Positions 1-64,000 of a DNA stretch of 64,000 nt are shown here, one piece after another. Under the pieces are notes generated by a model. It searched no databases. It had not been told where the DNA came from and saw only the letters and a list, made by a program, of their open reading frames with translations. The DNA is from Oscillospiraceae bacterium (lineage in GTDB: Bacteria > Bacillota > Clostridia > Oscillospirales > Ruminococcaceae): positions 409,254 to 473,253 of the forward strand of contig JAJQGT010000006.1 of the NCBI GenBank assembly GCA_021201135.1. Reading direction: 5' to 3'. Made by a program: the position numbers and the translations under genes. The stretch's first letter is position 1. Every line of letters begins with the position of its first letter.

Positions 1-1398
1 CTTCATAATCGGGAGATATTCACGGAGAAAATCTTTATCAAGGGTAAACTCGTAGTGCGTCCAGATGTGGGTGCAGAGCCATGCGGCGCCACTCGCCCAG
101 ATGGTTGCGGAAATCCAGTTGTCCTGAGGGGCACAGTCGCCGAAGAGGTCGGTGTTGTGATGAGCAACAAACCCCTCGATACCGTACATATCGCGGGCGA
201 CCTTCTCGCCGTTCGGAAGCATTACTTTTAAGTGCTCCAGAAGTGCCATGTGACAATCGGAAAGATTGCAGGGCTCGGCGCACCAGTAGTTCATCTCAGT
301 GTTGATGTTAATCGTGTATCTCGAGCCCCATGCAGGGTAAAAGTCCTTATTCCAGATGCCCTGAAGATTTGCGGGCTTTGTTCCCTGACGGGAGCAGGAA
401 ATCATCAGATACCGACCGAAATCGAAATAGAGCTCACAGAGATTATTATCAGGTCTGCTATAGGTTTCGTGTATTCTCTGGTCGGTCGGCATGCCGTCAT
501 GGTTCACGTCGTCGTCAATGGAGAGCTTCACCCTGTCGAAATAGGTCTTATAGTCTTCGATATGGCGGGCTTTTACAGCCTGATAGCCGAGGCTTGCGGC
601 ATTCTCAAGAACAGACGAGCACCAAGCATGGAGATCTTCGCCGTGGAAGTCAGTTCTTATCGTCAGATACATCGTGACTTCGTCGGCATCGTAAACATTA
701 AGCTCGGTTTCAGTGAGCTTTGACATTCCGCCGATGTTTTCGCAAGTGATTGCGATTATGTAGTCGCAGCCTTCGTCCCGCTCCCTGTAGTGAAGATAAA
801 CGCCGTTTTCGTCAAGAGAAGACTCCACAAAATCACCGGCTGTAAGGCAGGAAAAATCAATTTTAAGAGAAGTTTTGCCGCCATCGGGCGAAGCTTCGTG
901 CATACAAAGGACGTTATCGGGTGCACTTACGAGATATTCTCTCGAAAAAGAGTGATTTTCCGAGCTGAAAGTTACGGTGCAGACGGCATTTGCGATATCC
1001 AGAACTCTCTTGTAATCGGAATAACCGTCGTGATTGAAGCCTATCATCAGGAAGCCAGCGGTGTCGTAGTGGCTCTCGTCCTGAGGATGAGGGTACATAT
1101 CCGAGATTTCAAGCTCAGTCGCCTCACCGATTTTGCCCTCAAGAAGAAGCTCGCGGATTTTCTTGTAGGAACCGACAGATTTGGGGTTATAGCGTTCTTT
1201 GACGCCCTTACGGTTCCAGATGGTCTCCTCGTTGAGCTGAATAATGTCGTCAGTCGGGTCGCCGTAAATCATTCCGCCGATGCGACTGTTGCCGATGGGA
1301 TACGCCTCATTCCAGCCTTCGCCGTTATAATCCTTCTCATCTTTGGTCGGTGCAGGATGGTCGAGCCAGATTTGCTTTTTTTCATATTCGTGTGTCAT
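1..1398 (-). CDS. GH95-family alpha-L-fucosidase, 3' end cut by the window edge
   Basis: The reverse strand carries 466 uninterrupted codons from ATG at 1398 to the window edge, so the C-terminus is missing. The N-terminus (MTHEYEKKQIWLDHPAPT) followed by EAYPIGNSRIGGMIYG resembles the N-terminal beta-sandwich of GH95. The block RQGTKPANLQGIWN, then ININTEMNYWCAE about 20 residues later, is the GH95 hallmark; in characterised members the two Asn of this segment activate the catalytic water. GH95 enzymes hydrolyse terminal alpha-1,2-linked fucose of host or plant glycans by inversion. No signal peptide is seen, so the enzyme is probably cytoplasmic. AGGGAG lies 8 bases before the start, with a promoter just upstream. 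An alpha-L-galactosidase specificity, known in the family, cannot be excluded. Confidence 0.88.
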   Translation of the reverse strand, partial: MTHEYEKKQIWLDHPAPTKDEKDYNGEGWNEAYPIGNSRIGGMIYGDPTDDIIQLNEETIWNRKGVKERYNPKSVGSYKKIRELLLEGKIGEATELEISDMYPHPQDESHYDTAGFLMIGFNHDGYSDYKRVLDIANAVCTVTFSSENHSFSREYLVSAPDNVLCMHEASPDGGKTSLKIDFSCLTAGDFVESSLDENGVYLHYRERDEGCDYIIAITCENIGGMSKLTETELNVYDADEVTMYLTIRTDFHGEDLHAWCSSVLENAASLGYQAVKARHIEDYKTYFDRVKLSIDDDVNHDGMPTDQRIHETYSRPDNNLCELYFDFGRYLMISCSRQGTKPANLQGIWNKDFYPAWGSRYTININTEMNYWCAEPCNLSDCHMALLEHLKVMLPNGEKVARDMYGIEGFVAHHNTDLFGDCAPQDNWISATIWASGAAWLCTHIWTHYEFTLDKDFLREYLPIMK

Positions 1399-1423
1399 AA
1401 TGAACACTCCCTTCTATGAATCC

Positions 1424-1452
1424 ATTCTACAGTATTCGGGCGGTCATTTCAA
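1424..1452 (-). promoter_or_regulatory. sigma-A promoter for the GH95 gene
   Basis: TTGAAA, 17 bp, TAGAAT on the reverse strand. The predicted start near 1417 leaves a leader of about 20 nt before the AGGGAG ribosome site of the GH95 gene. Confidence 0.65.
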
Positions 1453-1503
1453 TAGGAACTTACGAAAGAATAAAATATTATCCGCTTCAAAATCGCATAG
1501 AGA

Positions 1504-1537
1504 AAACTCTCTTTACTTTGGAAAAGAAAGAGAGTTT
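1504..1537 (-). terminator. terminator after the aldo/keto reductase gene
   Basis: Inverted repeat AAACTCTCTTT / AAAGAGAGTTT with a 12-nt loop, just past the stop at 1546 and followed by TTCTCT on the reverse strand. The 11-bp stem is perfect; the U tract is short. Confidence 0.6.
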
Positions 1538-1545
1538 ATGTTATT

Positions 1546-2655
1546 TTATTCGAGCTCCGATACACACTCGCTCAGAAGAGTCGGGATGTCGAGATTCTGA
1601 GGGCAGTGCTCAGTGCACTGGCGGCAGGAGATGCAGTCGCTCGCCTTGCCGGTGTTCTTGACCGTCTCGGCGTACTTATCCTTTATCTCGCCGAGCTTGC
1701 GGATGTCGCGCTTATACTCGTTGTAATGTGCGAACAAATCAGGAATCGGGATGTTCATCGGGCAACCGTCGGTGCAGTAGCGGCAGGCGGTGCAAGGAAT
1801 TGCAAACTTGAGGTTCTCGCTGACCTTCGAAATAACTTCATAGTCCTTATCGGTAAGAGGTTCGAAGTTCTGCATGTAAGAGGTATTGTCCTCTACCTGC
1901 TGCATGTCACTCATGCCGCTCAATACCATCATTACATTCGGCAAAGAAGCGCAGTAACGGACAGCCCATGAAGCATAGGACTTCGTGGCATCGTAGTCGT
2001 CGAATATCTTTGCCGCAGTCTTCGGAAGTCTTGCCAGTGCTCCGCCCTTGACGGGTTCCATTACGATTACGGGCTTATTGAATGCTGTCGCGACTTCATA
2101 GCAACGGCGGCTTCTTACCCAAGCGTCCTCCCAGTCAAGATAGTTAATCTGAAGCTGGACATATTCAACCTCCGGGTGCTCGGTTAAAATCTTCTCAAGA
2201 GTTTCGGGACTGTCGTGGAACGAGAATCCGATATGCCTGATTTTGCCCTCGTCGCGCTTTCTCTGAATATAGCCGAAGGCGTCTGTCTTCTCGATATACT
2301 CATAGATGTCCTTATTGACGGCATGAAGCCAGTAATAGTCGAGATAGTCGACTCCGAGGCGGGTCATAGACTCGTTGAAGATGTTTTCGCGCTCGTCCTC
2401 GTTCGGCTTGGAGAACAGTGGAAGCTTCGTCGTGATGGTGAAACTGTCACGAGGGTGACGCTTTACAACCGCCTCTCTGAAAGCAACCTCGCTCTTGCCG
2501 CTGTGATAGACATAGGCGGTGTCGAAGTATGTAAAGCCGCGCTCAAGGAACTTGTCAGCCATCGCCTTGAACTGCTCAAGGTCGATATTCGAATGATCGT
2601 CGCCGATTATCGGCAATCTCATAAGCCCAAAGCCTAATTTTTTGATATTATTCAT
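1546..2655 (-). CDS. aldo/keto reductase with C-terminal 4Fe-4S cluster domain
   Basis: 369 aa. The N-terminal two thirds is an aldo/keto reductase barrel: GFGLMRLP near the start, then the catalytic tetrad Asp45, Tyr50, Lys77 and His111 (FDTAYVYHSGKSE, TTKLP, YWLHAVN). The C-terminal third adds two ferredoxin-like Cys clusters, CTACRYCTDGCP near residue 288 and CISCRQCTEHCP near 342, each a CX2CX2CX3C pattern able to hold a 4Fe-4S cluster. This architecture is common in anaerobic Firmicutes; the cluster may bring electrons from ferredoxin rather than NADPH, but the substrate is unknown. It has its own promoter, an AGGGAG ribosome site and a terminator, so it looks monocistronic. Confidence 0.9.
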   Translation of the reverse strand: MNNIKKLGFGLMRLPIIGDDHSNIDLEQFKAMADKFLERGFTYFDTAYVYHSGKSEVAFREAVVKRHPRDSFTITTKLPLFSKPNEDERENIFNESMTRLGVDYLDYYWLHAVNKDIYEYIEKTDAFGYIQRKRDEGKIRHIGFSFHDSPETLEKILTEHPEVEYVQLQINYLDWEDAWVRSRRCYEVATAFNKPVIVMEPVKGGALARLPKTAAKIFDDYDATKSYASWAVRYCASLPNVMMVLSGMSDMQQVEDNTSYMQNFEPLTDKDYEVISKVSENLKFAIPCTACRYCTDGCPMNIPIPDLFAHYNEYKRDIRKLGEIKDKYAETVKNTGKASDCISCRQCTEHCPQNLDIPTLLSECVSELE

Positions 2656-2693
2656 TGTGCCACTCCCTATAATTCAAACATTTCTTACCTATA

Positions 2694-2722
2694 ATTATAA
2701 AAGCATTTCCGGCAAAAGTCAA
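2694..2722 (-). promoter_or_regulatory. sigma-A promoter for the aldo/keto reductase gene
   Basis: TTGACT, 17 bp, TATAAT. The -35 box overlaps the stop codon region of the upstream gene at 2719. Confidence 0.7.
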
Positions 2723-3630
2723 GAATCCGATAAGAAATCACGAAGCAAATCCAGGTTAATATCGTCGTGCTCGAGCTCTTTTGAAACAAGGCGGATAGTT
2801 TCCGTGAAATTGTCTCCTAATTTGCATAACTCATATATGGCTACGATGAGCTTGCACTCGGTCAGAATATCTTCTGTGTTGACAGCTTTTAAGAAGAACC
2901 TGAATATAAGATAGTCAAAGAGCGGCTCACTCTCCTGCTGGTGACTTCCCTGTTCGCAGTTTTTGAGAAGCTCCCACCACTCGGGTGTCAGGATTTCCGT
3001 ATTCCCGAGAATAAATTCGCATAGGCTTTTGATATCTATCGGCTCGCTGTCGGGAATTTCTCCCTCGGGAGGTTCCAACGTGCCGAAGTCGATTTCTTCT
3101 TGCAGAAGCTCGCCGTATGTGATTAGCTGTGTTGGTTTCAATTCAAAGGCTTTCGCTCTCGCTTTGAGCAGGAAATCAAGAAGCTCGTCGCCGGTTTGCT
3201 CTTTGTAAAGTGCTTCATATTCGGCTTTGCTTGCCGAGAGCACGATTCTTGCCGCCTCGGGACACGAAACAGATAAGCCCGCTTCTGTGAAGGCAAGCCC
3301 ATCGCCTGTGTAATACTCCTCGTAAAATCTCGGGTGCTTTGAGCAGACGTCACCCATCATGCCGGACAGTATGTACATTTCGCATAGACCATCCGTATTG
3401 AGATATGGGCAGACGTTATTCTTGTTTACGCGAAGCACCGTATCGCCGTCCGAACCGGTGCGGATATTCCTGTCTATTTCGAGCGACGGATAAGCTCTGA
3501 GCTTATCAATCGTCTCGTCGTCTATTGGAATCTCCCAACCGGCTTTACAGCAACTGTCGGGGCAGGCTCCCATAAGACAGTGGAAGCTGTCGAAATAGGA
3601 CGGCGTAAAAAGCTTGCTACTGTTCATCAT
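2719..3630 (-). CDS. FliB-like (flagellin lysine-N-methylase family) Cys-rich protein
   Basis: 303 aa. The N-terminal signature YFDSFHCLMGACPDSCC followed by GWEIPID is the conserved start of proteins annotated as flagellin lysine-N-methylase (FliB family), and a second Cys group follows (NNVCPYL, DGLCEMY, GDVCSKHPRFYE), consistent with a metal or Fe-S site. No flagellar gene lies in the window, and FliB-like proteins occur widely in non-motile Clostridia, so flagellin as substrate is doubtful. Its start overlaps the stop of the acyl-CoA ligase gene by 4 bp (ATGA), making it the third gene of the operon that starts at 6274. The function here is unproven. Confidence 0.75.
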   Translation of the reverse strand: MMNSSKLFTPSYFDSFHCLMGACPDSCCKAGWEIPIDDETIDKLRAYPSLEIDRNIRTGSDGDTVLRVNKNNVCPYLNTDGLCEMYILSGMMGDVCSKHPRFYEEYYTGDGLAFTEAGLSVSCPEAARIVLSASKAEYEALYKEQTGDELLDFLLKARAKAFELKPTQLITYGELLQEEIDFGTLEPPEGEIPDSEPIDIKSLCEFILGNTEILTPEWWELLKNCEQGSHQQESEPLFDYLIFRFFLKAVNTEDILTECKLIVAIYELCKLGDNFTETIRLVSKELEHDDINLDLLRDFLSDS

Positions 3631-5372
3631 ACTTTTACAGGTTCTTTTTCTTCCGGCTTTGTGATGCCAAGCTTTTCGTACTCCTCCTGCTCAAGGATTC
3701 GATATGCTACCTTGCCGACAAGGGTTTTCGGAAGAGTTTCCCTGAACTCGATATCATAAGGCATTGCGTACTTTGCGATGTTCTTCTTGCAGTACGCCAT
3801 TATCAAGCCCTTGGTGGTCTCGTTCGGTTCATAGCCGGGCTTGAGCATGATGAAAGCCTTGATTTTCTGCATCTTGTACGGGTCTGGAACGCCGATAACA
3901 CAGCTCATCTGAACAGCCTCGTAGCCGTCAAGGACATTTTCGAGCTGAGACGGATAGACGTTGTAGCCGGATGTTATAATCATTCTCTTGATTCTTTGCT
4001 TGAAGTAGATAAAACCTTCCTCGTCCATATAGCCGAGGTCTCCGGTGTGAAGCCAGATTCTGCCGTCGCCGTGGAGTCTTAATGTATTTGCGGTTTCCTC
4101 GGGCTGGTCGAGATAGCCGAGCATAACGGTCGGTCCCGAAATGCAGATTTCGCCGTCGGTGCCATAAGGAACTTCGATATTAGTTCCGACATCAACTATC
4201 TTATAGTAGTTATCAGGCAAAGGCTGACCGATTGAGCCCTCTTTATAGAGGTGAATAGGTGTCAGACAGCTTGCAGTGACGCACTCGGTGGTGCCGTAGC
4301 CCTCACGGACGCTGATGGTTGCGCCGTGGTCAGCAAGGAATTTATCAAAGCGCTTCTTGAGCTCGACAGAGAGCGAATCTCCGCCGGAGAATACGCCCTT
4401 GAGGCAACTTAGATCTGCGCCGTCCATCGAAGGCTGTCTTAAGAGAGCCTCGTAGAGGGTCGGCACGCCGGCGATGAAGTTGCAACGGTGCTTGACGATG
4501 TCCTTGGCATAGGTTTCAGCCGTGAATCTCGGAACGAGAATGCAGTTACAGCCGTTTGAAAGCATGGCGTGGATGGTGACACCCAAGCCGAAGCCGTGGA
4601 AGATGGGCATTACGGAAAGCATCTTGTCGCCCACCTGCGCCATCGGGTTGGTCTCCATAAGCTGCTTGGAAAGTGCGTTGAAGTTGAGGTTCGAAAGAAG
4701 TATGCCCTTTGTCGTGCCGGTGGTTCCGCCGCTATAGAGGATTACCGCCGGGTCTTCCTTCTGGACATGTGCGATATAATCTCCGACATAGGACTTGCCC
4801 TGCTTCATGAAGTCATTCCAGATGATTACCGGCGCGTCCTTCGGGATTTTCTTAATCTTCTTCGCTTCGGTAAGGTCATAGCCGAGGGTTACAGGGAAAG
4901 CAAGAGCGTCACGGGTGCTTGCGATGATAAGATTTGTGACCTCAGTGTGCTTCATTATCTCCTCGAACTTCGGATAGAACATGTCAAGGGTCAAGGTGCA
5001 GACGCTCTTCGAGTGACTGATGAAGAAAGCGATTTCGTTTTCACTCGAGAGAGGGTGAATCATGTTGGCGATTGCGCCGACTACGTTGATGGCATAGAAC
5101 ATGATGACAGCCTGAGGGCAGTTGGGCATGCAGATTGTGATTCTGTCTCCGGGCTTGATACCGATTGATTTCAGACCCTTGGCGCATATGTAGACCTGCT
5201 TCTCGAAATCGCGATATTTGACCTTGTTGCCCATGAACTGATATGCAATCAGGTCGGGGTATCTGTGCGATGCGTCACGGACCATCTCCCACATTGAGCC
5301 CTCGTAATATGAGAGATGGAAATTTACATTTCCGTAGTTATTAAGCCATGGGGCTTTTACTTCTGTAGCCAT
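3627..5372 (-). CDS. acyl-CoA ligase / AMP-dependent synthetase
   Basis: 581 aa, class I adenylate-forming enzyme that activates a carboxylic acid as acyl-AMP and then acyl-CoA. Core motifs appear in order: P-loop-like ILYSGGTTGTTKG (about residue 213), GYGTTEC (A5), HTGDLGYMDEEGF (A7), KRMIITSGYNVYP (A8 hinge), and the C-terminal catalytic lysine in LPKTLVGKVAYR. The length fits a medium/long-chain acyl-CoA synthetase. AAGGAGG precedes the ATG by 6 nt. It sits 11 bp after an E2-like acyltransferase gene and overlaps a FliB-like gene, suggesting one acyl group is activated and then transferred. The actual acid cannot be told from sequence. Confidence 0.9.
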   Translation of the reverse strand: MATEVKAPWLNNYGNVNFHLSYYEGSMWEMVRDASHRYPDLIAYQFMGNKVKYRDFEKQVYICAKGLKSIGIKPGDRITICMPNCPQAVIMFYAINVVGAIANMIHPLSSENEIAFFISHSKSVCTLTLDMFYPKFEEIMKHTEVTNLIIASTRDALAFPVTLGYDLTEAKKIKKIPKDAPVIIWNDFMKQGKSYVGDYIAHVQKEDPAVILYSGGTTGTTKGILLSNLNFNALSKQLMETNPMAQVGDKMLSVMPIFHGFGLGVTIHAMLSNGCNCILVPRFTAETYAKDIVKHRCNFIAGVPTLYEALLRQPSMDGADLSCLKGVFSGGDSLSVELKKRFDKFLADHGATISVREGYGTTECVTASCLTPIHLYKEGSIGQPLPDNYYKIVDVGTNIEVPYGTDGEICISGPTVMLGYLDQPEETANTLRLHGDGRIWLHTGDLGYMDEEGFIYFKQRIKRMIITSGYNVYPSQLENVLDGYEAVQMSCVIGVPDPYKMQKIKAFIMLKPGYEPNETTKGLIMAYCKKNIAKYAMPYDIEFRETLPKTLVGKVAYRILEQEEYEKLGITKPEEKEPVKV

Positions 5373-5383
5373 ATTTTTCCTCC

Positions 5384-6274
5384 TTAAAATTCAACCGGAG
5401 TTTCGATGGGAAGCTCCAAAAGCTCGGGATGAGCCAAAAGATGTCTTATAATTTTTATAGACTGCGAATAATAGTAGCCGTCTGCGATTCTCTCGTCGAT
5501 GGTGACGCCGAGGTCGATTCCGTTGTGAACTTCCATGGTGCCGTCAGCATTGGCAAAAACGGTCGGCTTCTTCTCGCCGATAACTAAAAACAAAGAATTG
5601 GTTCCCCACTCGGCAAGATGATGATACGAAGCGTGGAGCTTGATGCTACCAAGGTTCGTGATAAAACAGCTCGAATAGTACGGGTCGCCGTTCATGAGAA
5701 CGGACGGGTAACAGCCGTGATATTCCATCCAGTTGAGAGCTGCGATGACAATCTTGAAGACGAATCTCGGGAGCTTCTGGAGGGAGTCCATGATGTCGCC
5801 GATGTCGTTATTCTTACCCTCTTTTCTTATGTGGGTGACGAACTTCTGGATTTCGTCGTGGACATGCTCGACGGGGATTGTTCCCGTTCTGTCGAACTTG
5901 ACGGTTGCAAGCGCTTCGCCGCCGTCATCAGCAAACTTCTTCTTTGCGGTGAACGAAATGCTGACGTCCTTCTTCTCCCAGAGTCTGTGACCCGAGAAGA
6001 AATAATTGAGCTTCGGGCGCAGAACTATTGTCTTCGCGATTGCGGCTGTTATGACGTGGAAGAATGTGTATTTGAACTCAATCCCCTCGTAATTTTTCTT
6101 TGCGAGATATTCCTCAATCGGAGTAATATCAATAGTCTCGTTCAGGACGGCCTCGTTTGCGGTTCTGCCCGGGATGTTATAAGGCATGATGAAATGCATC
6201 GAATCGACGTCTCTGACAAGCCAAGCGTCCTTGCGGTCTCCCCTGCGCTTCTTTTCTTTTTTAGCTTCTGCCAC
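5384..6274 (-). CDS. E2-like acyltransferase without lipoyl domain, catalytic His replaced
   Basis: 296 aa from a GTG start with GAAAGGG upstream. The protein resembles the catalytic domain of 2-oxo acid dehydrogenase E2 / chloramphenicol acetyltransferase: FITNLGSIKLHASYHHL in the middle and a C-terminal IDLGVTIDERIADG segment that corresponds to the family's DHRxxDG active site. Here the catalytic histidine position is Glu261 while Asp265 and Gly266 remain. There is no lipoyl or E3-binding domain, and no E1 or E3 genes nearby. It is first in an operon with an acyl-CoA ligase, so the donor is more likely a free acyl-CoA than a lipoyl arm. It may be catalytically altered or a scaffold. Confidence 0.75.
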   Translation of the reverse strand: MAEAKKEKKRRGDRKDAWLVRDVDSMHFIMPYNIPGRTANEAVLNETIDITPIEEYLAKKNYEGIEFKYTFFHVITAAIAKTIVLRPKLNYFFSGHRLWEKKDVSISFTAKKKFADDGGEALATVKFDRTGTIPVEHVHDEIQKFVTHIRKEGKNNDIGDIMDSLQKLPRFVFKIVIAALNWMEYHGCYPSVLMNGDPYYSSCFITNLGSIKLHASYHHLAEWGTNSLFLVIGEKKPTVFANADGTMEVHNGIDLGVTIDERIADGYYYSQSIKIIRHLLAHPELLELPIETPVEF

Positions 6275-6332
6275 GGCTCACAGCCCTTTCTTTTGAATTT
6301 CGTGTATACCAAGATGTAAACACAACAGCTAA

Positions 6333-6361
6333 ATTATAATACTTTTTGTGCGCTTTGTCAA
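6333..6361 (-). promoter_or_regulatory. sigma-A promoter for the acyltransferase-ligase-FliB operon
   Basis: TTGACA, 17 bp, TATAAT, a full-consensus promoter. The predicted start near 6326 gives a leader of about 50 nt before GTG at 6274. Confidence 0.8.
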
Positions 6362-6409
6362 CGAAAATTGTCGAGTTGTCGGGGAATTAACACAAAATTC
6401 AGGCACAAC

Positions 6410-6439
6410 AAAGCTCCCCACCTCTCGGCAGGGAGCTTT
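6410..6439 (-). terminator. terminator after the first BspA-like gene
   Basis: AAAGCTCCC / GGGAGCTTT, 9-bp perfect stem with a 12-nt loop, followed on the reverse strand by TGTTGTG. The U tract is poor, so efficiency is uncertain. Confidence 0.5.
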
Positions 6440-6486
6440 TCAGGTTCTTCACCCGGGCTGTAAGCCCTCCACAATATTTCAGAGCG

Positions 6487-9400
6487 TCACTTTCTCTTTG
6501 AGGAGACAATCGCCAGAGCGGCTATTGCCAGAGGTACAAGCGAGAGCGCAACGCCGGTTGTCGGATTGGTTTCTGCTGAAACCTCCGGCTCGGAAACGGT
6601 TTCGCCTTCGTCCTCGGTCTTGGTGTTGGTGTCTTCGATGGGGTCGGAGACGGTTATAGTCTCTTCGGTTGTGGTTGTAGTGGTTGTTGTAGTGGGAGTA
6701 GTGGTCGTTGTTGTACTACTCAGGCTTGAGATATCAATCTGACTGTCGCTATACCAAACGCCATTATAGTAGATAGAAGCTATCTTTGTCGGAACGCCAT
6801 TACTGTACGACGAAGTGATTGTTGCGGGAATGACAGTGCGACCGCCGCAAGAACTGCAATAGAATATACCGACTGCCGAATTTAAGTCGCTCGACCAGTT
6901 CCAACCACTCAAGACATATGTATGTGTATGCTCTGTTGAAGCCTCTTCAAATGTCGGGGTGATTGTAACTGCCGACGAAGGCATTGTGAAGGTATAAGCA
7001 CTTCCGGACAATGTCACCGTAATAGTGTTTCCATAGGAATCAACAACCGTAACGCCGGTAACTGAATAGCCATCTGCGAGAGTTATTGTTATGGTAACGG
7101 TCTCGCCCTCTGCCGCTTCGGTCTTATCAACCGTAACAGTACCTCCGGTAACGGTTACGGTAACTGTTACCGTGTATGTTTCCGAAGGATCTGTAGGCTC
7201 ATCGGTTGCTTCTTCTTCAAACACAGCCGCTACAGTTACATTGTTTTCGGGCATTGTGAACGAGTAATCATCAGCAACGGTAATTTCATTTCCGTCAGCA
7301 TCGGTGACAGTTACACTCGAAACAACATAACCTTCATCAGGTGTTACAGTCAAGGTAACTGTGTCTCCTGCTTCGGCAGTGTCAACATCAGCCGTAACCG
7401 TACCGTTCTCAGCTTCGCCGACTGTTACTGTATAAGTTGTAGGTTCAACTGCTTCTGCTTCAAATACGACTGAAATAGTAACACTGTTTTCAGGCATTGT
7501 GAATGAGTAATCATCAGCAACGGTAATTTCATTTCCGTCAGCGTCAGTAACGGTTACACTCGAAACAACATAGCCTTCATCAGGTGTTACAGTCAAAGTA
7601 ACTGTGTCTCCTGCTTCGGCAGTGTCAACATCCGCCGTAACCGTGCCGTTCTCAACTTCGCCAATTGTTACAGCATAAGTTGTAGGCTCGGGTTCCGTTT
7701 CATTAATGGTAACGGAAATATCGGTAACGCTTACATATGAGCCATCACTGCCAATCCACCAAAGCTGAATCTGTGCATAATCTGAGGCAACATCAACCGT
7801 ATATGTCCAGACATCGGGAGATGCTGTGGATTCAATAGTTCCCGCACTTGCCCAAGAATAACCTTCTTCGGCTGTATCATCGGGAGTATTGACTCCGATT
7901 GTGCCGTTGAAATAAGTTCCGTCACTTTCAACTGTAACATTGATAGTAACATTATCACCGGAAACTATCTCATCAGCGTCATCGCAATAATCGCTCAGTG
8001 TGAACGCAAAACTTGCATAGTTGCCATTATCAGCCCATTCGTCTCTTGTAACTGTCCAGATTGCCGTGTCTTCCACAACCTCGGCAAATACAGCCGTAAC
8101 GGTGACATCATTTTCGGGCATTGTGAATGTATAATCATCAGCCAGAGTTACTTCGTTCCCTGCTTCGTCGGTAACAGTCACACTTGAAACCTCGTAACCA
8201 TCATCAGGTGTTACAGTCAAAGTAACAGTATCCCCCGCCGCCGCAGTTTCGACATCCGCAACGACTGTGCCGTTTGTGGTTTCGTCAATTGTGATTTCGT
8301 ATTCCGGTACATAGTTGTAGTGAATGGTTGCATAATAAAGCCCAGTATTGCAAGAGGATAGTACACAGACATCTATTGAATTCCATTCACTTTCCGAACC
8401 ATAGTAGTACACATCAGTTAAATTTTCCCCAAAAGTTAGAGAATCCCCAAATGCGTAATAACCTATACTTGTCACTGTCTTTGGAATATACAATGTCGCC
8501 AAATACGAAGCACAATCAAAAGCATACTCACTAATGTGAACCACACTGTTAGGAATCGCATATGATACGTTGCTTGATTTTCCAGAATAAGCCAATAAAA
8601 CTGTCTGATCTTTGCTAAATAATATACCATCAATATCACAGTAATACTGATTGTCCCCATCCACGTTGATACTAGACAAATTATAGCATGCACGAAACGC
8701 AGACTCTTCAATGTTTGTAACACCAGCAGGAATATCAATACTTGAAATATAAGACCACATAAACGCTTCTTTGCCTATGCTCAAACCGCTTACATCTTCG
8801 GAGATTGTGACAGTCTTTATTTTTTCACTGCAAAATGCTTCAACACCTATGTTAGTTACGCTCGAAGGAACAGAAATATTTTGGAGATGCTTGCAACTGA
8901 AAAAAGCACCATCAGCAATAGTAGTAACACCGTCTGGAATAGCATAAGACGCACCCGTACGACCAACAGGATAAAAAATAAGTTCAGTACCATCTTTGTT
9001 GAATAGAACTCCATCCACATCTAAGTAATACTTATTATCTTCTGAAACTGTAATTGACGTCAAACTCTCACAGTAAAATGCACCACCGCTGGTAAGCGCC
9101 GAGCCAGTTTCATCAACATATACATACGAAGCTGCGTCGATGCTAACAACAGAATCAGGAATACTAACACTTGTTAATGCAGTTTCTACAAAAGCATATT
9201 CGTGAATCTCCAACAATGTATCTGGTAACGACACGCTAGAAAGCGAAGTGAAGTAGTAAAAGGCGCCTTTTCCGATGGTAGTAACACCTTCTTCAATTAC
9301 AACAGATGTAACAACCACGTCAGCAGTATATGAACTTTTGTAAATTGACCACGGAACATCTGATAGAATTCCTGTATATCTATAATTACTAAAGTCTTCC

Positions 9401-9588
9401 ATAGCACCTGTTCCGGAAATTGTTAGTACTCCGTCAGACGTGAGTGACCAACTTAGGTTGCTTCCATCTGCTCCGAATGTACCTGAATCAACAACCGTAA
9501 CATCATCCGCCACCGTGACCATGCCAAGCATACTCACCGCCAGTACCAATGCTGTGACGACCGCCAAAACCTTCCTTAATTTCTTCAC
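6487..9588 (-). CDS. BspA-like leucine-rich cell-wall protein, NPTTG sortase anchor
   Basis: 1033 aa from GTG with GGAGGA 6 nt upstream. A signal peptide (residues 1-27) is followed by LRR_5/BspA-type repeats to about 420 (ITVSEDNKYYLDVDGVLFNKDG occurs in two versions). Then come a divergent InlB B-like repeat near 430-510, a beta-rich domain near 510-630 resembling a carbohydrate-binding module, and three more B-like repeats to about 880. The tail has a Thr-rich linker (TTTTTTPTTTTTTTTT), an acidic stretch, NPTTG at 1008-1012, a hydrophobic segment and SSKRK, the order expected of a sortase substrate. BspA relatives bind host proteins or matrix; the ligand here is unknown. The anchor region is shared with the protein at 36277-39066. 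The leader is unusual (see 9589-9745). Confidence 0.9.
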   Translation of the reverse strand: MKKLRKVLAVVTALVLAVSMLGMVTVADDVTVVDSGTFGADGSNLSWSLTSDGVLTISGTGAMEDFSNYRYTGILSDVPWSIYKSSYTADVVVTSVVIEEGVTTIGKGAFYYFTSLSSVSLPDTLLEIHEYAFVETALTSVSIPDSVVSIDAASYVYVDETGSALTSGGAFYCESLTSITVSEDNKYYLDVDGVLFNKDGTELIFYPVGRTGASYAIPDGVTTIADGAFFSCKHLQNISVPSSVTNIGVEAFCSEKIKTVTISEDVSGLSIGKEAFMWSYISSIDIPAGVTNIEESAFRACYNLSSINVDGDNQYYCDIDGILFSKDQTVLLAYSGKSSNVSYAIPNSVVHISEYAFDCASYLATLYIPKTVTSIGYYAFGDSLTFGENLTDVYYYGSESEWNSIDVCVLSSCNTGLYYATIHYNYVPEYEITIDETTNGTVVADVETAAAGDTVTLTVTPDDGYEVSSVTVTDEAGNEVTLADDYTFTMPENDVTVTAVFAEVVEDTAIWTVTRDEWADNGNYASFAFTLSDYCDDADEIVSGDNVTINVTVESDGTYFNGTIGVNTPDDTAEEGYSWASAGTIESTASPDVWTYTVDVASDYAQIQLWWIGSDGSYVSVTDISVTINETEPEPTTYAVTIGEVENGTVTADVDTAEAGDTVTLTVTPDEGYVVSSVTVTDADGNEITVADDYSFTMPENSVTISVVFEAEAVEPTTYTVTVGEAENGTVTADVDTAEAGDTVTLTVTPDEGYVVSSVTVTDADGNEITVADDYSFTMPENNVTVAAVFEEEATDEPTDPSETYTVTVTVTVTGGTVTVDKTEAAEGETVTITITLADGYSVTGVTVVDSYGNTITVTLSGSAYTFTMPSSAVTITPTFEEASTEHTHTYVLSGWNWSSDLNSAVGIFYCSSCGGRTVIPATITSSYSNGVPTKIASIYYNGVWYSDSQIDISSLSSTTTTTTPTTTTTTTTTEETITVSDPIEDTNTKTEDEGETVSEPEVSAETNPTTGVALSLVPLAIAALAIVSSKRK
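7251..7686 (-). repeat. near-identical tandem B-repeat duplication inside the BspA-like gene
   Basis: Segments 7251-7443 and 7494-7686 are nearly the same over about 193 bp, with a 243-bp (81-codon) period. By eye only about one base in fifteen differs. A more diverged copy lies near 8110-8290. The two close copies encode GDTVTLTVTPDEGYVVSSVT-type units and point to recent duplication or gene conversion. Confidence 0.85.
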
Positions 9589-9594
9589 AATAAA

Positions 9595-9619
9595 TCCTCC
9601 TCGGTTGTGCCAAGGAGGA
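9595..9619 (-). promoter_or_regulatory. Shine-Dalgarno-sequestering hairpin of the first BspA-like gene
   Basis: The leader folds as UCCUCCUUGG - CACAA - CCGAGGAGGA: a 10-bp stem with one G-U pair. It buries the whole GGAGGA ribosome site lying 6 nt before GTG at 9588. A similar hairpin precedes the other BspA-like gene at 39077-39100. Confidence 0.65.
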
Positions 9620-9631
9620 CAAAATACAGAT

Positions 9632-9665
9632 AAAAAACCCCCACAGCACTGTTTAGTGTCGGAGG
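9632..9665 (-). terminator. intrinsic terminator inside the BspA-like leader
   Basis: CCTCC (9661-9665) pairs with GGGGG (9638-9642), with ACT/AGT pairing near the loop, followed by six T on the reverse strand. It lies about 45 nt before the start codon, so it would stop transcription before the gene. Confidence 0.6.
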
Positions 9666-9751
9666 TTGAAAATTGGGCGTACGAAAGGTACTACCCCCCC
9701 GCATCGATTTTTGTGATTAAGTATCCGACAGGATGCTCAACCTATGTTAAA

Positions 9752-9780
9752 ATTGTAGCATAATTAATCCCGGTTGTCAA
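9752..9780 (-). promoter_or_regulatory. sigma-A promoter for the first BspA-like gene
   Basis: TTGACA, 17 bp, TACAAT. The promoter of the other BspA-like gene has exactly the same boxes and spacing. Confidence 0.75.
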
Positions 9781-9819
9781 TAGCTTTTTATAGATATTTT
9801 GAATTTTTTTGCGGACAGG

Positions 9820-9848
9820 TTGAAATCGGGTCGGAAATCACTTATAAT
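9820..9848 (+). promoter_or_regulatory. sigma-A promoter for the GH27 gene
   Basis: TTGAAA, 17 bp, TATAAT. The start is predicted near 9855, about 27 nt before the ATG. Confidence 0.75.
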
Positions 9849-9881
9849 AGCTTCGAAGACATTTTCACTTGGAGGCATATT

Positions 9882-11141
9882 ATGATTACAGCAAAATACC
9901 CGCCTATGGGGTGGAACAGTTGGGACTGCTACGGCGCGGCGGTTGACGAGAAGACCGTTCGGGCTAATGCGGACTATATGGCGAAGAATCTTAAGGAATA
10001 CGGTTGGGAGTATATCGTCGTTGACATCGAGTGGTATCAGCCGACGGTCACGACGCACGAGTATCTGCCGTTTGCGGAGCTCGTTATGGACGAATACGGC
10101 AGACTTTTGCCGGCGGAGAACCGGTTCCCTTCCGCAAAGGGCGGCAAGGGCTTTGCGCCGCTGGCGGAGTATGTCCATGAGCTCGGGCTCAAGTTCGGAA
10201 TCCACATTATGAGAGGAATCCCGAGGCAGGCGGTTCACGAAAACTGCCCGGTTCTCGGAAGCGAGTTCACCGCCCGTCAGGTTGCCGAATACAACGACGT
10301 CTGCGAGTGGAACCCGGATATGTACGGGCTCAAGTACGACTGCAAGGGCGCCGCAGACTATTACAACAGCATTTTCAGGCTATATGCCGAGTGGGGCGTG
10401 GACTTCGTCAAGGTCGACGACATCTGCCGCAACAACGACAACGAGGGCGAAATCATGCTCATTGCTGACGCTATCAGAAACAGCGGCAAAGAGATGGTCC
10501 TGAGCCTTTCACCGGGACCGGCAAAGGTTTCGCAGGCGGAGTTCCTCAAAAAATACGCCAACATGTGGCGCATCACCGACGACTTCTGGGACAAGTGGGA
10601 GCTTCTTTACGCGATGTTTGAGCGTGCCGAAGCTTGGTGCAACCATGCGGGACCGGGGCACTTCCCCGACTGCGACATGTTGCCGATCGGTCCCATCAAT
10701 CAGGTCTATTCGAAGGACAACCGCACCAATTTCACCCGTAACGAACAGAAGACGATGATGTCGCTATGGTGCATGGTGCGCTCTCCCCTGATGATTGGCG
10801 GCGAGATGAACGGGTTTGATGACTTCACTCTGTCGCTTGTCAAGAACCGCGAGCTCCTCGAAATTGAGAAGACGACCTTCTGTGCCCACATGTTCGAGAG
10901 GAAGGACGTTGACGGTTGCGAGACGATAACGTGGTTCGCCCCGAGGGTTGACGGAAGCGGCTGTTACCTCGCCCTCTTCAATGCCGGTGAGAAGCCTGCC
11001 CGAATCAGCGTCCCCTTAGATTCCATCGGCATAAGTGTGACAAAAGCCTACGACATCTGGGAGAAGACAACCGAGGACGTCAAGGACGTTGTTTCGGGAG
11101 TCGTGAATCCGCATGGGGTCAAGCTTGTAAAGCTGAGTTGA
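9882..11141 (+). CDS. GH27-family alpha-galactosidase
   Basis: 419 aa from the ATG at 9882, chosen because GGAGG lies 6 nt upstream and a promoter sits just before it; a longer reading from 9774 would include the promoter. PPMGWNSWDCYG at residues 7-18 is the clan GH-D N-terminal signature. WGVDFVKVDDIC places the nucleophile at Asp179 and MWRITDDFWD holds the acid/base Asp near 233-234. The Cys-rich context (CEWNPDMYGLKYDC) and WCMVRSPLMIGG also fit GH27. Retaining enzymes of this family release alpha-galactose (or alpha-N-acetylgalactosamine) from oligosaccharides. No signal peptide is present, so the substrate is probably imported. The gene is divergent from the BspA-like gene and ends in its own terminator. 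Confidence 0.88.
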   Translation: MITAKYPPMGWNSWDCYGAAVDEKTVRANADYMAKNLKEYGWEYIVVDIEWYQPTVTTHEYLPFAELVMDEYGRLLPAENRFPSAKGGKGFAPLAEYVHELGLKFGIHIMRGIPRQAVHENCPVLGSEFTARQVAEYNDVCEWNPDMYGLKYDCKGAADYYNSIFRLYAEWGVDFVKVDDICRNNDNEGEIMLIADAIRNSGKEMVLSLSPGPAKVSQAEFLKKYANMWRITDDFWDKWELLYAMFERAEAWCNHAGPGHFPDCDMLPIGPINQVYSKDNRTNFTRNEQKTMMSLWCMVRSPLMIGGEMNGFDDFTLSLVKNRELLEIEKTTFCAHMFERKDVDGCETITWFAPRVDGSGCYLALFNAGEKPARISVPLDSIGISVTKAYDIWEKTTEDVKDVVSGVVNPHGVKLVKLS

Positions 11142-11146
11142 ATTAA

Positions 11147-11178
11147 AAATCCCGTCCGAATCACTCCGGGCGGGATTT
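11147..11178 (+). terminator. terminator after GH27, possibly bidirectional
   Basis: AAATCCCGTCCG / CGGGCGGGATTT, a 12-bp stem with one G-U pair and a short loop, flanked by A-rich and T-rich sides. Confidence 0.75.
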
Positions 11179-11208
11179 CTTATATATTCTCCTCTTATCT
11201 TTCTTTGA

Positions 11209-12111
11209 TTATTCGGCGGTCACCGTGACGATTTCCGATTCAACACCGGTCGCCTCAATCTTGAAGTCATAGCTTACGCCGGACTTAAGCCCGGTGATGC
11301 TGACCTTCTCCTTAGAAGTAGTCCCCGCAACCTTCCAAATGTCGGAAGAAGAACGCTTCCAATAAACAGTATAGGTCGAATCCTCGACAATCTCGTTCCA
11401 AGAGAGCTTGACCCTCCCGTCAACAGCTTCACCGCTGAGACCATAGGCTTCGCCAAAAGGATGATAAACGGCATTGCTCATTGCCAGGAGCTCATCGCCA
11501 TAGAGCTCTTCATAGCTTGTTTCGCTTGTGTCGTGGGAGCCCATAAGTCTAAGGCGGTAATAGTAACCGTCCTGATACCACAAGTACTCCAAATCCTCAC
11601 TGATTGTGTTTTTGTAGGTAGAGGCTAAATTATAGAAGTAGACAGTAGTTCCGTTGGCTGATTCAAGCACCTTACCTGAATAAACTCCACCCTTGGCGTA
11701 CATTATCGGAGTATCAACGACGATACGTTCAGCCGCTTCGGTGTTGTAGTAGTAGGTAAACTCAAGCGTTATGCCGTCAATCTTGAAATACACATAATAG
11801 AAATATGTGCCTGACATGAACTCAGTTATGTCGTCAAAGGTCAAGCCTTCGGGAAGATACAAGCCTTCAAGCCCCTCGACACAATCATAGCTCTCATAAT
11901 AAACGCCATGGTCTTCATCGGTTTCTCTCAGGTAGTTCCGGTACTCGATAAGTTCACTAAGCGAGTAAAATCTCGGTCCCGGGTCTGCACCGTCATCATA
12001 CAGTTCATCTGTGTTAATGTCGCTCTCGTCCTCATCATCCGCCCAAGCCATCACGGACATCGAAGTGATGAGAAGTAGTCCTGCCAGAAGCATTGCGAGT
12101 AATTTTTTCAT
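11209..12111 (-). CDS. secreted protein with C-terminal fibronectin type III-like domain
   Basis: 300 aa, not recognised as a whole. A clear signal peptide (MKKLLAMLLAGLLLITSMSV, cleaved near AWA) is followed by an acidic stretch DDEDESDINTDE. The middle part, about 45-215, is rich in Tyr and Glu and looks beta-rich. Residues from about 220 to the end (GLSGEAVDGRVKLSWN, YTVYWKRSS, ITGLKSGVSYDFKIEA) have the spacing of a fibronectin III module, often seen on secreted clostridial binding proteins. No lipobox, sorting signal or C-terminal membrane segment, so it is probably released. AAGGAG precedes the ATG by about 10 nt. No clear promoter was found. Confidence 0.8.
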   Translation of the reverse strand: MKKLLAMLLAGLLLITSMSVMAWADDEDESDINTDELYDDGADPGPRFYSLSELIEYRNYLRETDEDHGVYYESYDCVEGLEGLYLPEGLTFDDITEFMSGTYFYYVYFKIDGITLEFTYYYNTEAAERIVVDTPIMYAKGGVYSGKVLESANGTTVYFYNLASTYKNTISEDLEYLWYQDGYYYRLRLMGSHDTSETSYEELYGDELLAMSNAVYHPFGEAYGLSGEAVDGRVKLSWNEIVEDSTYTVYWKRSSSDIWKVAGTTSKEKVSITGLKSGVSYDFKIEATGVESEIVTVTAE

Positions 12112-12140
12112 TGTAATTTCTCCTTAATTTTGCAATAAAA

Positions 12141-12178
12141 ATTGCCGTTCTGATTATAATACAAATCAGAACGGCAAA
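12141..12178 (-). terminator. terminator after the MBL-surE-queH operon
   Basis: TTGCCGTTCTGATT / AATCAGAACGGCAA, a 14-bp perfect stem followed on the reverse strand by TTTTTATT. A TATAAT motif lies in the loop but has no -35 box at a usual distance. Confidence 0.8.
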
Positions 12179-12203
12179 TTATTGCACGGAAATAAAAAAT
12201 TTT

Positions 12204-12764
12204 TTATTTTTTCTTCTTACTCAGGTAACGCTCTTCCTCACTGAAGATACAGCCGCAGTATTTTTGCATGTAGTAGCCGGCTTCACGGGCACGCTTCTGC
12301 CCTTCACGGAAATAGGGGCGGAAGTCGCGATAGAGGAAGGCAACATTGTACTTCTCGGCTTTTCTCTCGGCGACTTCACGGATGAGGTCGTGCTTCTGGT
12401 AAGGGCTGATGAGAAGCGAGGTCGAAAAGCTGTCGAAACCGTTTTCGGAGGCATATTTTGCCGCACGATCGAGACGGATGTCATAGCACTTCTCGCACCT
12501 GTCCTCGAGGTCGGGATAGACGAGGCGGACAAATTCACGAAGTCCGTAGTCGTCAACGGTCACAAGAGGCATGTTGACGTTCTGAGCATGCAAAATCAAG
12601 GTGTCACGACGCGCCTTATATTCGGTGTAGGGGTGAATATTCGGGTTGTACCAGAAGCCGGTGACGTCGATGTCCTCAGCCCGAAGGGTCTCAATGCACA
12701 TAAGAGAACAGGGCGCACAGCAGATGTGCAAAAGCGTGTTTCTTCGAAAACGCAGCGTACTCAT
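12204..12764 (-). CDS. queH: epoxyqueuosine reductase QueH
   Basis: 186 aa, the usual length. QueH reduces epoxyqueuosine to queuosine in tRNA, a non-homologous replacement of QueG. The Cys ligands are evident: LLHICCAPC at the N-terminus, DRCEKCYDIRL in the middle and KYCGCIFSE near the end; the family uses these for a 4Fe-4S cluster and a second iron site. The conserved FWYNPNIHPYTEY segment is also typical. The ATG overlaps the surE stop by 4 bp, so it is translationally coupled as last gene of a three-gene operon. A strong terminator follows. Confidence 0.93.
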   Translation of the reverse strand: MSTLRFRRNTLLHICCAPCSLMCIETLRAEDIDVTGFWYNPNIHPYTEYKARRDTLILHAQNVNMPLVTVDDYGLREFVRLVYPDLEDRCEKCYDIRLDRAAKYASENGFDSFSTSLLISPYQKHDLIREVAERKAEKYNVAFLYRDFRPYFREGQKRAREAGYYMQKYCGCIFSEEERYLSKKKK

Positions 12765-13498
12765 TCGAAAACGCCGTCCTTAAGAACGCCGGAGCGAACC
12801 TTGCCGATCGAAATGTAGTTGTTGACGACAGCCAGGGTGTCGCTTCCCTCTCCTGCTTCGAGGCATGGGTCGCCGGTGACGGTGAGGGTAATCGTGCCGT
12901 CGGGATTTTCGGAAGGAACGAACTCGGTGGTGTAGTAGGACTTGCCCTCGGGTCGCCTGTCCTCAAGAATGCCCCTGAGTTCATCAAGCGAGCAACCCGG
13001 GAAATTGACGTTCCAGAGCTCGTACTTCTCAATAGGACGGGAAAGCAAATCTTTTGCGATATCGGCAAGCTTTTCGCGGATAATCTCAAAGTCGCCGTTC
13101 ATACTGTTCGAAAAAGCGATTGCGGGAATGCCTCTGACAAGGGCTTCCTTTGTGGCTCCGATAGTGCCGGAATACATGATGTCGATACCGACATTGTAAC
13201 CGTTGTTGATTCCTGAGAATACGACATCGGGAGCCTCGGGCATTACGTTCATAAGCGCAACCTTGACGCAGTCGGCGGGAGTGCCCGTAATGGAGTATGC
13301 CTTTACGCCTTCAACAGGGAAATCGGTTTCGTGTTTGAGAATCATATCGCCGAAAACGCTGATTCTCTGGGACATGGCAGAGCACTGGGTTGCGGGTGCC
13401 ACCACCCAGACTTCGCCGAGCTCTTTTGCGGCTCTTGCAAGCTCGATAAGTCCTGCGGAGCTGATTCCGTCATCATTTGTAACTAAAATTCGCATCAT
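12761..13498 (-). CDS. surE: 5'/3'-nucleotidase SurE
   Basis: 245 aa. The family start RILVTNDDGISSAG carries the metal-binding Asp pair, followed by VVAPATQCSAMSQRIS and SGINNGYNVG, which supply the Ser and Asn ligands. GTPADCVKVAL also fits. SurE dephosphorylates nucleoside monophosphates and is linked to stationary-phase survival. Two adjacent Met codons make the exact start ambiguous by one residue. It overlaps both neighbours by 4 bp. Confidence 0.95.
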   Translation of the reverse strand: MMRILVTNDDGISSAGLIELARAAKELGEVWVVAPATQCSAMSQRISVFGDMILKHETDFPVEGVKAYSITGTPADCVKVALMNVMPEAPDVVFSGINNGYNVGIDIMYSGTIGATKEALVRGIPAIAFSNSMNGDFEIIREKLADIAKDLLSRPIEKYELWNVNFPGCSLDELRGILEDRRPEGKSYYTTEFVPSENPDGTITLTVTGDPCLEAGEGSDTLAVVNNYISIGKVRSGVLKDGVFE

Positions 13499-14829
13499 CG
13501 ACGAATCTCCTTTTTATCAAGAAAGATGGTTTGTCCCTCTGTGGGGAGTATGCGGCATCCCGCATTATTGGAATTGACATTCTCGGGTCGCTGGTTGTGG
13601 ATAGGCACCAGGCACTTCGGCGAGACGGTGTCAATCATATGCTTGAGGCACCAGGGGCTGGCGTGACCGCCCAAGCCGAGTTTGACATACTCGATACCGG
13701 CTTTTTCAAGAAGCGCCTGCATCTTCGGGTATGACGGGTCGTAATCTCCGAGCGGATAGCCGTCCATATGAAGATATACTTTGGCAACGCTCGAGAGATC
13801 CAACAGCTCATAAGAGTTGCGATAGGGCATCTGTAGCATATAACCACTCGGGTTTGCAAGGATTTCATCTCTCGAGATGAGCTCCGCTCCGGTTGGGACA
13901 GGTCTTTCGCCTACTGTTTCTGCATAGACGCAGAGCTTATCGTCGGGATAGAATTCGCCGAGATAATCGGCTTGAGCATTGTCGAGAACAAGCTTTCTTT
14001 GGTGCTTTACGCAGAGATTATAGAGATTATGGATTCTGCCGACGTTTCTTTCGTAGGGATTTATAATAATCAGGCTGTGGGAGCCTTCAAGAATCTTGTC
14101 GACTTCCGAAATCAATGTATACTCGGTTCTGGGCTCATCGACGGGCTTTTCAAGAGTGAGCATGTCGAACTCTTCCCAGCTTGCATTTGTTCCTTCGGTT
14201 ATCATTATATCAATTCCGGCTTCGCGGCAGGTCTTGCCAAAGCCCTCGGTATACTCGGGATTGAGACCGTGGAAGCGATAGTCGCCGGTATAGGCGATAT
14301 TGCCGTCGGGAGTTTCGATGATGAAGCCGGTTGCTCCCGTGCAATCGTGGTCGATGGGAAGAACATTCACTTTGATGTCCCCCACTGTGAAATTGTCACC
14401 ATAAGGGATACCGATGCAGTTCTTGTGGGCACGGTATGTAAATTCGCCCTGATTGCAGAGCTTGCGATAGAGTCTTAAGGAATCCTCACTCATATAGACC
14501 GGAATTTCCGGGTCGAGCATATCGAGACCGCCCATGTGGTCGATGTGCATGTGTGAGATGATAAAGAAATGAGGCTTTTCTGTCTTGCCATATGGCACGC
14601 ATCCGATTTTTGATGCGACGCTGTTTTCATAAATTCCATCGGCGGCAGGAAGACGACCGATTCTTACAAAGTCCTCGGGGATATGACCGTCACGGAGTCT
14701 GACATTGCTGTCAATATCGCGCATGACGGTAAAGCCGAAGTCGAACATCATTACAGCTTCTTCGGTCTCTACTTTGATAAATGTTCCGCCGATTACGTTA
14801 AGTCCTTTATAAAATGTTATCTTAGTCAT
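13495..14829 (-). CDS. metallo-beta-lactamase-fold hydrolase, RNase J/beta-CASP-like
   Basis: 444 aa. The zinc-binding motif ISHMHIDHMGG sits near residue 90, followed by IDHDCTGATGF, a TGDYRFHG Asp, and late His motifs GLGGHASPW and LVPIHNQRP. That series matches the beta-CASP/RNase J-like branch rather than glyoxalase-type enzymes, although the sequence is shorter than RNase J (about 555 aa) and lacks its C-terminal domain. A role in RNA or nucleotide processing is plausible next to surE but not shown. First gene of the operon. It has no visible Shine-Dalgarno, and its possible promoter lies 6 nt from the ATG (see 14836-14864). Confidence 0.8.
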   Translation of the reverse strand: MTKITFYKGLNVIGGTFIKVETEEAVMMFDFGFTVMRDIDSNVRLRDGHIPEDFVRIGRLPAADGIYENSVASKIGCVPYGKTEKPHFFIISHMHIDHMGGLDMLDPEIPVYMSEDSLRLYRKLCNQGEFTYRAHKNCIGIPYGDNFTVGDIKVNVLPIDHDCTGATGFIIETPDGNIAYTGDYRFHGLNPEYTEGFGKTCREAGIDIMITEGTNASWEEFDMLTLEKPVDEPRTEYTLISEVDKILEGSHSLIIINPYERNVGRIHNLYNLCVKHQRKLVLDNAQADYLGEFYPDDKLCVYAETVGERPVPTGAELISRDEILANPSGYMLQMPYRNSYELLDLSSVAKVYLHMDGYPLGDYDPSYPKMQALLEKAGIEYVKLGLGGHASPWCLKHMIDTVSPKCLVPIHNQRPENVNSNNAGCRILPTEGQTIFLDKKEIRR

Positions 14830-14835
14830 AGTATG

Positions 14836-14864
14836 AATATCTTTCGGATAAAGTATGGGGTCAA
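14836..14864 (-). promoter_or_regulatory. possible promoter giving a leaderless MBL transcript
   Basis: TTGACC, 17 bp, GATATT. The -10 box ends 6 nt before the ATG at 14829, so transcription would begin at or next to the start codon. GATATT is a weak -10 box, and the -35 box lies against the terminator of the gene upstream. Confidence 0.4.
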
Positions 14865-14896
14865 AAAGGGACTCACCTTTTGCGGCAAGTCCCTTT
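14865..14896 (-). terminator. terminator of the sugar ABC importer operon
   Basis: AAAGGGACT / AGTCCCTTT, 9-bp perfect stem followed by TTTTTG-type sequence, downstream of the binding-protein stop at 14929. Confidence 0.75.
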
Positions 14897-14928
14897 CGTG
14901 CTAATGGTTGTTGTAGACGATTACAGAG

Positions 14929-16224
14929 TTACTGCAAAATTCCGTTTACGAGAGCGGCAAGTTCATCAAGAGCAGTCTGTCCGTCAGCACCTGCAAGAAC
15001 CAATTCCTCGAACTTGGAACCAATGTCGTTACGGACATCGTAGCTTCCATCGAAGTTGAGTGACGAGAAGTAAGCATCCTGCTGAGCGTAGCAAGCCTGA
15101 GCTGCCTCGCTTGAAGCCATGTATTCCTGATACTCGTCAGACTCGAAGCCTGAAGTACGGATAGGCATGTAACCGGTTGCCATAGCCCAGTATACAGTGT
15201 TCTCAGTGTTGGTAAGGAACTTGAGGTATTCCCAAGCAGCAGCCTGCTTGTTAAGGTCAGTGGTGAACATCATTACGTTGGTACCAGCAGTGTTAGCAGC
15301 CTTGGTGGTGTTGCCAGGGAGAGTGGAAACGCCGAGTTCATAGCCTTCGTTCATGGTGATATAGGAAACACCGGTGGAAGAGCCGACATAAGCACCAACG
15401 AGACAGTTGCCAAGAGGTCCGGAGAAGTAGAGGTCCTCACCTACGAGACGAGCATAGCCGTTGTTGTAGAGGTCCATGAGGTAAGTGATAGCCTCGAGTC
15501 CTTCCTCAGTGTCGAACTCTGCACCATCTTCGCTGATGTACTCAGCACCATTCTGGAGAAGGGTTGCTTCGATAAGACCGGCGAGGTCATCATAACCGAG
15601 GGAAACCATACCGAGCTCGCTCTGGAAGGTCTGACCGATGGTGATGAGGTCGTCCCAGGTCTCAGGAGCGGAAAGTCCGAGCTGATCAAAGAGGGTCTTG
15701 TTGTAGAAGTAGAGGTAGGTGGACTTGTTGAAAGGCATACCGCTGATGAAGCCGAACTCGCTGTTTTCATCACGATAGGATTCAAGGATATCCTCATAAT
15801 TCATCTCGTCATAGTCTCTCTCAACATATGCATCAAGATGAACAAGCTTGTCAAGGTAAGATGTGACGTAGTTGTTATAAGCCTGTGAGAGATCGGGAAG
15901 AGTATCGGATGCTGCGCTTGCGGTGAGCTTGGTGGAAAGGTCAGTGTATGCGCCCTGGTTTACAAGGGTAACGGTGATTCCCCACTCGTTGGTTGCATTG
16001 AACTCATCGGTGATGGCAGTGAGAGCTTCTTCCTGCTTGTTCGACATTGCGTGCCAGAAGACGATTTCGCAAGCTTCAATATCTGCGCTATCAATGATCT
16101 GATCAGCTGTCGGAGTGGTGGTGCCGCTACTGTCGTCATCGTTAGATGTGCTGCCACAAGCGGTGAGTATGCTGAGAAGCATCATAGCAGAGAGAAGCAC
16201 GCAAAGAATTCTTTTCATTTTCAT
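14929..16224 (-). CDS. sugar ABC transporter substrate-binding lipoprotein
   Basis: 431 aa, family 1 extracellular solute-binding protein. The N-terminus MKMKRILCVLLSAMMLLSIL leads into lipobox LTACGS, so it is a lipid-anchored receptor. The mature part starts with a Ser/Asp/Thr-rich linker and continues with IVFWHAMSNKQEEALTAI and a DLSQAYNNYV segment typical of maltose/glycerol-3-phosphate-type receptors. It is the last gene of the importer operon, 90 bp after the second permease, with AGGAG before the ATG. Substrate not determinable; nearby GH95, GH27 and GH43 suggest an oligosaccharide. Confidence 0.93.
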   Translation of the reverse strand: MKMKRILCVLLSAMMLLSILTACGSTSNDDDSSGTTTPTADQIIDSADIEACEIVFWHAMSNKQEEALTAITDEFNATNEWGITVTLVNQGAYTDLSTKLTASAASDTLPDLSQAYNNYVTSYLDKLVHLDAYVERDYDEMNYEDILESYRDENSEFGFISGMPFNKSTYLYFYNKTLFDQLGLSAPETWDDLITIGQTFQSELGMVSLGYDDLAGLIEATLLQNGAEYISEDGAEFDTEEGLEAITYLMDLYNNGYARLVGEDLYFSGPLGNCLVGAYVGSSTGVSYITMNEGYELGVSTLPGNTTKAANTAGTNVMMFTTDLNKQAAAWEYLKFLTNTENTVYWAMATGYMPIRTSGFESDEYQEYMASSEAAQACYAQQDAYFSSLNFDGSYDVRNDIGSKFEELVLAGADGQTALDELAALVNGILQ

Positions 16225-16314
16225 GTGATTTTTTCTCCTAACTTAAAGAATTTTTCCTGCCCACGGTATAGGATTCCGGGAGCATCGGTTTATATCGTAG
16301 ACGAGGAATTGCAA

Positions 16315-17190
16315 TCAGCCTTTTACGCCGCTGAAAGCAACGCCCTCGAGAACGTACTTACGGAGAACCAGGAAGAGGATTACAACAGGCATTACGAGCA
16401 TGCAGGATGCCGCCATTGTCAGCTGATAATCCGCGCCGGATTCGGTCTGGAATCTTACGAGTCCGATTGAGAGGACACGCATATTCGGATCGTTGGTGAC
16501 GAGCAAGGGCCAGAGGAAGGCGTTCCACGAGCTGATGAAGTTCAGTATCGCGATGGAAGCCAGACAGCTCTTGTTCATCGGAACCATAATCTTTGCCATG
16601 AACTTGAAATCACTGCACTTATCAACCTTTGCCGCGAGATAAAGCTCATTGGGAACCTGCTCAAAGAACTGGCTCAGAAGATAGATATAGAATACGCTCG
16701 AAATATAAGGAACAATCATGGAGGCGTAGGAATCTATCCATCCCAAATTACTTACCGTCTGGTAGTTAGTGATAACGAGCATTTCGCCGGGAATCATAAG
16801 CGTTGCCATGAAGATGGAGAACACGAGATTCTTTCCGGGGAAGTTAAGTCTTGAGAATGCAAACGCGGAAAGTGTTGAAGTGATGAGCACTCCGATTGTT
16901 GTACAAACCGCAACTATGATTGTGTTCAGAAGATATCTTGCGAACGGTGCCGAGTTCCACGCCTCAACGTAGTTTGACCACTGAGGAATCGACGGGAAGA
17001 ACACAGGCGGAATCGCATTCAGTTCCTGATAAGTCTTGAGACTCGAAAGAATCATGTACAGGAACGGAAGCAGGGTCATTGCAGCTCCCAGAATGAGCAC
17101 TACATACTCGACAACCTTGGTGATTATCGCAGACGGCTTCATCTTGATATGCTGTGAATGAGTTTTCTTAGTGGCTTTAGTCATTGTCAT
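16315..17190 (-). CDS. sugar ABC transporter permease (MalG-like)
   Basis: 291 aa with about six membrane segments, a cytosolic N-terminus rich in Lys and His, and the EAA-type loop for the ATPase (ELYLAAKVDKCSDFKFMAKI). WNAFLWPLLVTND near the C-terminal part is a standard MalG/UgpE feature. Together with the MalF-like protein it forms the membrane channel. The ATG overlaps the stop of the MalF-like gene by 4 bp. Confidence 0.93.
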   Translation of the reverse strand: MTMTKATKKTHSQHIKMKPSAIITKVVEYVVLILGAAMTLLPFLYMILSSLKTYQELNAIPPVFFPSIPQWSNYVEAWNSAPFARYLLNTIIVAVCTTIGVLITSTLSAFAFSRLNFPGKNLVFSIFMATLMIPGEMLVITNYQTVSNLGWIDSYASMIVPYISSVFYIYLLSQFFEQVPNELYLAAKVDKCSDFKFMAKIMVPMNKSCLASIAILNFISSWNAFLWPLLVTNDPNMRVLSIGLVRFQTESGADYQLTMAASCMLVMPVVILFLVLRKYVLEGVAFSGVKG

Positions 17191-18110
17191 TTGCTCTTCA
17201 CCTTATCCCTATCTCTCGTGACATATCTCTCAATCATAGTGAAGACGAAGATAATCACGAACAGTACGACTGCCGCAGCCGCCGCAATACCGTAACGATA
17301 ACTGTTGTAGAACTTGGAGTAAATGTAGTAAACAACCGTGATTGCGCTGTTTGCCGGTCCCGCACGGGTTCCTCCGAACAGAGAGTAGACCTCGTTGTAG
17401 ACCTTGAAAGCACTTATAAAGCCCATCATGAATGCGTATACGATAATCGGTCTCATCTGAGGAACGGTGAGTTTGAAGAATACACGCATCTTCGGAGTCG
17501 AATCCACTCTTGCCGCACGATAGATATCCTGCGGAATTGTCTGAAGACCCGAGAGGAAAATCAGGATGTTGAACGCAAGGCTCTTCCACACACTGAATAT
17601 TATCAGCGCAGGCATGGCGTATTTTGGCAAATTCAGCCACTCAATAGATTCTATTCCGAAAAGATTGAGAATACTGTTGATAAGACCGTAGTTGGAGTTG
17701 AACATCCATCTCCATACCAAGCCGATAGCGATGACACTCGTTACATAAGGCAGGAAGTAGAGGGTCTGGAAGATTGCTTTTCCTCTTACTACGTCATTGA
17801 TGAAAACCGCGATTATAAGCGAAAGAACGACGGAAATCGGAACCACGAATATTACATAGATTCCTGTGTTCTTGAGAGCCGCCAGAAATGTGGCATCAGA
17901 GAAGAGCTCCTTATAGTTCTCAAGATTGATTGCCGTGTATGTGCCGTTGACAAGATTGTAGTCCTCCATAAAGCTCATCATAAATGTCTTTATGAGCGGA
18001 TAAATTGTGAACACGCACAGAATGATGATAGACGGGAGAAGATACAGGAAGCCCTTGAAAGGTCTCAGCTTTCTTCTGACCGTATAAACGGGAGACGAAT
18101 AATCCTTCAT
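17187..18110 (-). CDS. sugar ABC transporter permease (MalF-like)
   Basis: 307 aa from ATG at 18110, preferred over an in-frame TTG at 18131 because GGGGAGGGG lies just upstream of the ATG. About six membrane helices (FLYLLPSIIILCVFTIYPLI first) and the coupling loop PQDIYRAARVDSTPKMRVF, the EAA motif that contacts the ATPase. This is the first permease of the importer; it starts 17 bp after the ATPase gene and ends overlapping the MalG-like gene. Confidence 0.93.
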   Translation of the reverse strand: MKDYSSPVYTVRRKLRPFKGFLYLLPSIIILCVFTIYPLIKTFMMSFMEDYNLVNGTYTAINLENYKELFSDATFLAALKNTGIYVIFVVPISVVLSLIIAVFINDVVRGKAIFQTLYFLPYVTSVIAIGLVWRWMFNSNYGLINSILNLFGIESIEWLNLPKYAMPALIIFSVWKSLAFNILIFLSGLQTIPQDIYRAARVDSTPKMRVFFKLTVPQMRPIIVYAFMMGFISAFKVYNEVYSLFGGTRAGPANSAITVVYYIYSKFYNSYRYGIAAAAAVVLFVIIFVFTMIERYVTRDRDKVKSK

Positions 18111-18127
18111 GATACCCCTCCCCTTTA

Positions 18128-19192
18128 TCAAACCTTAGCGAGTGTCAGATTGTCCTCGCTGAAGATCATAAGCTGGGAAGCTCTTACTCTGAGATTGAAC
18201 TCACTGCCCTGAGAAAGTCTCTGGTCAGAATGAGTAAGAAGTCTGAACGGAGTTTCACCCAAGGTGAAGAATACCTGAAGCTCACGACCGGTCATGAGAA
18301 CTCTGTCAGCCGTTGCGGGAACACCGTCATCGCAAAGCTCAAAGTGCTCGGGACGGATGCCCATTTTATATGTACCGTTCGGGATTTCCTTGGACTTGTC
18401 CGCAAAATCTTCTCTTGCTCTCAGGAGATTGCCACCGAGGAAGACGCCCTTATCGGTGACTTCACCGTCGAACATGTTGATCTGAGGAGTGCCGAGGAAG
18501 TTCGCAACAAAGGTATTGACAGGATTAAGATACATATCCTGAGGCTTTTCGAACTGCTGTAAAACACCGGCATCCATAACCGCGATACGGTCGGAAATAC
18601 TCATTGCTTCTTCCTGATCGTGGGTTACGAAAATGGTTGTAATCTTGACCTCCTGCTGAATACGGCGGATCTCCTCACGGGTTTCCACTCTCAGCTTTGC
18701 GTCAAGATTCGACAAAGGCTCGTCCAATAAAAGAACCTGGGGCTCCTTGACCAAAGCACGCGCTATCGCAACTCTCTGCTGCTGACCGCCGGAAAGAGCC
18801 TTCGGCTTACGTCCGAGAAGACCTTCGAGGTGGACAACTTTAGCCATTGCCTCTGCACGTTCCTTTGCCTCTTTCTTAGGAACCTTTCGGTTGATTAGGG
18901 GGAACATTATGTTGTCGAGTACGCTCATGTGGGGATACAAGGCGTAATTCTGGAATACGAGACCGATCTCTCTGTCCTCCGGAGGGATTCTCGTGACATC
19001 GGTATCGCCGAACAGGATTGTACCCTCCGTCGGGTCGGTAAGACCGGAGAGCATAAACAGCGTTGTTGACTTGCCGCAACCGGACGGACCCAGAAGACCG
19101 ACCAGCTCGCCGCTCTCAATATCGAGCGTAAGGCTGTCAACAGCTTTAAAATCACCATACTTTTTGGTTAGACCTTGGATTGAAATTTTCAT
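18128..19192 (-). CDS. sugar ABC transporter ATPase (MalK/UgpC/MsmK-like)
   Basis: 354 aa. Walker A GPSGCGKSTT (about 35-44), Q-loop VFQNYALYPHMSV, signature LSGGQQQRVAIARAL, Walker B VLLLDEPLSNLD and switch His in IFVTHDQEEAM. The C-terminal 120 residues form the TOBE/regulatory domain of the MalK group. It is the first gene of the importer operon, less usual than the receptor-first order. MsmK-type ATPases can serve several importers, so it may be shared. AGAGGTG precedes the ATG; a full-consensus promoter lies 250 bp upstream. Confidence 0.95.
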   Translation of the reverse strand: MKISIQGLTKKYGDFKAVDSLTLDIESGELVGLLGPSGCGKSTTLFMLSGLTDPTEGTILFGDTDVTRIPPEDREIGLVFQNYALYPHMSVLDNIMFPLINRKVPKKEAKERAEAMAKVVHLEGLLGRKPKALSGGQQQRVAIARALVKEPQVLLLDEPLSNLDAKLRVETREEIRRIQQEVKITTIFVTHDQEEAMSISDRIAVMDAGVLQQFEKPQDMYLNPVNTFVANFLGTPQINMFDGEVTDKGVFLGGNLLRAREDFADKSKEIPNGTYKMGIRPEHFELCDDGVPATADRVLMTGRELQVFFTLGETPFRLLTHSDQRLSQGSEFNLRVRASQLMIFSEDNLTLAKV

Positions 19193-19435
19193 TCAAGCAC
19201 CTCTTATACACCGCTGATTTTTATCATATGCCGGAAACCGGTCATTGACACAATAATAATACTCTTTTGGGGGTTAAATCTCAACTGCAGTCCGGTTAAG
19301 AATATGTTAAATCGGACCGGCAAGTATAAACAACTGTCCCATGCAAACTGCTATCTTCTTCTGATGATATAATACAGGTTCCGAAGGAAGCCTTCAAACC
19401 ATGGTGAAATTTAAACGTCGATTTGGTGACTCGAT
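19193..19435 (-). promoter_or_regulatory. long leader of the sugar importer operon with inverted repeat
   Basis: About 240 nt lie between the predicted start near 19435 and the ATPase gene, with no ORF that I would call. GTCCGGTTAA (19290-19299) and TTAAATCGGAC (19307-19317) form an inverted repeat that could be an RNA hairpin or a regulator site. No known riboswitch core was recognised. The remainder up to 19566 holds the promoter and the pnp terminator. Confidence 0.45.
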
Positions 19436-19441
19436 AGGTAT

Positions 19442-19470
19442 ATTATATCCCTTATTTCGTCACTTGTCAA
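19442..19470 (-). promoter_or_regulatory. full-consensus promoter for the sugar importer operon
   Basis: TTGACA, 17 bp, TATAAT, all twelve bases consensus. A promoter this strong for an importer suggests that control is by repression or by events in the long leader. Confidence 0.8.
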
Positions 19471-19520
19471 CCACCGAATTCTCATTAAATTTTAAAATCC
19501 GATTTTTCGTGGAAATCAAG

Positions 19521-19558
19521 AAAAATGCACAGCCCTTGTCGCCAAGCACTGTGCATTA
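19521..19558 (-). terminator. terminator after pnp
   Basis: ATGCACAG / CTGTGCAT, 8-bp perfect stem with a 16-nt loop, then TTTTTC on the reverse strand. Confidence 0.8.
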
Positions 19559-19566
19559 TTTTAATA

Positions 19567-21708
19567 TCAGTCTTTCTTCTGAGCTCTCTTAGCGGCGAGG
19601 TCGATAAGCGCGTCCTTGCGGCTGAGGTTCAGTCTGCCCTGATCGTCGATTTCGATAACCTTGACGAGGATTTCATCGCCGATGGAAACAACGTCCTCGA
19701 CCTTGTTTACTCTCTGCATATCAAGCTTGGAGATATGAACAAGACCGTCCTTGCCGGGAGCAATCTCGACAAACGCGCCGAAGTTCATGATTCTTACAAC
19801 CTTGCCCTTGTAGATAGAGCCGATTTCGGGATCGAAAGCAATGGTATTGATGACGGAGATAGCCGCCTTTGCCTTGTCGAGGTCGAGACCGGAAACGAAT
19901 ACGTTGCCGTCGTCGTTGATATCAATCTTGACGTCGTAATCAGCGGAAATCTTCTGGATGACCTTTCCGCCGGAGCCGATGACTTCACGAATCTTGTCAA
20001 CGGGAACCTTGGTGGTGAGCATCTTGGGAGCATACTTAGAAACCTGAGGTCTCGGAGCGTCGATAGCCTTAGCCATAATCTCATCAAGGATATAATCTCT
20101 TGCCTTGTGAGTCTTGGCGAACGCTTCCTCGATAATCTCGTAAGTAAGACCGTCAACCTTGATATCTACCTGAATAGCGGTTATACCCTTGTGGGTTCCG
20201 CCAACCTTGAAGTCCATATCGCCGAAGAAGTCCTCAAGACCCTGAATGTCTACCATTGTGGCGAATGAGCCGTCTTCCTTGGTGATAAGACCGCAGGAAA
20301 TTCCGGCTACGGGAGCCTTTATCGGAACACCGGCATCCATAAGCGCAAGTGTTGAGCCGCAGATGGAGCCCTGTGAAGTGGAGCCGTTGGAGGAAAGAAC
20401 CTCGGAAACAACTCTTATGGCATACGGGAATTCCTCAACGGAAGGAAGAACCGGAACGAGAGCCTTTTCAGCAAGCGCACCGTGACCGATTTCACGACGT
20501 CCGGGTCCACGGGAAGCCTTGGTCTCACCTACTGAGTAGGACGGGAAGTTGTACTGGTGCATATATCTCTTCTCGGTCTCTTCATCAAGACCGTCAAGCT
20601 TCTGGCACTCGCTTACAGGAGCCAGAGTTGCGATTGAGAGAACCTGAGTCTGTCCACGGGTGAAGAGTCCGGAGCCGTGAACTCTCGGGAGAAGACCAAC
20701 CTCAGCCGCCAGAGGACGAATCTGGTCGAGGCTTCTTCCGTCGACACGCTTGCCCTCATAGAGCCAGTTGCGGACAATCTTCTTCTGGAGCTTATAGATG
20801 CACTCGTTAATCATCGCAATCTGGTCGGGATACTGCTCGTCATACTTTTCGTGGATAGCATCCTTGATGGGTTGGAGTCTTGCCTCTCTTACGTTCTTGT
20901 CGTCGGTGTCGAGAGCAACCTTTACGTCCTCCGCCGCCATCTCCTCGATAGCGTCAAAGAGGTCGTGGTCAACCTCCATGGACTCAAACTCAAACTTGGG
21001 CTTACCGATTTCAGCCTTGATTTCGTTGATGAACGCAACCATCTTCTGGATTTCCTTGTGTCCGGTCTTGATGGCGTTAAGCATAGTCTCGTCGTCGACC
21101 TCGTCGGCACCGGCTTCAATCATGACGATTTTCTCCATGGTTCCGGCAACGGTGAGGTTAAGATGATTTCTTGAGCGCTGTTCAAGAGTCGGGTTGAGGA
21201 CGATTTCGCCGTCAACCAGACCTACGCTGATGCCTGCAATCGGTCCTGCCCACGGAATATCCGAGATGGAAAGAGCGATTGAGGTTGCGAGCATACCTGT
21301 GATTTCAGGTGAGCAATCGGGGTCAACCGACATAACGGTCATTACAACGGTTACGTCGTTACGCATGTCCTTCGGGAACAAAGGACGAATTGGGCGGTCA
21401 ACCATTCTTGAGGTAAGAATAGCCTTCTCGGAAGGCTTGCCTTCCCTCTTTGTGAAGGAGCCGGGGATTCTTCCCACCGAATAGAGCTTCTCCTCGTAAT
21501 CAACGGAAAGCGGGAAGAAATCGATGCCGTCTCTCGGCTTGACTGAGGCGGTTACGTTAGCCATGACTACGGTTTCGCCGTAGGTGACCCAGCAGGAGCC
21601 GTTTGCTAATTCGCTGGTCTTGCCTGTCTCGACGGTGAGGGGGCGTCCGGCGAATGTGGTTTCATACTTTCTGTACTTGTCAAACTTCTTGAGTTCTGAC
21701 ATTGCCAT
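19567..21708 (-). CDS. pnp: polyribonucleotide nucleotidyltransferase (PNPase)
   Basis: 713 aa, full length. Two RNase PH cores (FAGRPLTVETGKTSELANGS at the start; GRRVD-type WLYEGKRVDGR and FTRGQTQ in the second), then KH domain (IREVIGSGGKVIQKI) and S1 domain (GSIYKGKVVRIMNFGAFVE). The phosphate-binding SSNGSTSQGS motif is intact. PNPase degrades RNA 3' to 5' using phosphate. AGGAGG precedes the ATG by 10 nt; a second ATG two codons later is possible. It follows rpsO, the classic order, with a long hairpin in between. Confidence 0.98.
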   Translation of the reverse strand: MAMSELKKFDKYRKYETTFAGRPLTVETGKTSELANGSCWVTYGETVVMANVTASVKPRDGIDFFPLSVDYEEKLYSVGRIPGSFTKREGKPSEKAILTSRMVDRPIRPLFPKDMRNDVTVVMTVMSVDPDCSPEITGMLATSIALSISDIPWAGPIAGISVGLVDGEIVLNPTLEQRSRNHLNLTVAGTMEKIVMIEAGADEVDDETMLNAIKTGHKEIQKMVAFINEIKAEIGKPKFEFESMEVDHDLFDAIEEMAAEDVKVALDTDDKNVREARLQPIKDAIHEKYDEQYPDQIAMINECIYKLQKKIVRNWLYEGKRVDGRSLDQIRPLAAEVGLLPRVHGSGLFTRGQTQVLSIATLAPVSECQKLDGLDEETEKRYMHQYNFPSYSVGETKASRGPGRREIGHGALAEKALVPVLPSVEEFPYAIRVVSEVLSSNGSTSQGSICGSTLALMDAGVPIKAPVAGISCGLITKEDGSFATMVDIQGLEDFFGDMDFKVGGTHKGITAIQVDIKVDGLTYEIIEEAFAKTHKARDYILDEIMAKAIDAPRPQVSKYAPKMLTTKVPVDKIREVIGSGGKVIQKISADYDVKIDINDDGNVFVSGLDLDKAKAAISVINTIAFDPEIGSIYKGKVVRIMNFGAFVEIAPGKDGLVHISKLDMQRVNKVEDVVSIGDEILVKVIEIDDQGRLNLSRKDALIDLAAKRAQKKD

Positions 21709-21753
21709 AGTGTAATATCCTCCTTAAAAATAGGTTTTTATATTTTCAAGCGG

Positions 21754-21817
21754 ATGTTTTAGCAATAAGTTAAGGCTTTTGTACTCCAAAGGGCTTAACT
21801 TATTACTAAAAAACATC
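21754..21817 (-). promoter_or_regulatory. long hairpin in the pnp leader
   Basis: AATAAGTTAAG (21764-21774) and CTTAACTTATT (21794-21804) pair perfectly, and the stem extends outward with TTTTAG/CTAAAA and ATG/CAT around small bulges, about 20 bp in all. In E. coli a double-stranded pnp leader is cut by RNase III and used for autoregulation; the position here is analogous. A TTGACA at 21821-21826 has only a weak -10 partner. Confidence 0.5.
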
Positions 21818-21857
21818 GCCTGTCAATACAATTTCATTTTTCTCAAGACTTATTCAA

Positions 21858-21894
21858 AGGGCAGTAAGCCGCTCGAGAAAGCCGCTACTGCCCT
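21858..21894 (-). terminator. hairpin after rpsO, partial terminator
   Basis: AGGGCAGTA / TACTGCCCT, 9-bp perfect stem just past the rpsO stop, followed by TTGAATAAG. The poor U tract suggests partial read-through into pnp, or a 3' stabiliser. Confidence 0.5.
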
Positions 21895-21906
21895 ATGAGT
21901 CGTGAT

Positions 21907-22173
21907 TTACTTTCTCAAGCCGAGCTTTTCAACGATTTCGCGGTAGCGGTTGACATCCTTCTTCTTGAGATAGTTGAGAAGGTTACGTCTCTTACCTACC
22001 ATCTTGAGAAGTCCTCTTCTTGAGTGGTGGTCGTTCTTGTTCGCCTTGAGATGCTCGGTGAGGTCGGCGATTCTCTTGGTGAGAATTGCAATCTGGACCT
22101 CGGGTGAGCCGGTGTCGTTCTCGGACAGTCTGTTAGCCTCAATAATTGCGGCTTTTTCTTCTTTTCTGAGCAT
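21907..22173 (-). CDS. rpsO: 30S ribosomal protein S15
   Basis: 88 aa, the standard length, from ATG at 22173 with AGAGGT upstream; a longer reading from 22209 would add 12 residues absent in the family. Conserved blocks: [29 protein letters not shown] and [13 protein letters not shown]15 binds 16S rRNA helices 20-22 early in small-subunit assembly and often represses its own mRNA. Confidence 0.98.
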
Positions 22174-22199
22174 TTGTAATACCTCTTTCAAAATTACTT

Positions 22200-22299
22200 C
22201 CGTCAGCATGGACAGCGGCAGGTATCTCTCCCCTTTGGGGCTGAATCCGCTACCCGAGTCTGCGGTATTGTCCGCACAGATTATTTCTCCTGCACAGAC
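22200..22299 (-). promoter_or_regulatory. structured rpsO leader, candidate S15 autoregulatory RNA
   Basis: The 126-nt leader can form TGCGG/CCGCA (22260-22277) and a larger stem AGCGG/CCGCT (22214-22251) enclosing a CCCC-TTT-GGGG hairpin. S15 leaders in several phyla fold into multi-stem binding sites of this size; which bases S15 would touch is not clear from inspection. Confidence 0.4.
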
Positions 22300-22305
22300 T
22301 GATAT

Positions 22306-22334
22306 ATGTTATCACAAAATTTCCGATTTGTAAA
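22306..22334 (-). promoter_or_regulatory. promoter for rpsO-pnp
   Basis: TTTACA, 17 bp, TAACAT, 4-5 of 6 matches in each box. Start predicted near 22299. Confidence 0.55.
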
Positions 22335-22398
22335 GGGGTTTGGGGCGAGTTTTGAAAATTTTTTTGTGAACCAGAAGAAAGTTTTTTCAAAAAAAGCC

Positions 22399-22427
22399 TT
22401 GACAAATCATCTTGGGTGTGTTATTAT
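22399..22427 (+). promoter_or_regulatory. promoter of the initiator tRNA gene
   Basis: TTGACA, 17 bp, TATTAT. The 5' leader before the tRNA contains a GGGGC-GAGA-GCCCC hairpin (22441-22454). Confidence 0.75.
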
Positions 22428-22465
22428 ATGTAACGCACTCGGGGCGAGAGCCCCTTGTGATATAT

Positions 22466-22541
<76 letters not shown>

Positions 22542-22546
22542 GAAAA

Positions 22547-22580
22547 AAATCCCGGATTGATTTCAATCCGGGATTTTTAT
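22547..22580 (+). terminator. terminator of the tRNA gene
   Basis: AAATCCCGGATTGA / TCAATCCGGGATTT, 14-bp perfect stem followed by TTATT. Confidence 0.85.
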
Positions 22581-22643
22581 TATTCCCCGAGATCTTGATC
22601 TCGTAATATCAGGATAAATCAATATCTGTCTTTCTATCGGTCA

Positions 22644-22672
22644 TTGAATTTTGGCTCGGTATATAGTATAAT
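22644..22672 (+). promoter_or_regulatory. promoter of the GH43 gene
   Basis: TTGAAT, 17 bp, TATAAT. Start near 22679, 25 nt before the ATG. Confidence 0.7.
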
Positions 22673-22703
22673 TTTACTATAACCTTTTGAAAGGAACATC
22701 AAA

Positions 22704-24275
22704 ATGAAGAAAAGGATAATCGGCCTTATGACAACAGCTACTATTCTCGGCGCAGCCCTTACCGGTTGCGGCAGTGCAACAGCATCTGACTTTACTATCT
22801 CGAAGAATCTTATCGACACCGAGGAGCTCGGCTACAGCGTCGGTGACACTTTGGCGGAAGCAAACAAGTATGTCGGCGAGAACAACCCGATTTCATCGGT
22901 CACCTTCTTTGCCGACCCGACCTCCGTTGAGTATAACGGCAGGCTCTATGTCTACGGCACGAACGACAGCGAACAGTATGATGCCGGAACCGGAAACGAC
23001 GAAAACACCTACGGCTCAATCGGCTCACTTATTTGCTACTCCACTGACGACATGGTGAACTGGACATATGAGTGCACTATCGAGGTCACCGAAATCGCGA
23101 CTTGGGCGGGATGCAGTTGGGCGCCGTCGATTGTTTCAAGGGAAACAAAATCCGGAAAGACGGAATTCTTCCTCTATTTCGCGAACGGCGGAAGCGGCAT
23201 AGGAGTTCTCAAGTCCGACTCCCCCACCGGTCCTTGGGAAGACCCTATCGGCGAAGCTCTGATAAGCCCGACTACAGGCGTACTTGCCGACGACCCGGTT
23301 TACTGGTGCTTTGACCCGGGAGTCGTTATCGACGATGACGGCGTGGGATGGCTCGCATTCGGCGGCGGAAGCGCTATGCACGACGACGAGGACGGAATGT
23401 ACACCGGCAACTGTCGGATTGTTAGATTAGGCGAGGACATGGTTTCTCTTGACAGTGAGATAACAAAAGTAAACGCTGTATACCACTTCGAGGCAAACGA
23501 GCTGAACTATATCAACGGCACCTATGTATTGACCTACTGCTCGAACTATGAGGACAGATACAAGTGGGATTCATACGATTCGGACGAGGAGGCTCCGACC
23601 ACCTGCTCGATGGTCTATATGACTTCGACCGATCCTCTCGACCCGGACAGTTGGGTTTACGGCGGCGAATATCTTTCGAATCCGTCGAAATACGGCTTCT
23701 CATTCAGCAACAACCACTCGCATCTCCAGAAGTTCGGGGACACATACTATATCTTATATCAGACGGTAATGCTCCTTGACAATATGGGCTCATCTGCAAG
23801 CGGTTACAGGAGCATCGGGGTTGATGTTATTGAAGTCGACGAGGAAACCGTCACCATCTCCCCTGCCATCATGACAAGAGAGGGCGTCGAACAACTTAAA
23901 GACCTCGATGCGTTTTCTATAAATCAGGCTGAAACAGCGGTTACCACTGCGGGCATTACATACTTCACAAGTGAGGACAGGACATTTATAACGAATATAT
24001 CCGGCGGCGATTGGTCGGCGATTTCATCTGCAGATTTCGGAAACGGTGCTAACGCCTTTGCGGCTACCGTAAGAGGAAAAGGCATCATCGAGATAAGACT
24101 CGATTCTGTAGATGGCGAGATTGTCGGAAGCGTTCAGTTTGAAACAGGGAGCGACTTTGAGACGATTGTCTGCAATCTTGACAAGACCGTTTCGGGAACA
24201 CACGACTTATACTTCGTTTTCGGCGGAAGCTTCGTGTTTGACGAATGGCAGTTTGCATATATCGAAGCCGAATAA
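22704..24275 (+). CDS. GH43 glycosidase with CBM6, surface lipoprotein
   Basis: 523 aa. Signal MKKRIIGLMTTATILGAAL runs into lipobox LTGC (Cys22). The five-bladed GH43 catalytic residues are visible: base Asp71 in FFADPTSVEYNGRLYVYG, pKa-modulating Asp204 in CFDPGVVIDDDG, and acid Glu263 in HFEANELNYINGTYVLTY. WAPSIV and SDSPTGPW are common GH43 landmarks. From about 400 (AETAVTTAGITYFT to the end) the sequence resembles a CBM6, giving the layout of arabinoxylan arabinofuranosidases and beta-xylosidases. It should act on plant cell-wall polysaccharide outside the cell while tethered to the membrane. Own promoter, AAGGA ribosome site and terminator. Confidence 0.9.
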   Translation: MKKRIIGLMTTATILGAALTGCGSATASDFTISKNLIDTEELGYSVGDTLAEANKYVGENNPISSVTFFADPTSVEYNGRLYVYGTNDSEQYDAGTGNDENTYGSIGSLICYSTDDMVNWTYECTIEVTEIATWAGCSWAPSIVSRETKSGKTEFFLYFANGGSGIGVLKSDSPTGPWEDPIGEALISPTTGVLADDPVYWCFDPGVVIDDDGVGWLAFGGGSAMHDDEDGMYTGNCRIVRLGEDMVSLDSEITKVNAVYHFEANELNYINGTYVLTYCSNYEDRYKWDSYDSDEEAPTTCSMVYMTSTDPLDPDSWVYGGEYLSNPSKYGFSFSNNHSHLQKFGDTYYILYQTVMLLDNMGSSASGYRSIGVDVIEVDEETVTISPAIMTREGVEQLKDLDAFSINQAETAVTTAGITYFTSEDRTFITNISGGDWSAISSADFGNGANAFAATVRGKGIIEIRLDSVDGEIVGSVQFETGSDFETIVCNLDKTVSGTHDLYFVFGGSFVFDEWQFAYIEAE

Positions 24276-24287
24276 TCTACGATAAAA

Positions 24288-24320
24288 ACAGGGACACCGC
24301 ACTATGCGATGTCCCTTTTG
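24288..24320 (+). terminator. bidirectional terminator between GH43 and the convergent membrane protein gene
   Basis: AGGGACA / TGTCCCT with inner CGCA/TGCG pairing. T-rich on the right (CCTTTTG) and A-rich on the left (AAAAACA), so it can serve both convergent genes. Confidence 0.75.
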
Positions 24321-24328
24321 TTATGAGC

Positions 24329-25114
24329 TTATTTCTTTTTATTGTCTTTCTTAGCTTTCTTTTTCCTCTGGTTCTGATAAGGATAAGGGCTCATCTGAGC
24401 TTTTTCTCTCTTGTCATCAAGAATGAAGCCGTAAATCGTGAGAACGGCGAAGACGACAAATCCGATTCCAGCAGGAACAGCTACGCACCAATAAGGAATG
24501 GTATCGGAGGCTTCGGGCAGAGCCTGAATCTTGAGGGTATAGCCGAGAGCTGTGCCGCTTAAGCCCATCGCCGAAAGACCTTCGGTGAAGAGCTCCTCCT
24601 CGGAAGATGTCATTGTCTTGAAGCGTCCCGTTATCTCAACGATACTGCCCTGATAGCCCGCATCCGGGTCGGCGGCATACTCAAGATAGGCGTCTATGAC
24701 CTCCTGAATCTCATCATCACCGCGCTTGTCAGCCTGAACGAGAGTTGCAACCTGTTCGCCGTTGATGTCGAGATACATTACATAGTAGTAATAGGTTGCG
24801 GCGTCCTCGGTGGCGGCAATGTAGCCAATTTGCGCCAGGAACTTATAGGCACTGCCGGTTACATACTGGTCGGTAAGGTCGTAGGTAAGCGTTACATCCG
24901 AAAGAGCTATGACGTTTTCAGCTGTTTTGACATTGTGATATATTGTTCCGATGGTCGCCGCAGTCGGCAGGAATGCAATAAGGCATATGATAGCCGCAAT
25001 CAGAAGTATATAGATTGTTTTCCCGGAGAGGAACCGCTTCAGCTTGGTGTCCTCGGTCGGGGCATATTCTTCTTTTACTTCGTAGGTTTCGTTATTTCCG
25101 TCTAAAATACTCAT
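24329..25114 (-). CDS. membrane protein of unknown function
   Basis: 261 aa from ATG at 25114, with GGAGG 7 nt upstream. Not recognised. A cytosolic N-terminus (about 35 residues, acidic then basic) precedes a membrane helix (IYILLIAAIICLIAFLPTA). An outside domain of about 150 residues carries YYYYVMYLDINGEQVAT and ITGRFKTMTSSEEELF. A second helix (VPAGIGFVVFAVLTIYGFIL) and a Lys-rich tail (QNQRKKKAKKDNKKK) complete it. It sits after an ABC exporter pair but has its own promoter, so a functional link is uncertain. Confidence 0.75.
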   Translation of the reverse strand: MSILDGNNETYEVKEEYAPTEDTKLKRFLSGKTIYILLIAAIICLIAFLPTAATIGTIYHNVKTAENVIALSDVTLTYDLTDQYVTGSAYKFLAQIGYIAATEDAATYYYYVMYLDINGEQVATLVQADKRGDDEIQEVIDAYLEYAADPDAGYQGSIVEITGRFKTMTSSEEELFTEGLSAMGLSGTALGYTLKIQALPEASDTIPYWCVAVPAGIGFVVFAVLTIYGFILDDKREKAQMSPYPYQNQRKKKAKKDNKKK

Positions 25115-25167
25115 TTTATGTCCTCCATGACATGGGTTCCGCGGCAAGCCGCCAACAACTAACGAAA

Positions 25168-25196
25168 ATTATAGCACATTACTTCGTCAACGTCAA
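25168..25196 (-). promoter_or_regulatory. promoter of the two-helix membrane protein gene
   Basis: TTGACG, 17 bp, TATAAT. The -35 box overlaps the end of the ABC exporter gene at 25193. Confidence 0.7.
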
Positions 25197-27082
25197 TTAT
25201 TTTGTAAGAGGTTTTCTTTTTCAAACTGCAACATGTAGAGCTCGTAATAGTGACCCTTGAGTGCGATGAGCTCGTCGTGGTTGCCGCTTTCGAGTATTTC
25301 ACCGTGAGAAAGATAGATGATTCTGTCGGCTTTTCGGATTGTCGAAAGTCTGTGCGCCACTATGAGAAGCGTGCCGATATTCATCATCTTTTCGAGCGAA
25401 TCCTGAATAAGGATTTCCGTTTCGGTGTCGATATTGGCAGTCGCTTCGTCAAGAATCATGACCTCGGGCTTGTGGATGATGGTACGGGCAAACGAAAGAA
25501 GCTGTCTCTGACCGGCAGAGAAGTTGTTGCCACGCTCCCGAACCTCTTCATCGAGACCCTTGTCAAGCTTCTCGATTATCTTATCCGCATTGACATAACG
25601 GCAGACGTCCATTATCTCCTCATCGGTGAAGCTGTCTTCACGAAGAACTATGTTGCTTCGGATAGTACCCGAGAAGAGGAAAACGTCCTGAAGCATCTGA
25701 CCGAAATGTCGACGGAGGCTTGAGACAGTGTAGTGCTTGATATCGACGCCGTCGATGAGAATCTGACCCTTCTGGATATCGTAGTTACGACAGATGAGGG
25801 AGAGTATCGTCGTCTTGCCGGAACCGGTTGCTCCGACAAATGCAACCGTTTCGCCGGCATTGACCTTGAACGAAACGTCTTTAAGGACCCACTCGCCTTC
25901 ATTATAGGCAAACCAGACGTGCTTGAATTCGATATCTCCCTTGCAGGTTTTAAGATCTACAGCGTCCGGCTCGTCCTGAATCTCAGGGACCATGTCGAAA
26001 ATGGTGAAAATCTTCTCGGCGGAAGCGAATGCCGACTGAAGCCAGTTGAACTGCTCGGCAAGATTCTGGATCGGGTTATAGAACTTTGAGATGTACATAT
26101 AGAAGGATACGACGGTACCGCTGGTGATAGTCTGACCGAGGAAAACAGTATCCTTGATATATCCCCTACCGCCGAGATAGAAGAGGCAGAGTATAGACGA
26201 AACATAGAGCATATAGACGAGAGGACGGAAGACCGCAAATGTGAATATCTGCTGAGTCTGTGCCTTCTCGAGCTTCTTGTTGCGCTCTTGGAATTCGCCG
26301 AGCTTTCTGTCCTCACGGTTGAAAATCTGGATAATCTTCATGCCGGAAAGATGCTCGGATATGAACGTGTTTATTTCGGTTGTGCCGTCCTTGACACGTC
26401 TGTAGGCACGGCGGGAGAACTTTCTGAATATAACCGTGAAGAGAAGAATAAACGGCACAAAGCAAAGAACCATCAATGTGAGCTGATAGTTCAGCATCAG
26501 CATTGCAACCAGTACTCCGACGATTACGAAGAAGTTCTTTATAAGGTTCACGAGGATATTCGTGAACATTACCGAGATGGCGTTGGTGTCGTTTGTAACA
26601 CGGGTTACGAGCTTTCCGACGGGGATGTTATTGAGCTGTGCATGAGACAAGCTCTCGATGTGCTTCATGAGGTCTTCACGGAGCGCCGAAAGAATCTTCT
26701 GACCGATTTTCTGGAGTACTATCGCCTGAACATAGGTGCATATCATCGAGATGATGAGAATGCTTGCATAGACTGCTATGTAGGCGAAAATTTCATTCAT
26801 CTCGAAGTCGCCGACTATCATGTCCTCGATTTCGCCGATGATTAACGGGGATATGACGTCGTAGGCAACGGACACAAGCATTACAAAGAGAACGAAGATG
26901 AACTGTCCCAGATAGGGCTTGGCATACTTGAGAAGTCTCTTGAGAATCTCACCGTCGGACATGTTTCTGTCGAAGCCCATTGCTTCTTTTCTGTCCTTGA
27001 CGGAAAGATAAGCGACTATAAAGACGATTGAGACGACGCCGATTACCGCGCCGACTGCCAAAAGAGGATAAAACTCACGCAT
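25193..27082 (-). CDS. heterodimeric ABC exporter subunit, canonical NBD
   Basis: 629 aa: a short N-terminal helix, a six-helix exporter domain (from about 55) and an NBD. Walker A GATGSGKTTIL, signature FSAGQRQLLSFART, Walker B VMILDEATANID with catalytic Glu, switch His IVAHRLST. Its start overlaps the partner gene by 8 bp. With the partner's degenerate Walker B this forms one canonical and one degenerate ATP site, as in BmrC/BmrD or TM287/288. Such pairs export drugs or lipophilic compounds; the substrate is unknown. Confidence 0.92.
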   Translation of the reverse strand: MREFYPLLAVGAVIGVVSIVFIVAYLSVKDRKEAMGFDRNMSDGEILKRLLKYAKPYLGQFIFVLFVMLVSVAYDVISPLIIGEIEDMIVGDFEMNEIFAYIAVYASILIISMICTYVQAIVLQKIGQKILSALREDLMKHIESLSHAQLNNIPVGKLVTRVTNDTNAISVMFTNILVNLIKNFFVIVGVLVAMLMLNYQLTLMVLCFVPFILLFTVIFRKFSRRAYRRVKDGTTEINTFISEHLSGMKIIQIFNREDRKLGEFQERNKKLEKAQTQQIFTFAVFRPLVYMLYVSSILCLFYLGGRGYIKDTVFLGQTITSGTVVSFYMYISKFYNPIQNLAEQFNWLQSAFASAEKIFTIFDMVPEIQDEPDAVDLKTCKGDIEFKHVWFAYNEGEWVLKDVSFKVNAGETVAFVGATGSGKTTILSLICRNYDIQKGQILIDGVDIKHYTVSSLRRHFGQMLQDVFLFSGTIRSNIVLREDSFTDEEIMDVCRYVNADKIIEKLDKGLDEEVRERGNNFSAGQRQLLSFARTIIHKPEVMILDEATANIDTETEILIQDSLEKMMNIGTLLIVAHRLSTIRKADRIIYLSHGEILESGNHDELIALKGHYYELYMLQFEKENLLQNN

Positions 27083-28859
27083 TTACGACACCCCTTTCGT
27101 TTTCAAGACGCTGAAGATCGACCGTCAGCTTGTACTGCGGACAGCTCTTATAGAGCTCTTCATGGTTTCCGACCGCAAGGATATTGCCGTCGTCGATGAA
27201 GATAATCTTGTCCATATGCTCGATGGTGGTGACTCTGTGGGCAATGAGAATCGTTGTCTTGCTCTTGCGTGAAGTCTTAAGACCGGAAAGAATCTCTTTC
27301 TCGGTTTCGATATCTACCGCCGAAACGGAGTCGTCAAGGATGAGAATAGAAGCATCCTTCATTAGTGCTCTTGCAATCGAGATTCTCTGCTTCTGTCCTC
27401 CGGAGACGGTCACGCCGCGCTCGCCCAATACTGTATCATAGCCTTCGGCAAATTCAACGATATTGTCGTCGACTGCAGAAAGCCTGGCGGCTTCAACGGC
27501 TTTTTCATGGCTGACATTATCGGTTGCAAATTCGATATTGTGCTCTATCGTGTCGCTGAACAGGAAGTTATCCTGCGGGACATAGGCACAGTATTTTCTG
27601 AGAGATGCTATCGAGATTGAATTTACATCCTTGCCGTCGACGAATATCTTGCCGTCGGGAACGTTGTAGATTCTTAAAATCAGGTCGGCAAGGGTAGTCT
27701 TGCCTGCTCCGGTTCTTCCGATTACGCCGACGCTTTCACCAGCATTTATCTTAAACGAAGCGTTCTTGAGGACGTCATACTCGCCGTCGGGGTATCTGAA
27801 TGTAAGGTCTCTGAATTCGATATCGCCCTTGACATCTTCGATATCCGCAACGCCTTCCCTGTCCTTTACGTCCACTTCGGCGTCAAGGAGCTCGCTGACT
27901 CTCTTGAGGGACGCCGCGCCCTGAGAGTGCATGTTGATGAGCTCGGCGACTGCCATTACCGGCCAGACGATTGAGTTGAAGTAGCCCATGAATTCGACAA
28001 GCTGTCCTGCGTTGAAGGTACCCTTATAAACAAGATAGCTTCCGTAGCCCAGGATGACGCAGATTACAGACTCGACAAGAAGGGTTACAAAGATTGTCAT
28101 TAGGGTTGAAAGACGAGTATATTCGACGTTGGCATCCTCATTCTCTTTGTTGAGCTTGCGGAACGCCATGAGCTCTCTACTCTCTTTTACGAACGCCTTG
28201 ATTACGGCGATTCCCGAGAAGCTTTCCTGAGAGAAATCGGAGAGCTTCGAGAATGCCTCCTGACGGACTTCCCACTTCTTTTCCATGTACTGCATGAGCG
28301 TCAATCCGACACCGAAAAGAAGGGCTATCGGAATCATGCAGAGAAGCGACATGAGCGCATTCATACGGAGCATCTTTATGAACGAAAGAATGCCCAGGAA
28401 TGCGGCATCACAGGTCATGAGGACTCCGTTTGAATAGCAGTCACGGATGGTTTCGAGGTCGTTTGTGAAGAGCGACATCAGGTTGCCAACCTTATTCTTC
28501 TGGTAATACTGCTGAGAGAGGTCCTTGCAGTGGTCGAACATACGGAATCTCAAATCCGCCGCAACCTTGTTTCCGCTTCCGTTGAAGCAGACGCGCCAAA
28601 GGAATCTCCCGCAGACTATTCCGACGATGATGCCTATCATCGGCAGACAGATTTTGTCCAAGAGATAGTCGATATCGAATGCCGCCGTGGTGCCGTCGTC
28701 AAGAGTGACATAGCCCTGATTCAGACCGTTGATGACATCGCGATAAAGCTCGGGAATGACAAGCTGCAGGTAGTCGACGAGAACCAGCGCGGCAATGCCG
28801 ATTAATAAAAGATAGGCATATTTTATGTAGTAGCGATTTATGTGCTTTCCGAAAAGCAA
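27075..28859 (-). CDS. heterodimeric ABC exporter subunit, degenerate NBD
   Basis: 594 aa from TTG at 28859, chosen because GGGGGG lies 6 nt upstream; a longer ATG reading from 28922 would include the promoter. Six-helix exporter domain, then Walker A GRTGAGKTTL, signature VSGGQKQRISIARAL, and Walker B ILILDDSVSAVD in which the catalytic Glu is Asp. That replacement is the mark of the non-catalytic half of heterodimeric exporters. Upstream of and overlapping its partner gene. Confidence 0.9.
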   Translation of the reverse strand: MLFGKHINRYYIKYAYLLLIGIAALVLVDYLQLVIPELYRDVINGLNQGYVTLDDGTTAAFDIDYLLDKICLPMIGIIVGIVCGRFLWRVCFNGSGNKVAADLRFRMFDHCKDLSQQYYQKNKVGNLMSLFTNDLETIRDCYSNGVLMTCDAAFLGILSFIKMLRMNALMSLLCMIPIALLFGVGLTLMQYMEKKWEVRQEAFSKLSDFSQESFSGIAVIKAFVKESRELMAFRKLNKENEDANVEYTRLSTLMTIFVTLLVESVICVILGYGSYLVYKGTFNAGQLVEFMGYFNSIVWPVMAVAELINMHSQGAASLKRVSELLDAEVDVKDREGVADIEDVKGDIEFRDLTFRYPDGEYDVLKNASFKINAGESVGVIGRTGAGKTTLADLILRIYNVPDGKIFVDGKDVNSISIASLRKYCAYVPQDNFLFSDTIEHNIEFATDNVSHEKAVEAARLSAVDDNIVEFAEGYDTVLGERGVTVSGGQKQRISIARALMKDASILILDDSVSAVDIETEKEILSGLKTSRKSKTTILIAHRVTTIEHMDKIIFIDDGNILAVGNHEELYKSCPQYKLTVDLQRLENERGVVNA

Positions 28860-28893
28860 TATAATCCCCCCAAAATTACAAAATTCAAAGGCG

Positions 28894-28922
28894 ATTATAG
28901 CACAATGCACCGTTGAAATCAA
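28894..28922 (-). promoter_or_regulatory. promoter of the heterodimeric exporter operon
   Basis: TTGATT, 17 bp, TATAAT. Its position rules out the upstream ATG at 28922 as translation start. Confidence 0.65.
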
Positions 28923-28972
28923 GAGGCAATTTCGCTATATTGTATTTCACCGAAAGACAAATTTTTGGCACG

Positions 28973-29004
28973 AAAAAGCCCCGAGATAATTCCCGGGGAC
29001 TTTT
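28973..29004 (-). terminator. terminator of the LytTR/GHKL/ABC operon
   Basis: CCCCG / CGGGG core stem flanked by AGT and GCTTTTT on the reverse strand, directly after the stop at 29006. Confidence 0.75.
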
Positions 29005-29005
29005 C

Positions 29006-30886
29006 TTACTGCTCTTCTTTTGTGTAATACTGAGCCTGTGCGTTCCAGAGTTCACTGTACTTGCCGGTTTCAGAGATAAGCTCGTCGTGGCTTCCCTTCT
29101 GTACGATGGAGCCGTGATCAAATACGGCAATTTCATCGCAGAAGCGGCAACTTGAAAGCCTGTGACTGATATAGATAGCGGTCTTGTCCCCTACTATATC
29201 GTTGAACTTCGAGTATATCTCCGCTTCCGCCATCGGGTCGAGTGCGGCTGTCGGTTCGTCAAGAACTATAAACGGCGAATCTTTATACAAAGCTCTTGCA
29301 AGTGCTATCTTCTGAGCCTCGCCGCCTGAGACGTTCACGCCGTTCTGGTCAACTTCGGTATAAAGAGTAGTTTCAAGACCGCTCGGAAGCTGTCTTAATC
29401 TGTCCCCGAAGCCGGTTTTCACGAGGCAGTCGGTGGCTTTATCGCCGTCATAGGTCATGCTTGAGGCAACAACCTCGCCCAATTTAAATGCCGGTAGCTT
29501 GAAATCCTGAAAGACTACTGAGAAGACATCCAAGTATTCACGGTAGTTATACTTCGTGATATTGATGCCGTTAAGGAGGATTTCGCCCTCGGTCGGGTCA
29601 TAGAGACGGCAGAGAAGCAGTATGAAAGTAGTTTTGCCGGAGCCGTTCTCGCCGACAACAGCAAGTCGCTCACCTACTCTGAACTTGACGTTGACGTGCC
29701 TGAGGGCATAGTTGTCGCTTCCGGGGTACTTGAACGAGACGTCACGGAATTCTATCTCATAGTCTCTGTCAAGCCTCTTTTCAACCGTCAGGGAGCCCTT
29801 GTACATGCTGTGGGGGATGTCGAGGTATTCAAGGGACATTTCGAGGAACGGAGTGTTGGCTTTGAGCTGACCGAGAGTTGTGAGGGTCTGGGTTAGACCA
29901 CCTGAAACACTGGTTATTGCGGCGACGTACTGGGTTACATAGCCGATTCCGAATGCACCGCCGAGTGCTTTCAGGCAGACATAGACATAGGCAAGTCCTG
30001 AGAACATTGTCGCAATTCCGCTTCCGAGAGCGCTGAATGTTCCCATTCCTCTTCGTGCAAAGTGAGCAAACATGCCATCGGACAGGAATATCCCCGATTT
30101 GTCGCAGTTGTATTTCTTACTCATCTTGTGCTGATTGTACATTCTCACGTCGAGAGAATACTTTTCTTCGGTTCCTAAGAATGAGTGGTAAGTGCCGAGT
30201 CTGTTGGCTAAGTTATGGTCACCGACATTTTTCGACCAATAGCTTGAAGCTTTGTTGGAACACATCGGCGCTAAAAGCGTAACGCCGATCATTACTGCAA
30301 CTACAAGGATTATGCAGATGGGATTATTGAGGAACGCAAGGGATGAGCCGTCTGGAACTCTCGTTGTAAAGAGAGTTACAGTCAGCGCAACACCGCCTAT
30401 GATTGTGAAAACGCCTTTGATGAGGTCATCAACCCAGCTGAGAAGATACACAAGTCCCCAACCTCCGCTATTGACATTCTGAGTGATAGCCGAATATGTG
30501 TCTTTTGTCTTCTGGTTGTCGGCGTCGGCAAAATCCATGTCGAGCTGTTTCTTGGTGTAGTTGCCCATTCCCCTGAAGAAGTTTGTCAAGCCGCCGTAGG
30601 TGTTTTTATACTTGTTCAGAAGTCCGCTTATGAGCGCAACTGCTGCCGCCAAAACAAGTGTTGCCAGAACAAGCATTGTCAGCCTGTTTCTATCCCTGTT
30701 GCCTGATAACTCTGTTATGATGAGAGCCGACATATAGATTCCGATATAGGGGCTAAGAGCAGTCCAGATTGAATTGACTATTGTCGAGATAACCAAGTGG
30801 GGACTGTTTTTATAGAGAATTTTGATACCCTGAATCGTCTTGGATGCCATCCGGCGATAGGTGATTTTGTCCTTGTTCTTACTCAT
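29006..30886 (-). CDS. ABC exporter, second gene of the LytTR-linked pair
   Basis: 626 aa from ATG at 30886, with GGAGGG upstream. Exporter membrane domain, then Walker A GENGSGKTTFI, signature VSGGEAQKIALARAL, Walker B FIVLDEPTAALDP, switch His YISHRLSS. The LDEPTAALDPMAE form groups it with exporters often found next to peptide-type regulators and lantibiotic loci, but no precursor peptide was found. Overlaps the preceding ABC gene by 8 bp and is followed by a terminator. Confidence 0.88.
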   Translation of the reverse strand: MSKNKDKITYRRMASKTIQGIKILYKNSPHLVISTIVNSIWTALSPYIGIYMSALIITELSGNRDRNRLTMLVLATLVLAAAVALISGLLNKYKNTYGGLTNFFRGMGNYTKKQLDMDFADADNQKTKDTYSAITQNVNSGGWGLVYLLSWVDDLIKGVFTIIGGVALTVTLFTTRVPDGSSLAFLNNPICIILVVAVMIGVTLLAPMCSNKASSYWSKNVGDHNLANRLGTYHSFLGTEEKYSLDVRMYNQHKMSKKYNCDKSGIFLSDGMFAHFARRGMGTFSALGSGIATMFSGLAYVYVCLKALGGAFGIGYVTQYVAAITSVSGGLTQTLTTLGQLKANTPFLEMSLEYLDIPHSMYKGSLTVEKRLDRDYEIEFRDVSFKYPGSDNYALRHVNVKFRVGERLAVVGENGSGKTTFILLLCRLYDPTEGEILLNGINITKYNYREYLDVFSVVFQDFKLPAFKLGEVVASSMTYDGDKATDCLVKTGFGDRLRQLPSGLETTLYTEVDQNGVNVSGGEAQKIALARALYKDSPFIVLDEPTAALDPMAEAEIYSKFNDIVGDKTAIYISHRLSSCRFCDEIAVFDHGSIVQKGSHDELISETGKYSELWNAQAQYYTKEEQ

Positions 30887-32714
30887 TGATGTCACCCTCC
30901 CTGTAGTATTTGCTCTGAACTTCAAAGAGTTCGGCGTATTTCCCGCCTTGTTTAAGTAACTGCTCGTGGGTTCCCTCTTCCAATATCTTATGGTCGCCTA
31001 TCAGGATGATTCTGTCACAGAATCTGGTCGAGGCGAGACGATGGGAGATATAGACGGAGGAACGTCCTGCGGTCATGTCGTTATACTTGTTGTAGAGGTC
31101 GGCTTCGGCAATCGGGTCTAAAGCCGCAGTCGGCTCATCAAGGACGATTACGGGAGCATCTTTATACAAGGCTCTTGCGAGCATCAGCCTTTGGGTCTGA
31201 CCGCCTGAGAGGTTCACGGCGTCCTCATATACTTCACGGTTGAGCTTTTCCTCAAGACCGTCCTTGAAGCCTTTGACCATTTCGGTGAGTCCTGCCTTTT
31301 CGATGCAGGAATTAACCTTGTCATAGTCGATGTCGTGGTCGGTCTGGGCGACGTTTTCGGCGACCGAGCCTGCCCAGAGAACGCAGTTCTGGAATACTGC
31401 CGAGAAGACTTTGTAGTATTCGCGGCGGTTGAATTCACGGATGTCGACGCCGTTCAGGAGCACTCTGCCCTCTGTCGGGTCTTCCATGCCGGTGATAAGC
31501 TTGACAAGTGTTGTCTTTCCTGCGCCGTTCAAGCCTACTACTGCCAACTTCTCGCCTGCGTGAAGTGTCAGATTGATATCTTCAAGAGTGTAGCTGTCGG
31601 ATGAGGGATACTTAAACCAGACGTGGTCAAGAACTATCTCATATTTTCCGTCAGCGGGAACAGGAACATCGGAGCCATCCTCGAACTTGAACTGTTCGGG
31701 ATAGTTGATAATTTCGATGACGTTTGAAAGCTCCAGGCACTGACGGTGCATGGTGGTGAGGTCTCCCAAGACTCCTGTTACCCAATCGGTGAATCCGCCG
31801 ACAGTTGAGAAGTAGAGGATGAACATCGAAACGTCGATTGAACCGTCCAGAACGAGGGCTATGAAGTAGGCATAGGCTACAGCGTTTCTTAGGAAGCTCA
31901 GGACGAGGTCGGCAATTCTGCCCCAGATATAGACGTTCTCACATTTGCGATGGAAGGCTTCAAGGAGAAGGCACTGCTTGTCGTAAAGCTCAGTGAACCA
32001 ACTCTTGATGCCGAAGATTCTGACATCCTTTGCAAAGCTCGTTTCGGAGGCTGTTTTGCGGACATAGCTCAGAGTCTCATCAATCTTCGCTTCTTCCTCA
32101 CGATGATTATAGCCGTAGCTGTTGAGCTTGTTCGTGATGAAATAGCCGACAAGAGCGGTCACCGTTACAAGAAGGAGAATCCAGACGTTTGCCGTCGAAA
32201 GTATTGCGGCATAGATGATAAGTCCCAGGAGATTGCTTAAGAATGAGCAAATTGTTTTCCAGATAGCCTCGCAAGCAGAAGAGTTAGAGTATGTGGTTGG
32301 CAAAGCTTTATTGAGAATAGTCTTGAACTTTTCGTTGCCCAGGTTCGGGTATGAGGTTTCGGCACACTTTGTGTTGATGAGGTTTATGATTTCCGAACGG
32401 GTTGTTATCCTGCCATAGAGGATGTTAGAGTCGATATATTGCCTTGCCATTGCGAGGAACACAAGAATCAGCGTGAAGCCGATTATCGTGATGAGGAGCT
32501 CGGATACAGTTCCGTTTCGCTCAAGCACTGCAATTATCGAGGGCGAGATATAGAGTCTCGCTACGCTCTGACCCGTTACCACGAGCGAGAAGAGAAGCCC
32601 AAGGATTACAACCTTTTTCTCGCCATTGGTCCAGGCGCATTTAATCATGAACCAGACACAGCTTAAGATGCCGTACTTTGGTTTTTCTTTTGTCTTATCT
32701 TTGGTATTTGTCAT
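30879..32714 (-). CDS. ABC exporter, first gene of the LytTR-linked pair
   Basis: 611 aa from ATG at 32714, preferred over the ATG at 32732 because AAAGGCGG precedes it and the other lies at the predicted transcription start. Six-helix exporter domain, then Walker A GLNGAGKTTLV, signature LSGGQTQRLMLARAL, Walker B VIVLDEPTAALDP, switch His YISHRLAS. Both members of this pair keep the catalytic Glu, unlike the pair at 25-29 kb. It lies downstream of a GHKL kinase/LytTR regulator and has its own regulated-looking promoter. Confidence 0.88.
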   Translation of the reverse strand: MTNTKDKTKEKPKYGILSCVWFMIKCAWTNGEKKVVILGLLFSLVVTGQSVARLYISPSIIAVLERNGTVSELLITIIGFTLILVFLAMARQYIDSNILYGRITTRSEIINLINTKCAETSYPNLGNEKFKTILNKALPTTYSNSSACEAIWKTICSFLSNLLGLIIYAAILSTANVWILLLVTVTALVGYFITNKLNSYGYNHREEEAKIDETLSYVRKTASETSFAKDVRIFGIKSWFTELYDKQCLLLEAFHRKCENVYIWGRIADLVLSFLRNAVAYAYFIALVLDGSIDVSMFILYFSTVGGFTDWVTGVLGDLTTMHRQCLELSNVIEIINYPEQFKFEDGSDVPVPADGKYEIVLDHVWFKYPSSDSYTLEDINLTLHAGEKLAVVGLNGAGKTTLVKLITGMEDPTEGRVLLNGVDIREFNRREYYKVFSAVFQNCVLWAGSVAENVAQTDHDIDYDKVNSCIEKAGLTEMVKGFKDGLEEKLNREVYEDAVNLSGGQTQRLMLARALYKDAPVIVLDEPTAALDPIAEADLYNKYNDMTAGRSSVYISHRLASTRFCDRIILIGDHKILEEGTHEQLLKQGGKYAELFEVQSKYYREGDINE

Positions 32715-32738
32715 ATTGGCACCGCCTTTCATGATTCT

Positions 32739-32802
32739 ATTATAGCGGAAATTTTAAAGAGCGCACGTTTTGGGGACGAAACGCTCTCTGTGGGGGACGA
32801 AT
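32739..32802 (-). promoter_or_regulatory. exporter promoter with 21-bp-spaced direct repeats, candidate LytTR box
   Basis: TATAAT (32739-32744) has no acceptable -35 box at 17 bp. Upstream lie GGGGACGAAA (32772-32781) and GGGGACGAAT (32793-32802), 21 bp apart, i.e. two helical turns. Their centres fall near -44 and -65, where LytTR activators such as AgrA bind paired repeats. The operon encodes a LytTR regulator. The repeat sequence differs from the published consensus, so this is inference. Confidence 0.5.
32756..32787 (-). terminator. hairpin between kinase and exporter genes
   Basis: AGAGCG / CGCTCT with inner GTTT/AAAC pairing and TTTAAAATTT after it. It overlaps the proximal direct repeat, so it may be an attenuator separating the kinase gene from the exporter genes. 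Confidence 0.45.
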
Positions 32803-32814
32803 TGCAAATTTTCG

Positions 32815-33462
32815 CTATTGCGGGAGGAGAATTTCGGTCGAGAAGGCTCCGTCCTCGCTGTTGCGGGAGACATAGCCGCCGTACTTTTTGACAAGAGAAT
32901 CAATACGGGCAAGCCCCAAGCCGTGACCTTCACCCTTGGTGGTATCGAAAATTAAACGCTTCTTGTCGGCGGTGAAATTGGTGAACGAGATGTAAAACTG
33001 ACTGTCTCGGACTGCCATATAGACGCGAATCATGCGTTTGTCTTCGGGGAGCTTCTTTGAGGCTTCTATGGCGTTATCAAAGAGATTTCCGACTATTGAG
33101 CAAAGATCTATATCGGAAACCGAGAGCTTCACGGGGATTTCGGCATCAGCTTTGACGGGGATTTTTGCCGCCTTGGCGAGGGAAATCTTGCTGTTTAAAA
33201 TAGCGTCGCACATGGCGTTGCCGGAATGGATAACGGTGTCGACGGTGTTGAGGTCGGTTTCGAGCTCATTGAGGTATGCCATGACGGAATCCATATCGCC
33301 GGACATAACACGGGTCTTGAGAATCTGGATATGATTGCGATAGTCGTGCCGCCAGCCCCGGATTTGCCTGTACATGTTGTCAACCTCGGCATAGTGGGTC
33401 TTTAAAAGTTCCTGTTGATAGGCGTCTATTTTCCTGTTCATTTTCTTTGAAAGCTTCGGCAT
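32815..33462 (-). CDS. GHKL histidine kinase lacking a membrane sensor
   Basis: 215 aa from ATG at 33462 with AAGGAG 8 nt upstream; an in-frame GTG at 33471 is also possible. The H-box RGWRHDYRNHIQILK (His near residue 39) is of the AgrC/ComD type, followed by the ATP-binding N-box NLFDNAIEAS and G-box GEGHGLGLARI. The usual 5-7 membrane helices are absent, and nothing upstream encodes them because the regulator gene ends just 5 bp away. It is therefore a cytosolic kinase that needs another sensor or an internal signal. Second gene of the operon. Confidence 0.85.
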   Translation of the reverse strand: MPKLSKKMNRKIDAYQQELLKTHYAEVDNMYRQIRGWRHDYRNHIQILKTRVMSGDMDSVMAYLNELETDLNTVDTVIHSGNAMCDAILNSKISLAKAAKIPVKADAEIPVKLSVSDIDLCSIVGNLFDNAIEASKKLPEDKRMIRVYMAVRDSQFYISFTNFTADKKRLIFDTTKGEGHGLGLARIDSLVKKYGGYVSRNSEDGAFSTEILLPQ

Positions 33463-33467
33463 CGCAT

Positions 33468-34172
33468 TCACTCCTTCCCTACTCTATGAATCAACGCCCT
33501 GTTTAACGGCTCATACTGCCCTCTTGGCAACGGAATTACGATATTGTCTTTCAGATAGATTTCGGTTTTGGTAACTTTTCTGACATAACGAAGATTGACG
33601 ATATATGAACGTCCGGTGCGGTAGAAGTTCTCATCAAGTAAGCTCTCAAACTCGCCGAGAGTTTTCTTGACGGTGTAATCCTCGTCGGCATGGACAGTGA
33701 CGTAGTTTTTGATGACTTCGAGATATTTTATGTCAATAAGAGGGACTTTGACTGTTTCATCTGTCAATTCAAGTGTAAGCATACGCTCACTTCTTGCAAT
33801 CTTAACTACTGCTTTGTCGAGGACTTCGAAAAGCTTTTCTTCCTTCAGAGGCTTCATAAGATAATTCAGGGCGTCTACATCGTAACCCTCGGCGATATAA
33901 TCTGAGTAACCGGTGATGAATACAATCTGTACATAGCGGTTATCCTCACGGAGCTTCTTTGCGAGACTGACCCCGTCCATGCCGCCCATTTCTATGTCCA
34001 GAAGAAGTATGTCATAATCTCTGCTTTCGGAATACGAGAACAAGAAAGCTTCAGAAGAATCGAAAATATTGATTTCGGTTGTCAGGTCTCTGGCGGTCGC
34101 CCATTTTTGCGTGAGTTTGTGAACAAGATTCGTCATGTCCTGTGAATCGTCACAGATTGCTATCTTATACAC
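33468..34172 (-). CDS. LytTR-family response regulator
   Basis: 234 aa from GTG at 34172, chosen because AGGGGAGG lies upstream; a longer reading would include the promoter. The receiver domain has the acidic pair in AICDDSQD, phospho-acceptor Asp in DILLLDIEMGGMDG and Lys in NYLMKPL. The C-terminal half is a LytTR DNA-binding domain (VPLIDIKYLEVIKNYVTVH, FYRTGRSYIVNLRYV). Such regulators act with GHKL kinases on exporters, bacteriocins or virulence genes. First gene of the operon. Confidence 0.93.
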   Translation of the reverse strand: MYKIAICDDSQDMTNLVHKLTQKWATARDLTTEINIFDSSEAFLFSYSESRDYDILLLDIEMGGMDGVSLAKKLREDNRYVQIVFITGYSDYIAEGYDVDALNYLMKPLKEEKLFEVLDKAVVKIARSERMLTLELTDETVKVPLIDIKYLEVIKNYVTVHADEDYTVKKTLGEFESLLDENFYRTGRSYIVNLRYVRKVTKTEIYLKDNIVIPLPRGQYEPLNRALIHRVGKE

Positions 34173-34203
34173 GTCGGTGCCTCCCCTCTTATAATCCATA
34201 TCC

Positions 34204-34232
34204 ATTTTATAACACTCAGGCTTAAAAGTCAA
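34204..34232 (-). promoter_or_regulatory. promoter of the LytTR/GHKL/ABC operon
   Basis: TTGACT, 17 bp, TAAAAT; TATAAA at 15 bp spacing is an alternative -10 box. Confidence 0.6.
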
Positions 34233-34238
34233 CATAAC

Positions 34239-34271
34239 AAAAAGAGCCTGCCGCCCGGGCAAGCTCTTTCT
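34239..34271 (-). terminator. terminator of rpsB-tsf
   Basis: AAGAGC...GCC / GGC...GCTCTT with a CGGG loop, followed by TTTGTTATG on the reverse strand, just past the tsf stop. Confidence 0.8.
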
Positions 34272-34283
34272 ATGGATTTTTGA

Positions 34284-35195
34284 TTACTTAATCATGGAAG
34301 CGATTTCTTCAGCGAAGTTCTCTTCCTTCTTGGCGATGCCCTCGCCTCTCTCATAACGGACGAACTGCTTGACTGCAATCTTACCGCCGAGGTCCTTGGC
34401 ACACTTCTCGACATACTTGCCGACGGTGTACTCATTATCCTTTACAAACTCCTGCTCTACGAGGCAGTTCTCAGTGTAGTACTTGCCGAGCTTGCCTTCT
34501 GCAATCTTTGCAAGGACAGCCTCGGGCTTATTTGCCATCTTCGGATCCTCAGCCATCTGAGCCATGACAATCTTCTTCTCGCCTTCGAGAACGTCAGCGG
34601 GAACGGAAGCTCTGTCGAGGTATGCGGGGCTCATAGCAGCAATCTGCAAAGCGCAGTCCTTACCACAAGCATAAGCCTTGTCGCCGAGGTCGGTGTCGAG
34701 CTGTACGAGAACGCCGATTCTGCCTTCACCGTGAACATAGGAAACGAGGTCGCCCTCGAGACGGGTGAATCTTCTGATCTGGATGTTCTCTCTTATCTTT
34801 AAGAAGAGTTCCTGGAGCTCTTCCTGAACGGTCATTTCAGAACCAACTGCTTTGCAAGCCTTGAGTGCTTCGACATCTGCGGGATTCTCAACAGCGATGG
34901 TCTTGGCAACGGTCTTGACGAAAGCCTTGAACTGGTCGGTATTTGCAACGAAGTCGGTCTCGGAGTTGACCTCAACGACTACGCCGACGCCATTCTCAAC
35001 GAAAGCCTCAACCAAGCCCTCGGCGGAAACTCTTCCAGCTTTCTTAGCCTGAGATGCGAGACCCTTTTCTCTTAAGATAACTATTGCCTGCTCGAAATCG
35101 CCGTCAGCCTCTACGAGAGCCTTCTTGCAATCCATCATGCCGACGCCGGTTCTTTCTCTCAAAGAAGCAACGTCCTTTGCGGTTATATTAGCCAT
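34284..35195 (-). CDS. tsf: elongation factor Ts
   Basis: 303 aa. The N-terminal UBA-like start ITAKDVASLRERTGVGMMDCKKAL is invariant in EF-Ts; the core has VNSETDFVAN, the segment that touches EF-Tu. EF-Ts exchanges GDP for GTP on EF-Tu. The C-terminal part VKQFVRYERGEGIAKKEENF is standard. It follows rpsB by 36 bp in the usual two-gene operon. Confidence 0.98.
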   Translation of the reverse strand: MANITAKDVASLRERTGVGMMDCKKALVEADGDFEQAIVILREKGLASQAKKAGRVSAEGLVEAFVENGVGVVVEVNSETDFVANTDQFKAFVKTVAKTIAVENPADVEALKACKAVGSEMTVQEELQELFLKIRENIQIRRFTRLEGDLVSYVHGEGRIGVLVQLDTDLGDKAYACGKDCALQIAAMSPAYLDRASVPADVLEGEKKIVMAQMAEDPKMANKPEAVLAKIAEGKLGKYYTENCLVEQEFVKDNEYTVGKYVEKCAKDLGGKIAVKQFVRYERGEGIAKKEENFAEEIASMIK

Positions 35196-35231
35196 AGTAA
35201 AGATTCCTTTCTTGCTATCGTTATATCTAAA

Positions 35232-35981
35232 TTACTCTTCGACGGGAGCTTCCTCTGCAGGAGCTTCTTCGGAAGCTTCTTCAACAGGAGCATCAGCCTC
35301 GCCCTGTCTGCCCTCGATGATTGCGTCTGCCATTGCGCCGGAAATGAGCTTGACAGCTCTTATAGCGTCATCGTTGCCGGGGATTACATAATCAACCTCG
35401 TCGGGGTCGCAGTTGGTATCTACGATAGCAACTATCGGAATACCGAGCTTTCTTGCTTCGGAAACGGCAATCTTCTCGCGCTTCGGGTCAACGATGAAGA
35501 GCGCTGCGGGAAGCTTCTCCATGGTCTTGATACCGCCGAGATACTTCTCAAGCTTCTCGATTTCGAGAGTGAGCTTTGCAACTTCCTTCTTCGGAAGAAG
35601 CTCGAAGGTGCCGTCGGTCTCCATCTTGTGGAGCTGTTCGAGACGGGCGATTCTTGTCTTGATGGTCTCGAAGTTGGTCATCATACCGCCGAGCCAACGG
35701 GCATTAACATAGTGTGCACCGGCTCTTGTTGCCTCTTCCTTGATGGAATCGCCTGCCTGCTTCTTGGTTCCTACAAAGAGAACCTCGCCGCCGTTTGCGG
35801 AAACGTCTCTCAAGAACATGTAAGCCTCATCTAACTTCTTTACTGTCTTCTGAAGGTCGATGATATAGATTCCGTTTCTTTCTGTGAAGATGTAGGGAGC
35901 CATCTTCGGGTTCCATCTTCTTGTCTGGTGACCGAAATGTACACCGGCTTCAAGAAGCTGTTTCATTGATACTACTGACAT
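35232..35981 (-). CDS. rpsB: 30S ribosomal protein S2
   Basis: 249 aa from ATG at 35981 with AGGAGG upstream; an earlier in-frame ATG at 36023 adds residues not typical of S2. Conserved [47 protein letters not shown]. The C-terminus carries an acidic Glu/Ala/Pro tail ([16 protein letters not shown]) seen in several Clostridia. Confidence 0.98.
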
Positions 35982-35984
35982 TGT

Positions 35985-36084
35985 AGTTCCTCCTAATTTG
36001 GTTTTTAATTTAATCCTCCGCACAGGTTACCTTGCCTTCACCCGGAACTCGGGAACCACAGCAAAACCCATGCGTGCGAATTGC
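35985..36084 (-). promoter_or_regulatory. rpsB leader, possibly structured
   Basis: About 100 nt between the predicted start near 36084 and the rpsB ATG. GGTT...CCCG-AGTTC-CGGG...AACC forms a plausible stem-loop near 36025-36060. S2 leaders with autoregulation are known in other bacteria; no known class was matched here. Confidence 0.35.
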
Positions 36085-36090
36085 GGTAAT

Positions 36091-36119
36091 ATTATATCAC
36101 GGGAATTATGAGATTGCAA
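36091..36119 (-). promoter_or_regulatory. promoter of rpsB-tsf
   Basis: TTGCAA, 17 bp, TATAAT. Confidence 0.7.
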
Positions 36120-36146
36120 GGGGTTTTGTAAAAAAAGTTTGCGGCG

Positions 36147-36278
36147 AAACCCCTCCACCGGCTTCGCCGGTCCCCCTCCCCTTTCAGGTGAGGCTATTTG
36201 AATTCTCTCGTAAGTTTGTACAGGCGCAAAAAGGCTCTCCTGAAAGGGGAGCTGTCGCCGAAGGCGACTGAGGGGTTT
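36147..36278. repeat. imperfect inverted-repeat element (MITE-like or REP-like)
   Basis: A left arm of about 42 bp (36147-36188, AAACCCCTCC then ACCGGC-TTC-GCCGGT then CCCTCCCCTTTCAGG) mirrors a right arm of about 40 bp (36239-36278, CCTGAAAGGGGAG then GTCGCC-GAA-GGCGAC then GAGGGGTTT). Each arm has its own hairpin. About 50 bp of unrelated sequence lies between. The right end overlaps the stop codon of the BspA-like gene. Similar G/C hairpin cassettes recur between genes in Ruminococcaceae, from memory. The segment 36229-36252 plus TTTTT could act as a terminator for that gene. Confidence 0.6.
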
Positions 36279-39066
36279 ACCCTCGCTTATTTGCCACAGT
36301 TGCCGCAAGGGCAATCGCCATCGGGAGCATTGCAAGTGCAATCCCCGTGGTCGGGTTGGTTTCTTCGTCGGTATCATCGACGTCGATGTCGTCCGGTTCG
36401 GTTTCGGTGTTGGTGTCCTCTATCGGTTCGTTGATGGTGACCGTCTCCTCGGTGAGCTCTGCCGCCTTGAGGTTCGCAATCGCCGTCTCTATTGCCTCGG
36501 CGTAGCCGTTGACCGTCGACTGGTTCAGCACATTCAGATTCCACTGCACCGCATTTATCGCCGCCGTGACATCCGCGAAGTTCGAATAGTCGCTCGCATT
36601 CAGGGCATTAGCCTTCGAAATCGCGTTATTTACGGAGGTGTAATCCGCCATGATGGTCAGCAGGCTTCTGCCGGTGGTCTTGGTGTCGGTATATGGCGTG
36701 CCCCCGAACGTGACCTCAGCGGTTCTCGTGACCATTCCGAAGAAGTTCTTTGACGTAACCGTTGCGTCAACCGTCTGAACATCGTCGCCCTCGGTGCAGG
36801 TGAACGTCGCCGTGCAGGTGTTGCCGTTCCAGGTGAACACAGGCTCGCCATAGCTGTGACCCGTCGCCGCAATCGTTTCGGTGTAGCTGTCGCCACATAC
36901 CGTGCATGTGTAAGTCATCTCACCATCTTCGGTGCAAGTTGCTTCTTTTGTGACAACACCGGTATCGTAAGTATGATTGCCCGTAGCCGCTATTACCGTT
37001 CCAGTAGTTATAGTTTCACCACAAACAGTGCAGACCTCGTCACCGTTATAACCTTCCGCAATGCAAGTTGCATCCTTGGCGTTCTGGATTTCGGTGGTAT
37101 GACCGGTAGCTGTCGCAGTGACTACTGTCTGTGTTTCCGAATATATTTCATTTGCAATGGTAGCCGTGGCGGTACAATAAGCAGTGCCATCCATAGTACA
37201 GCTTACGGCTGTTACCTCCTTGGATTCTACTGTGCATTCAATCTCTTTTGTGGAGTCACATTCTGAACAATAAATAGTTACTGTGCAAGTAGTGTAGTCC
37301 GAGCTCCATTCATATGTTGAGCCGTGAACATGTGAAGTGTGTATTGATGTGCAGTTATAGTGGATAAAGGCATCTGTAAGATTTTCATTGCCGCCATCGG
37401 AAATGCTAATCGCATTCCAATTTGTCGAAGAGCCTTCATAGTAGACATCCAAAATAGAATTGCTTACACCCCAGTCCGGATAAAAAGCAACACGACCGAT
37501 GGATGTTACACTGCTACTTATGTATACACTTTCAAGCGATGAACAGCCATAAAAAGTATTGTTGTTAATGGTTGTTATACCGTTGCCGATAACAACACTC
37601 TCCAAAGAAGTGCAAGCCTCAAAAGCATACTCAGCAAGCGTCGTCACACTATCGGGAATTGTAACCGAGGTCAGCCCCGTGCAGAAACAAAATGCACCGC
37701 TTCCGATTGATGTAACACTGTTTGAAATAGTTATTGAAGTCAAGCCTTCACAATATGCAAATGCACTTTGTCCGATACTTGTCACACTGCTCGGAATCTC
37801 TATCGAAGTCAAGCCTGTGCAATGGTAAAACGCATTCGTGCCAATGCTCTTTATACTGTTCGGAATTGTTATTGAAGTCAAACTCGTGCAATACTCAAAA
37901 ACAGCTTCATAAATTCCTGTTACACTACTCGGAATTTCTATAGAAGCTAAACTTGTACAACCACTAAACGCATGATTGCCAATATCAGTCACACTGTCGG
38001 GAATCGTTACCGAAGTCAGGTTCGAACAACCATAAAAAGCAAATCTGGCGATGTAAGTAACGGCTGAATCTATAACAACCGACTCAACACTACTTCCATA
38101 AGTGTCACGATAACTATCTGTCCAATCAGCCATGCCGTTATCGCTATAAATATTAAGTGTGTGATCAAATTCCAATACCCAATCCGTCCCGAAAGCAATG
38201 CAATCCAGCTCCCCGCACCCGGTGCAGACGTGGTCAACATAGTTGTGCCCCGTCGCCGGAATCACTTCGGTGTAACTGTAGCCGCAAACCGTGCATGTGT
38301 AAGTCATCTCACCATTTTCGGTGCAAGTAGCTTCTTTGGTAACAGTGCCGGTATCGTAGCTATGCCCCGTCGCCGCAATCGCTTCCGTATAGGTATTGCC
38401 GCACTCCGTGCATGTATAAGTCTTTACACCCGCTTCGGTGCAGGTTGGCTCTTCGGTTATGACGCCGTTATCGTATGTATGGCTTGCCTGATTGATATTA
38501 CCGTTTGTCAAAGCAGGAGTATTGCGGAAAGCATCAGTCCCGATGATGGTTGCACAACTTTCAATAGTAACAGTTTCCAAACTTGTGCAGTTACTAAATG
38601 CGTAGTTACCAATGCTTGTTACACTGTCAGGGATTAATACTGAAGTCAAGCTTTCGCAATAGGAAAAAGCATCTACACCAATGCTTGTCACACTGCTCGG
38701 AATTGTTACTGAAGTTAATCCAGAAAGTTTAAAAGCGCCTTCACCAATACTCGTCACACTGTCCGGAATCGATATCGAAGTCAAGCTCGTGCAACTGTTA
38801 AAAGCACTCTTGCCTATTGAAGTCACAGTATCAGGAATTGTCACCTTAGTAACGGATGTTCCTTTGAAGGCGTTATCTCCGATTTTTACAACTGTATATC
38901 CGCCAAGCGACGACGGTATAGTAATCTCAGTATCAGTGCCCTTGTACTTAGTGATGGTTCCTGATGCAGTATACTCATAATCTGAATCCGCCGCAAACGC
39001 CATTACCGTCATCGTCACTATAGCCATGCAGACGGTCAGGAATATAATAAATAGTTTCTTCTTCAT
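36277..39066 (-). CDS. BspA-like leucine-rich cell-wall protein with CxxC modules, NPTTG anchor
   Basis: 929 aa. Signal peptide (MKKKLFIIFLTVCMAIVTMT) then two blocks of LRR_5/BspA repeats, about 30-185 and 335-560, with units such as SLTSISIPDSVTSIGEGAF. Between and after them are short modules of about 36 residues, each with paired Cys (TCTEAGVKTYTCTECGNTYT, then ATGHSYDTGT), at about 205-300 and 640-760. The tail contains TINEPIEDTNTETEPDDID, then NPTTG at 904-908, a hydrophobic stretch and ANKRG, homologous to the anchor of the protein at 6487-9588. Anchoring by a class B-type sortase is inferred. Translation start covered by a hairpin (39077-39100). Confidence 0.9.
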   Translation of the reverse strand: MKKKLFIIFLTVCMAIVTMTVMAFAADSDYEYTASGTITKYKGTDTEITIPSSLGGYTVVKIGDNAFKGTSVTKVTIPDTVTSIGKSAFNSCTSLTSISIPDSVTSIGEGAFKLSGLTSVTIPSSVTSIGVDAFSYCESLTSVLIPDSVTSIGNYAFSNCTSLETVTIESCATIIGTDAFRNTPALTNGNINQASHTYDNGVITEEPTCTEAGVKTYTCTECGNTYTEAIAATGHSYDTGTVTKEATCTENGEMTYTCTVCGYSYTEVIPATGHNYVDHVCTGCGELDCIAFGTDWVLEFDHTLNIYSDNGMADWTDSYRDTYGSSVESVVIDSAVTYIARFAFYGCSNLTSVTIPDSVTDIGNHAFSGCTSLASIEIPSSVTGIYEAVFEYCTSLTSITIPNSIKSIGTNAFYHCTGLTSIEIPSSVTSIGQSAFAYCEGLTSITISNSVTSIGSGAFCFCTGLTSVTIPDSVTTLAEYAFEACTSLESVVIGNGITTINNNTFYGCSSLESVYISSSVTSIGRVAFYPDWGVSNSILDVYYEGSSTNWNAISISDGGNENLTDAFIHYNCTSIHTSHVHGSTYEWSSDYTTCTVTIYCSECDSTKEIECTVESKEVTAVSCTMDGTAYCTATATIANEIYSETQTVVTATATGHTTEIQNAKDATCIAEGYNGDEVCTVCGETITTGTVIAATGNHTYDTGVVTKEATCTEDGEMTYTCTVCGDSYTETIAATGHSYGEPVFTWNGNTCTATFTCTEGDDVQTVDATVTSKNFFGMVTRTAEVTFGGTPYTDTKTTGRSLLTIMADYTSVNNAISKANALNASDYSNFADVTAAINAVQWNLNVLNQSTVNGYAEAIETAIANLKAAELTEETVTINEPIEDTNTETEPDDIDVDDTDEETNPTTGIALAMLPMAIALAATVANKRG

Positions 39067-39076
39067 AATAAAAATA

Positions 39077-39100
39077 CCTCCTTACTTTTCGTGAAGGAGG
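39077..39100 (-). promoter_or_regulatory. Shine-Dalgarno-sequestering hairpin of the second BspA-like gene
   Basis: CCUCCUU - CACGAAAAGU - AAGGAGG: a 7-bp perfect stem in which the whole AAGGAGG ribosome site, 10 nt before ATG at 39066, is paired. The first BspA-like gene has the same arrangement with a different stem. Confidence 0.65.
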
Positions 39101-39176
39101 AATTGTTCTGGGTCGCCTCCAAGCACGAAGCTTTTGTTGGGTGGATGGGGGTTGGGCTCGGGTGGTTGTTGAAATT

Positions 39177-39205
39177 ATTGTAACATACAAAAGAATGTTT
39201 GTCAA
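39177..39205 (-). promoter_or_regulatory. promoter of the second BspA-like gene
   Basis: TTGACA, 17 bp, TACAAT, the same boxes as the first BspA-like promoter. Predicted start near 39170; leader about 104 nt, C-rich and apparently unstructured before the ribosome-site hairpin. Confidence 0.75.
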
Positions 39206-39249
39206 GCGCTTTTTGGTCGGATTTGCAAATTTTTTGCAAAAATCTGTTT

Positions 39250-39265
39250 ATTAGCCTGCGCTAAT
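39250..39265 (-). terminator. weak terminator after the DHHW gene
   Basis: ATTAGC-CTGC-GCTAAT, 6-bp stem followed on the reverse strand by AAACAGATTTTT. Short and AT-rich; low certainty. Confidence 0.4.
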
Positions 39266-39270
39266 TAGCT

Positions 39271-40407
39271 TCAGCTAACAAGCTTTAGCTTCGGAAGGTT
39301 GGTGTCCTCGGCGAAGTTCTGGGCGTTGTAGAGGATGAGGACGGCGTCGTAGGAGGAGAGGTCGCCGATGGAGGCGGTGGGGTTCGTGAGATAGCGAAGG
39401 TCAAGGACGGTGATGTCGGAGTAGTTCTCGGCAAGGAACGGGACGAAGCAGTTGGCATAGGAGTCCTTGATGACGAGGAGCTTGCCGCCGGTCGCGTCGG
39501 AGACGACCTCTGTCTTTCCGACGTTCTCGCCGAGGTAGCAGAGATATTTGTCTTTTCTTGAGAGATAGCTTTCGTCGAAGACGCTTGAATAAACGACGTT
39601 CCCCTCTTCGTCTGTGGAGACTTTCGAAACCGTGCGGGCGTTGCTCAGGTAAAATTCGATGGTGTCGGCTTCGATGCCGCTGTAGAGGACGCTCGAGTGG
39701 AGCGAGCCGTAGAAGCTGTGCGAGGCATAACGGACGTCGAACTTGTCAAGCGTCGAGGCGGTGTAGCCCATGACGTCGGCGGCGGAGATGTAGGCAAGAT
39801 ATGCGCCTGTCGAGGTCCAGTGGTGGTCGGTGCGGTAGTAGATGTACTCATCCCGACTGGAATAGAGGACGCTGTAGACGTCAATCGGCTCGGCGGAGGA
39901 GTTTTCCTGAAGATAGGAGTAGGCATAGCTGATGAGCTCCCGCTGACTGACCTTCTTAGAGGTGTAATCAACCTCGTCCGAATAGATTTCGGCGGCAGTC
40001 GGAACAATCATGACATAGACGGGGGTGTCGGAGAGGTTGCTGAGATACGATATAGCTTCGAGGGAATTGTCGACGACGTCATAGTCGATTTCGTCGGTGA
40101 GCTCAAGGAGGCGGTCGTCGGCGATATAGATGCCGTTGACCTCGCTTCTGCCCTGGAAGAGCTCAAGGCTTGTGTGGAGAGAAATCCATATCGTGCGCAT
40201 AGCGAAGTGGTCGTCGAGCCAATCGGTCAGGTCCTCGGCATAGTCCCCCGAGAACCAATCGGAGGCGGAGAAGTCGGGCATGTCCGCAAGGTAGCGGTTT
40301 TCCGTTTCGGAGAAGTCGTCCTCGGGCACAACCAATGAAACCACGGCAAGGATGACCAGAAAGCCGAGGAAAACGACGATATTTAGAATCTGAGTGACTT
40401 TTTTCAT
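39271..40407 (-). CDS. DHHW/AlgJ-like exported O-acetylation partner
   Basis: 378 aa from ATG at 40407 (GGAGG 11 nt upstream); an in-frame ATG six codons earlier has no ribosome site. One N-terminal membrane anchor (VVFLGFLVILAVVSLVV) and an outside SGNH-hydrolase-like domain. RTDHHWTSTGAYLAY carries the DHHW motif and KDSYANCFVPFL a late catalytic-type block; WLDDHFAMR also fits the AlgJ/AlgX family. Such proteins receive acyl groups from an MBOAT partner and place them on polysaccharide outside the membrane. It follows the MBOAT gene by 22 bp. Confidence 0.85.
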   Translation of the reverse strand: MKKVTQILNIVVFLGFLVILAVVSLVVPEDDFSETENRYLADMPDFSASDWFSGDYAEDLTDWLDDHFAMRTIWISLHTSLELFQGRSEVNGIYIADDRLLELTDEIDYDVVDNSLEAISYLSNLSDTPVYVMIVPTAAEIYSDEVDYTSKKVSQRELISYAYSYLQENSSAEPIDVYSVLYSSRDEYIYYRTDHHWTSTGAYLAYISAADVMGYTASTLDKFDVRYASHSFYGSLHSSVLYSGIEADTIEFYLSNARTVSKVSTDEEGNVVYSSVFDESYLSRKDKYLCYLGENVGKTEVVSDATGGKLLVIKDSYANCFVPFLAENYSDITVLDLRYLTNPTASIGDLSSYDAVLILYNAQNFAEDTNLPKLKLVS

Positions 40408-40429
40408 CGTGAGTTGCGCCTCCATTTCA

Positions 40430-41824
40430 TCAGAAGTTGAAGTATAGGAACGGATTGTAGCTCGAATTGACGAGGTATGCCGTGCAGGCTATGAGAAGTG
40501 CGGCGGTCAGGACGGGGGTGATAGCCATCACGACCTTTGAATCCTTGCCGCCGAGGCGGGAGATATAGTTGCCGGTCGCCCCTGACGAGAAGAAGAGGCA
40601 GAATGCGAGCGGGATTGCCGCCTCGGAGAGGAGCGCCGTCGCCTGCGAGGTGATGAAGCTTCCACCTGCGCCGAACATGGCGCCGAGGTACTGAACACCG
40701 AGGGCGAGGGAGTCCGTATCAAAGAACACCCAGCCGATTACCACGGCGATCATGGTGTATAGCCACGAAACCGGCTTCGGGAGCTTCTTAAGTATTTTCG
40801 AGAAGCCGAGGTGCTCGATGACGATAAGCATGCCGAACCATAAGCCCCAGAGGACGAAGTTCCAGCTTGCGCCGTGCCATAAGCCGGTCAGAAGCCAGAC
40901 GATGAGGAGGTTGCGGACGGTTTTCCACGTCCCTTTCATGCTCCCGCCGAGGGGGAAATAGACATATTCCCGGAACCACGAGCCGAGGCTGATGTGCCAC
41001 CTGCGCCAGAACTCGGAGACGGATTTCGAAAGGTACGGCAGATTGAAGTTCTCCATAAAGTCGAAGCCGAGCATCTTGCCGAGTCCGATTGCCATGTCCG
41101 AATAGCCGGAGAAGTCGAAGTAAATCTGGAACGTGAAGGAGATGATGCCGACCCACGCCGTGAGCACCGGCATTTCGGAGTAGTCCATAGCCTTGACCTG
41201 CGACCAGACAGTGCCGATGTTGTTCGCAAGGAGAACCTTCTTTGCAAGACCGATGACGAAGATCGTCACGCCCTCGGAGAACTTCGAAAGGGTTACGGTG
41301 CGCTGGCTGAGCTGTCCCTCAACATCCTGATACTTGACGATGGGACCTGCAACTATCTGCGGGAACATGGCGATATAAGCGAAGAAGCTGACGAAATTAC
41401 GTTGCGGCTTGCTTGTGCCACGGTAAACATCGATAGTATAGGACATGCTCTGGAATGTAAAGAACGAGATGCCAATCGGTAAAGGCAAGCCCGGGTCGGG
41501 TATGGACAGGCTGAAAACAGAATTAATAGTTGTGATGGCGAAAGAAGTGTATTTGAATACGAAAAGAATCGCCAGGTCAAGGATTATCGAAAGAACGAGG
41601 ACAAGCTTGCGCTTATTTTCGTATTTCGACATCAGAAGACCGGCGACATAGTTGACTATAGAGGTTATTATCAGGACGACGACATAAACCGGCTCTCCCC
41701 ACGCATAGAAAACAAGCCCCGTGAGTGCGAGCATGGGGTTCTTGAACTTCATCGGCACGGCGCAACAGAGAAGAATTGCCACCGGCAAAAAGTAAAAAAG
41801 AAATTCTACGCTTGAGAATACCAT
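40430..41824 (-). CDS. MBOAT-family membrane O-acyltransferase (AlgI/PatA/DltB-like)
   Basis: 464 aa, about 10-12 membrane helices. The catalytic His lies in LTGLWHGASWNFVLWG, with the upstream FWRRWHISLGSWFREYVYFPLGG block that defines the AlgI-DltB group. MBOATs move an acetyl or similar group across or to the outer face of the membrane. With the DHHW protein downstream it makes a two-gene O-acylation module, probably acting on capsule or cell-wall glycan. It lies 6 bp after rnmV, so the transcription unit may start at holA. Confidence 0.93.
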   Translation of the reverse strand: MVFSSVEFLFYFLPVAILLCCAVPMKFKNPMLALTGLVFYAWGEPVYVVVLIITSIVNYVAGLLMSKYENKRKLVLVLSIILDLAILFVFKYTSFAITTINSVFSLSIPDPGLPLPIGISFFTFQSMSYTIDVYRGTSKPQRNFVSFFAYIAMFPQIVAGPIVKYQDVEGQLSQRTVTLSKFSEGVTIFVIGLAKKVLLANNIGTVWSQVKAMDYSEMPVLTAWVGIISFTFQIYFDFSGYSDMAIGLGKMLGFDFMENFNLPYLSKSVSEFWRRWHISLGSWFREYVYFPLGGSMKGTWKTVRNLLIVWLLTGLWHGASWNFVLWGLWFGMLIVIEHLGFSKILKKLPKPVSWLYTMIAVVIGWVFFDTDSLALGVQYLGAMFGAGGSFITSQATALLSEAAIPLAFCLFFSSGATGNYISRLGGKDSKVVMAITPVLTAALLIACTAYLVNSSYNPFLYFNF

Positions 41825-41830
41825 TTTCGG

Positions 41831-42418
41831 TTACTGTCCTTTGTTTATTTCGTCCGCTGTTTCACGGTATTTGTCATAGCCGACAGTGCGGTTGATTGCT
41901 TCGAGTAGCGAATTCACGTTGAGCCTTTCGGGGAGATTAAGCCTGTGCTTGAGCTCATCCCGACGTGAAGAAGAATCCGGTCGACCGGTGAAGCCGTCTT
42001 CGTAGAAATCCATTTTTGTGACAAGACGGTCGTCTGACGATTCCTGTTCTTCAGAAAATGGCTTCAAGACTTCGAGGAGCACACTGTCGGGCAGGCCTTC
42101 GACGCCCAATTTACCCTCGGCGGACGGCGCAAGCTTGCGCTTTTCCTTGCCGTAGATATCGGGGATGTAGGCACAGCGAACGTTGCCGTTTTTGATGATG
42201 CCTTTTATATGTCCACGGATTCTGAATCCCGCAGAGTCGCTGTCAGTCAGGATTATGAGACCGCCGTTTTCGGAGTAGTATCTCAGGAGCTTTACAGTCT
42301 CATTGCCTTTGAAGACTCCGAAGCCGTTCACAACAACTATCGGGCAGTCGACGAGACGCGCAACTTTAGCCTTGTCATACTTGCCCTCGACCACTATTGC
42401 GCCATTTATGTGGAGCAT
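41831..42418 (-). CDS. rnmV: ribonuclease M5
   Basis: 195 aa from ATG at 42418 with AGGAGG upstream. The Toprim domain shows GAIVVEGKYDKAKV (catalytic Glu) and IILTDSDSAGFRIRG (DxD). The C-terminal part has the family's GRPDSSSRRDELKHRL-type motif. RNase M5 matures 5S rRNA in low-GC Gram-positives. It lies 2 bp after holA. Confidence 0.88.
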   Translation of the reverse strand: MLHINGAIVVEGKYDKAKVARLVDCPIVVVNGFGVFKGNETVKLLRYYSENGGLIILTDSDSAGFRIRGHIKGIIKNGNVRCAYIPDIYGKEKRKLAPSAEGKLGVEGLPDSVLLEVLKPFSEEQESSDDRLVTKMDFYEDGFTGRPDSSSRRDELKHRLNLPERLNVNSLLEAINRTVGYDKYRETADEINKGQ

Positions 42419-42420
42419 AT

Positions 42421-43473
42421 TTACCTCCTGTAGGAGAGAATTTTGCTGATGGCTTCCTCCAGAAGAATCTTCGGGTCGGTGCGCTTCGACTTCATGTCGA
42501 TATCGCACTGTGAGAGAATTCCCAAGCCGTAGCGAATCTTCTCAAAAGGAATATTCATGCAGTCACGGAAAGCGTTTTTGACGGCGAATTCCCTGCCTCG
42601 GTATGCAAAGTCACTTACAACATCACTCTGTGAACGGTTGCCTATCACAGCGGTTTTGGCACGGTATAAATCCATGAACGAACCGGAGATTACGGACAGA
42701 AGCACAATAGGCTCCGTTTGCCGTGAATATAGCTTGTCAAGGGTTTTGAAGGCTTCGCTTCCCTTCCCTGACAGGACGGCACGGGAGAGCTTATAGGCAT
42801 CCGTTTCGAGTTGGTCGGAGACAAGAAGGTCTATCATCTCTTTCGTTATCTCGCCCGAGCCCGCATATGCCGAAAGCTTGTCGAGCTCGTTGTCTATCAT
42901 CAGGATACTGCAATTCTGGAGGCTTGCGAGATATTCGGCATTCTTTGGGGACATGAAACAGCCGACGGGGGTGAGCCTTGACTGAATATGATTTACAAGC
43001 TCGTTCGGCTTCTTCTGCTGAAACTCGGTGACTATGCCGCCGAGCTTTGAGATGTGGTCGCAGAGCTTTTTGTTCTTCGGTGTGAGTGCCTTCTTCCCGG
43101 CGGCGAGATCAACACCGGTTGTGTAGAAAATGAATGTTGTGGTTTCGGGGTCGAGGTCGGAGATGACTTTCATGAGCGTGTCCTGCTCGTCTTTTTTGAG
43201 ATTGCCGGCGTTAAGGTCGTTGATGAGAGTTACGGTTCTGTCGGCAAAGACAGGCAGTGCCTCGGCAATGTCGGAAAGCTCGGACGCCGAAAAGTCCGCA
43301 CCGGTTATAAAGTGATAGTTCAGATCTCTCTGCTCTTTCGGCAGGAGCTTGTCCCGAAGCTTTTTTGCGATGCTTTCGGACGAGGCGACATCCTTGCCCC
43401 AGAAGAAATATACTCCCCGGATATCTCCCTTTCTTATTGACTTTATGAGTTCGGTATCGGATAAATAAGGCAC
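42421..43473 (-). CDS. holA: DNA polymerase III subunit delta
   Basis: 350 aa from GTG at 43473, chosen because GGGGG lies 6 nt upstream; a reading from 43515 would start next to the -10 box. The N-terminal ELIKSIRKGDIRGVYFFWG, NYHFITGADFS and ALPVFADRTVTLIND segments are those of the delta clamp-loader subunit, and the C-terminal helical domain is of normal length. HolA opens the beta clamp for loading. It shares a divergent promoter region with the lipoprotein gene at 43605. Confidence 0.92.
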   Translation of the reverse strand: MPYLSDTELIKSIRKGDIRGVYFFWGKDVASSESIAKKLRDKLLPKEQRDLNYHFITGADFSASELSDIAEALPVFADRTVTLINDLNAGNLKKDEQDTLMKVISDLDPETTTFIFYTTGVDLAAGKKALTPKNKKLCDHISKLGGIVTEFQQKKPNELVNHIQSRLTPVGCFMSPKNAEYLASLQNCSILMIDNELDKLSAYAGSGEITKEMIDLLVSDQLETDAYKLSRAVLSGKGSEAFKTLDKLYSRQTEPIVLLSVISGSFMDLYRAKTAVIGNRSQSDVVSDFAYRGREFAVKNAFRDCMNIPFEKIRYGLGILSQCDIDMKSKRTDPKILLEEAISKILSYRR

Positions 43474-43503
43474 ACCTAAGCCCCCAATCTCATTGATGCA
43501 ACC

Positions 43504-43532
43504 ATTATAATACATTATCGCCCGATTTGCAA
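43504..43532 (-). promoter_or_regulatory. promoter of holA-rnmV(-MBOAT-DHHW)
   Basis: TTGCAA, 17 bp, TATAAT on the reverse strand. Its -35 box is 1 bp from the -35 box of the opposite promoter. Confidence 0.7.
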
Positions 43533-43533
43533 G

Positions 43534-43562
43534 TTGACTTTATCGCAAAAGCGGATTATAAT
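43534..43562 (+). promoter_or_regulatory. promoter of the lipoprotein gene at 43605
   Basis: TTGACT, 17 bp, TATAAT, back to back with the holA promoter, so the two may compete for polymerase. Confidence 0.7.
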
Positions 43563-43604
43563 AGTACATAGCGCAATTTTTTATAGCAAGGATTTGAAAA
43601 CACG

Positions 43605-44609
43605 ATGAAAATTAAAAATATACTTATCATGATTACTGCAATGGTTCTCGGGCTGTCGCTCTGCGGGTGCTCGATGACAAGCGACATAAGCACAGACGCA
43701 AATATGGACTTTGACCAATACGGCGAGGGCTATCCACAGATTGCCGAGGGCGACGACGCTTACTACTATGCTGACGGTGAAAATATCTTTGCCTACTACA
43801 CCGACACGGAAGAAACGGCAGTCTATTGCGAAGGCTTCGGGAGCATAGACTATCTCGGCTACTATGACGGCGGAGTTTATGCCGTCAGCGACAACACGCT
43901 TTATTCCGTCTCTGAAAACATCAAAGTGAAGCAGTTTGAGATTTCCGAAGTTGGGAATCTCAGCGGCAAGCAATACGTCATGCACTCGGGTTGGCTTATA
44001 GTCTGCGGAATTTCGGACGATGCAACCGGAGAAGTTCTGACATATTCTCTTGAATCGGGAGAATGCGAGACGATCTATGAGCTTGCGGAGGCTGACTACG
44101 TCAGACTCTGCCCTTATTCGGACGTTTTGTATATACTATCCGGCAATTCAGGAATTACCGAGCTTTGCGGATATGATTTGGAGTCTTCGGAGACGAGCGT
44201 ACTCTACAGCTCCGGAGATTGCGTTTTCACTGACCCGTTCTTCAGGGCGACCGTTGAGGCGGCTTATATAAGCGAAGGCGGAGCGATATATGCTTATGAC
44301 GTAACGACCGGCGAGATTGCGATATCGTTTGATTTCAATGCGGACGATACGACGGCTTACGAAATCGGCGGAATTGCCGAGTATTACGTCTTTGCAGGCT
44401 ACGGCGACGACAGCGGATATCACCTCTATGTCAAGGACATCTACGGAAACGACAAGATTGTCACCGACATCGCGCTTTCGAGCGAGATTGAAGCCGTTAT
44501 CTGCGGAAATGACAGTCAGAGAGTATTTGTCTGGGTAAATCCCGGTTCAAGCGACGGCTCGGTTATAGCTGTGAACTTCCTTAACGGCGACTTCCAGACT
44601 CTGTGGTAA
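43605..44609 (+). CDS. lipoprotein, probable beta-propeller
   Basis: 334 aa, no family assigned with certainty. MKIKNILIMITAMVLGLSL runs into lipobox LCGCS. The mature protein is acidic and rich in Tyr, Gly and Asp, with repeated short blade-like units (EGDDAYYYADGENIFAYYT, YLGYYDGGVYAVSDNTLYS, AYISEGGAIYAYDVTTG), suggesting a surface-exposed beta-propeller of the kind often annotated DUF5050. The ribosome site AAGGA precedes the ATG. Its own promoter faces holA. Confidence 0.75.
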   Translation: MKIKNILIMITAMVLGLSLCGCSMTSDISTDANMDFDQYGEGYPQIAEGDDAYYYADGENIFAYYTDTEETAVYCEGFGSIDYLGYYDGGVYAVSDNTLYSVSENIKVKQFEISEVGNLSGKQYVMHSGWLIVCGISDDATGEVLTYSLESGECETIYELAEADYVRLCPYSDVLYILSGNSGITELCGYDLESSETSVLYSSGDCVFTDPFFRATVEAAYISEGGAIYAYDVTTGEIAISFDFNADDTTAYEIGGIAEYYVFAGYGDDSGYHLYVKDIYGNDKIVTDIALSSEIEAVICGNDSQRVFVWVNPGSSDGSVIAVNFLNGDFQTLW

Positions 44610-44639
44610 CCGCGCCGGCGGGAAATGTTGAAATATCCC

Positions 44640-44668
44640 TTGAAATAAAGGCGAAGATATGATACAAT
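44640..44668 (+). promoter_or_regulatory. promoter of prfB
   Basis: TTGAAA, 17 bp, TACAAT. Confidence 0.7.
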
Positions 44669-44709
44669 AACGCACGGACAAATTATATTAAAATACCACG
44701 GAGGAAAAT

Positions 44710-45828
44710 ATGCTTTTGATAGATGAACTCAGCCGCAGGCTGAATGAATACCGCCCGAAATTAGATGAGCTCCACAAGGCTCTCAACATCGAGGCGGCAA
44801 AGGAAGAAATTGAACAATTACACAACAAGGCGGCAGAGCCCGGCTTCTGGGACGACATGGAAAAGTCACAGAAGATTCTGCAGAGGACCAAGTCTCTTGA
44901 GAATGCAGTTGAAAACGACCGCAAGCTCTTCTCTCAGGCGGACGACATCGAGACCATGATTGAGATGTACACCGAGGACGGCGACGAGGAGCTTCTTACG
45001 GAAATCGAATCGGAGCTTGACGAGTTTGAGAGTAAGATTGATCAGCTGACGCTCTCTACTCTTCTCACGGGTGAATATGACCACTCGAACGCAATTCTCA
45101 ATTTCCACGCCGGAGCCGGAGGAACCGAGGCTCAGGACTGGACGGAAATGCTCTTAAGAATGTACACCCGTTGGGGCGAGGCTCACGGATATAAAGTGTC
45201 GGTTCTCGACGTACTTGATGGCACCGACGCGGGAATCAAGAGTGCTTCGGTTATCATCGAGGGTGAAAACGCTTATGGATACCTCAAGAGCGAGGCGGGA
45301 GTTCATAGACTTGTCAGAATCTCGCCGTTTGATGCGGCGGGAGCCCGGCACACGTCCTTCTCGGCGGTCGAGGTCATGCCGGAAATCAACGACGACATGA
45401 GTGTTGAAATCAGACCCGAGGACATCAAGATGGACGTCTTCCGCTCGAGTGGTGCCGGCGGACAGCACATCAACAAGACGAGCTCGGCAGTCAGACTGAC
45501 GCACATCCCGACAGGAATCGTAACATCCTGCCAGACCCAGAGAAGTCAAGTCCAGAACCGCGACTACGCCATGAAGATGCTCGTTGCGAAGCTGGTTGAA
45601 ATCAAAGAGCGCGAACACCTCGCCAAAATCGAGGACATCAAGGGCGTCCAGAAGGAAATCGCCTGGGGCTCGCAGATTCGCTCCTACGTCTTCATGCCCT
45701 ACACCCTCGTCAAAGACCACCGCACCGGCTACGAAAACGGCAACGTTCAGGCAGTCATGGACGGAGAGCTTGATGGGTTCATAAACGCTTATCTTAAAGC
45801 TCTTTCGAGCGGGACGCTTGAAAAATAA
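44710..45828 (+). CDS. prfB: peptide chain release factor 2, no frameshift
   Basis: 372 aa in one continuous frame. The GGQ peptidyl-hydrolysis motif (SGAGGQHINKTSSAVRL) and the SPF recognition tripeptide (VRISPFDAAGARHTSF) identify RF2, which reads UGA and UAA. Most bacterial prfB genes need a +1 frameshift near codon 26 at CTT TGA C; here codons 24-30 read HKALNIE with no in-frame stop, so the autoregulatory frameshift is absent. GGAGG lies just before the ATG. Own promoter and terminator. Confidence 0.97.
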   Translation: MLLIDELSRRLNEYRPKLDELHKALNIEAAKEEIEQLHNKAAEPGFWDDMEKSQKILQRTKSLENAVENDRKLFSQADDIETMIEMYTEDGDEELLTEIESELDEFESKIDQLTLSTLLTGEYDHSNAILNFHAGAGGTEAQDWTEMLLRMYTRWGEAHGYKVSVLDVLDGTDAGIKSASVIIEGENAYGYLKSEAGVHRLVRISPFDAAGARHTSFSAVEVMPEINDDMSVEIRPEDIKMDVFRSSGAGGQHINKTSSAVRLTHIPTGIVTSCQTQRSQVQNRDYAMKMLVAKLVEIKEREHLAKIEDIKGVQKEIAWGSQIRSYVFMPYTLVKDHRTGYENGNVQAVMDGELDGFINAYLKALSSGTLEK

Positions 45829-45839
45829 TTCGGACATAA

Positions 45840-45877
45840 TAAAAGCACGGCAGAGTTTCGGCTCTCCGTGCTTTTTT
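45840..45877 (+). terminator. bidirectional terminator between prfB and the serine hydrolase gene
   Basis: AGCACGG...AGAG / CTCT...CCGTGCT with TTTCGG loop, followed by TTTTTT on the right and preceded by AAAA on the left. Confidence 0.85.
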
Positions 45878-45887
45878 ATTGCTTGTA

Positions 45888-47066
45888 TTACAGATCCAAA
45901 TCGCTTCTGACAGCGTTGATGAGCTTTCTTGTCATGCCGCAGGTGCCGCAGTCGACTCTTTGCATGCCGATGAGGATCGTGAGACCGCTTTCGGGGCTGT
46001 TTGAGAAGTAGGGTCCGAGCCAGCCGTCCCAGCCGTACTCGCCTTTTTCGGCGAAGATGAGGGTCTGACCGGAGTCGACGCAGTTGCGCATGAGGTTGCC
46101 GTAGCTGTAACCTCTGAGCCCGCCCCAGTGCTCGCTTAAATCCTTCTGTTGCCAAGGCATGAGGCTTGCGGACGTCATGTATTTAACGGCGGCTTTTGAG
46201 AGGATTCTCTTGCCGTTGTATTCACCGCCGTTCTGGAGCATGGTGGCGAACTTGGCATAATCGTCGAGCGTCGAGACGAGTCCAGCTCCGCCCGATTCGA
46301 ACTCAGGCGGCTTTACCATCGAGTATCTGATGCCAAGGTGGTTGCGGTCCTTGTCCTCTTCCTCGATGCACCACTTTTCGTAGTTGGTGCGGTATATCTT
46401 CGAGAGTCTCGGCTGTTTCTCCGGCGGGACCCAGAAGCCGGTGTCAACCATGCCGAGGGGATCAAAAATCTCTTTTTGGAGGAATTCGCCGAATTTCATG
46501 CCGGAAATAAGCTCGACTACGGCGCCCAAGATATCCGCAGAAGAACCGTACATGAACTTCTCGCCGGGGTCAAAGCTCAAATCGCACTCGGCGATTCTCT
46601 TGGCAAATTCCATAGTCGTCATCGGGTTGTCGCCGGCGATGCGCTGACCGAGCTCCCAGAAGACCTCCGAGACCTGCTGCTCGGCGATGCCCTCTCCGGG
46701 ATAAGGGATTCCGGAGGTCATGTTTAGTAAATCTTTAACCATAATCTCGTTCTGAGTCTTTACGCGCTTGCCGTCCTTATAGGTATAGGTCGGCTTGAAG
46801 CCCGGGAAGAACCAGCAAAGGCAGTTCGAGATGTCAAGGAGTCCCCTGTCCATGAGAATCATGACTGCGGCGGCGGTTATCGGCTTGCTCATTGAGTAGA
46901 GGCGCATTATTGTGTCCCTCGAAAAAGGCACCTTGTTTTCCATGTCTCTGTAGCCGAAATCCTCGTAGATAAGCTCCTTGCCATTTTGCAGTACGAGCAT
47001 ATTCACGCCGGCGGTGAAGCGGTTATCTACGCATTCCTGCCGCATTATTTCTTTATAATTATTCAT
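45888..47066 (-). CDS. serine beta-lactamase-like hydrolase (class C / EstB type)
   Basis: 392 aa. LYSMSKPITAAAVMIL carries the Ser-X-X-Lys nucleophile motif near residue 58; a Tyr motif (YSYGNLM or the earlier YGSSADILGAVV) and a late Gly-rich segment follow, as in penicillin-binding-type hydrolases. No signal peptide, so a cytosolic esterase or peptidase is more likely than antibiotic resistance. Own promoter (TTGACA-17-TATAAT) and GGGAGG ribosome site. Confidence 0.88.
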   Translation of the reverse strand: MNNYKEIMRQECVDNRFTAGVNMLVLQNGKELIYEDFGYRDMENKVPFSRDTIMRLYSMSKPITAAAVMILMDRGLLDISNCLCWFFPGFKPTYTYKDGKRVKTQNEIMVKDLLNMTSGIPYPGEGIAEQQVSEVFWELGQRIAGDNPMTTMEFAKRIAECDLSFDPGEKFMYGSSADILGAVVELISGMKFGEFLQKEIFDPLGMVDTGFWVPPEKQPRLSKIYRTNYEKWCIEEEDKDRNHLGIRYSMVKPPEFESGGAGLVSTLDDYAKFATMLQNGGEYNGKRILSKAAVKYMTSASLMPWQQKDLSEHWGGLRGYSYGNLMRNCVDSGQTLIFAEKGEYGWDGWLGPYFSNSPESGLTILIGMQRVDCGTCGMTRKLINAVRSDLDL

Positions 47067-47100
47067 TCTTTGACCTCCCGGAAGTATTTAAGCTGTTTCA

Positions 47101-47129
47101 ATTATATACCCGTGGGAGGTTGATGTCAA
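47101..47129 (-). promoter_or_regulatory. promoter of the serine hydrolase gene
   Basis: TTGACA, 17 bp, TATAAT, full consensus. Confidence 0.8.
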
Positions 47130-47148
47130 CGAAATTCTCTTAAAATAC

Positions 47149-47177
47149 TTGAACTTGGGGAGAATTTAGAGTACAAT
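47149..47177 (+). promoter_or_regulatory. promoter of rnhA
   Basis: TTGAAC, 17 bp, TACAAT, divergent from the promoter at 47101-47129. Confidence 0.65.
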
Positions 47178-47203
47178 AGCTCTTGTGAAATGGCGGTGAC
47201 AAT

Positions 47204-47659
47204 TTGAAAACTGTTAAGATATACACCGACGGAGCTTGCTCGGGGAATCCGGGAGCCGGCGGTTGGGGCGCGATACTCGACTACAAAGGAATAAAAAAAG
47301 AGATGAGCGGTGCGGAGGAATCCACGACCAACAACCGCATGGAGCTTTCGGCGGCGGTCTATGCCTTGGAAGCACTGAATGAGCCGTGCAAGGTCATTCT
47401 CACGACCGATTCGCAGTATCTCGTGAACGGCATGACAAAGGGCTGGGCGAAATCATGGAAGAAGAACGGCTGGATTAAATCCGATAAAAAGCCCGCTCTC
47501 AATTCCGACCTTTGGGAGAGGCTTCTTGAACTCGACGGGATTCATGATATAAAATTCGTCTGGGTGAAGGGACATGCAGGGCACCCGGAAAATGAACGGT
47601 GCGACCGTCTGGCGGTCGGAGCATACACCAAGCTGAAAGAAGGGCTCAGGAATGGATAA
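47204..47659 (+). CDS. rnhA: ribonuclease HI
   Basis: 151 aa from TTG with GGCGGTGA upstream. The DEDD active site is present: Asp in [13 protein letters not shown], Glu in [10 protein letters not shown], Asp in [11 protein letters not shown] and Asp in NERCDRLAV. It cuts RNA in RNA-DNA hybrids such as Okazaki primers and R-loops. It overlaps the cysteine desulfurase gene by 8 bp. Confidence 0.96.
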
Positions 47660-48818
47660 GCAATATATCTATGCCGACAACGCCGCAACAACGAGAGTTT
47701 CGGACAGCGTTATGAATGCGATGATGCCATGGTTTCAGGAGAACTTTGCGAATCCGTCGGGGCTCTACTCCCCCGCTACCGCTTCCGCAAAAGCCATAAG
47801 GCAGGCAAGAGCGGATATTGCGAAGTGCTTGGGTGCTGAGCCGGACGAGGTGTTCTTCACCTCATGCGGAACCGAGGCGGACAACTGGGCGATCAAGTCG
47901 GCGGTTGAGCTGACGGGCAAGAAGAGAATTATTACTTCGAAGCTTGAGCACCATGCTGTTCTCAAGACATGCGAATATCTGAAAGCCAAGGGGTGTGAGG
48001 TTACCTATCTCCCCTGCCCTGAGAACGGCATTATCGAGCCTGAGGATTTAAGAAAAGCTATCGGAAATGACGTCGCCGTTGTCAGCATCATGCTTGCGAA
48101 CAACGAAATCGGGACGATTCAGAGGGTTTCGGAAATGGCGGAAATCTGCCACGAATACGGCGTCCTCATACATACCGACGCCGTGCAAGCTGTCGGGAAT
48201 ATGCCCGTTGATTTCAAGGCTCTGGGCGTGGACATGCTCTCCCTTTCGGGACACAAGATTCATGCTCCCAAGGGCATCGGGGCTCTTCTGGTCAGAAAAG
48301 GCATCAATCTGCCGTCGTTTATTCACGGCGGCAAGCAGGAGGTCGGCAAGCGTGCCGGGACGGAAAATGTCCCCTACATAATGGGACTTCGGCAGGCGAT
48401 TGCGGATGCGACTACGGATATAGAGAAGCGTTCGGAGTATGTTTTATCCCTCAGAGAAAGGCTCATCGACGGGCTTCTTAAAATTGAGAAGACGAGGCTC
48501 AACGGCGACAGAGGCTGTCGGCTTCCCGGAAATGCGAATATCTCGTTCTATGGGATTGAGGGTGAGAGCCTTGCACTGCTTCTTGACATGAAGGGTATCT
48601 GCGTATCGTCAGGGTCAGCCTGCACCACAGGCGACGCCGAGCCGTCGCATGTTCTCAAGGCTATCGGTCTGACGGACGAATGGGCGAAAGGTGCGCTCAG
48701 GATTACGCTGTCGGAAGACAATACCACAGAAGATGTCGACTATATTATTGAGATGATTACTGAGATAGTGAAGAAGCTGAGAGCTTCGAGCACGCTTTGG
48801 AAGAAAACAGCCCTGTAA
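47652..48818 (+). CDS. cysteine desulfurase (NifS/IscS family), first copy
   Basis: 388 aa, PLP enzyme. [12 protein letters not shown] at the N-terminus, PLP lysine in [16 protein letters not shown] and active Cys in [16 protein letters not shown], 1 residue after the usual SSGSAC. The partner scaffold gene (iscU) is not next to it. It takes sulfur from cysteine for Fe-S or tRNA modification. Its coupling to rnhA by overlap is probably only transcriptional. The other copy, at 53015, is paired with thiI. Confidence 0.9.
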
Positions 48819-48822
48819 CTTT

Positions 48823-48856
48823 AAAAGCCCCTGCATTTTCATGCAAGGGCTTTTTG
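48823..48856 (+). terminator. bidirectional terminator between desulfurase and ABC exporter genes
   Basis: AAGCCC.TGCA / TGCA.GGGCTT with TTTTCA loop, followed by TTTTT; A-rich on the left side. Confidence 0.8.
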
Positions 48857-48872
48857 CTACCGAATTATCATT

Positions 48873-50588
48873 TTATGTATTTGAAAGAGTATACAAAGAG
48901 TAAAACAGTCCGTTTTCCTGCATGAGGGAGTTGAAATCGCCCTGCTCCTCGATTTTGCCTTCCCTTAAGACAAAGATTTCGTCGTATAACTTCAATATGC
49001 TTTCTTCGAGACGGTGAGTGACGGTCACACTGGTGACATCACTAAGATTAAGTATAGATTCATTGACGCTCTTGGCGGTTTCGGCGTCGAGAGCGGCGGT
49101 GGCTTCGTCGACGAGAAGAACCGGAGTGCCCTTGAGAAGGCATCTTGCAATCGAGATTCTCTGGCGTTCACCACCGGAGAGACCGTTGCCGTTTTCGCCA
49201 CAGATGTAGTCATAGCCCTTCTCGGAAATCAGCTTGTCAAGACCAGCACGCTCGGCGGCTGTTCTGACTTCCGTTTCGGGGAAATCACCAAACATGGTGA
49301 TATTGTTCTTGATAGTGTCGTTGAAGCAGAAAACGTCCTGACCGATAAGGCTCATGACATCATAGAGGCTGTCGGCGTTGACATCTCTGAGCTCATGACC
49401 ATCAATGGTGATTGAACCACTATAATTTGAATTTGCGCCCATCAGGAGATTAAGAAGCGTTGACTTGCCGCTTCCCGACATTCCGACAATGGCATATCTG
49501 CCACCTTTTTTGAGATTCAAGTTGATGCCGTTGAGAATCGTGTCCTCACCATAGCCGAATGTGACATCTTTAAGAGCGATTTCGTTTTTGAGGTCTGCAT
49601 CTATCTTCAAGCCGTCATTGCGAACATTTTCTTCGGCGACCTCGGACATCTTGACAACCAGAGCCTTAGCGGATTTGATTCCGGCGAAGAGCTGAGGGAG
49701 CTCACGAATCGGGCTGACGAGGTAGTTTGCACCGTTTGCGAATATGAGAACCGTACCGACGGTGATGTTTCCTCTGAGCGCCAGAAAAGTTGCAACTGCA
49801 AAAAGTCCCAACTGCATGAAGAGCGATGCAGCGACTGAGGAGACATACATAAGTCTTTGATACCAGCGGCGGGAGAATTTCTTATCTTCAAGCTGTTCGT
49901 TCTCGCTCGAAAAGACGGTTTTCACTCTCGATTCAGCCTTGAAGCTCTTGATTACCGAGAAGCCTCTGAGTAAATCCTGAAGGGAGCCGACGAACTTCTC
50001 GTTCTGCTCACTGACGGCTTTTTCGTTTTCAGCCATCTTCCCTCCCATCGAGATTGCGACTACCAACGGCAGTATGCAAAGAACAATAGAAACCACCGTC
50101 AGAACAGGGCTATAGTACATCAGTAGGCAAAGCGTTGCGACAAAGAGAAACAGGTCAAAGACGACATCGAAGATGTTGGCAAGATATTTGTCCTCGATTG
50201 CGGTTACATCGTTTGTGAGAACCGAGAGGTATCTGCCGGTGTTTTCTTTTGAAAATGCCGAAATTGCTTTTGCGGTGAGCTTGCCATAGCAGAAGTTGCG
50301 ATAATTCCTGACGGCTTTCTGGATGAAACGGGCTTTCAATCTTCCCTCTAAAATACCAAGGATGAAGTAAGCTACTATTGCGACAAGAATCAGAAGCGCT
50401 ACCCTCAGAAGCTGGGCTTCGGTTCCGTCAGTGATTATGTCCAAGAGCTGTCCTATAAGTACGGTTATTGAGAGATATGCGGCAGTCAGAAATGGCGTTA
50501 TCAGCAGAACTGCGACGAATAGTAGTTTGTTTCCCTTGTAGAATGAGCGAAAGTAGTCTTTGCTCTTTGGGGCTGTTTTATTTTTCAT
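48873..50588 (-). CDS. single ABC exporter, possibly metal or siderophore related
   Basis: 571 aa: six-helix membrane domain, then Walker A GMSGSGKSTLL, signature LSGGERQRISIARCL, Walker B VLLVDEATAALD, switch His VTHRLEES. A homodimer is likely since no partner gene lies adjacent. The GGGAGG ribosome site precedes the ATG. The promoter region has a perfect palindrome that may be a repressor site. Substrate unknown; a DtxR-type site, if real, would suggest a metal- or siderophore-linked role. Confidence 0.88.
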   Translation of the reverse strand: MKNKTAPKSKDYFRSFYKGNKLLFVAVLLITPFLTAAYLSITVLIGQLLDIITDGTEAQLLRVALLILVAIVAYFILGILEGRLKARFIQKAVRNYRNFCYGKLTAKAISAFSKENTGRYLSVLTNDVTAIEDKYLANIFDVVFDLFLFVATLCLLMYYSPVLTVVSIVLCILPLVVAISMGGKMAENEKAVSEQNEKFVGSLQDLLRGFSVIKSFKAESRVKTVFSSENEQLEDKKFSRRWYQRLMYVSSVAASLFMQLGLFAVATFLALRGNITVGTVLIFANGANYLVSPIRELPQLFAGIKSAKALVVKMSEVAEENVRNDGLKIDADLKNEIALKDVTFGYGEDTILNGINLNLKKGGRYAIVGMSGSGKSTLLNLLMGANSNYSGSITIDGHELRDVNADSLYDVMSLIGQDVFCFNDTIKNNITMFGDFPETEVRTAAERAGLDKLISEKGYDYICGENGNGLSGGERQRISIARCLLKGTPVLLVDEATAALDAETAKSVNESILNLSDVTSVTVTHRLEESILKLYDEIFVLREGKIEEQGDFNSLMQENGLFYSLYTLSNT

Positions 50589-50608
50589 GATAATTCCTCC
50601 CGAGATTC

Positions 50609-50626
50609 AGTTAGCATTTGCTAACT
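50609..50626 (-). promoter_or_regulatory. palindromic operator at the ABC exporter promoter
   Basis: AGTTAGC-ATTT-GCTAACT, perfect 7-bp arms, lying across the predicted transcription start (TATAAT at 50630-50635). The half-site TTAGC resembles DtxR/IdeR- and MarR-type boxes in Gram-positives. Which regulator binds is not known. Confidence 0.55.
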
Positions 50627-50629
50627 ATG

Positions 50630-50658
50630 ATTATACACTATGTCTGTTTCGATGTCAA
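50630..50658 (-). promoter_or_regulatory. promoter of the ABC exporter gene
   Basis: TTGACA, 17 bp, TATAAT, full consensus, overlapped on its downstream side by a palindromic site. Confidence 0.8.
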
Positions 50659-50666
50659 TAGGTGTT

Positions 50667-51545
50667 TTAAATATTTTCAAGGTACGGCTTTTTGCGGTTG
50701 CAGATGGCACAGTACACGGCACTGTTGCGAAGCAAAATCCATCTGGCTAAGTAAAGAAACGGCACGAGACCGCAATAATCATTCAAAGAATAAGCCCGAA
50801 TGGTTTTTGATTCGTACCCAATGTTCATTGCACCTAACAGTCCGGCGGATTCGAGGTCAGAAAGAATTTCTTCGGCTTCGTCCTGAGAAATCCCTACTCC
50901 ATGCGAAACGGTTGAAGCGTGGATATAGTTGTCACCAGCGGAATCACCCGAAGCGAGCCAGAGAACCACTTTCATAGCATTCTTTCTGCCGAGTGCCGCA
51001 AAAAGCTTGGTGTATTCCTCCTCAGTGGCAAGATTATGCTTGTAACCGCACTCAGGCTCCGGCAGAATCAAGGTCATCGGGCAATCCTCTGCGAAGATGG
51101 AAAGCATGATGCCGCTATCGTCCGCAACAACTGTGCGGAGCCATGAAATATCGTCGCCGAAGCCCACATTGGCATAGGCTGACGGACGAATCTGGAAGAC
51201 GGTTTTGTCGGCATCGTCTATAAAGTTTGCTATCGGTTCAAGTCCCGAAAACATTGCCAGAGAAAGCGAAAACAGCTCGTAAAGCCTCTTGTCGCCCGGG
51301 ATGCTTGAAAGATAATCCTTTATAGTATCTGACATTGGTTTTGAGTCGTGGGCACTTCTGCCGAAGAGCTCATCGATGGTGACGCCGAGCTTGTCTGCCA
51401 GAATCGGCAGGAGCATGACGTCGGGCGTGCCGCCGTTCTCCCACTTGCTCACAGCCTGTGCCGAAACGCCGACAGCGTCGCCGAGCTGTTCCTGAGTGAG
51501 TCCCCTGTTTCGCCTTAAATCCGAAATCCTTTCGCCTATTGTCAT
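50667..51545 (-). CDS. XRE-family transcriptional regulator
   Basis: 292 aa from ATG at 51545 (AAAGGCGG upstream). A Cro/C1-type helix-turn-helix occupies the first 65 residues (ISDLRRNRGLTQEQLGDAVG, QAVSKWENGGTPDVMLLPIL). The rest is a ligand- or oligomer-type domain of unknown class, ending in FLYLARWILLRNSAVYCAIC with a helical Cys-containing tail. A palindrome near its promoter may be its own operator. The ABC exporter gene is downstream but has a separate promoter. Confidence 0.88.
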   Translation of the reverse strand: MTIGERISDLRRNRGLTQEQLGDAVGVSAQAVSKWENGGTPDVMLLPILADKLGVTIDELFGRSAHDSKPMSDTIKDYLSSIPGDKRLYELFSLSLAMFSGLEPIANFIDDADKTVFQIRPSAYANVGFGDDISWLRTVVADDSGIMLSIFAEDCPMTLILPEPECGYKHNLATEEEYTKLFAALGRKNAMKVVLWLASGDSAGDNYIHASTVSHGVGISQDEAEEILSDLESAGLLGAMNIGYESKTIRAYSLNDYCGLVPFLYLARWILLRNSAVYCAICNRKKPYLENI

Positions 51546-51562
51546 GATTGTAGCCGCCTTTC

Positions 51563-51581
51563 TGCGCAATGCTATTGCGCA
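51563..51581 (-). promoter_or_regulatory. palindrome in the XRE leader, candidate autoregulatory operator
   Basis: TGCGCAAT-GCT-ATTGCGCA, perfect 8-bp arms. It lies just downstream of the predicted transcription start (near 51595), where a bound repressor would block initiation or elongation. Confidence 0.55.
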
Positions 51582-51601
51582 TGTTATCTCGAGATGGTTG
51601 T

Positions 51602-51630
51602 ATTATATCACAATCGTTGGTTGAGCGCAA
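51602..51630 (-). promoter_or_regulatory. promoter of the XRE regulator gene
   Basis: TTGCGC, 17 bp, TATAAT; weak -35 box, consensus -10 box. Confidence 0.55.
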
Positions 51631-51679
51631 CGGAGTTGATTTTGCGTTAATTCAACTGTCGGTTGTACTCATGCAAACA

Positions 51680-51706
51680 AAAGTCCCCGCCACTTGGCAG
51701 GGATTT
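51680..51706 (-). terminator. terminator after hemW
   Basis: AAGTCCCCGCC / GGCAGGGATTT, near-perfect stem with a short loop, flanked by TTTTG on the reverse strand. Confidence 0.7.
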
Positions 51707-51709
51707 CAT

Positions 51710-52822
51710 TCACTCGCCTGTTGCGGCGGAGTAGAGCTCAAATATTATGCTGTTCGACACGAGTGCGCCCTTGTCGGTGAGGGTGATGCGGTTGTCGGTG
51801 AGGCTGAGGAATCCGGCATCGGCATAGGGCTTGGCTTTTTCGGTTACGGCGTATGCGTTGCCGCCGAGATCATTTACTATTTCGAGGGACATGCCGTCGC
51901 TCAGCCGAAGCGAAAGCATGATGTATTCTTCGAGACGGTCGGGTTCGGCGTCCTCAATAAGCTCCGGTTGAGCTTCGGAAGCGATATAGGTTTTCAAATC
52001 GTTTGGGACATAGAAGCGCTTGCTATTGAAAAGTGAATGTGCGGATGGACCGAAACCGAGGTAATCCTCGCCGGTCCAGTATTTCATGTTGTGACGAGAG
52101 CGGAGCCCGGTCTTCGCGAAATTCGAGATTTCGTAGCGTTCGTAGCCCATGGTTCTCAGTTCGTCGCAGAGGGCGAGATACATATCACAGACGGTGTCTT
52201 CGTCGGCTACGGAATTGCGAATCTCGTTGCAATCATAGGGCGTGCCGTCCTCAATCTTCAACATATAGGAGGAGATATGCGGGATGCCGAGGCTTGTCAG
52301 TTGCCGGCAGGAACTAAGAAGGCTGTCTATAGTTTGGTAGGGTGTGCCTATCATCAGGTCGCAGGAGATGTTCTCAAAGTCGGCTGTTCGCGCCATATCT
52401 ATTGCGTTCAGGGCGGTTTTTGCGTCGTGGAGCCTCCCGAGAGCTCTGAGCTCGTTGTCATTAAGGGACTGCACGCCGAAGGAGAGGCGATTTACTCCCA
52501 TTCTATAGTAGCCGGAAAGGCTGTCGGAAGTCACTGAAGAGGGATTTGCTTCCATGGTAATCTCACTTGATGGAGAGAGGTTAAAGCTCGAACGGATTGC
52601 TTCCATAACGGTATTTACGTCTCCGGGAGTCAGAAGCGAGGGCGTTCCGCCGCCGAAATAGACGGTATCACACGGCAGACGCATGTCGGAATATCTGCGG
52701 ATATTTCTCGCAATAGCGTTGACATAATCGTCCTTGAGGCTTTCGCTGTAGGTTACCGAATAAAAAGCGCAATAGGGGCATTTTCTCAGGCAAAAAGGAA
52801 CATGGATATAGATTCCGAGCAC
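51710..52822 (-). CDS. hemW: HemW-like radical SAM protein
   Basis: 370 aa from GTG at 52822, chosen because GGAGGAGGG lies just before it and the protein then starts MLGIYIHVPFC as in the family; an ATG at 52846 has no ribosome site. The radical SAM cluster is CLRKCPYC (CX3CX2C). FGGGTPSLL binds SAM, and RHNMKYWTGEDYLGFGPSAHS carries HNxxYW, the heme-binding motif that separates HemW from true coproporphyrinogen dehydrogenase HemN. HemW is thought to be a heme chaperone. Confidence 0.92.
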   Translation of the reverse strand: MLGIYIHVPFCLRKCPYCAFYSVTYSESLKDDYVNAIARNIRRYSDMRLPCDTVYFGGGTPSLLTPGDVNTVMEAIRSSFNLSPSSEITMEANPSSVTSDSLSGYYRMGVNRLSFGVQSLNDNELRALGRLHDAKTALNAIDMARTADFENISCDLMIGTPYQTIDSLLSSCRQLTSLGIPHISSYMLKIEDGTPYDCNEIRNSVADEDTVCDMYLALCDELRTMGYERYEISNFAKTGLRSRHNMKYWTGEDYLGFGPSAHSLFNSKRFYVPNDLKTYIASEAQPELIEDAEPDRLEEYIMLSLRLSDGMSLEIVNDLGGNAYAVTEKAKPYADAGFLSLTDNRITLTDKGALVSNSIIFELYSAATGE

Positions 52823-52853
52823 GTCTTCCCTCCTCCATAGGTTCATTATGACG

Positions 52854-52882
52854 ATTTTAGCACAACACCCGGGAATAATCAA
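52854..52882 (-). promoter_or_regulatory. promoter of hemW
   Basis: TTGATT, 17 bp, TAAAAT. Divergent from the desulfurase-thiI promoter. Confidence 0.6.
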
Positions 52883-52922
52883 GCGACAAGTAGATGGTTT
52901 TGTGAAACTTCGGCTTCAAGAA

Positions 52923-52951
52923 TTGATTTTTTTCGCAAGATGCGTTATAAT
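52923..52951 (+). promoter_or_regulatory. promoter of desulfurase-thiI
   Basis: TTGATT, 17 bp, TATAAT. A longer reading of the gene would start inside this promoter, supporting the ATG at 53015. Confidence 0.7.
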
Positions 52952-53014
52952 AAAAAAAGCTATGGATTTTTTGTGACTCCATGCAATAATTTGGGGGTTA
53001 GATTTGTATTACAT

Positions 53015-54169
53015 ATGAGTGATAACAGATGTATTTATCTTGATAACGCCGCCACTACGAAGGTAATGGATGAAGTGAGCGAGGCGGCTGTATATGCGAT
53101 GACGGAGGTTTACGGGAATCCGTCAAGCCTGCACCGCTTGGGAATTGATGCGGAGCGGCTTATTGCATACTCGAAAAAGCAAATCATGTCAGCTCTCGGA
53201 GTTACTTCCGAGCAGGGCGAGATTATATTCACCTCGGGTGCCACCGAGGGCAACAACACGGCTATCTTCGGAATCGCCGAAACCTATGGCAAGCGCAGAA
53301 AAAGGGTTGTGACGACCACAGTTGAGCATCCGTCGGTCGAGAAGGCTTTCGACAGGCTCGAAGAGAAGGGCTTCGAAGTGGTTCGGGTCAGCCCCGACGA
53401 GAACGGTGAGATTACGGCTGAGTCTCTTTTCGAAGCTGTAAATGAAAATACCTGCCTGATAAGCGCAATGCTTGTCAATAATGAAAACGGATATGTGCTT
53501 CCGATTGGCGAGGCGTTCCAGAGAATCAAGAAGCGTTATCCCGATTGCTTCACCCACTGCGACTGCGTGCAGGGGTTCGAGAAGATTCCGATTTCGCAGA
53601 AGAAACTCAGTGCCGACGTAATCACCGTGAGCGGACACAAGATTCATGCTCCCAAGGGCATCGGAGCGATGTTTATAAGAAAAGGCGTCCGCCTCAGTCC
53701 CCTGATGGTCGGCGGCGGACAGCAGAAGGGCATCCGTTCCGGAACCGAGCCGGTGCCGTTGATTTACGCTTTCGGTAAGGCGGTTGAAATTCTGAATGCA
53801 AATCTTGCTGAAAGATATAATCACGCCACTGAAATCAACAATTACGCAAGAGAAAAGCTTTCCGGAATAGGTGCTGTGATTCTCTCCGGTGTTTCGGCAA
53901 GTCCGTATGTATTAAGCATTGCTGTGCCGAACATCAAGAGCGAGACGATGCTTCATTTCCTTGAAGAAAAGAATATCTTCGTTTCGAGCGGGTCTGCCTG
54001 CTCCAAAGGAAAAACGAGCGATGTGCCGACGGAGTTCAGAGTTCCGGAAAAGTATCTTGACAGCATCATAAGGCTGAGCTTTTCCTACGAAACGAGTGAA
54101 AACGACATCGACACTCTTGCGGAAGCCGTATCTGACGGCATGAAAAATCTTGCGAAAATAAGGAAGTAA
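53015..54169 (+). CDS. cysteine desulfurase paired with ThiI (NifZ/IscS-type)
   Basis: 384 aa from ATG at 53015; GGGGG is the only ribosome-like site, about 18 nt upstream, so the start is not certain. CIYLDNAATTKVMDEV, PLP lysine in [16 protein letters not shown], active Cys in FVSSGSACSKGKTSDV. It differs from the copy at 47652 over most of its length. It precedes thiI by 4 bp, as NifZ does in Bacillus, so it very probably hands sulfur to ThiI for 4-thiouridine in tRNA. Confidence 0.9.
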   Translation: MSDNRCIYLDNAATTKVMDEVSEAAVYAMTEVYGNPSSLHRLGIDAERLIAYSKKQIMSALGVTSEQGEIIFTSGATEGNNTAIFGIAETYGKRRKRVVTTTVEHPSVEKAFDRLEEKGFEVVRVSPDENGEITAESLFEAVNENTCLISAMLVNNENGYVLPIGEAFQRIKKRYPDCFTHCDCVQGFEKIPISQKKLSADVITVSGHKIHAPKGIGAMFIRKGVRLSPLMVGGGQQKGIRSGTEPVPLIYAFGKAVEILNANLAERYNHATEINNYAREKLSGIGAVILSGVSASPYVLSIAVPNIKSETMLHFLEEKNIFVSSGSACSKGKTSDVPTEFRVPEKYLDSIIRLSFSYETSENDIDTLAEAVSDGMKNLAKIRK

Positions 54170-54173
54170 AAAT

Positions 54174-55364
54174 ATGCAGAAGATTATACTGTGCAAATAC
54201 GGCGAAATAGTCCTGAAAGGCTTGAACCGCCAGACATTCGAGCAGACACTGATGAGAAACGTTAAGAGAAGGCTTGCGCCGCTCGGAGAGTTTGAATGCC
54301 GGCAGATTCAGTCGACGCTGTTCATCGAGCCGAAGAGCGACGACATCGACTTTGACGAGGCTTTCGACAGGATAAGAAAAGTCTACGGCTTCTCGAAGAT
54401 ATGTGTCGCGATTCCGGCTGAGAAGAACCTTGATGCCATCTTCAAGGCTGTGGAAGAAAATCTGTCGGACGAGCTTATGAGTGCAAAGACCTTCAAAGTC
54501 GTTGCGAAGCGTTCGGACAAGAGCTTCCCGATGAACTCGATGCAGATTATGGCGGAGCTCGGCGGGATGATACTCGAGAAGTTCCCGCGCCTCAAGGTCG
54601 ACGTAAAGAAGCCTGAGCTCACGGTTATATGCGAGATAAGAGACAGAGCGGCTTATGTTCACCTTCCGGACATTGACGCCGCAGGAGGATTGCCGGTCGG
54701 GACCTCGGGAAGAGCTTTGCTCCTTCTCTCGGGAGGAATCGACTCCCCTATTGCGGGAATCATGATGGCGAAGCGTGGCGTCGTTATCGGAGGAATCCAC
54801 TTCCAGTCGCCGCCTTATACATCCGAAAGAGCACTCATAAAAGTAAAGAGACTCGCCTGCAAGATGACGGAATACTGCGGAACCATGTCCGTGTTCATCG
54901 TGCCATTTACAAAAATTCAGGAGGCTATCAGGGACAACTGCCCCGAGGAGCTTTTCACTATCATTATGAGAAGGCTCATGATGGAGATAGCACAGAGAGT
55001 CGCCGAAAAGTACGAGTATCAGGCACTTGTTACCGGCGAGAGCATCGGTCAAGTTGCCTCGCAGACGACCGCCGCTATGGTCACGACCGACGCCGTTTGC
55101 AGGATGCCGGTCTTCCGCCCATGTATCGGGCTTGACAAGCAGGAGATTATCGACAGGGCTTACAAAGCCGACACCTTCGACATTTCGATAGAGCCCTACG
55201 AGGACTGCTGTACGGTATTCACCCCGAAGCATCCGAAGACCAAGCCGGTTCTTAAAGATGTTGAAGAAGCGCAGAACGCTTTCGACTTCGAGCCGCTGAT
55301 TGAGGAAGCGGTCGAGGGCATCACAGTTGAAACCTACAAGCCATATATTGAGTACGATTTTTGA
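54174..55364 (+). CDS. thiI: tRNA 4-thiouridine synthetase ThiI
   Basis: 396 aa: N-terminal ferredoxin-like domain, a THUMP domain (about 60-165) and a PP-loop ATPase domain with LLLLSGGIDSPIAGIMM and the later TGESIGQVASQTTAAM. The C-terminal rhodanese domain found in E. coli is missing, as is normal in Firmicutes, so another sulfur carrier (the upstream desulfurase) must supply persulfide. It makes s4U8 in tRNA, a near-UV sensor. Confidence 0.96.
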   Translation: MQKIILCKYGEIVLKGLNRQTFEQTLMRNVKRRLAPLGEFECRQIQSTLFIEPKSDDIDFDEAFDRIRKVYGFSKICVAIPAEKNLDAIFKAVEENLSDELMSAKTFKVVAKRSDKSFPMNSMQIMAELGGMILEKFPRLKVDVKKPELTVICEIRDRAAYVHLPDIDAAGGLPVGTSGRALLLLSGGIDSPIAGIMMAKRGVVIGGIHFQSPPYTSERALIKVKRLACKMTEYCGTMSVFIVPFTKIQEAIRDNCPEELFTIIMRRLMMEIAQRVAEKYEYQALVTGESIGQVASQTTAAMVTTDAVCRMPVFRPCIGLDKQEIIDRAYKADTFDISIEPYEDCCTVFTPKHPKTKPVLKDVEEAQNAFDFEPLIEEAVEGITVETYKPYIEYDF

Positions 55365-55376
55365 GGCGAAAAGAGT

Positions 55377-55925
55377 ATGCTTTCATGTGAATTAAGACGA
55401 ATTTCCGGGCTTAACCCTGCCGAAATTCCGACATATATTGACAAAGCGGCACAAAATGTAGTACAATATTATATTGCGAATAAGCTTCATGTCGCCACGG
55501 CGGAAAGCTGTACGGGAGGAATGCTGGCGAGCTCAATCACTTCCGTCTCGGGAGCTTCCGAGATGTTCGAATGTGGGCTTGTAACCTATTCGGAACGAAT
55601 AAAATCCGAACTTCTTGGGATTCCACAGGATTTCATCACAGAGCACGGCGTTGTTTCGGAAGAGGTCGCCCTTGCGATGGCAAAAGGCGCTCTTGAAAAG
55701 TCCGGGGCGGACGTCGGAGTCGGGATAACCGGAATTGCGGGACCGACCGGCGGCACGAAAGAGCAACCCGTCGGGACTATATATGTTTCCGTCGTTACCA
55801 AAGACAAAGAAATCACCGAAAATCTTGCCTTAAGCGAGCCTGCGGCAGACGTGGATGTAAGGCTCAGAAACCGCCTTATGGCTGTTCTGTATTCGCTCGA
55901 AACGGCTGTTGAAATTCTGAAATAG
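55377..55925 (+). CDS. CinA C-terminal domain / nicotinamide-nucleotide amidohydrolase (PncC)
   Basis: 182 aa, the stand-alone CinA-C form. VATAESCTGGMLAS holds the catalytic Ser-type motif, then GLVTYSERIKSELLGI, EHGVVSEEVALAMAKGA and GITGIAGPTGGTKEQPVGT, all typical. It deamidates nicotinamide mononucleotide and recycles NAD precursors. The first 30 residues are beyond the usual family start, but no other in-frame start lies in the window between. A TTGACA-18-TACAAT sequence (55438-55467) lies inside the gene and may be an internal promoter. Confidence 0.85.
   Translation: MLSCELRRISGLNPAEIPTYIDKAAQNVVQYYIANKLHVATAESCTGGMLASSITSVSGASEMFECGLVTYSERIKSELLGIPQDFITEHGVVSEEVALAMAKGALEKSGADVGVGITGIAGPTGGTKEQPVGTIYVSVVTKDKEITENLALSEPAADVDVRLRNRLMAVLYSLETAVEILK
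55438..55467 (+). promoter_or_regulatory. possible internal promoter for the sortase cluster
   Basis: TTGACA, 18 bp, TACAAT within the CinA-C gene, 500 bp before the sortase cluster, which shows no promoter of its own at 55926-55965. May be coincidental. Confidence 0.35.
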
Positions 55926-55965
55926 CTTATCCGGGCACGTCTCTTAAAAGGAGAATCGAATCATA

Positions 55966-57081
55966 ATGTCAATGCTCAACGAGGTTCGCCCTGCCGAAGC
56001 GCAGGAACGGGACCGTTCCTTCAAAGGAAGAATCAAAGAGCTTCTTCCGTGGAAGGGCGACAGCATTAAAGAAATAATAAGAAAAGTCGTGTACTTAGGC
56101 TCAGTCTGTGCGCTTATTTATTGCGGCTATACCGTCTATGTCTATGAGTTCGGAACAAGCGACATGTATGAAAATCAGGAGTATCTCTCGAACCTCTACC
56201 ACTCTTCCGACACCACTGAAGAGACCGAGAGCTCCGATGACACCCTGACCTCGGACGTGACTGTTGACGTCACAGACGATACAAGCACCGACAGCGACAC
56301 TACCGCAACGGTCTCGAAATACCCCACGGGAATGCTTTCGAGCTTTGAGGCTATATACGACATAAACCCGGACGTTGTAGGCTGGCTTTCGATTGACACG
56401 CTGACCGACAGCGACGGAAACGCATATATCGACTACCCTGTCATGCAGACAACCGACAACGACTATTATCTCACTCACGATGTTTTCGGAAGTGAGGCGA
56501 CCTACGGTGCGCTTTTTGTCGACTATAACGAGAAAATCACCGCAGAAGGCAATTCGCAGAACCTCATTATCTACGGGCACAGCATGGCGAGCGGAACATA
56601 TTTCAGGCACCTGCTTGACTATAAAGAAAGCATTTCGACCGTTTCCAACAACAGGGTTATCACCTTCTCTTCTCTCTACGAGGAGAACCAGTATATCGTG
56701 GTTGCGTGCTTCATAATCGGCATCTACGATTATCAGGACGACAATCCCCTCTTCGCTTATCATACAATCTACGATTTCGATACAATCGAGGATTTCGACT
56801 ATTGGTATCAGAATATCCTCTATCGCAACTACTACACCACCGATATCGAGTGCACGATGGATGATGAGTATATCACCCTCTCCACCTGCTCCTACGAGAT
56901 TTCGGATTTGCGTTGCGTAATTGTTGCGAGAAAGCTTCACGACGGCGAGGACCCGAGCGTTTACACCTACAAATCAAATCCGAACGCCAGAAAGCCGGCG
57001 GCTTACTACATTGCATATGGCATGAGTGTGCCGGACGATGACGGACCGGACTATCAATATTACACGGAAGACGACGAATAA
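55966..57081 (+). CDS. class B sortase, membrane-anchored
   Basis: 371 aa. A cytosolic tail of about 40 residues leads into one membrane helix (VVYLGSVCALIYCGYTVYVY), a Ser/Thr/Asp-rich linker and a C-terminal sortase domain. VVGWLSIDTL and DYPVMQTTDN open the fold, and the triad is His205 (IIYGHSMASGTYFRHL), Cys308 (LSTCSYE) and Arg316 (LRCVIVARK). The insertion pattern and IVVACFIIGIY fit class B. Class B enzymes recognise NPQTN or, in C. difficile, S/N/P-PxTG sites, close to the NPTTG seen in the two BspA-like proteins here. AAAGGAG precedes the ATG. Confidence 0.93.
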   Translation: MSMLNEVRPAEAQERDRSFKGRIKELLPWKGDSIKEIIRKVVYLGSVCALIYCGYTVYVYEFGTSDMYENQEYLSNLYHSSDTTEETESSDDTLTSDVTVDVTDDTSTDSDTTATVSKYPTGMLSSFEAIYDINPDVVGWLSIDTLTDSDGNAYIDYPVMQTTDNDYYLTHDVFGSEATYGALFVDYNEKITAEGNSQNLIIYGHSMASGTYFRHLLDYKESISTVSNNRVITFSSLYEENQYIVVACFIIGIYDYQDDNPLFAYHTIYDFDTIEDFDYWYQNILYRNYYTTDIECTMDDEYITLSTCSYEISDLRCVIVARKLHDGEDPSVYTYKSNPNARKPAAYYIAYGMSVPDDDGPDYQYYTEDDE

Positions 57082-57108
57082 ATCACAACCCATAAGGAGT
57101 ATAATTGA

Positions 57109-57993
57109 ATGAATCAGGCAAAACCAATCAACAAGACAGCACTTTTTCTTGCCGCAGTGATGGCAATCAGCATCTTTACAGGGTGCTCAAAGCAGATTGA
57201 AGAGCCGGAGGTCACCGAAGGGACAACCACCGCTGTCACCGAGGCTACCACCGTTCCGACAACCACCACGGAGGCTACCACCGAGCCGGAGCCCGAGCCC
57301 GAAATGCTCGAAAAATACGTTGAGTACTATGAGCAGAACAACGACTTCGTTGGTTGGATTTGCATCCCGACACTGACCGATTCAAGCGGAGACCCGTACA
57401 TAGATTACCCCGTCGTTCAGGCGGACGACAATTCGGAATATCTTGAGCTTTCGTTTGAGCGGACAAAGTCCTCCGCCGGCTGTATTTACGCCGACTATAA
57501 GGTTCCGATAACCGCCACAAGTCATGCGGACAACATCACCCTTTATGGGCACAGCATGGCGAACGGCACATTCTTCCGTCATCTCTTAGACTATAAAGAC
57601 GGCGTAAGCGTCGTTCAGAACAACTACGTCATCAACTTCGACACACTCTGGGAAGAAAACGAGTATGTCATCGTCGCCTGCTTCCTTATCGGCATTTACG
57701 AATGGCAGGACAGCGAGCCGCTCTTCGAGTACTACAAGTGCCGCAACTTCGACACCGAGGAAGATTACAACTACTTCTATGAAAACATTATGCTCAGAAC
57801 CTACTACACAAGCAATATCGAATGCGAATATGGTGATGAGTTCCTGACCCTCTCTACATGCGCCTACGATTTCAGCGATTCACGTTGGGTCGTCGTTGCA
57901 AGAAAGGTAAGAGACGGCGAGGATATATCCGGCTATACATATGAGAAGAACTCCTCAAGACACAAGCCGGACAGCGTAAGCTACAACTATTGA
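57109..57993 (+). CDS. class B sortase with a lipoprotein-type N-terminus
   Basis: 294 aa. The N-terminus MNQAKPINKTALFLAAVMAI leads to SIFTGCSK, a lipobox with Cys26, instead of a membrane helix. A Thr/Glu/Pro-rich linker follows (TTEATTVPTTTTEATTEP), then the sortase domain: VGWICIPTL, DYPVVQADDN, His148 in LYGHSMANGTFFRHLL, Cys251 in LSTCAYD, Arg259 in SRWVVVARK. All three catalytic residues are intact. The paralogue upstream (28 bp away) has the usual helix. The same IFT-x-C motif begins the transglutaminase-like lipoprotein at 59447, supporting real lipidation. Confidence 0.88.
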   Translation: MNQAKPINKTALFLAAVMAISIFTGCSKQIEEPEVTEGTTTAVTEATTVPTTTTEATTEPEPEPEMLEKYVEYYEQNNDFVGWICIPTLTDSSGDPYIDYPVVQADDNSEYLELSFERTKSSAGCIYADYKVPITATSHADNITLYGHSMANGTFFRHLLDYKDGVSVVQNNYVINFDTLWEENEYVIVACFLIGIYEWQDSEPLFEYYKCRNFDTEEDYNYFYENIMLRTYYTSNIECEYGDEFLTLSTCAYDFSDSRWVVVARKVRDGEDISGYTYEKNSSRHKPDSVSYNY

Positions 57994-58050
57994 TCCTGAA
58001 TAAACACGGAAATTATTGGCAAGAATCTTTGACAGAAAGGAGCTGACGCT

Positions 58051-59442
58051 TTGAAGAAAAGATTTACTCTTAAACGGATCATAATCATCCTGAGTCTGGT
58101 GCTCATTTATTCCGCCGCTTTGAACTATATAAGAGTCCTGGCTGAGAGCACAGTCTTGAACGACATAACCTTCGACAGCGATTCCGCTTCGGCGCTGTCA
58201 GATGAAGCGGAAGACGTGGCTGAAGCCGAAAACTTGACGGAAGAAGTCGCAGAAGTTGTCAAATACTACGATTCCCAGATACAGAAAGCGGATATCGACT
58301 CATACGAGATATTTGCGCCGGTAACAACAGAGGTAACCGCAGTCACGACGGTTCCCGAAACGACCGAGGTCGCTACGACAACGGCTCCCGAGGAAACATC
58401 GGCGACGACAGCCGGCACTACCACAACCACAACAGCGGCAACCACTACGGTCACTACCACAACCGAGGAAACCACCACGGAAGAGGACATTGATATCGAC
58501 GAGGATGTTGACCTTGACGAGGATGTCGATGTTGACGAAGACGAAGAATCCACCGACAGCGACTCATCAAGTAACATCTGGTATGTTTCTTCGAGCACGA
58601 CGAGCAGTTATGCAAACGACAATCTGAATAACGGCAAGAGCTACAAGGACGACATCGTCACCGTGTATGACAGCAGTTCGGGAAGATACGTCACCGGCAA
58701 CGCCTTTGACATAGTATGTCAGGTCACCTACAGTGAGGTCGGAACTTCTATGGAGGAAGAGACGATAAAGGCTCAGGCAGTCGCCGTTTATACCTACATC
58801 AAATATTACGAGGCGAAGGGCGAATATGCTTCCGTTCCCCTCAAATCAGGCGTGCCCGACAAGATTATCCAGTGTGTAGAGGCTGTCGACGGACTGGCTA
58901 TGTACTATGACGGCGAATATATCCTGTCGGTTTACTGTGCCGCTACCGCAGGTGTCACCTGCTCGAGCGAAAACGTCTGGGGCGGAGACAGAGAATATCT
59001 CCAGTCGGTTGTTAGCGAATATGATTTTCTCGATACCGACAACTACGGAAGAGTCACCACCTACACCGCGGAAGAGCTCAAAAAGAAGATTGAATCGAAG
59101 ACCAACATCACTCTTTCGGACAATTACGCAAACTGGATTCAGATCCTCTCCTATACCGACGGCGGATATGTCGGAAATATCGCGATTGACGGTCACACCA
59201 CGGCTGTCGTTTCGGGAACGGAAAGAACTCTGACGGCGTATGTGTTCAGAACCTACATTCTGAATATCCGCTCGGCTTGCTTCACCGTCAGCTATTCGAA
59301 CGGTGTGTTTACCTTCGTCACCTATGGCTACGGTCATGGAGTCGGAATGTCTCAGGAAGGAGCAAATCTTTATGCCATCTATGCAGGGTACAGCTTCGAC
59401 CAGATTCTGCACCACTACTATACCGGCATAACGATTGCATAA
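58051..59442 (+). CDS. SpoIID/LytB-domain cell-wall protein
   Basis: 463 aa from TTG with GAAAGGAG upstream. N-terminal membrane anchor or signal (IIIILSLVLIYSAALNYI), a Thr-rich segment (TTTTTTAATTTVTTTTEETT), an acidic EDIDIDEDVDLDEDVDVDED stretch and a C-terminal SpoIID domain of about 260 residues. It carries the family's catalytic-type Glu in CQVTYSEVGTSMEEETIKAQAVAVYTY (Glu219) plus AATAGVTCSSENVWGG and GYGHGVGMSQEGAN. SpoIID is a lytic transglycosylase on stripped glycan in sporulation; this one, outside a spore operon and next to sortases, may work on vegetative wall. Confidence 0.9.
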   Translation: MKKRFTLKRIIIILSLVLIYSAALNYIRVLAESTVLNDITFDSDSASALSDEAEDVAEAENLTEEVAEVVKYYDSQIQKADIDSYEIFAPVTTEVTAVTTVPETTEVATTTAPEETSATTAGTTTTTTAATTTVTTTTEETTTEEDIDIDEDVDLDEDVDVDEDEESTDSDSSSNIWYVSSSTTSSYANDNLNNGKSYKDDIVTVYDSSSGRYVTGNAFDIVCQVTYSEVGTSMEEETIKAQAVAVYTYIKYYEAKGEYASVPLKSGVPDKIIQCVEAVDGLAMYYDGEYILSVYCAATAGVTCSSENVWGGDREYLQSVVSEYDFLDTDNYGRVTTYTAEELKKKIESKTNITLSDNYANWIQILSYTDGGYVGNIAIDGHTTAVVSGTERTLTAYVFRTYILNIRSACFTVSYSNGVFTFVTYGYGHGVGMSQEGANLYAIYAGYSFDQILHHYYTGITIA

Positions 59443-59446
59443 AATT

Positions 59447-60382
59447 ATGAAGAAACTTATATCAATACTGCTGATATCCGCAATTTCGCTTTCAATCTTC
59501 ACTGCCTGCGGAGAAGAAGACGCTTTTGCTGACGTCACCACCGATGTGGCGGATTACACCTACTCTTCGGAAGCAGATGAAGAAGAGCCGGAAGAGAGCA
59601 CGGAAGAGGCGGAAAGCGAATCCGGAATTTATGACAACACCGCTGTTGTCGAAGCCTATAAGACCGGCGATACGAGCGCACTTTCAAGCGACGACCTGCT
59701 TATTTTACAGGCGGCTTCGGACGCTATAGCCGTATTCTATGCCGACGGAATGAGCGACTACGAGATTATACTGGCGGCTCATGACTATATCACGACACAC
59801 GTCACCTACGACCTCGACGAGCTCAACCTCATCGGCTCGGCGAAATCGGATTCAAGCACACCGTTCGGCGCGCTTATCTATGGCGAGGCAATCTGCATGG
59901 GTTACACAACAACATTTCAGCTCATGATGGACATGCTCGGAATTGAGTCGATAATCGTCAGCGGCTCCTCGGACGGCGAGGACCACGCATGGAATATGGT
60001 CTGCATTGATGACAAGTGGTATCACGTCGACTGCACCTGGGACGACTTTGTCCCCGATTATGAAGGAAGAAGAGCGTTTCACACCTATTTCATGGTGACC
60101 GACGGCGTTATGGCTATCGACCATGTATGGGATATGGATTCCACTCCCACAGCTGATTCGGAAGACTGCGTCTACTATTTCACGCAAAATCTCTATGCAG
60201 AGACAACCGAAGAACTGAAAGCGATTATAGAAAGCGAAATCGCCTCGGGAGACTTAAGAGCTGAGGCTGCGGTTCCTCTCGGCGAGGACTTGGGTATTCC
60301 CTCTTTGAAAAATGCGTCTATCTATGCCTACTGGCAGAACGATTTCGACACTTATTCGGTGGTTATCTACTATCTTGAATAG
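59447..60382 (+). CDS. transglutaminase-like lipoprotein
   Basis: 311 aa from ATG at 59447; TTG at 59435 is possible. Neither has a clear ribosome site, so translation is probably coupled to the SpoIID gene whose stop is 4 bp away. MKKLISILLISAISLSIFTAC ends at lipobox Cys21, then an Asp/Glu-rich linker. The papain-like triad is Cys150 (GEAICMGYTTTF), His180 (DGEDHAWNMV) and Asp195 (WYHVDCTWDDF), as in microbial transglutaminase-like/protease folds. It acts outside the cell. Whether it makes isopeptide bonds or cuts peptides is not known. Confidence 0.88.
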   Translation: MKKLISILLISAISLSIFTACGEEDAFADVTTDVADYTYSSEADEEEPEESTEEAESESGIYDNTAVVEAYKTGDTSALSSDDLLILQAASDAIAVFYADGMSDYEIILAAHDYITTHVTYDLDELNLIGSAKSDSSTPFGALIYGEAICMGYTTTFQLMMDMLGIESIIVSGSSDGEDHAWNMVCIDDKWYHVDCTWDDFVPDYEGRRAFHTYFMVTDGVMAIDHVWDMDSTPTADSEDCVYYFTQNLYAETTEELKAIIESEIASGDLRAEAAVPLGEDLGIPSLKNASIYAYWQNDFDTYSVVIYYLE

Positions 60383-60392
60383 CAATCTCAAG

Positions 60393-60416
60393 CGGCGCAA
60401 TATTGCGCCGTTTTTC
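60393..60416 (+). terminator. terminator of the sortase cluster
   Basis: CGGCGCAATATTGCGCCG, a perfect 18-bp palindrome (9-bp stem), followed by TTTTT. Confidence 0.85.
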
Positions 60417-60420
60417 ATAC

Positions 60421-60449
60421 TTGCAAACCGTGAATAAATACGTTATAAT
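60421..60449 (+). promoter_or_regulatory. promoter of the SDR-acpS-nnrD operon
   Basis: TTGCAA, 17 bp, TATAAT. Confidence 0.75.
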
Positions 60450-60468
60450 AATATGAAGAGGTGATTGG

Positions 60469-61197
60469 ATGAAGGTAGCTCTTGTTACAGGTGGCTCAAG
60501 AGGCATCGGTGCGGCGGCATCCGTGGAGCTTGCAAAGCTCGGGTATGCCGTGGCTGTGAACTATAGGACAAACTATGAAGCCGTAAAAAGCGTCTGCAAA
60601 GAGATTTCGGACTTCGGCGGAGTTGCGGAGGCATTCAAGGCGGATATTTCGGATTCGGATGCACTTGATAAGATGTTTGAAGACATTCATGACGACCTCG
60701 GCGAGATTTCGGTGCTTGTGAATAACGCAGGCGTAGCTTATATCGGGCTGTTGCAGGATATGAGCGACGAGGAGATTAAGAACCTGAGCGACGTGAACCT
60801 CCTTGGAGCGATGCTTTGCACCAAGCGTGCAGTGCCCGATATGATCAAGCGGCACGACGGCGTGATTATAAATATCGCCTCAATGTGGGGCGAGGTCGGA
60901 GCCTCGTGTGAAGTTGTGTACTCCGCCTGTAAAGCGGGAATTATCGGGTTTACCAAGGCTCTTGCGAAGGAGCTCGGTCCATCCGGAATCAGAGTAAACT
61001 GCGTTTCCCCGGGAGTTATAGATACGGACATGAACTCGGAGCTTACCGACGAGACAATCAGCGAGCTCTGCGAGGAGACTCCCCTCCTCCGGATTGGCAA
61101 GCCATCGGACGTGGGAAAAACGATAGCATTTTTAGCGAGCGATAAAGCCGGATTCATCACGGGACAGGTTATCTCGGTGAACGGCGGCATAATTTGA
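60469..61197 (+). CDS. short-chain dehydrogenase/reductase (FabG-like)
   Basis: 242 aa. TGGSRGIGAAAS binds NAD(P), NNAG is intact, and the catalytic Ser (NIASMWG), Tyr and Lys (VYSACKAG) are in place; the FITGQVISVNGGI end is standard. A cluster with acpS suggests fatty-acid or related metabolism, but close relatives in Firmicutes act as YmfI, the EF-P 5-aminopentanone reductase, and the WGEVGASCEVVYSACKAG segment resembles those. No efp gene is in the window, so the assignment stays open. Confidence 0.9.
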   Translation: MKVALVTGGSRGIGAAASVELAKLGYAVAVNYRTNYEAVKSVCKEISDFGGVAEAFKADISDSDALDKMFEDIHDDLGEISVLVNNAGVAYIGLLQDMSDEEIKNLSDVNLLGAMLCTKRAVPDMIKRHDGVIINIASMWGEVGASCEVVYSACKAGIIGFTKALAKELGPSGIRVNCVSPGVIDTDMNSELTDETISELCEETPLLRIGKPSDVGKTIAFLASDKAGFITGQVISVNGGII

Positions 61198-61211
61198 AAG
61201 GACTATAAACC

Positions 61212-61718
61212 ATGGAAACTATAAGAGAGCAGTTGGTTTCAAGACCATTCACAAAATCGGACAGAACAAAACAGTATCTGATTACCATTCTTTCGTTTGT
61301 ATTGGGACTGGCGGTGCTGTTACTTATGATAAACATATTCACCAGTGTATATTTTCTTGTCGGGCTTGTGCTCGGAATTATGCTGGCTGTGGGAATAATC
61401 TATCTCGGATATTATCTCATCGGCAGGCTCAATGTTGAGTATGAATACTGCGTTGCGGGAACCAATATCTCCGTCGACAAAATTATCGACAGAAAAAAGA
61501 GAAAATCTCTTTGCAGTTTTGATCTGAGAGATGCAACCGGCTTCTATCATTCAAGAAAAGATCAGGGCGACGCTGTTGCCTACAGCGTCGAGGGCGACGA
61601 GGGCGATGTCTATACAATCGAATTCAGCGACCCACAGAATGGAAAGATTTATCTCTATTTCACTCCCGACGAGAAAACCCTTCAGATGATTTCCGTCTAT
61701 CTTCCGAGGCTGTCATGA
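61212..61718 (+). CDS. two-helix membrane protein of unknown function
   Basis: 168 aa. Not recognised with certainty. A basic N-terminus (VSRPFTKSDRTKQYL) precedes two helices (about 20-70; ILSFVLGLAVLLLMINIFT, VGLVLGIMLAVGIIYLGYY), then a cytosolic domain of about 95 residues with KIIDRKKRKSLCSFDLRDATG. The same order (SDR, this protein, acpS) is common in Clostridia. AAAGGA precedes the ATG. Its last bases overlap acpS by 4 bp. Confidence 0.75.
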   Translation: METIREQLVSRPFTKSDRTKQYLITILSFVLGLAVLLLMINIFTSVYFLVGLVLGIMLAVGIIYLGYYLIGRLNVEYEYCVAGTNISVDKIIDRKKRKSLCSFDLRDATGFYHSRKDQGDAVAYSVEGDEGDVYTIEFSDPQNGKIYLYFTPDEKTLQMISVYLPRLS

Positions 61719-62065
61719 AAGTTGGAATTGATTGCATAGACATCTCACGGATTGAGAAAAGCATCGGAATTCCGACATTTCTTGAGAGGATTTTCTCGGA
61801 AAGTGAGCTTGCGATGTTCACTAAAAAGAAGATGAACCCCCAGACGATTGCCGGAAACTTCGCCGCAAAAGAGGCATTTTCGAAGTCTCTTGGGACAGGC
61901 ATAAGAGGATTCAAGTTAAAAGAAGTATCTGTGCTCCGGGACGACTTAGGTGCTCCCTACATAGAGCTTACCGGCAAGGCGGCTGAACTGGCGGGAGACA
62001 CGCAGTTCACCGTCAGCATCACCCACACCGACACCGTCGCGACCGCGATTGTTATCGCATACTGA
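61715..62065 (+). CDS. acpS: holo-[acyl-carrier-protein] synthase
   Basis: 116 aa, typical. GIDCIDISRIEKSI binds Mg and CoA, and FAAKEAFSKSLGTGI holds the catalytic Glu and Lys; TQFTVSITHTDTVATAIV closes the fold. It transfers phosphopantetheine from CoA to apo-ACP. Overlaps the upstream gene by 4 bp and precedes nnrD by 3 bp, the usual pairing. Confidence 0.97.
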   Translation: MKVGIDCIDISRIEKSIGIPTFLERIFSESELAMFTKKKMNPQTIAGNFAAKEAFSKSLGTGIRGFKLKEVSVLRDDLGAPYIELTGKAAELAGDTQFTVSITHTDTVATAIVIAY

Positions 62066-62068
62066 ATT

Positions 62069-63067
62069 ATGAATACTACCTCAACAATTTCATGGGAAGC
62101 CCTATACAACGCCGAGCTTGCCGCACAAGAAAATAATGTCCACATCTCTGCCGTTTTGGAACCGGACGGCGGAGATATTAAAGTTGTCGACAAATACATT
62201 GCCGAAGCTCTGATGCGTGAGAATATCGGGAGCCGTCCCGTGAACTCCCATAAGGGCACTTTCGGAAGACTTTTGTCTGTAGTCGGTTCAGACAGATACC
62301 CCGGAGCGGCGGCTATTTCGACCATGTCGGCTCTTCGTTCCGGCGTCGGGCTTATTAGCGTCTGCACGACTGAGCGGTCGGCGATTTCGCTTGCTTCGAA
62401 CGTCATGGAGTGCACCCTGTTCCCCTGCCATTCGGACGAGGACGGGTTTATTAAACCCACCGAGCACGAGCTTGAGGGGATTCTTGAATTGCTTAAGGCT
62501 TCCGATGCTGTTTTAATCGGCTGTGGGCTCGGGCAATCCGAGAGCACTATGGCTGTCCTCGAAGCTGTTATCGAAAATGCAAATTGTCCCATAATTATAG
62601 ACGCCGATGGCATAAACCTTGTCTCAAAGCGCATAGAATGCCTTAGAAAAGCAAAGACAGATATCATCCTGACACCCCATCCTGCGGAGCTTTCAAGGCT
62701 CGCCGGGGTCGACACAAGGACTGCCGTCAAAGACCGCTATGCTATTGCTAAGAGACTGGCTAACGACTATGGCGTGACCGTCATTTCGAAATCCTGCTCG
62801 ACGCTGATTGTAAATTCGGAAGAATCGTATGTCACGATGTTCGGAAACAACGGGCTTTCAAAAGGCGGGAGCGGAGACCTGCTGGCGGGGCTGATAGCTT
62901 CGTTCACGGCTCAAAGGAAATCCCCCGTTGCCGCCGGAATACTCGGAGTATACGCCATGGGAGCTTCCTGCGAAGAGGTCTCGAAGCGGCTGTCAAGAAC
63001 AGGGATGCTGGCAAGCGACATTATTTCCTATCTGCCTGAGCTTTTCAAGAACTTCGAGAGGGCTTGA
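62069..63067 (+). CDS. nnrD: ADP/ATP-dependent NAD(P)H-hydrate dehydratase
   Basis: 332 aa, C-terminal kinase-like half of YjeF/Nnr without the N-terminal epimerase domain. HKGTFGRLLSVVGSDRYPGAA, LTPHPAELSRLAG and LSKGGSGDLLAG mark the nucleotide and hydrate sites. It repairs damaged NAD(P)HX. The epimerase half is absent here and must be elsewhere in the genome, or spontaneous epimerisation suffices. Confidence 0.95.
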   Translation: MNTTSTISWEALYNAELAAQENNVHISAVLEPDGGDIKVVDKYIAEALMRENIGSRPVNSHKGTFGRLLSVVGSDRYPGAAAISTMSALRSGVGLISVCTTERSAISLASNVMECTLFPCHSDEDGFIKPTEHELEGILELLKASDAVLIGCGLGQSESTMAVLEAVIENANCPIIIDADGINLVSKRIECLRKAKTDIILTPHPAELSRLAGVDTRTAVKDRYAIAKRLANDYGVTVISKSCSTLIVNSEESYVTMFGNNGLSKGGSGDLLAGLIASFTAQRKSPVAAGILGVYAMGASCEEVSKRLSRTGMLASDIISYLPELFKNFERA

Positions 63068-63682
63068 TTGAGTTTGAGGCAAAATCTAAGAAAAATAACT
63101 GTAGTATTTTTATCGGTAATTCTGGTAATGGGGCTGAGCGGATGCTCGCTTAAGTCGGTCGTGACAAATGAGAAATCGCTTCCGACCGCATTCACTGCGA
63201 CCGCTGAGGTCGACTTTGACGACACCATTTATGAAATGCTCCTGACGCGTTGGAGCGACGGTTGGTGGAATATTGAGCTCACCTCCCCTGCCATAGTCAG
63301 CGGACTCATATTTGACGTCAAGGGTGAGGAGACGACCATCTCCTTCAAGGGGCTGAACTTCACCTTTGACAGCTCAAAGTTCCCTGTAGGCTCGGTTGTG
63401 GCGCTCGTGACAAAGTCGTTCGACAAGCTCGTACCGCTTGAGCTTGACGTCACCGAGGGCACAGAGTCCGACTACTGCTCCGGAGAGACGAACGGCGCAG
63501 TCTATACGCTGACGTTCTCTAAAACCGGAATCCCGCAGATCCTGGAGCTCGGCGATAGCGACGACGAAAACTACATGCGGATTACGTTTGTTGATTTTGA
63601 GCTCATCACCTCCGAAAGCGAAGGTGAAAACGAAACTACGGAAGAGACTACCGAGTATGATATAATTATCGAAGAAGAATAA
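63068..63682 (+). CDS. lipoprotein of unknown function
   Basis: 204 aa from TTG directly after the nnrD stop, with GAGAGGG upstream. MSLRQNLRKITVVFLSVILV leads to lipobox LSGC. The mature part is acidic, about 160 residues, beta-rich, with no recognised domain (AEVDFDDTIYEMLLTRWSDG, ISFKGLNFTFDSSKFPVGSV), and ends in a Glu/Thr tail. Relatives in Clostridia are small lipoproteins of unknown role. Last gene of the operon. Confidence 0.8.
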   Translation: MSLRQNLRKITVVFLSVILVMGLSGCSLKSVVTNEKSLPTAFTATAEVDFDDTIYEMLLTRWSDGWWNIELTSPAIVSGLIFDVKGEETTISFKGLNFTFDSSKFPVGSVVALVTKSFDKLVPLELDVTEGTESDYCSGETNGAVYTLTFSKTGIPQILELGDSDDENYMRITFVDFELITSESEGENETTEETTEYDIIIEEE

Positions 63683-63686
63683 GATT

Positions 63687-63715
63687 AATGCCCTGCCGAA
63701 TGCGGGGCATTTTTT
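63687..63715 (+). terminator. terminator of the SDR-acpS-nnrD operon
   Basis: AATGCCC(T)GC / GC(G)GGGCATT with CGAA-type loop, followed by TTTTT. Confidence 0.8.
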
Positions 63716-63757
63716 ATATTCAGGCGAAATCTTAATCAAATCTTAAGAATTGAACTG

Positions 63758-63786
63758 TTGACTTGAGGCTTAATCGGCATTAAAAT
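63758..63786 (+). promoter_or_regulatory. promoter of the C39-like peptidase gene
   Basis: TTGACT, 17 bp, TAAAAT. Confidence 0.6.
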
Positions 63787-63808
63787 TATATTAATGGAGA
63801 TGAAGCCT

Positions 63809-64000
63809 ATGGCAACTGCTAAAGCAACAGATAAAACCAAGAAAAGACATCCACTCAGAATTGTGCTTATACTTGTCGTGATTATCGCGGTGGGATTTTA
63901 CATCTATGATAATACGAAGCCGCAGAATATGATATATCTCAGCGACGTTATAGATTACGATCAGCATCCCGACTATCCGACCGGGTGCGAAAGCGCATCG
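63809..64000 (+). CDS. C39-like cysteine peptidase, start only
   Basis: 64 codons to the window edge, from ATG at 63809 with GGAGA 9 nt upstream. A basic N-terminus, one membrane helix (RIVLILVVIIAVGFYIYD) and an outside part with DYDQHPDYPTGCESAS. The PTGCES motif is the active-site Cys of the C39_2 family of extracellular peptidases common in Clostridia. The catalytic His and Asp would lie beyond the window. Confidence 0.7.
   Translation, partial: MATAKATDKTKKRHPLRIVLILVVIIAVGFYIYDNTKPQNMIYLSDVIDYDQHPDYPTGCESAS

Follow-up and report, generated by a model that had tools for sequence, protein, structure and literature searches.

A candidate family of attenuator-type leader RNAs ahead of surface and secreted protein genes in one clade of Ruminococcus-like bacteria

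We analysed a stretch of 64,000 nucleotides from an Oscillospiraceae bacterium (hereafter the window), whose minus strand carries, from 9745 to 9589, a leader flanked by a promoter-like site and the gene for a 1033-aa BspA-repeat surface protein. This leader is probably a member of a family of cis-regulatory leader RNAs that is restricted to one clade and would gate a regulon of surface and secreted proteins by switching between an antiterminator and a terminator; we put the probability of this reading at about 0.75. As judged from comparison of the copies, the element comprises two mutually exclusive helices and the hairpins P2, T1 and H2, and is associated with genes of this kind. The finding suggests that Ruminococcus-like bacteria have a regulon of surface and export genes under RNA control. 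The original prediction for this locus had proposed an attenuator-type leader outside the known classes and ahead of a surface protein; that part of its interpretation is supported by the data below, and the closing helix that it named is not.

In the window, the RNA is predicted to start at about 9745, because a promoter-like site lies at 9780-9752 on the minus strand (TTGACA, 17 nt, TACAAT; 11-of-12, with TG before the -10 element). This agrees with the start about 2 nt before the closing helix that had been proposed. Four promoter-like sites were found in the 1-kb stretch against 1.5 expected, and similar sites were seen by eye ahead of the relatives' copies. The leader fold was 4.15 sd below dinucleotide shuffles (z -4.15), with 0 of 200 shuffles as low. 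Reading along the minus strand, predicted folds place a 5'-terminal hairpin, P1, at 9742-9715 (GGUUGAG/CUUAAUC, inner AUCC/GGAU). It is followed by a pyrimidine and a G-tract (C9701 and G9700-9694; 9701-9694 together), the candidate 5' strand of the antiterminator, whose last three G double as the closing strand of hairpin P2 (9696-9675; GGGU(A)GUAC...GUACGCCC). P2 is supported by covariation and has a conserved bulged A at 9692. The switch strand C1, CCUCCG at 9665-9660, has two possible partners, C9701 with the G-tract (antiterminator) or UGGGGG at 9643-9638 (terminator). The latter pairing belongs to T1, a terminator-like hairpin at 9665-9632 (CCUCCGACACU...AGUGCUGUGGGGG) followed by six T (a U6 tract in the RNA), which is based on predicted folding and covariation. 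Finally, an 11-bp hairpin, H2, at 9620-9594 holds the ribosome-binding AGGAGG (9601-9596) ahead of the GTG start at 9588. Thus, the GC-rich terminator with six T and the further hairpin hiding the ribosome site, both named in the original prediction, were recovered together with the promoter-like site. A simple terminator scan listed the second hairpin and not the first (1 found versus 0.7 expected), and so the first hairpin gains no support from the terminator count.

The remaining element of that prediction, a 7-bp closing helix formed by AGGTTGA (9743-9737) and TCAACCT (9669-9663), did not hold up as a conserved feature. A matching 7-of-7 pairing was possible in 2 of 106 parsed copies, as compared to 1.1 expected from shuffled upstream sequence, and the helix was therefore rejected as the antiterminator. 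It was absent from both minimum-energy folds, each of which paired its 5' strand locally with CUUAAUC; the centroid of an 84-nt fragment contained six of its seven pairs. Instead, the strand that is conserved as a competitor of the terminator is the G-tract at 9700-9694, which had not been named. In relatives, then, the terminator was kept with compensatory changes and the closing helix was not.

When 60 relatives were searched at the DNA level, strong matches appeared in the same genus, often several per genome. We built a covariance model of the core (model R1) from 19 sequences, with 80 positions and 18 pairs; its structure was set by hand because the one obtained from the first alignment by RNAalifold was misaligned. 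At E <= 0.001 the model found 117 matches, which were spread over 11 of the 31 genomes of the genus, 3 to 20 in each (G000 8, G001 14, G002 14, G006 3, G009 11, G014 7, G020 20, G025 12, G027 9, G029 15 and G030 4); the remaining 20 had no match. Even draws of 394 genomes from the order and 197 from the family, searched with stricter filters, contained no credible match outside the genus; strong matches in them came from genus carriers only (G000 and G014 in the order draw, G000 in the family draw). Two weak matches of the order draw (G086 and G333) proved to be plain terminators on reading and were dropped before counts, as was one of the family draw (G493, E 2.8e-5), where a similar G-run/CCC/CCUCC string lay inside a 369-aa coding frame. 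Records that matched a pattern taken from one subgroup were titled Ruminococcus sp., Clostridiales bacterium or Oscillospiraceae bacterium, and all were MAGs. A phage collection yielded no match, by which a phage origin was rejected, and two pattern matches on viral contigs lacked the element on reading. Each of the 11 carriers has a single NusG in which an acidic-basic insertion of 4-7 residues (an extra loop) precedes LFPSYV; the insertion is absent from 17 other readable NusG proteins (L184-L194 versus L195-L213). Because this insertion is common to all 11 and missing from the 17, the carriers are probably one clade on sequence grounds; the insertion itself may be a clade marker or a lead to the missing factor.

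The conserved core reads YGGGGGG-(hairpin)-CCC-AACCUCCR-(hairpin)-GGRGG, usually followed by a U-rich tract and then by a hairpin that covers the ribosome site. Expressed as an order of elements, it consists of P1, YGGGGGG, P2, a short linker ending in AA, CCUCCR, an apical stem, GGRGG, usually a T-rich stretch, a second CCUCC and AGGAGG. After removal of 5 of the 117 matches whose core was the same as that of another, and of 6 that did not parse (these may be decayed or false), 106 copies were left. A hairpin was usual at the P1 position with a sequence that varied widely between copies; its mean fold was -9.9 kcal/mol versus -4.7 kcal/mol for mononucleotide shuffles across the 106 copies, in 75 of which at most 1 of 30 shuffles was as low. 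Within one subfamily, the P1 stem of L047 was, by eye, retained despite several changes. P2 retained GGGU/ACCC closing pairs and the bulged A, and was much longer in some relatives. For P2 and T1, 101 aligned matches showed changes on both sides in 13 of 18 pairs with 92.3% of cells paired, as compared to 0 of 500 shuffles as high and 38-57% pairing for slid partners. Similarly, the 17 matches left out of this alignment, low-scoring ones included, gave 12 of 18 pairs and 88.5% paired (slid, 37-54%), both alignments having been fitted to, and thus leaning towards, the tested structure. Some unpaired letters were conserved as well, including the bulged A after GGGU (96/101), R after CCC (97/101) and the AA before CCUCC (93/101 and 94/101). 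Overall, the two alternative pairings account for most conserved letters, and few conserved unpaired letters remain.

The central feature is that CCUCC can pair with the G-tract, forming the antiterminator, or can be taken by GGRGG, forming the terminator. The G-tract/CCUCCR helix lies outside the covariance model and so was not fitted by it. Its covariation score was 0.111, versus 0.080 +- 0.006 for shuffled and 0.004-0.011 for slid partners, with two of five covariation measures not separating from shuffles. Since one strand is a G-run, 98.5% of cells remain paired when the partner is slid by +1, and the outer Y-R pair is the only one variable enough for a covariation test. This pair, which provides a built-in test of the switch, was non-standard in 5 of 94 rows of the model alignment. 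When the 106 copies were read directly, it was C-G in 59, U-A in 28, U-G in 18, A-G in 1 and C-A in none, one copy with CCUCC within P2 having been re-read by inspection (it would otherwise count as C-A). On a tree built without the switch columns (96 copies), Y changed 11 times and R 9 times, and both changed on the same branch 4 times versus 0.97 expected from branch-length-weighted placement (P 0.006). In predicted folds of transcripts cut 9 nt past CCUCCR, the antiterminator formed in 80 of 106 copies and P2 alone, instead of it, in 25, and in completed transcripts T1 formed in 101 of 106 with the antiterminator kept in 4. Thus, comparison of the copies argues for a mutually exclusive antiterminator and terminator with covariation, the antiterminator's share being carried by one variable pair.

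These observations suggest the following model. As the RNA emerges, the G-tract (YGGGGG) would pair with CCUCCR to form the antiterminator; should this not hold, the later GGRGG would take CCUCC and form T1, which in most copies resembles an intrinsic terminator. H2 would then mask the ribosome site or, in some copies, act like a second terminator. We infer that termination occurs at T1 in vivo, that the default state is OFF and that some factor stabilizes the antiterminator. In a minority class without a T run, pairing of the freed GGAGG with the second CCUCC may expose the ribosome site.

With regard to translation, the ribosome site was paired in 68 of 80 copies with a near gene, versus 48.2 expected from shuffles. 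At least five T occurred in the nine bases after GGRGG in 72 of 84 copies with a recognizable second C-strand, five of these 72 belonging to the minority class, with the T interrupted. The minority class comprised 13 copies in which the strand that follows GGAGG was complementary to the one that precedes the second CCUCC (for example, GGAGGUUAUA...UAUAGCCUCC). The first pair of such extended pairing was present in 56 of 84 copies versus 39.8 expected, unevenly between subfamilies. When the first CCUCC was withheld, predicted unmasking of the ribosome site exceeded 0.3 in 8 of 13 copies of the minority class (class B) and in 19 of 62 copies of the main class (class A), class B here being 13 copies picked by rule and slightly different from the 13 above. 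In the window copy the ribosome site stayed masked even with C1 withheld (0.00 to 0.00), so the relay does not explain translation there; as a general step it was rejected, and it was kept for the minority class only. In six copies (L055, L056, L058, L059, L041 and L040), the second hairpin ended in a T-run with no close start codon and, from its sequence, looks like a second terminator. Copies of this appearance precede genes for PP2C, FHA, Sel1, signal peptidase and Wzz-like proteins (L040 by eye).

The gene controlled in the window (6487-9588, minus strand) is, as anticipated, that of a surface protein. Its 1033-aa product has BspA-type LRR_5 and InlB-like (Flg_new_2) repeats and, by eye, a signal-peptide-like start and a C-terminal NPTTG-type anchor. 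A first gene was called for 114 of the 117 matches (111 distinct), and by a crude rule 87 of the 111 had signal-peptide-like starts; applied to 50 non-overlapping ORFs of the window, that rule picked out 14. A domain scan of 67 first genes, limited to at most the first 500 aa, found LRR_5 most often (10), followed by Glug (5), LRR_8 (5), Flg_new (3), Flg_new_2 (3), Cna_B (2), SpaA (2) and others. Ten first genes were of other kinds, including signal peptidase, FHA, PP2C, Sel1, dynamin-like, radical SAM and C39 ABC exporter genes; Wzz-like (EPS) and CpsD-like polysaccharide genes were also recognized by eye downstream of some copies. Besides, several copies lie near radical-SAM (L130), C39 ABC exporter (L177) and, by eye, HPr-kinase-like (L134) genes, and these surroundings are suggestive of peptide (RiPP-type) export clusters.

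If the switch operates as proposed, its stabilizing factor has about an even chance of being a trans-acting protein; a small ligand is a minority prospect, as is a leader that needs no factor and responds to G-tract length or folding speed alone. Independently of this, we considered what else the element could be. A recognition site for a trans-acting RNA-binding antiterminator protein, by analogy with BglG/LicT or LoaP, is a serious candidate held at somewhat under even odds: the element is clade-restricted, present in many copies before unrelated genes and poor in conserved unpaired letters, and the carriers' NusG has its extra acidic-basic loop, even if this may only mark the clade. However, the obvious protein families fail. 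LoaP is a second NusG-family protein, and among the 31 genomes no second NusG paralogue was found (one NusG in 30, none found in the non-carrier G021), so a LoaP-type paralogue is lacking there and a LoaP-dependent leader was rejected. CsrA and the BglG-type CAT_RBD were each found in 0 of 31 genomes, by which a CsrA-controlled leader and a BglG/LicT RAT leader were likewise rejected. ANTAR-controlled leaders have paired hairpins with an ANTAR loop signature. One ANTAR protein was present in each of the 11 carriers, but a match was also present in 18 of 20 non-carriers, and the signature was not seen in leader loops read by eye only; ANTAR control is not supported. The ANTAR protein scored lower in the 11 carriers (47-53 bits; G000 C9:746116 and relatives) than in most non-carriers having one. 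A small-molecule riboswitch, in which a ligand would stabilize the G-tract/CCUCC antiterminator or the P2 junction, is unlikely: many scattered copies ahead of related genes, an antiterminator/terminator platform and the conserved unpaired letters (bulged A, R after CCC, AA before CCUCC) would suit it, but dual pairing explains most conserved letters, the sequences of P1 and P2 and also the length of P2 vary widely, and the element is restricted to part of one genus. The signal c-di-GMP in particular is unlikely, because GGDEF and EAL were absent from all 11 carriers (they occurred in 18 and 13 of 20 non-carriers, respectively). The c-di-GMP-I riboswitch RF01051 was also found in none of the carriers and in 2 of 20 non-carriers, and neither c-di-GMP control nor membership in that class was retained. 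In no genome of the 31-genome sample did the element occur together with c-di-GMP enzyme genes.

It is also quite improbable that these are ordinary constitutive leaders, that is, a 5' hairpin and a leaky terminator spread by gene duplication and devoid of regulation. A signal-peptide consensus is common to many of the downstream genes, so that a leader could have been duplicated along with its gene, but the Y-R compensations argue against this explanation, as does the presence of the same core before unrelated genes (EPS/Wzz-like by eye, signal peptidase, FHA, PP2C, dynamin-like and C39 ABC exporter). G-tract length raises a further alternative, a phase-variable or rheostat leader in which slippage would alter the number of G and shift the balance between the antiterminator and P2/terminator with no ligand; we regard it as doubtful. 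The 106 copies had 7 G (55), 6 G (37), 8 G (11), 9 G (2) or 5 G (1), and, of 78 pairs of copies with at least 85% identity outside the run, 37 differed in its length, one such pair (7 and 6 G) being identical elsewhere in the compared stretch. The mean predicted antiterminator probability rose from 0.49 with 6 G (n 37) to 0.71 with 7 G (n 55) and 0.99 with 8 G (n 11), but it was 0.22 for the two 9-G copies and 0.00 for the 5-G copy; it exceeded 0.5 in only 21 of 37 six-G copies and in neither nine-G copy nor the five-G copy. Moreover, length and subfamily are confounded, the 78 pairs are not independent of one another, assembly errors are possible, and six to eight G is a short run for hypermutation. 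Because length differs between near-identical copies, an antiterminator/terminator switch tuned by slippage is nevertheless possible. A broader and rather speculative version would make the G-tract both switch strand and slippage-prone run, one or two G resetting the balance of each leader, so that a clade without detected c-di-GMP enzymes might use one cis-element family, with as many as 20 copies in a genome, to diversify its surface coat through phase variation at the RNA level.

The leader had been described as unassigned, and the Rfam search set as a check that could refute this returned no family for it. Rfam 15 at gathering threshold gave no match to the leader across the whole window (one tRNA elsewhere) and no family at 28 loci (8 + 20; one tRNA elsewhere among the 8), and a permissive scan of window positions 9500-9850 yielded chance-level matches only. 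In BglG/LicT-type RAT antiterminators an upstream strand competes with a terminator strand, as it would here, and the difference is that no CAT_RBD was found in the 31 genomes. Processive antitermination by LoaP and EAR links leader RNA to polysaccharide and other export genes; the present case differs in its single NusG per genome and in a competing terminator that is part of the element. It has been reported that the HMP-PP (thiS motif) riboswitch has its aptamer inside a terminator and is associated with thiamin synthesis genes (PMC6478431). There, a conserved terminator likewise doubles as a switch part with an exclusive alternative fold, whereas the present element has a G-tract upstream as the competitor, precedes surface and export genes, and gave no gathering-level Rfam match in the stretches searched. 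Two terminators have been reported in the Bc1 c-di-GMP riboswitch (PMC11218506), which some copies here resemble in this respect; the family is unlike c-di-GMP riboswitches in lacking an Rfam match and in the absence of GGDEF, EAL and RF01051 from all 11 carriers. No paper describing the element was found in the open-access literature searched, and large published candidate lists may include it under a number (PMC8040213). In kind, the element belongs with the attenuators; what appears to be new is a family that combines this G/C alternation with such a copy number and such a set of genes. The kinds of genes seen downstream, for surface proteins and export, are often governed by c-di-GMP, and a clade without detected c-di-GMP enzymes thus carries a different multi-copy control element before them.

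The promoter of the window leader adjoins the 5' region of a divergent gene on the plus strand (9820-11141). This gene has its own promoter-like site (TTGAAA-17-TATAAT), and by eye its product has the look of an alpha-galactosidase-type glycosidase.
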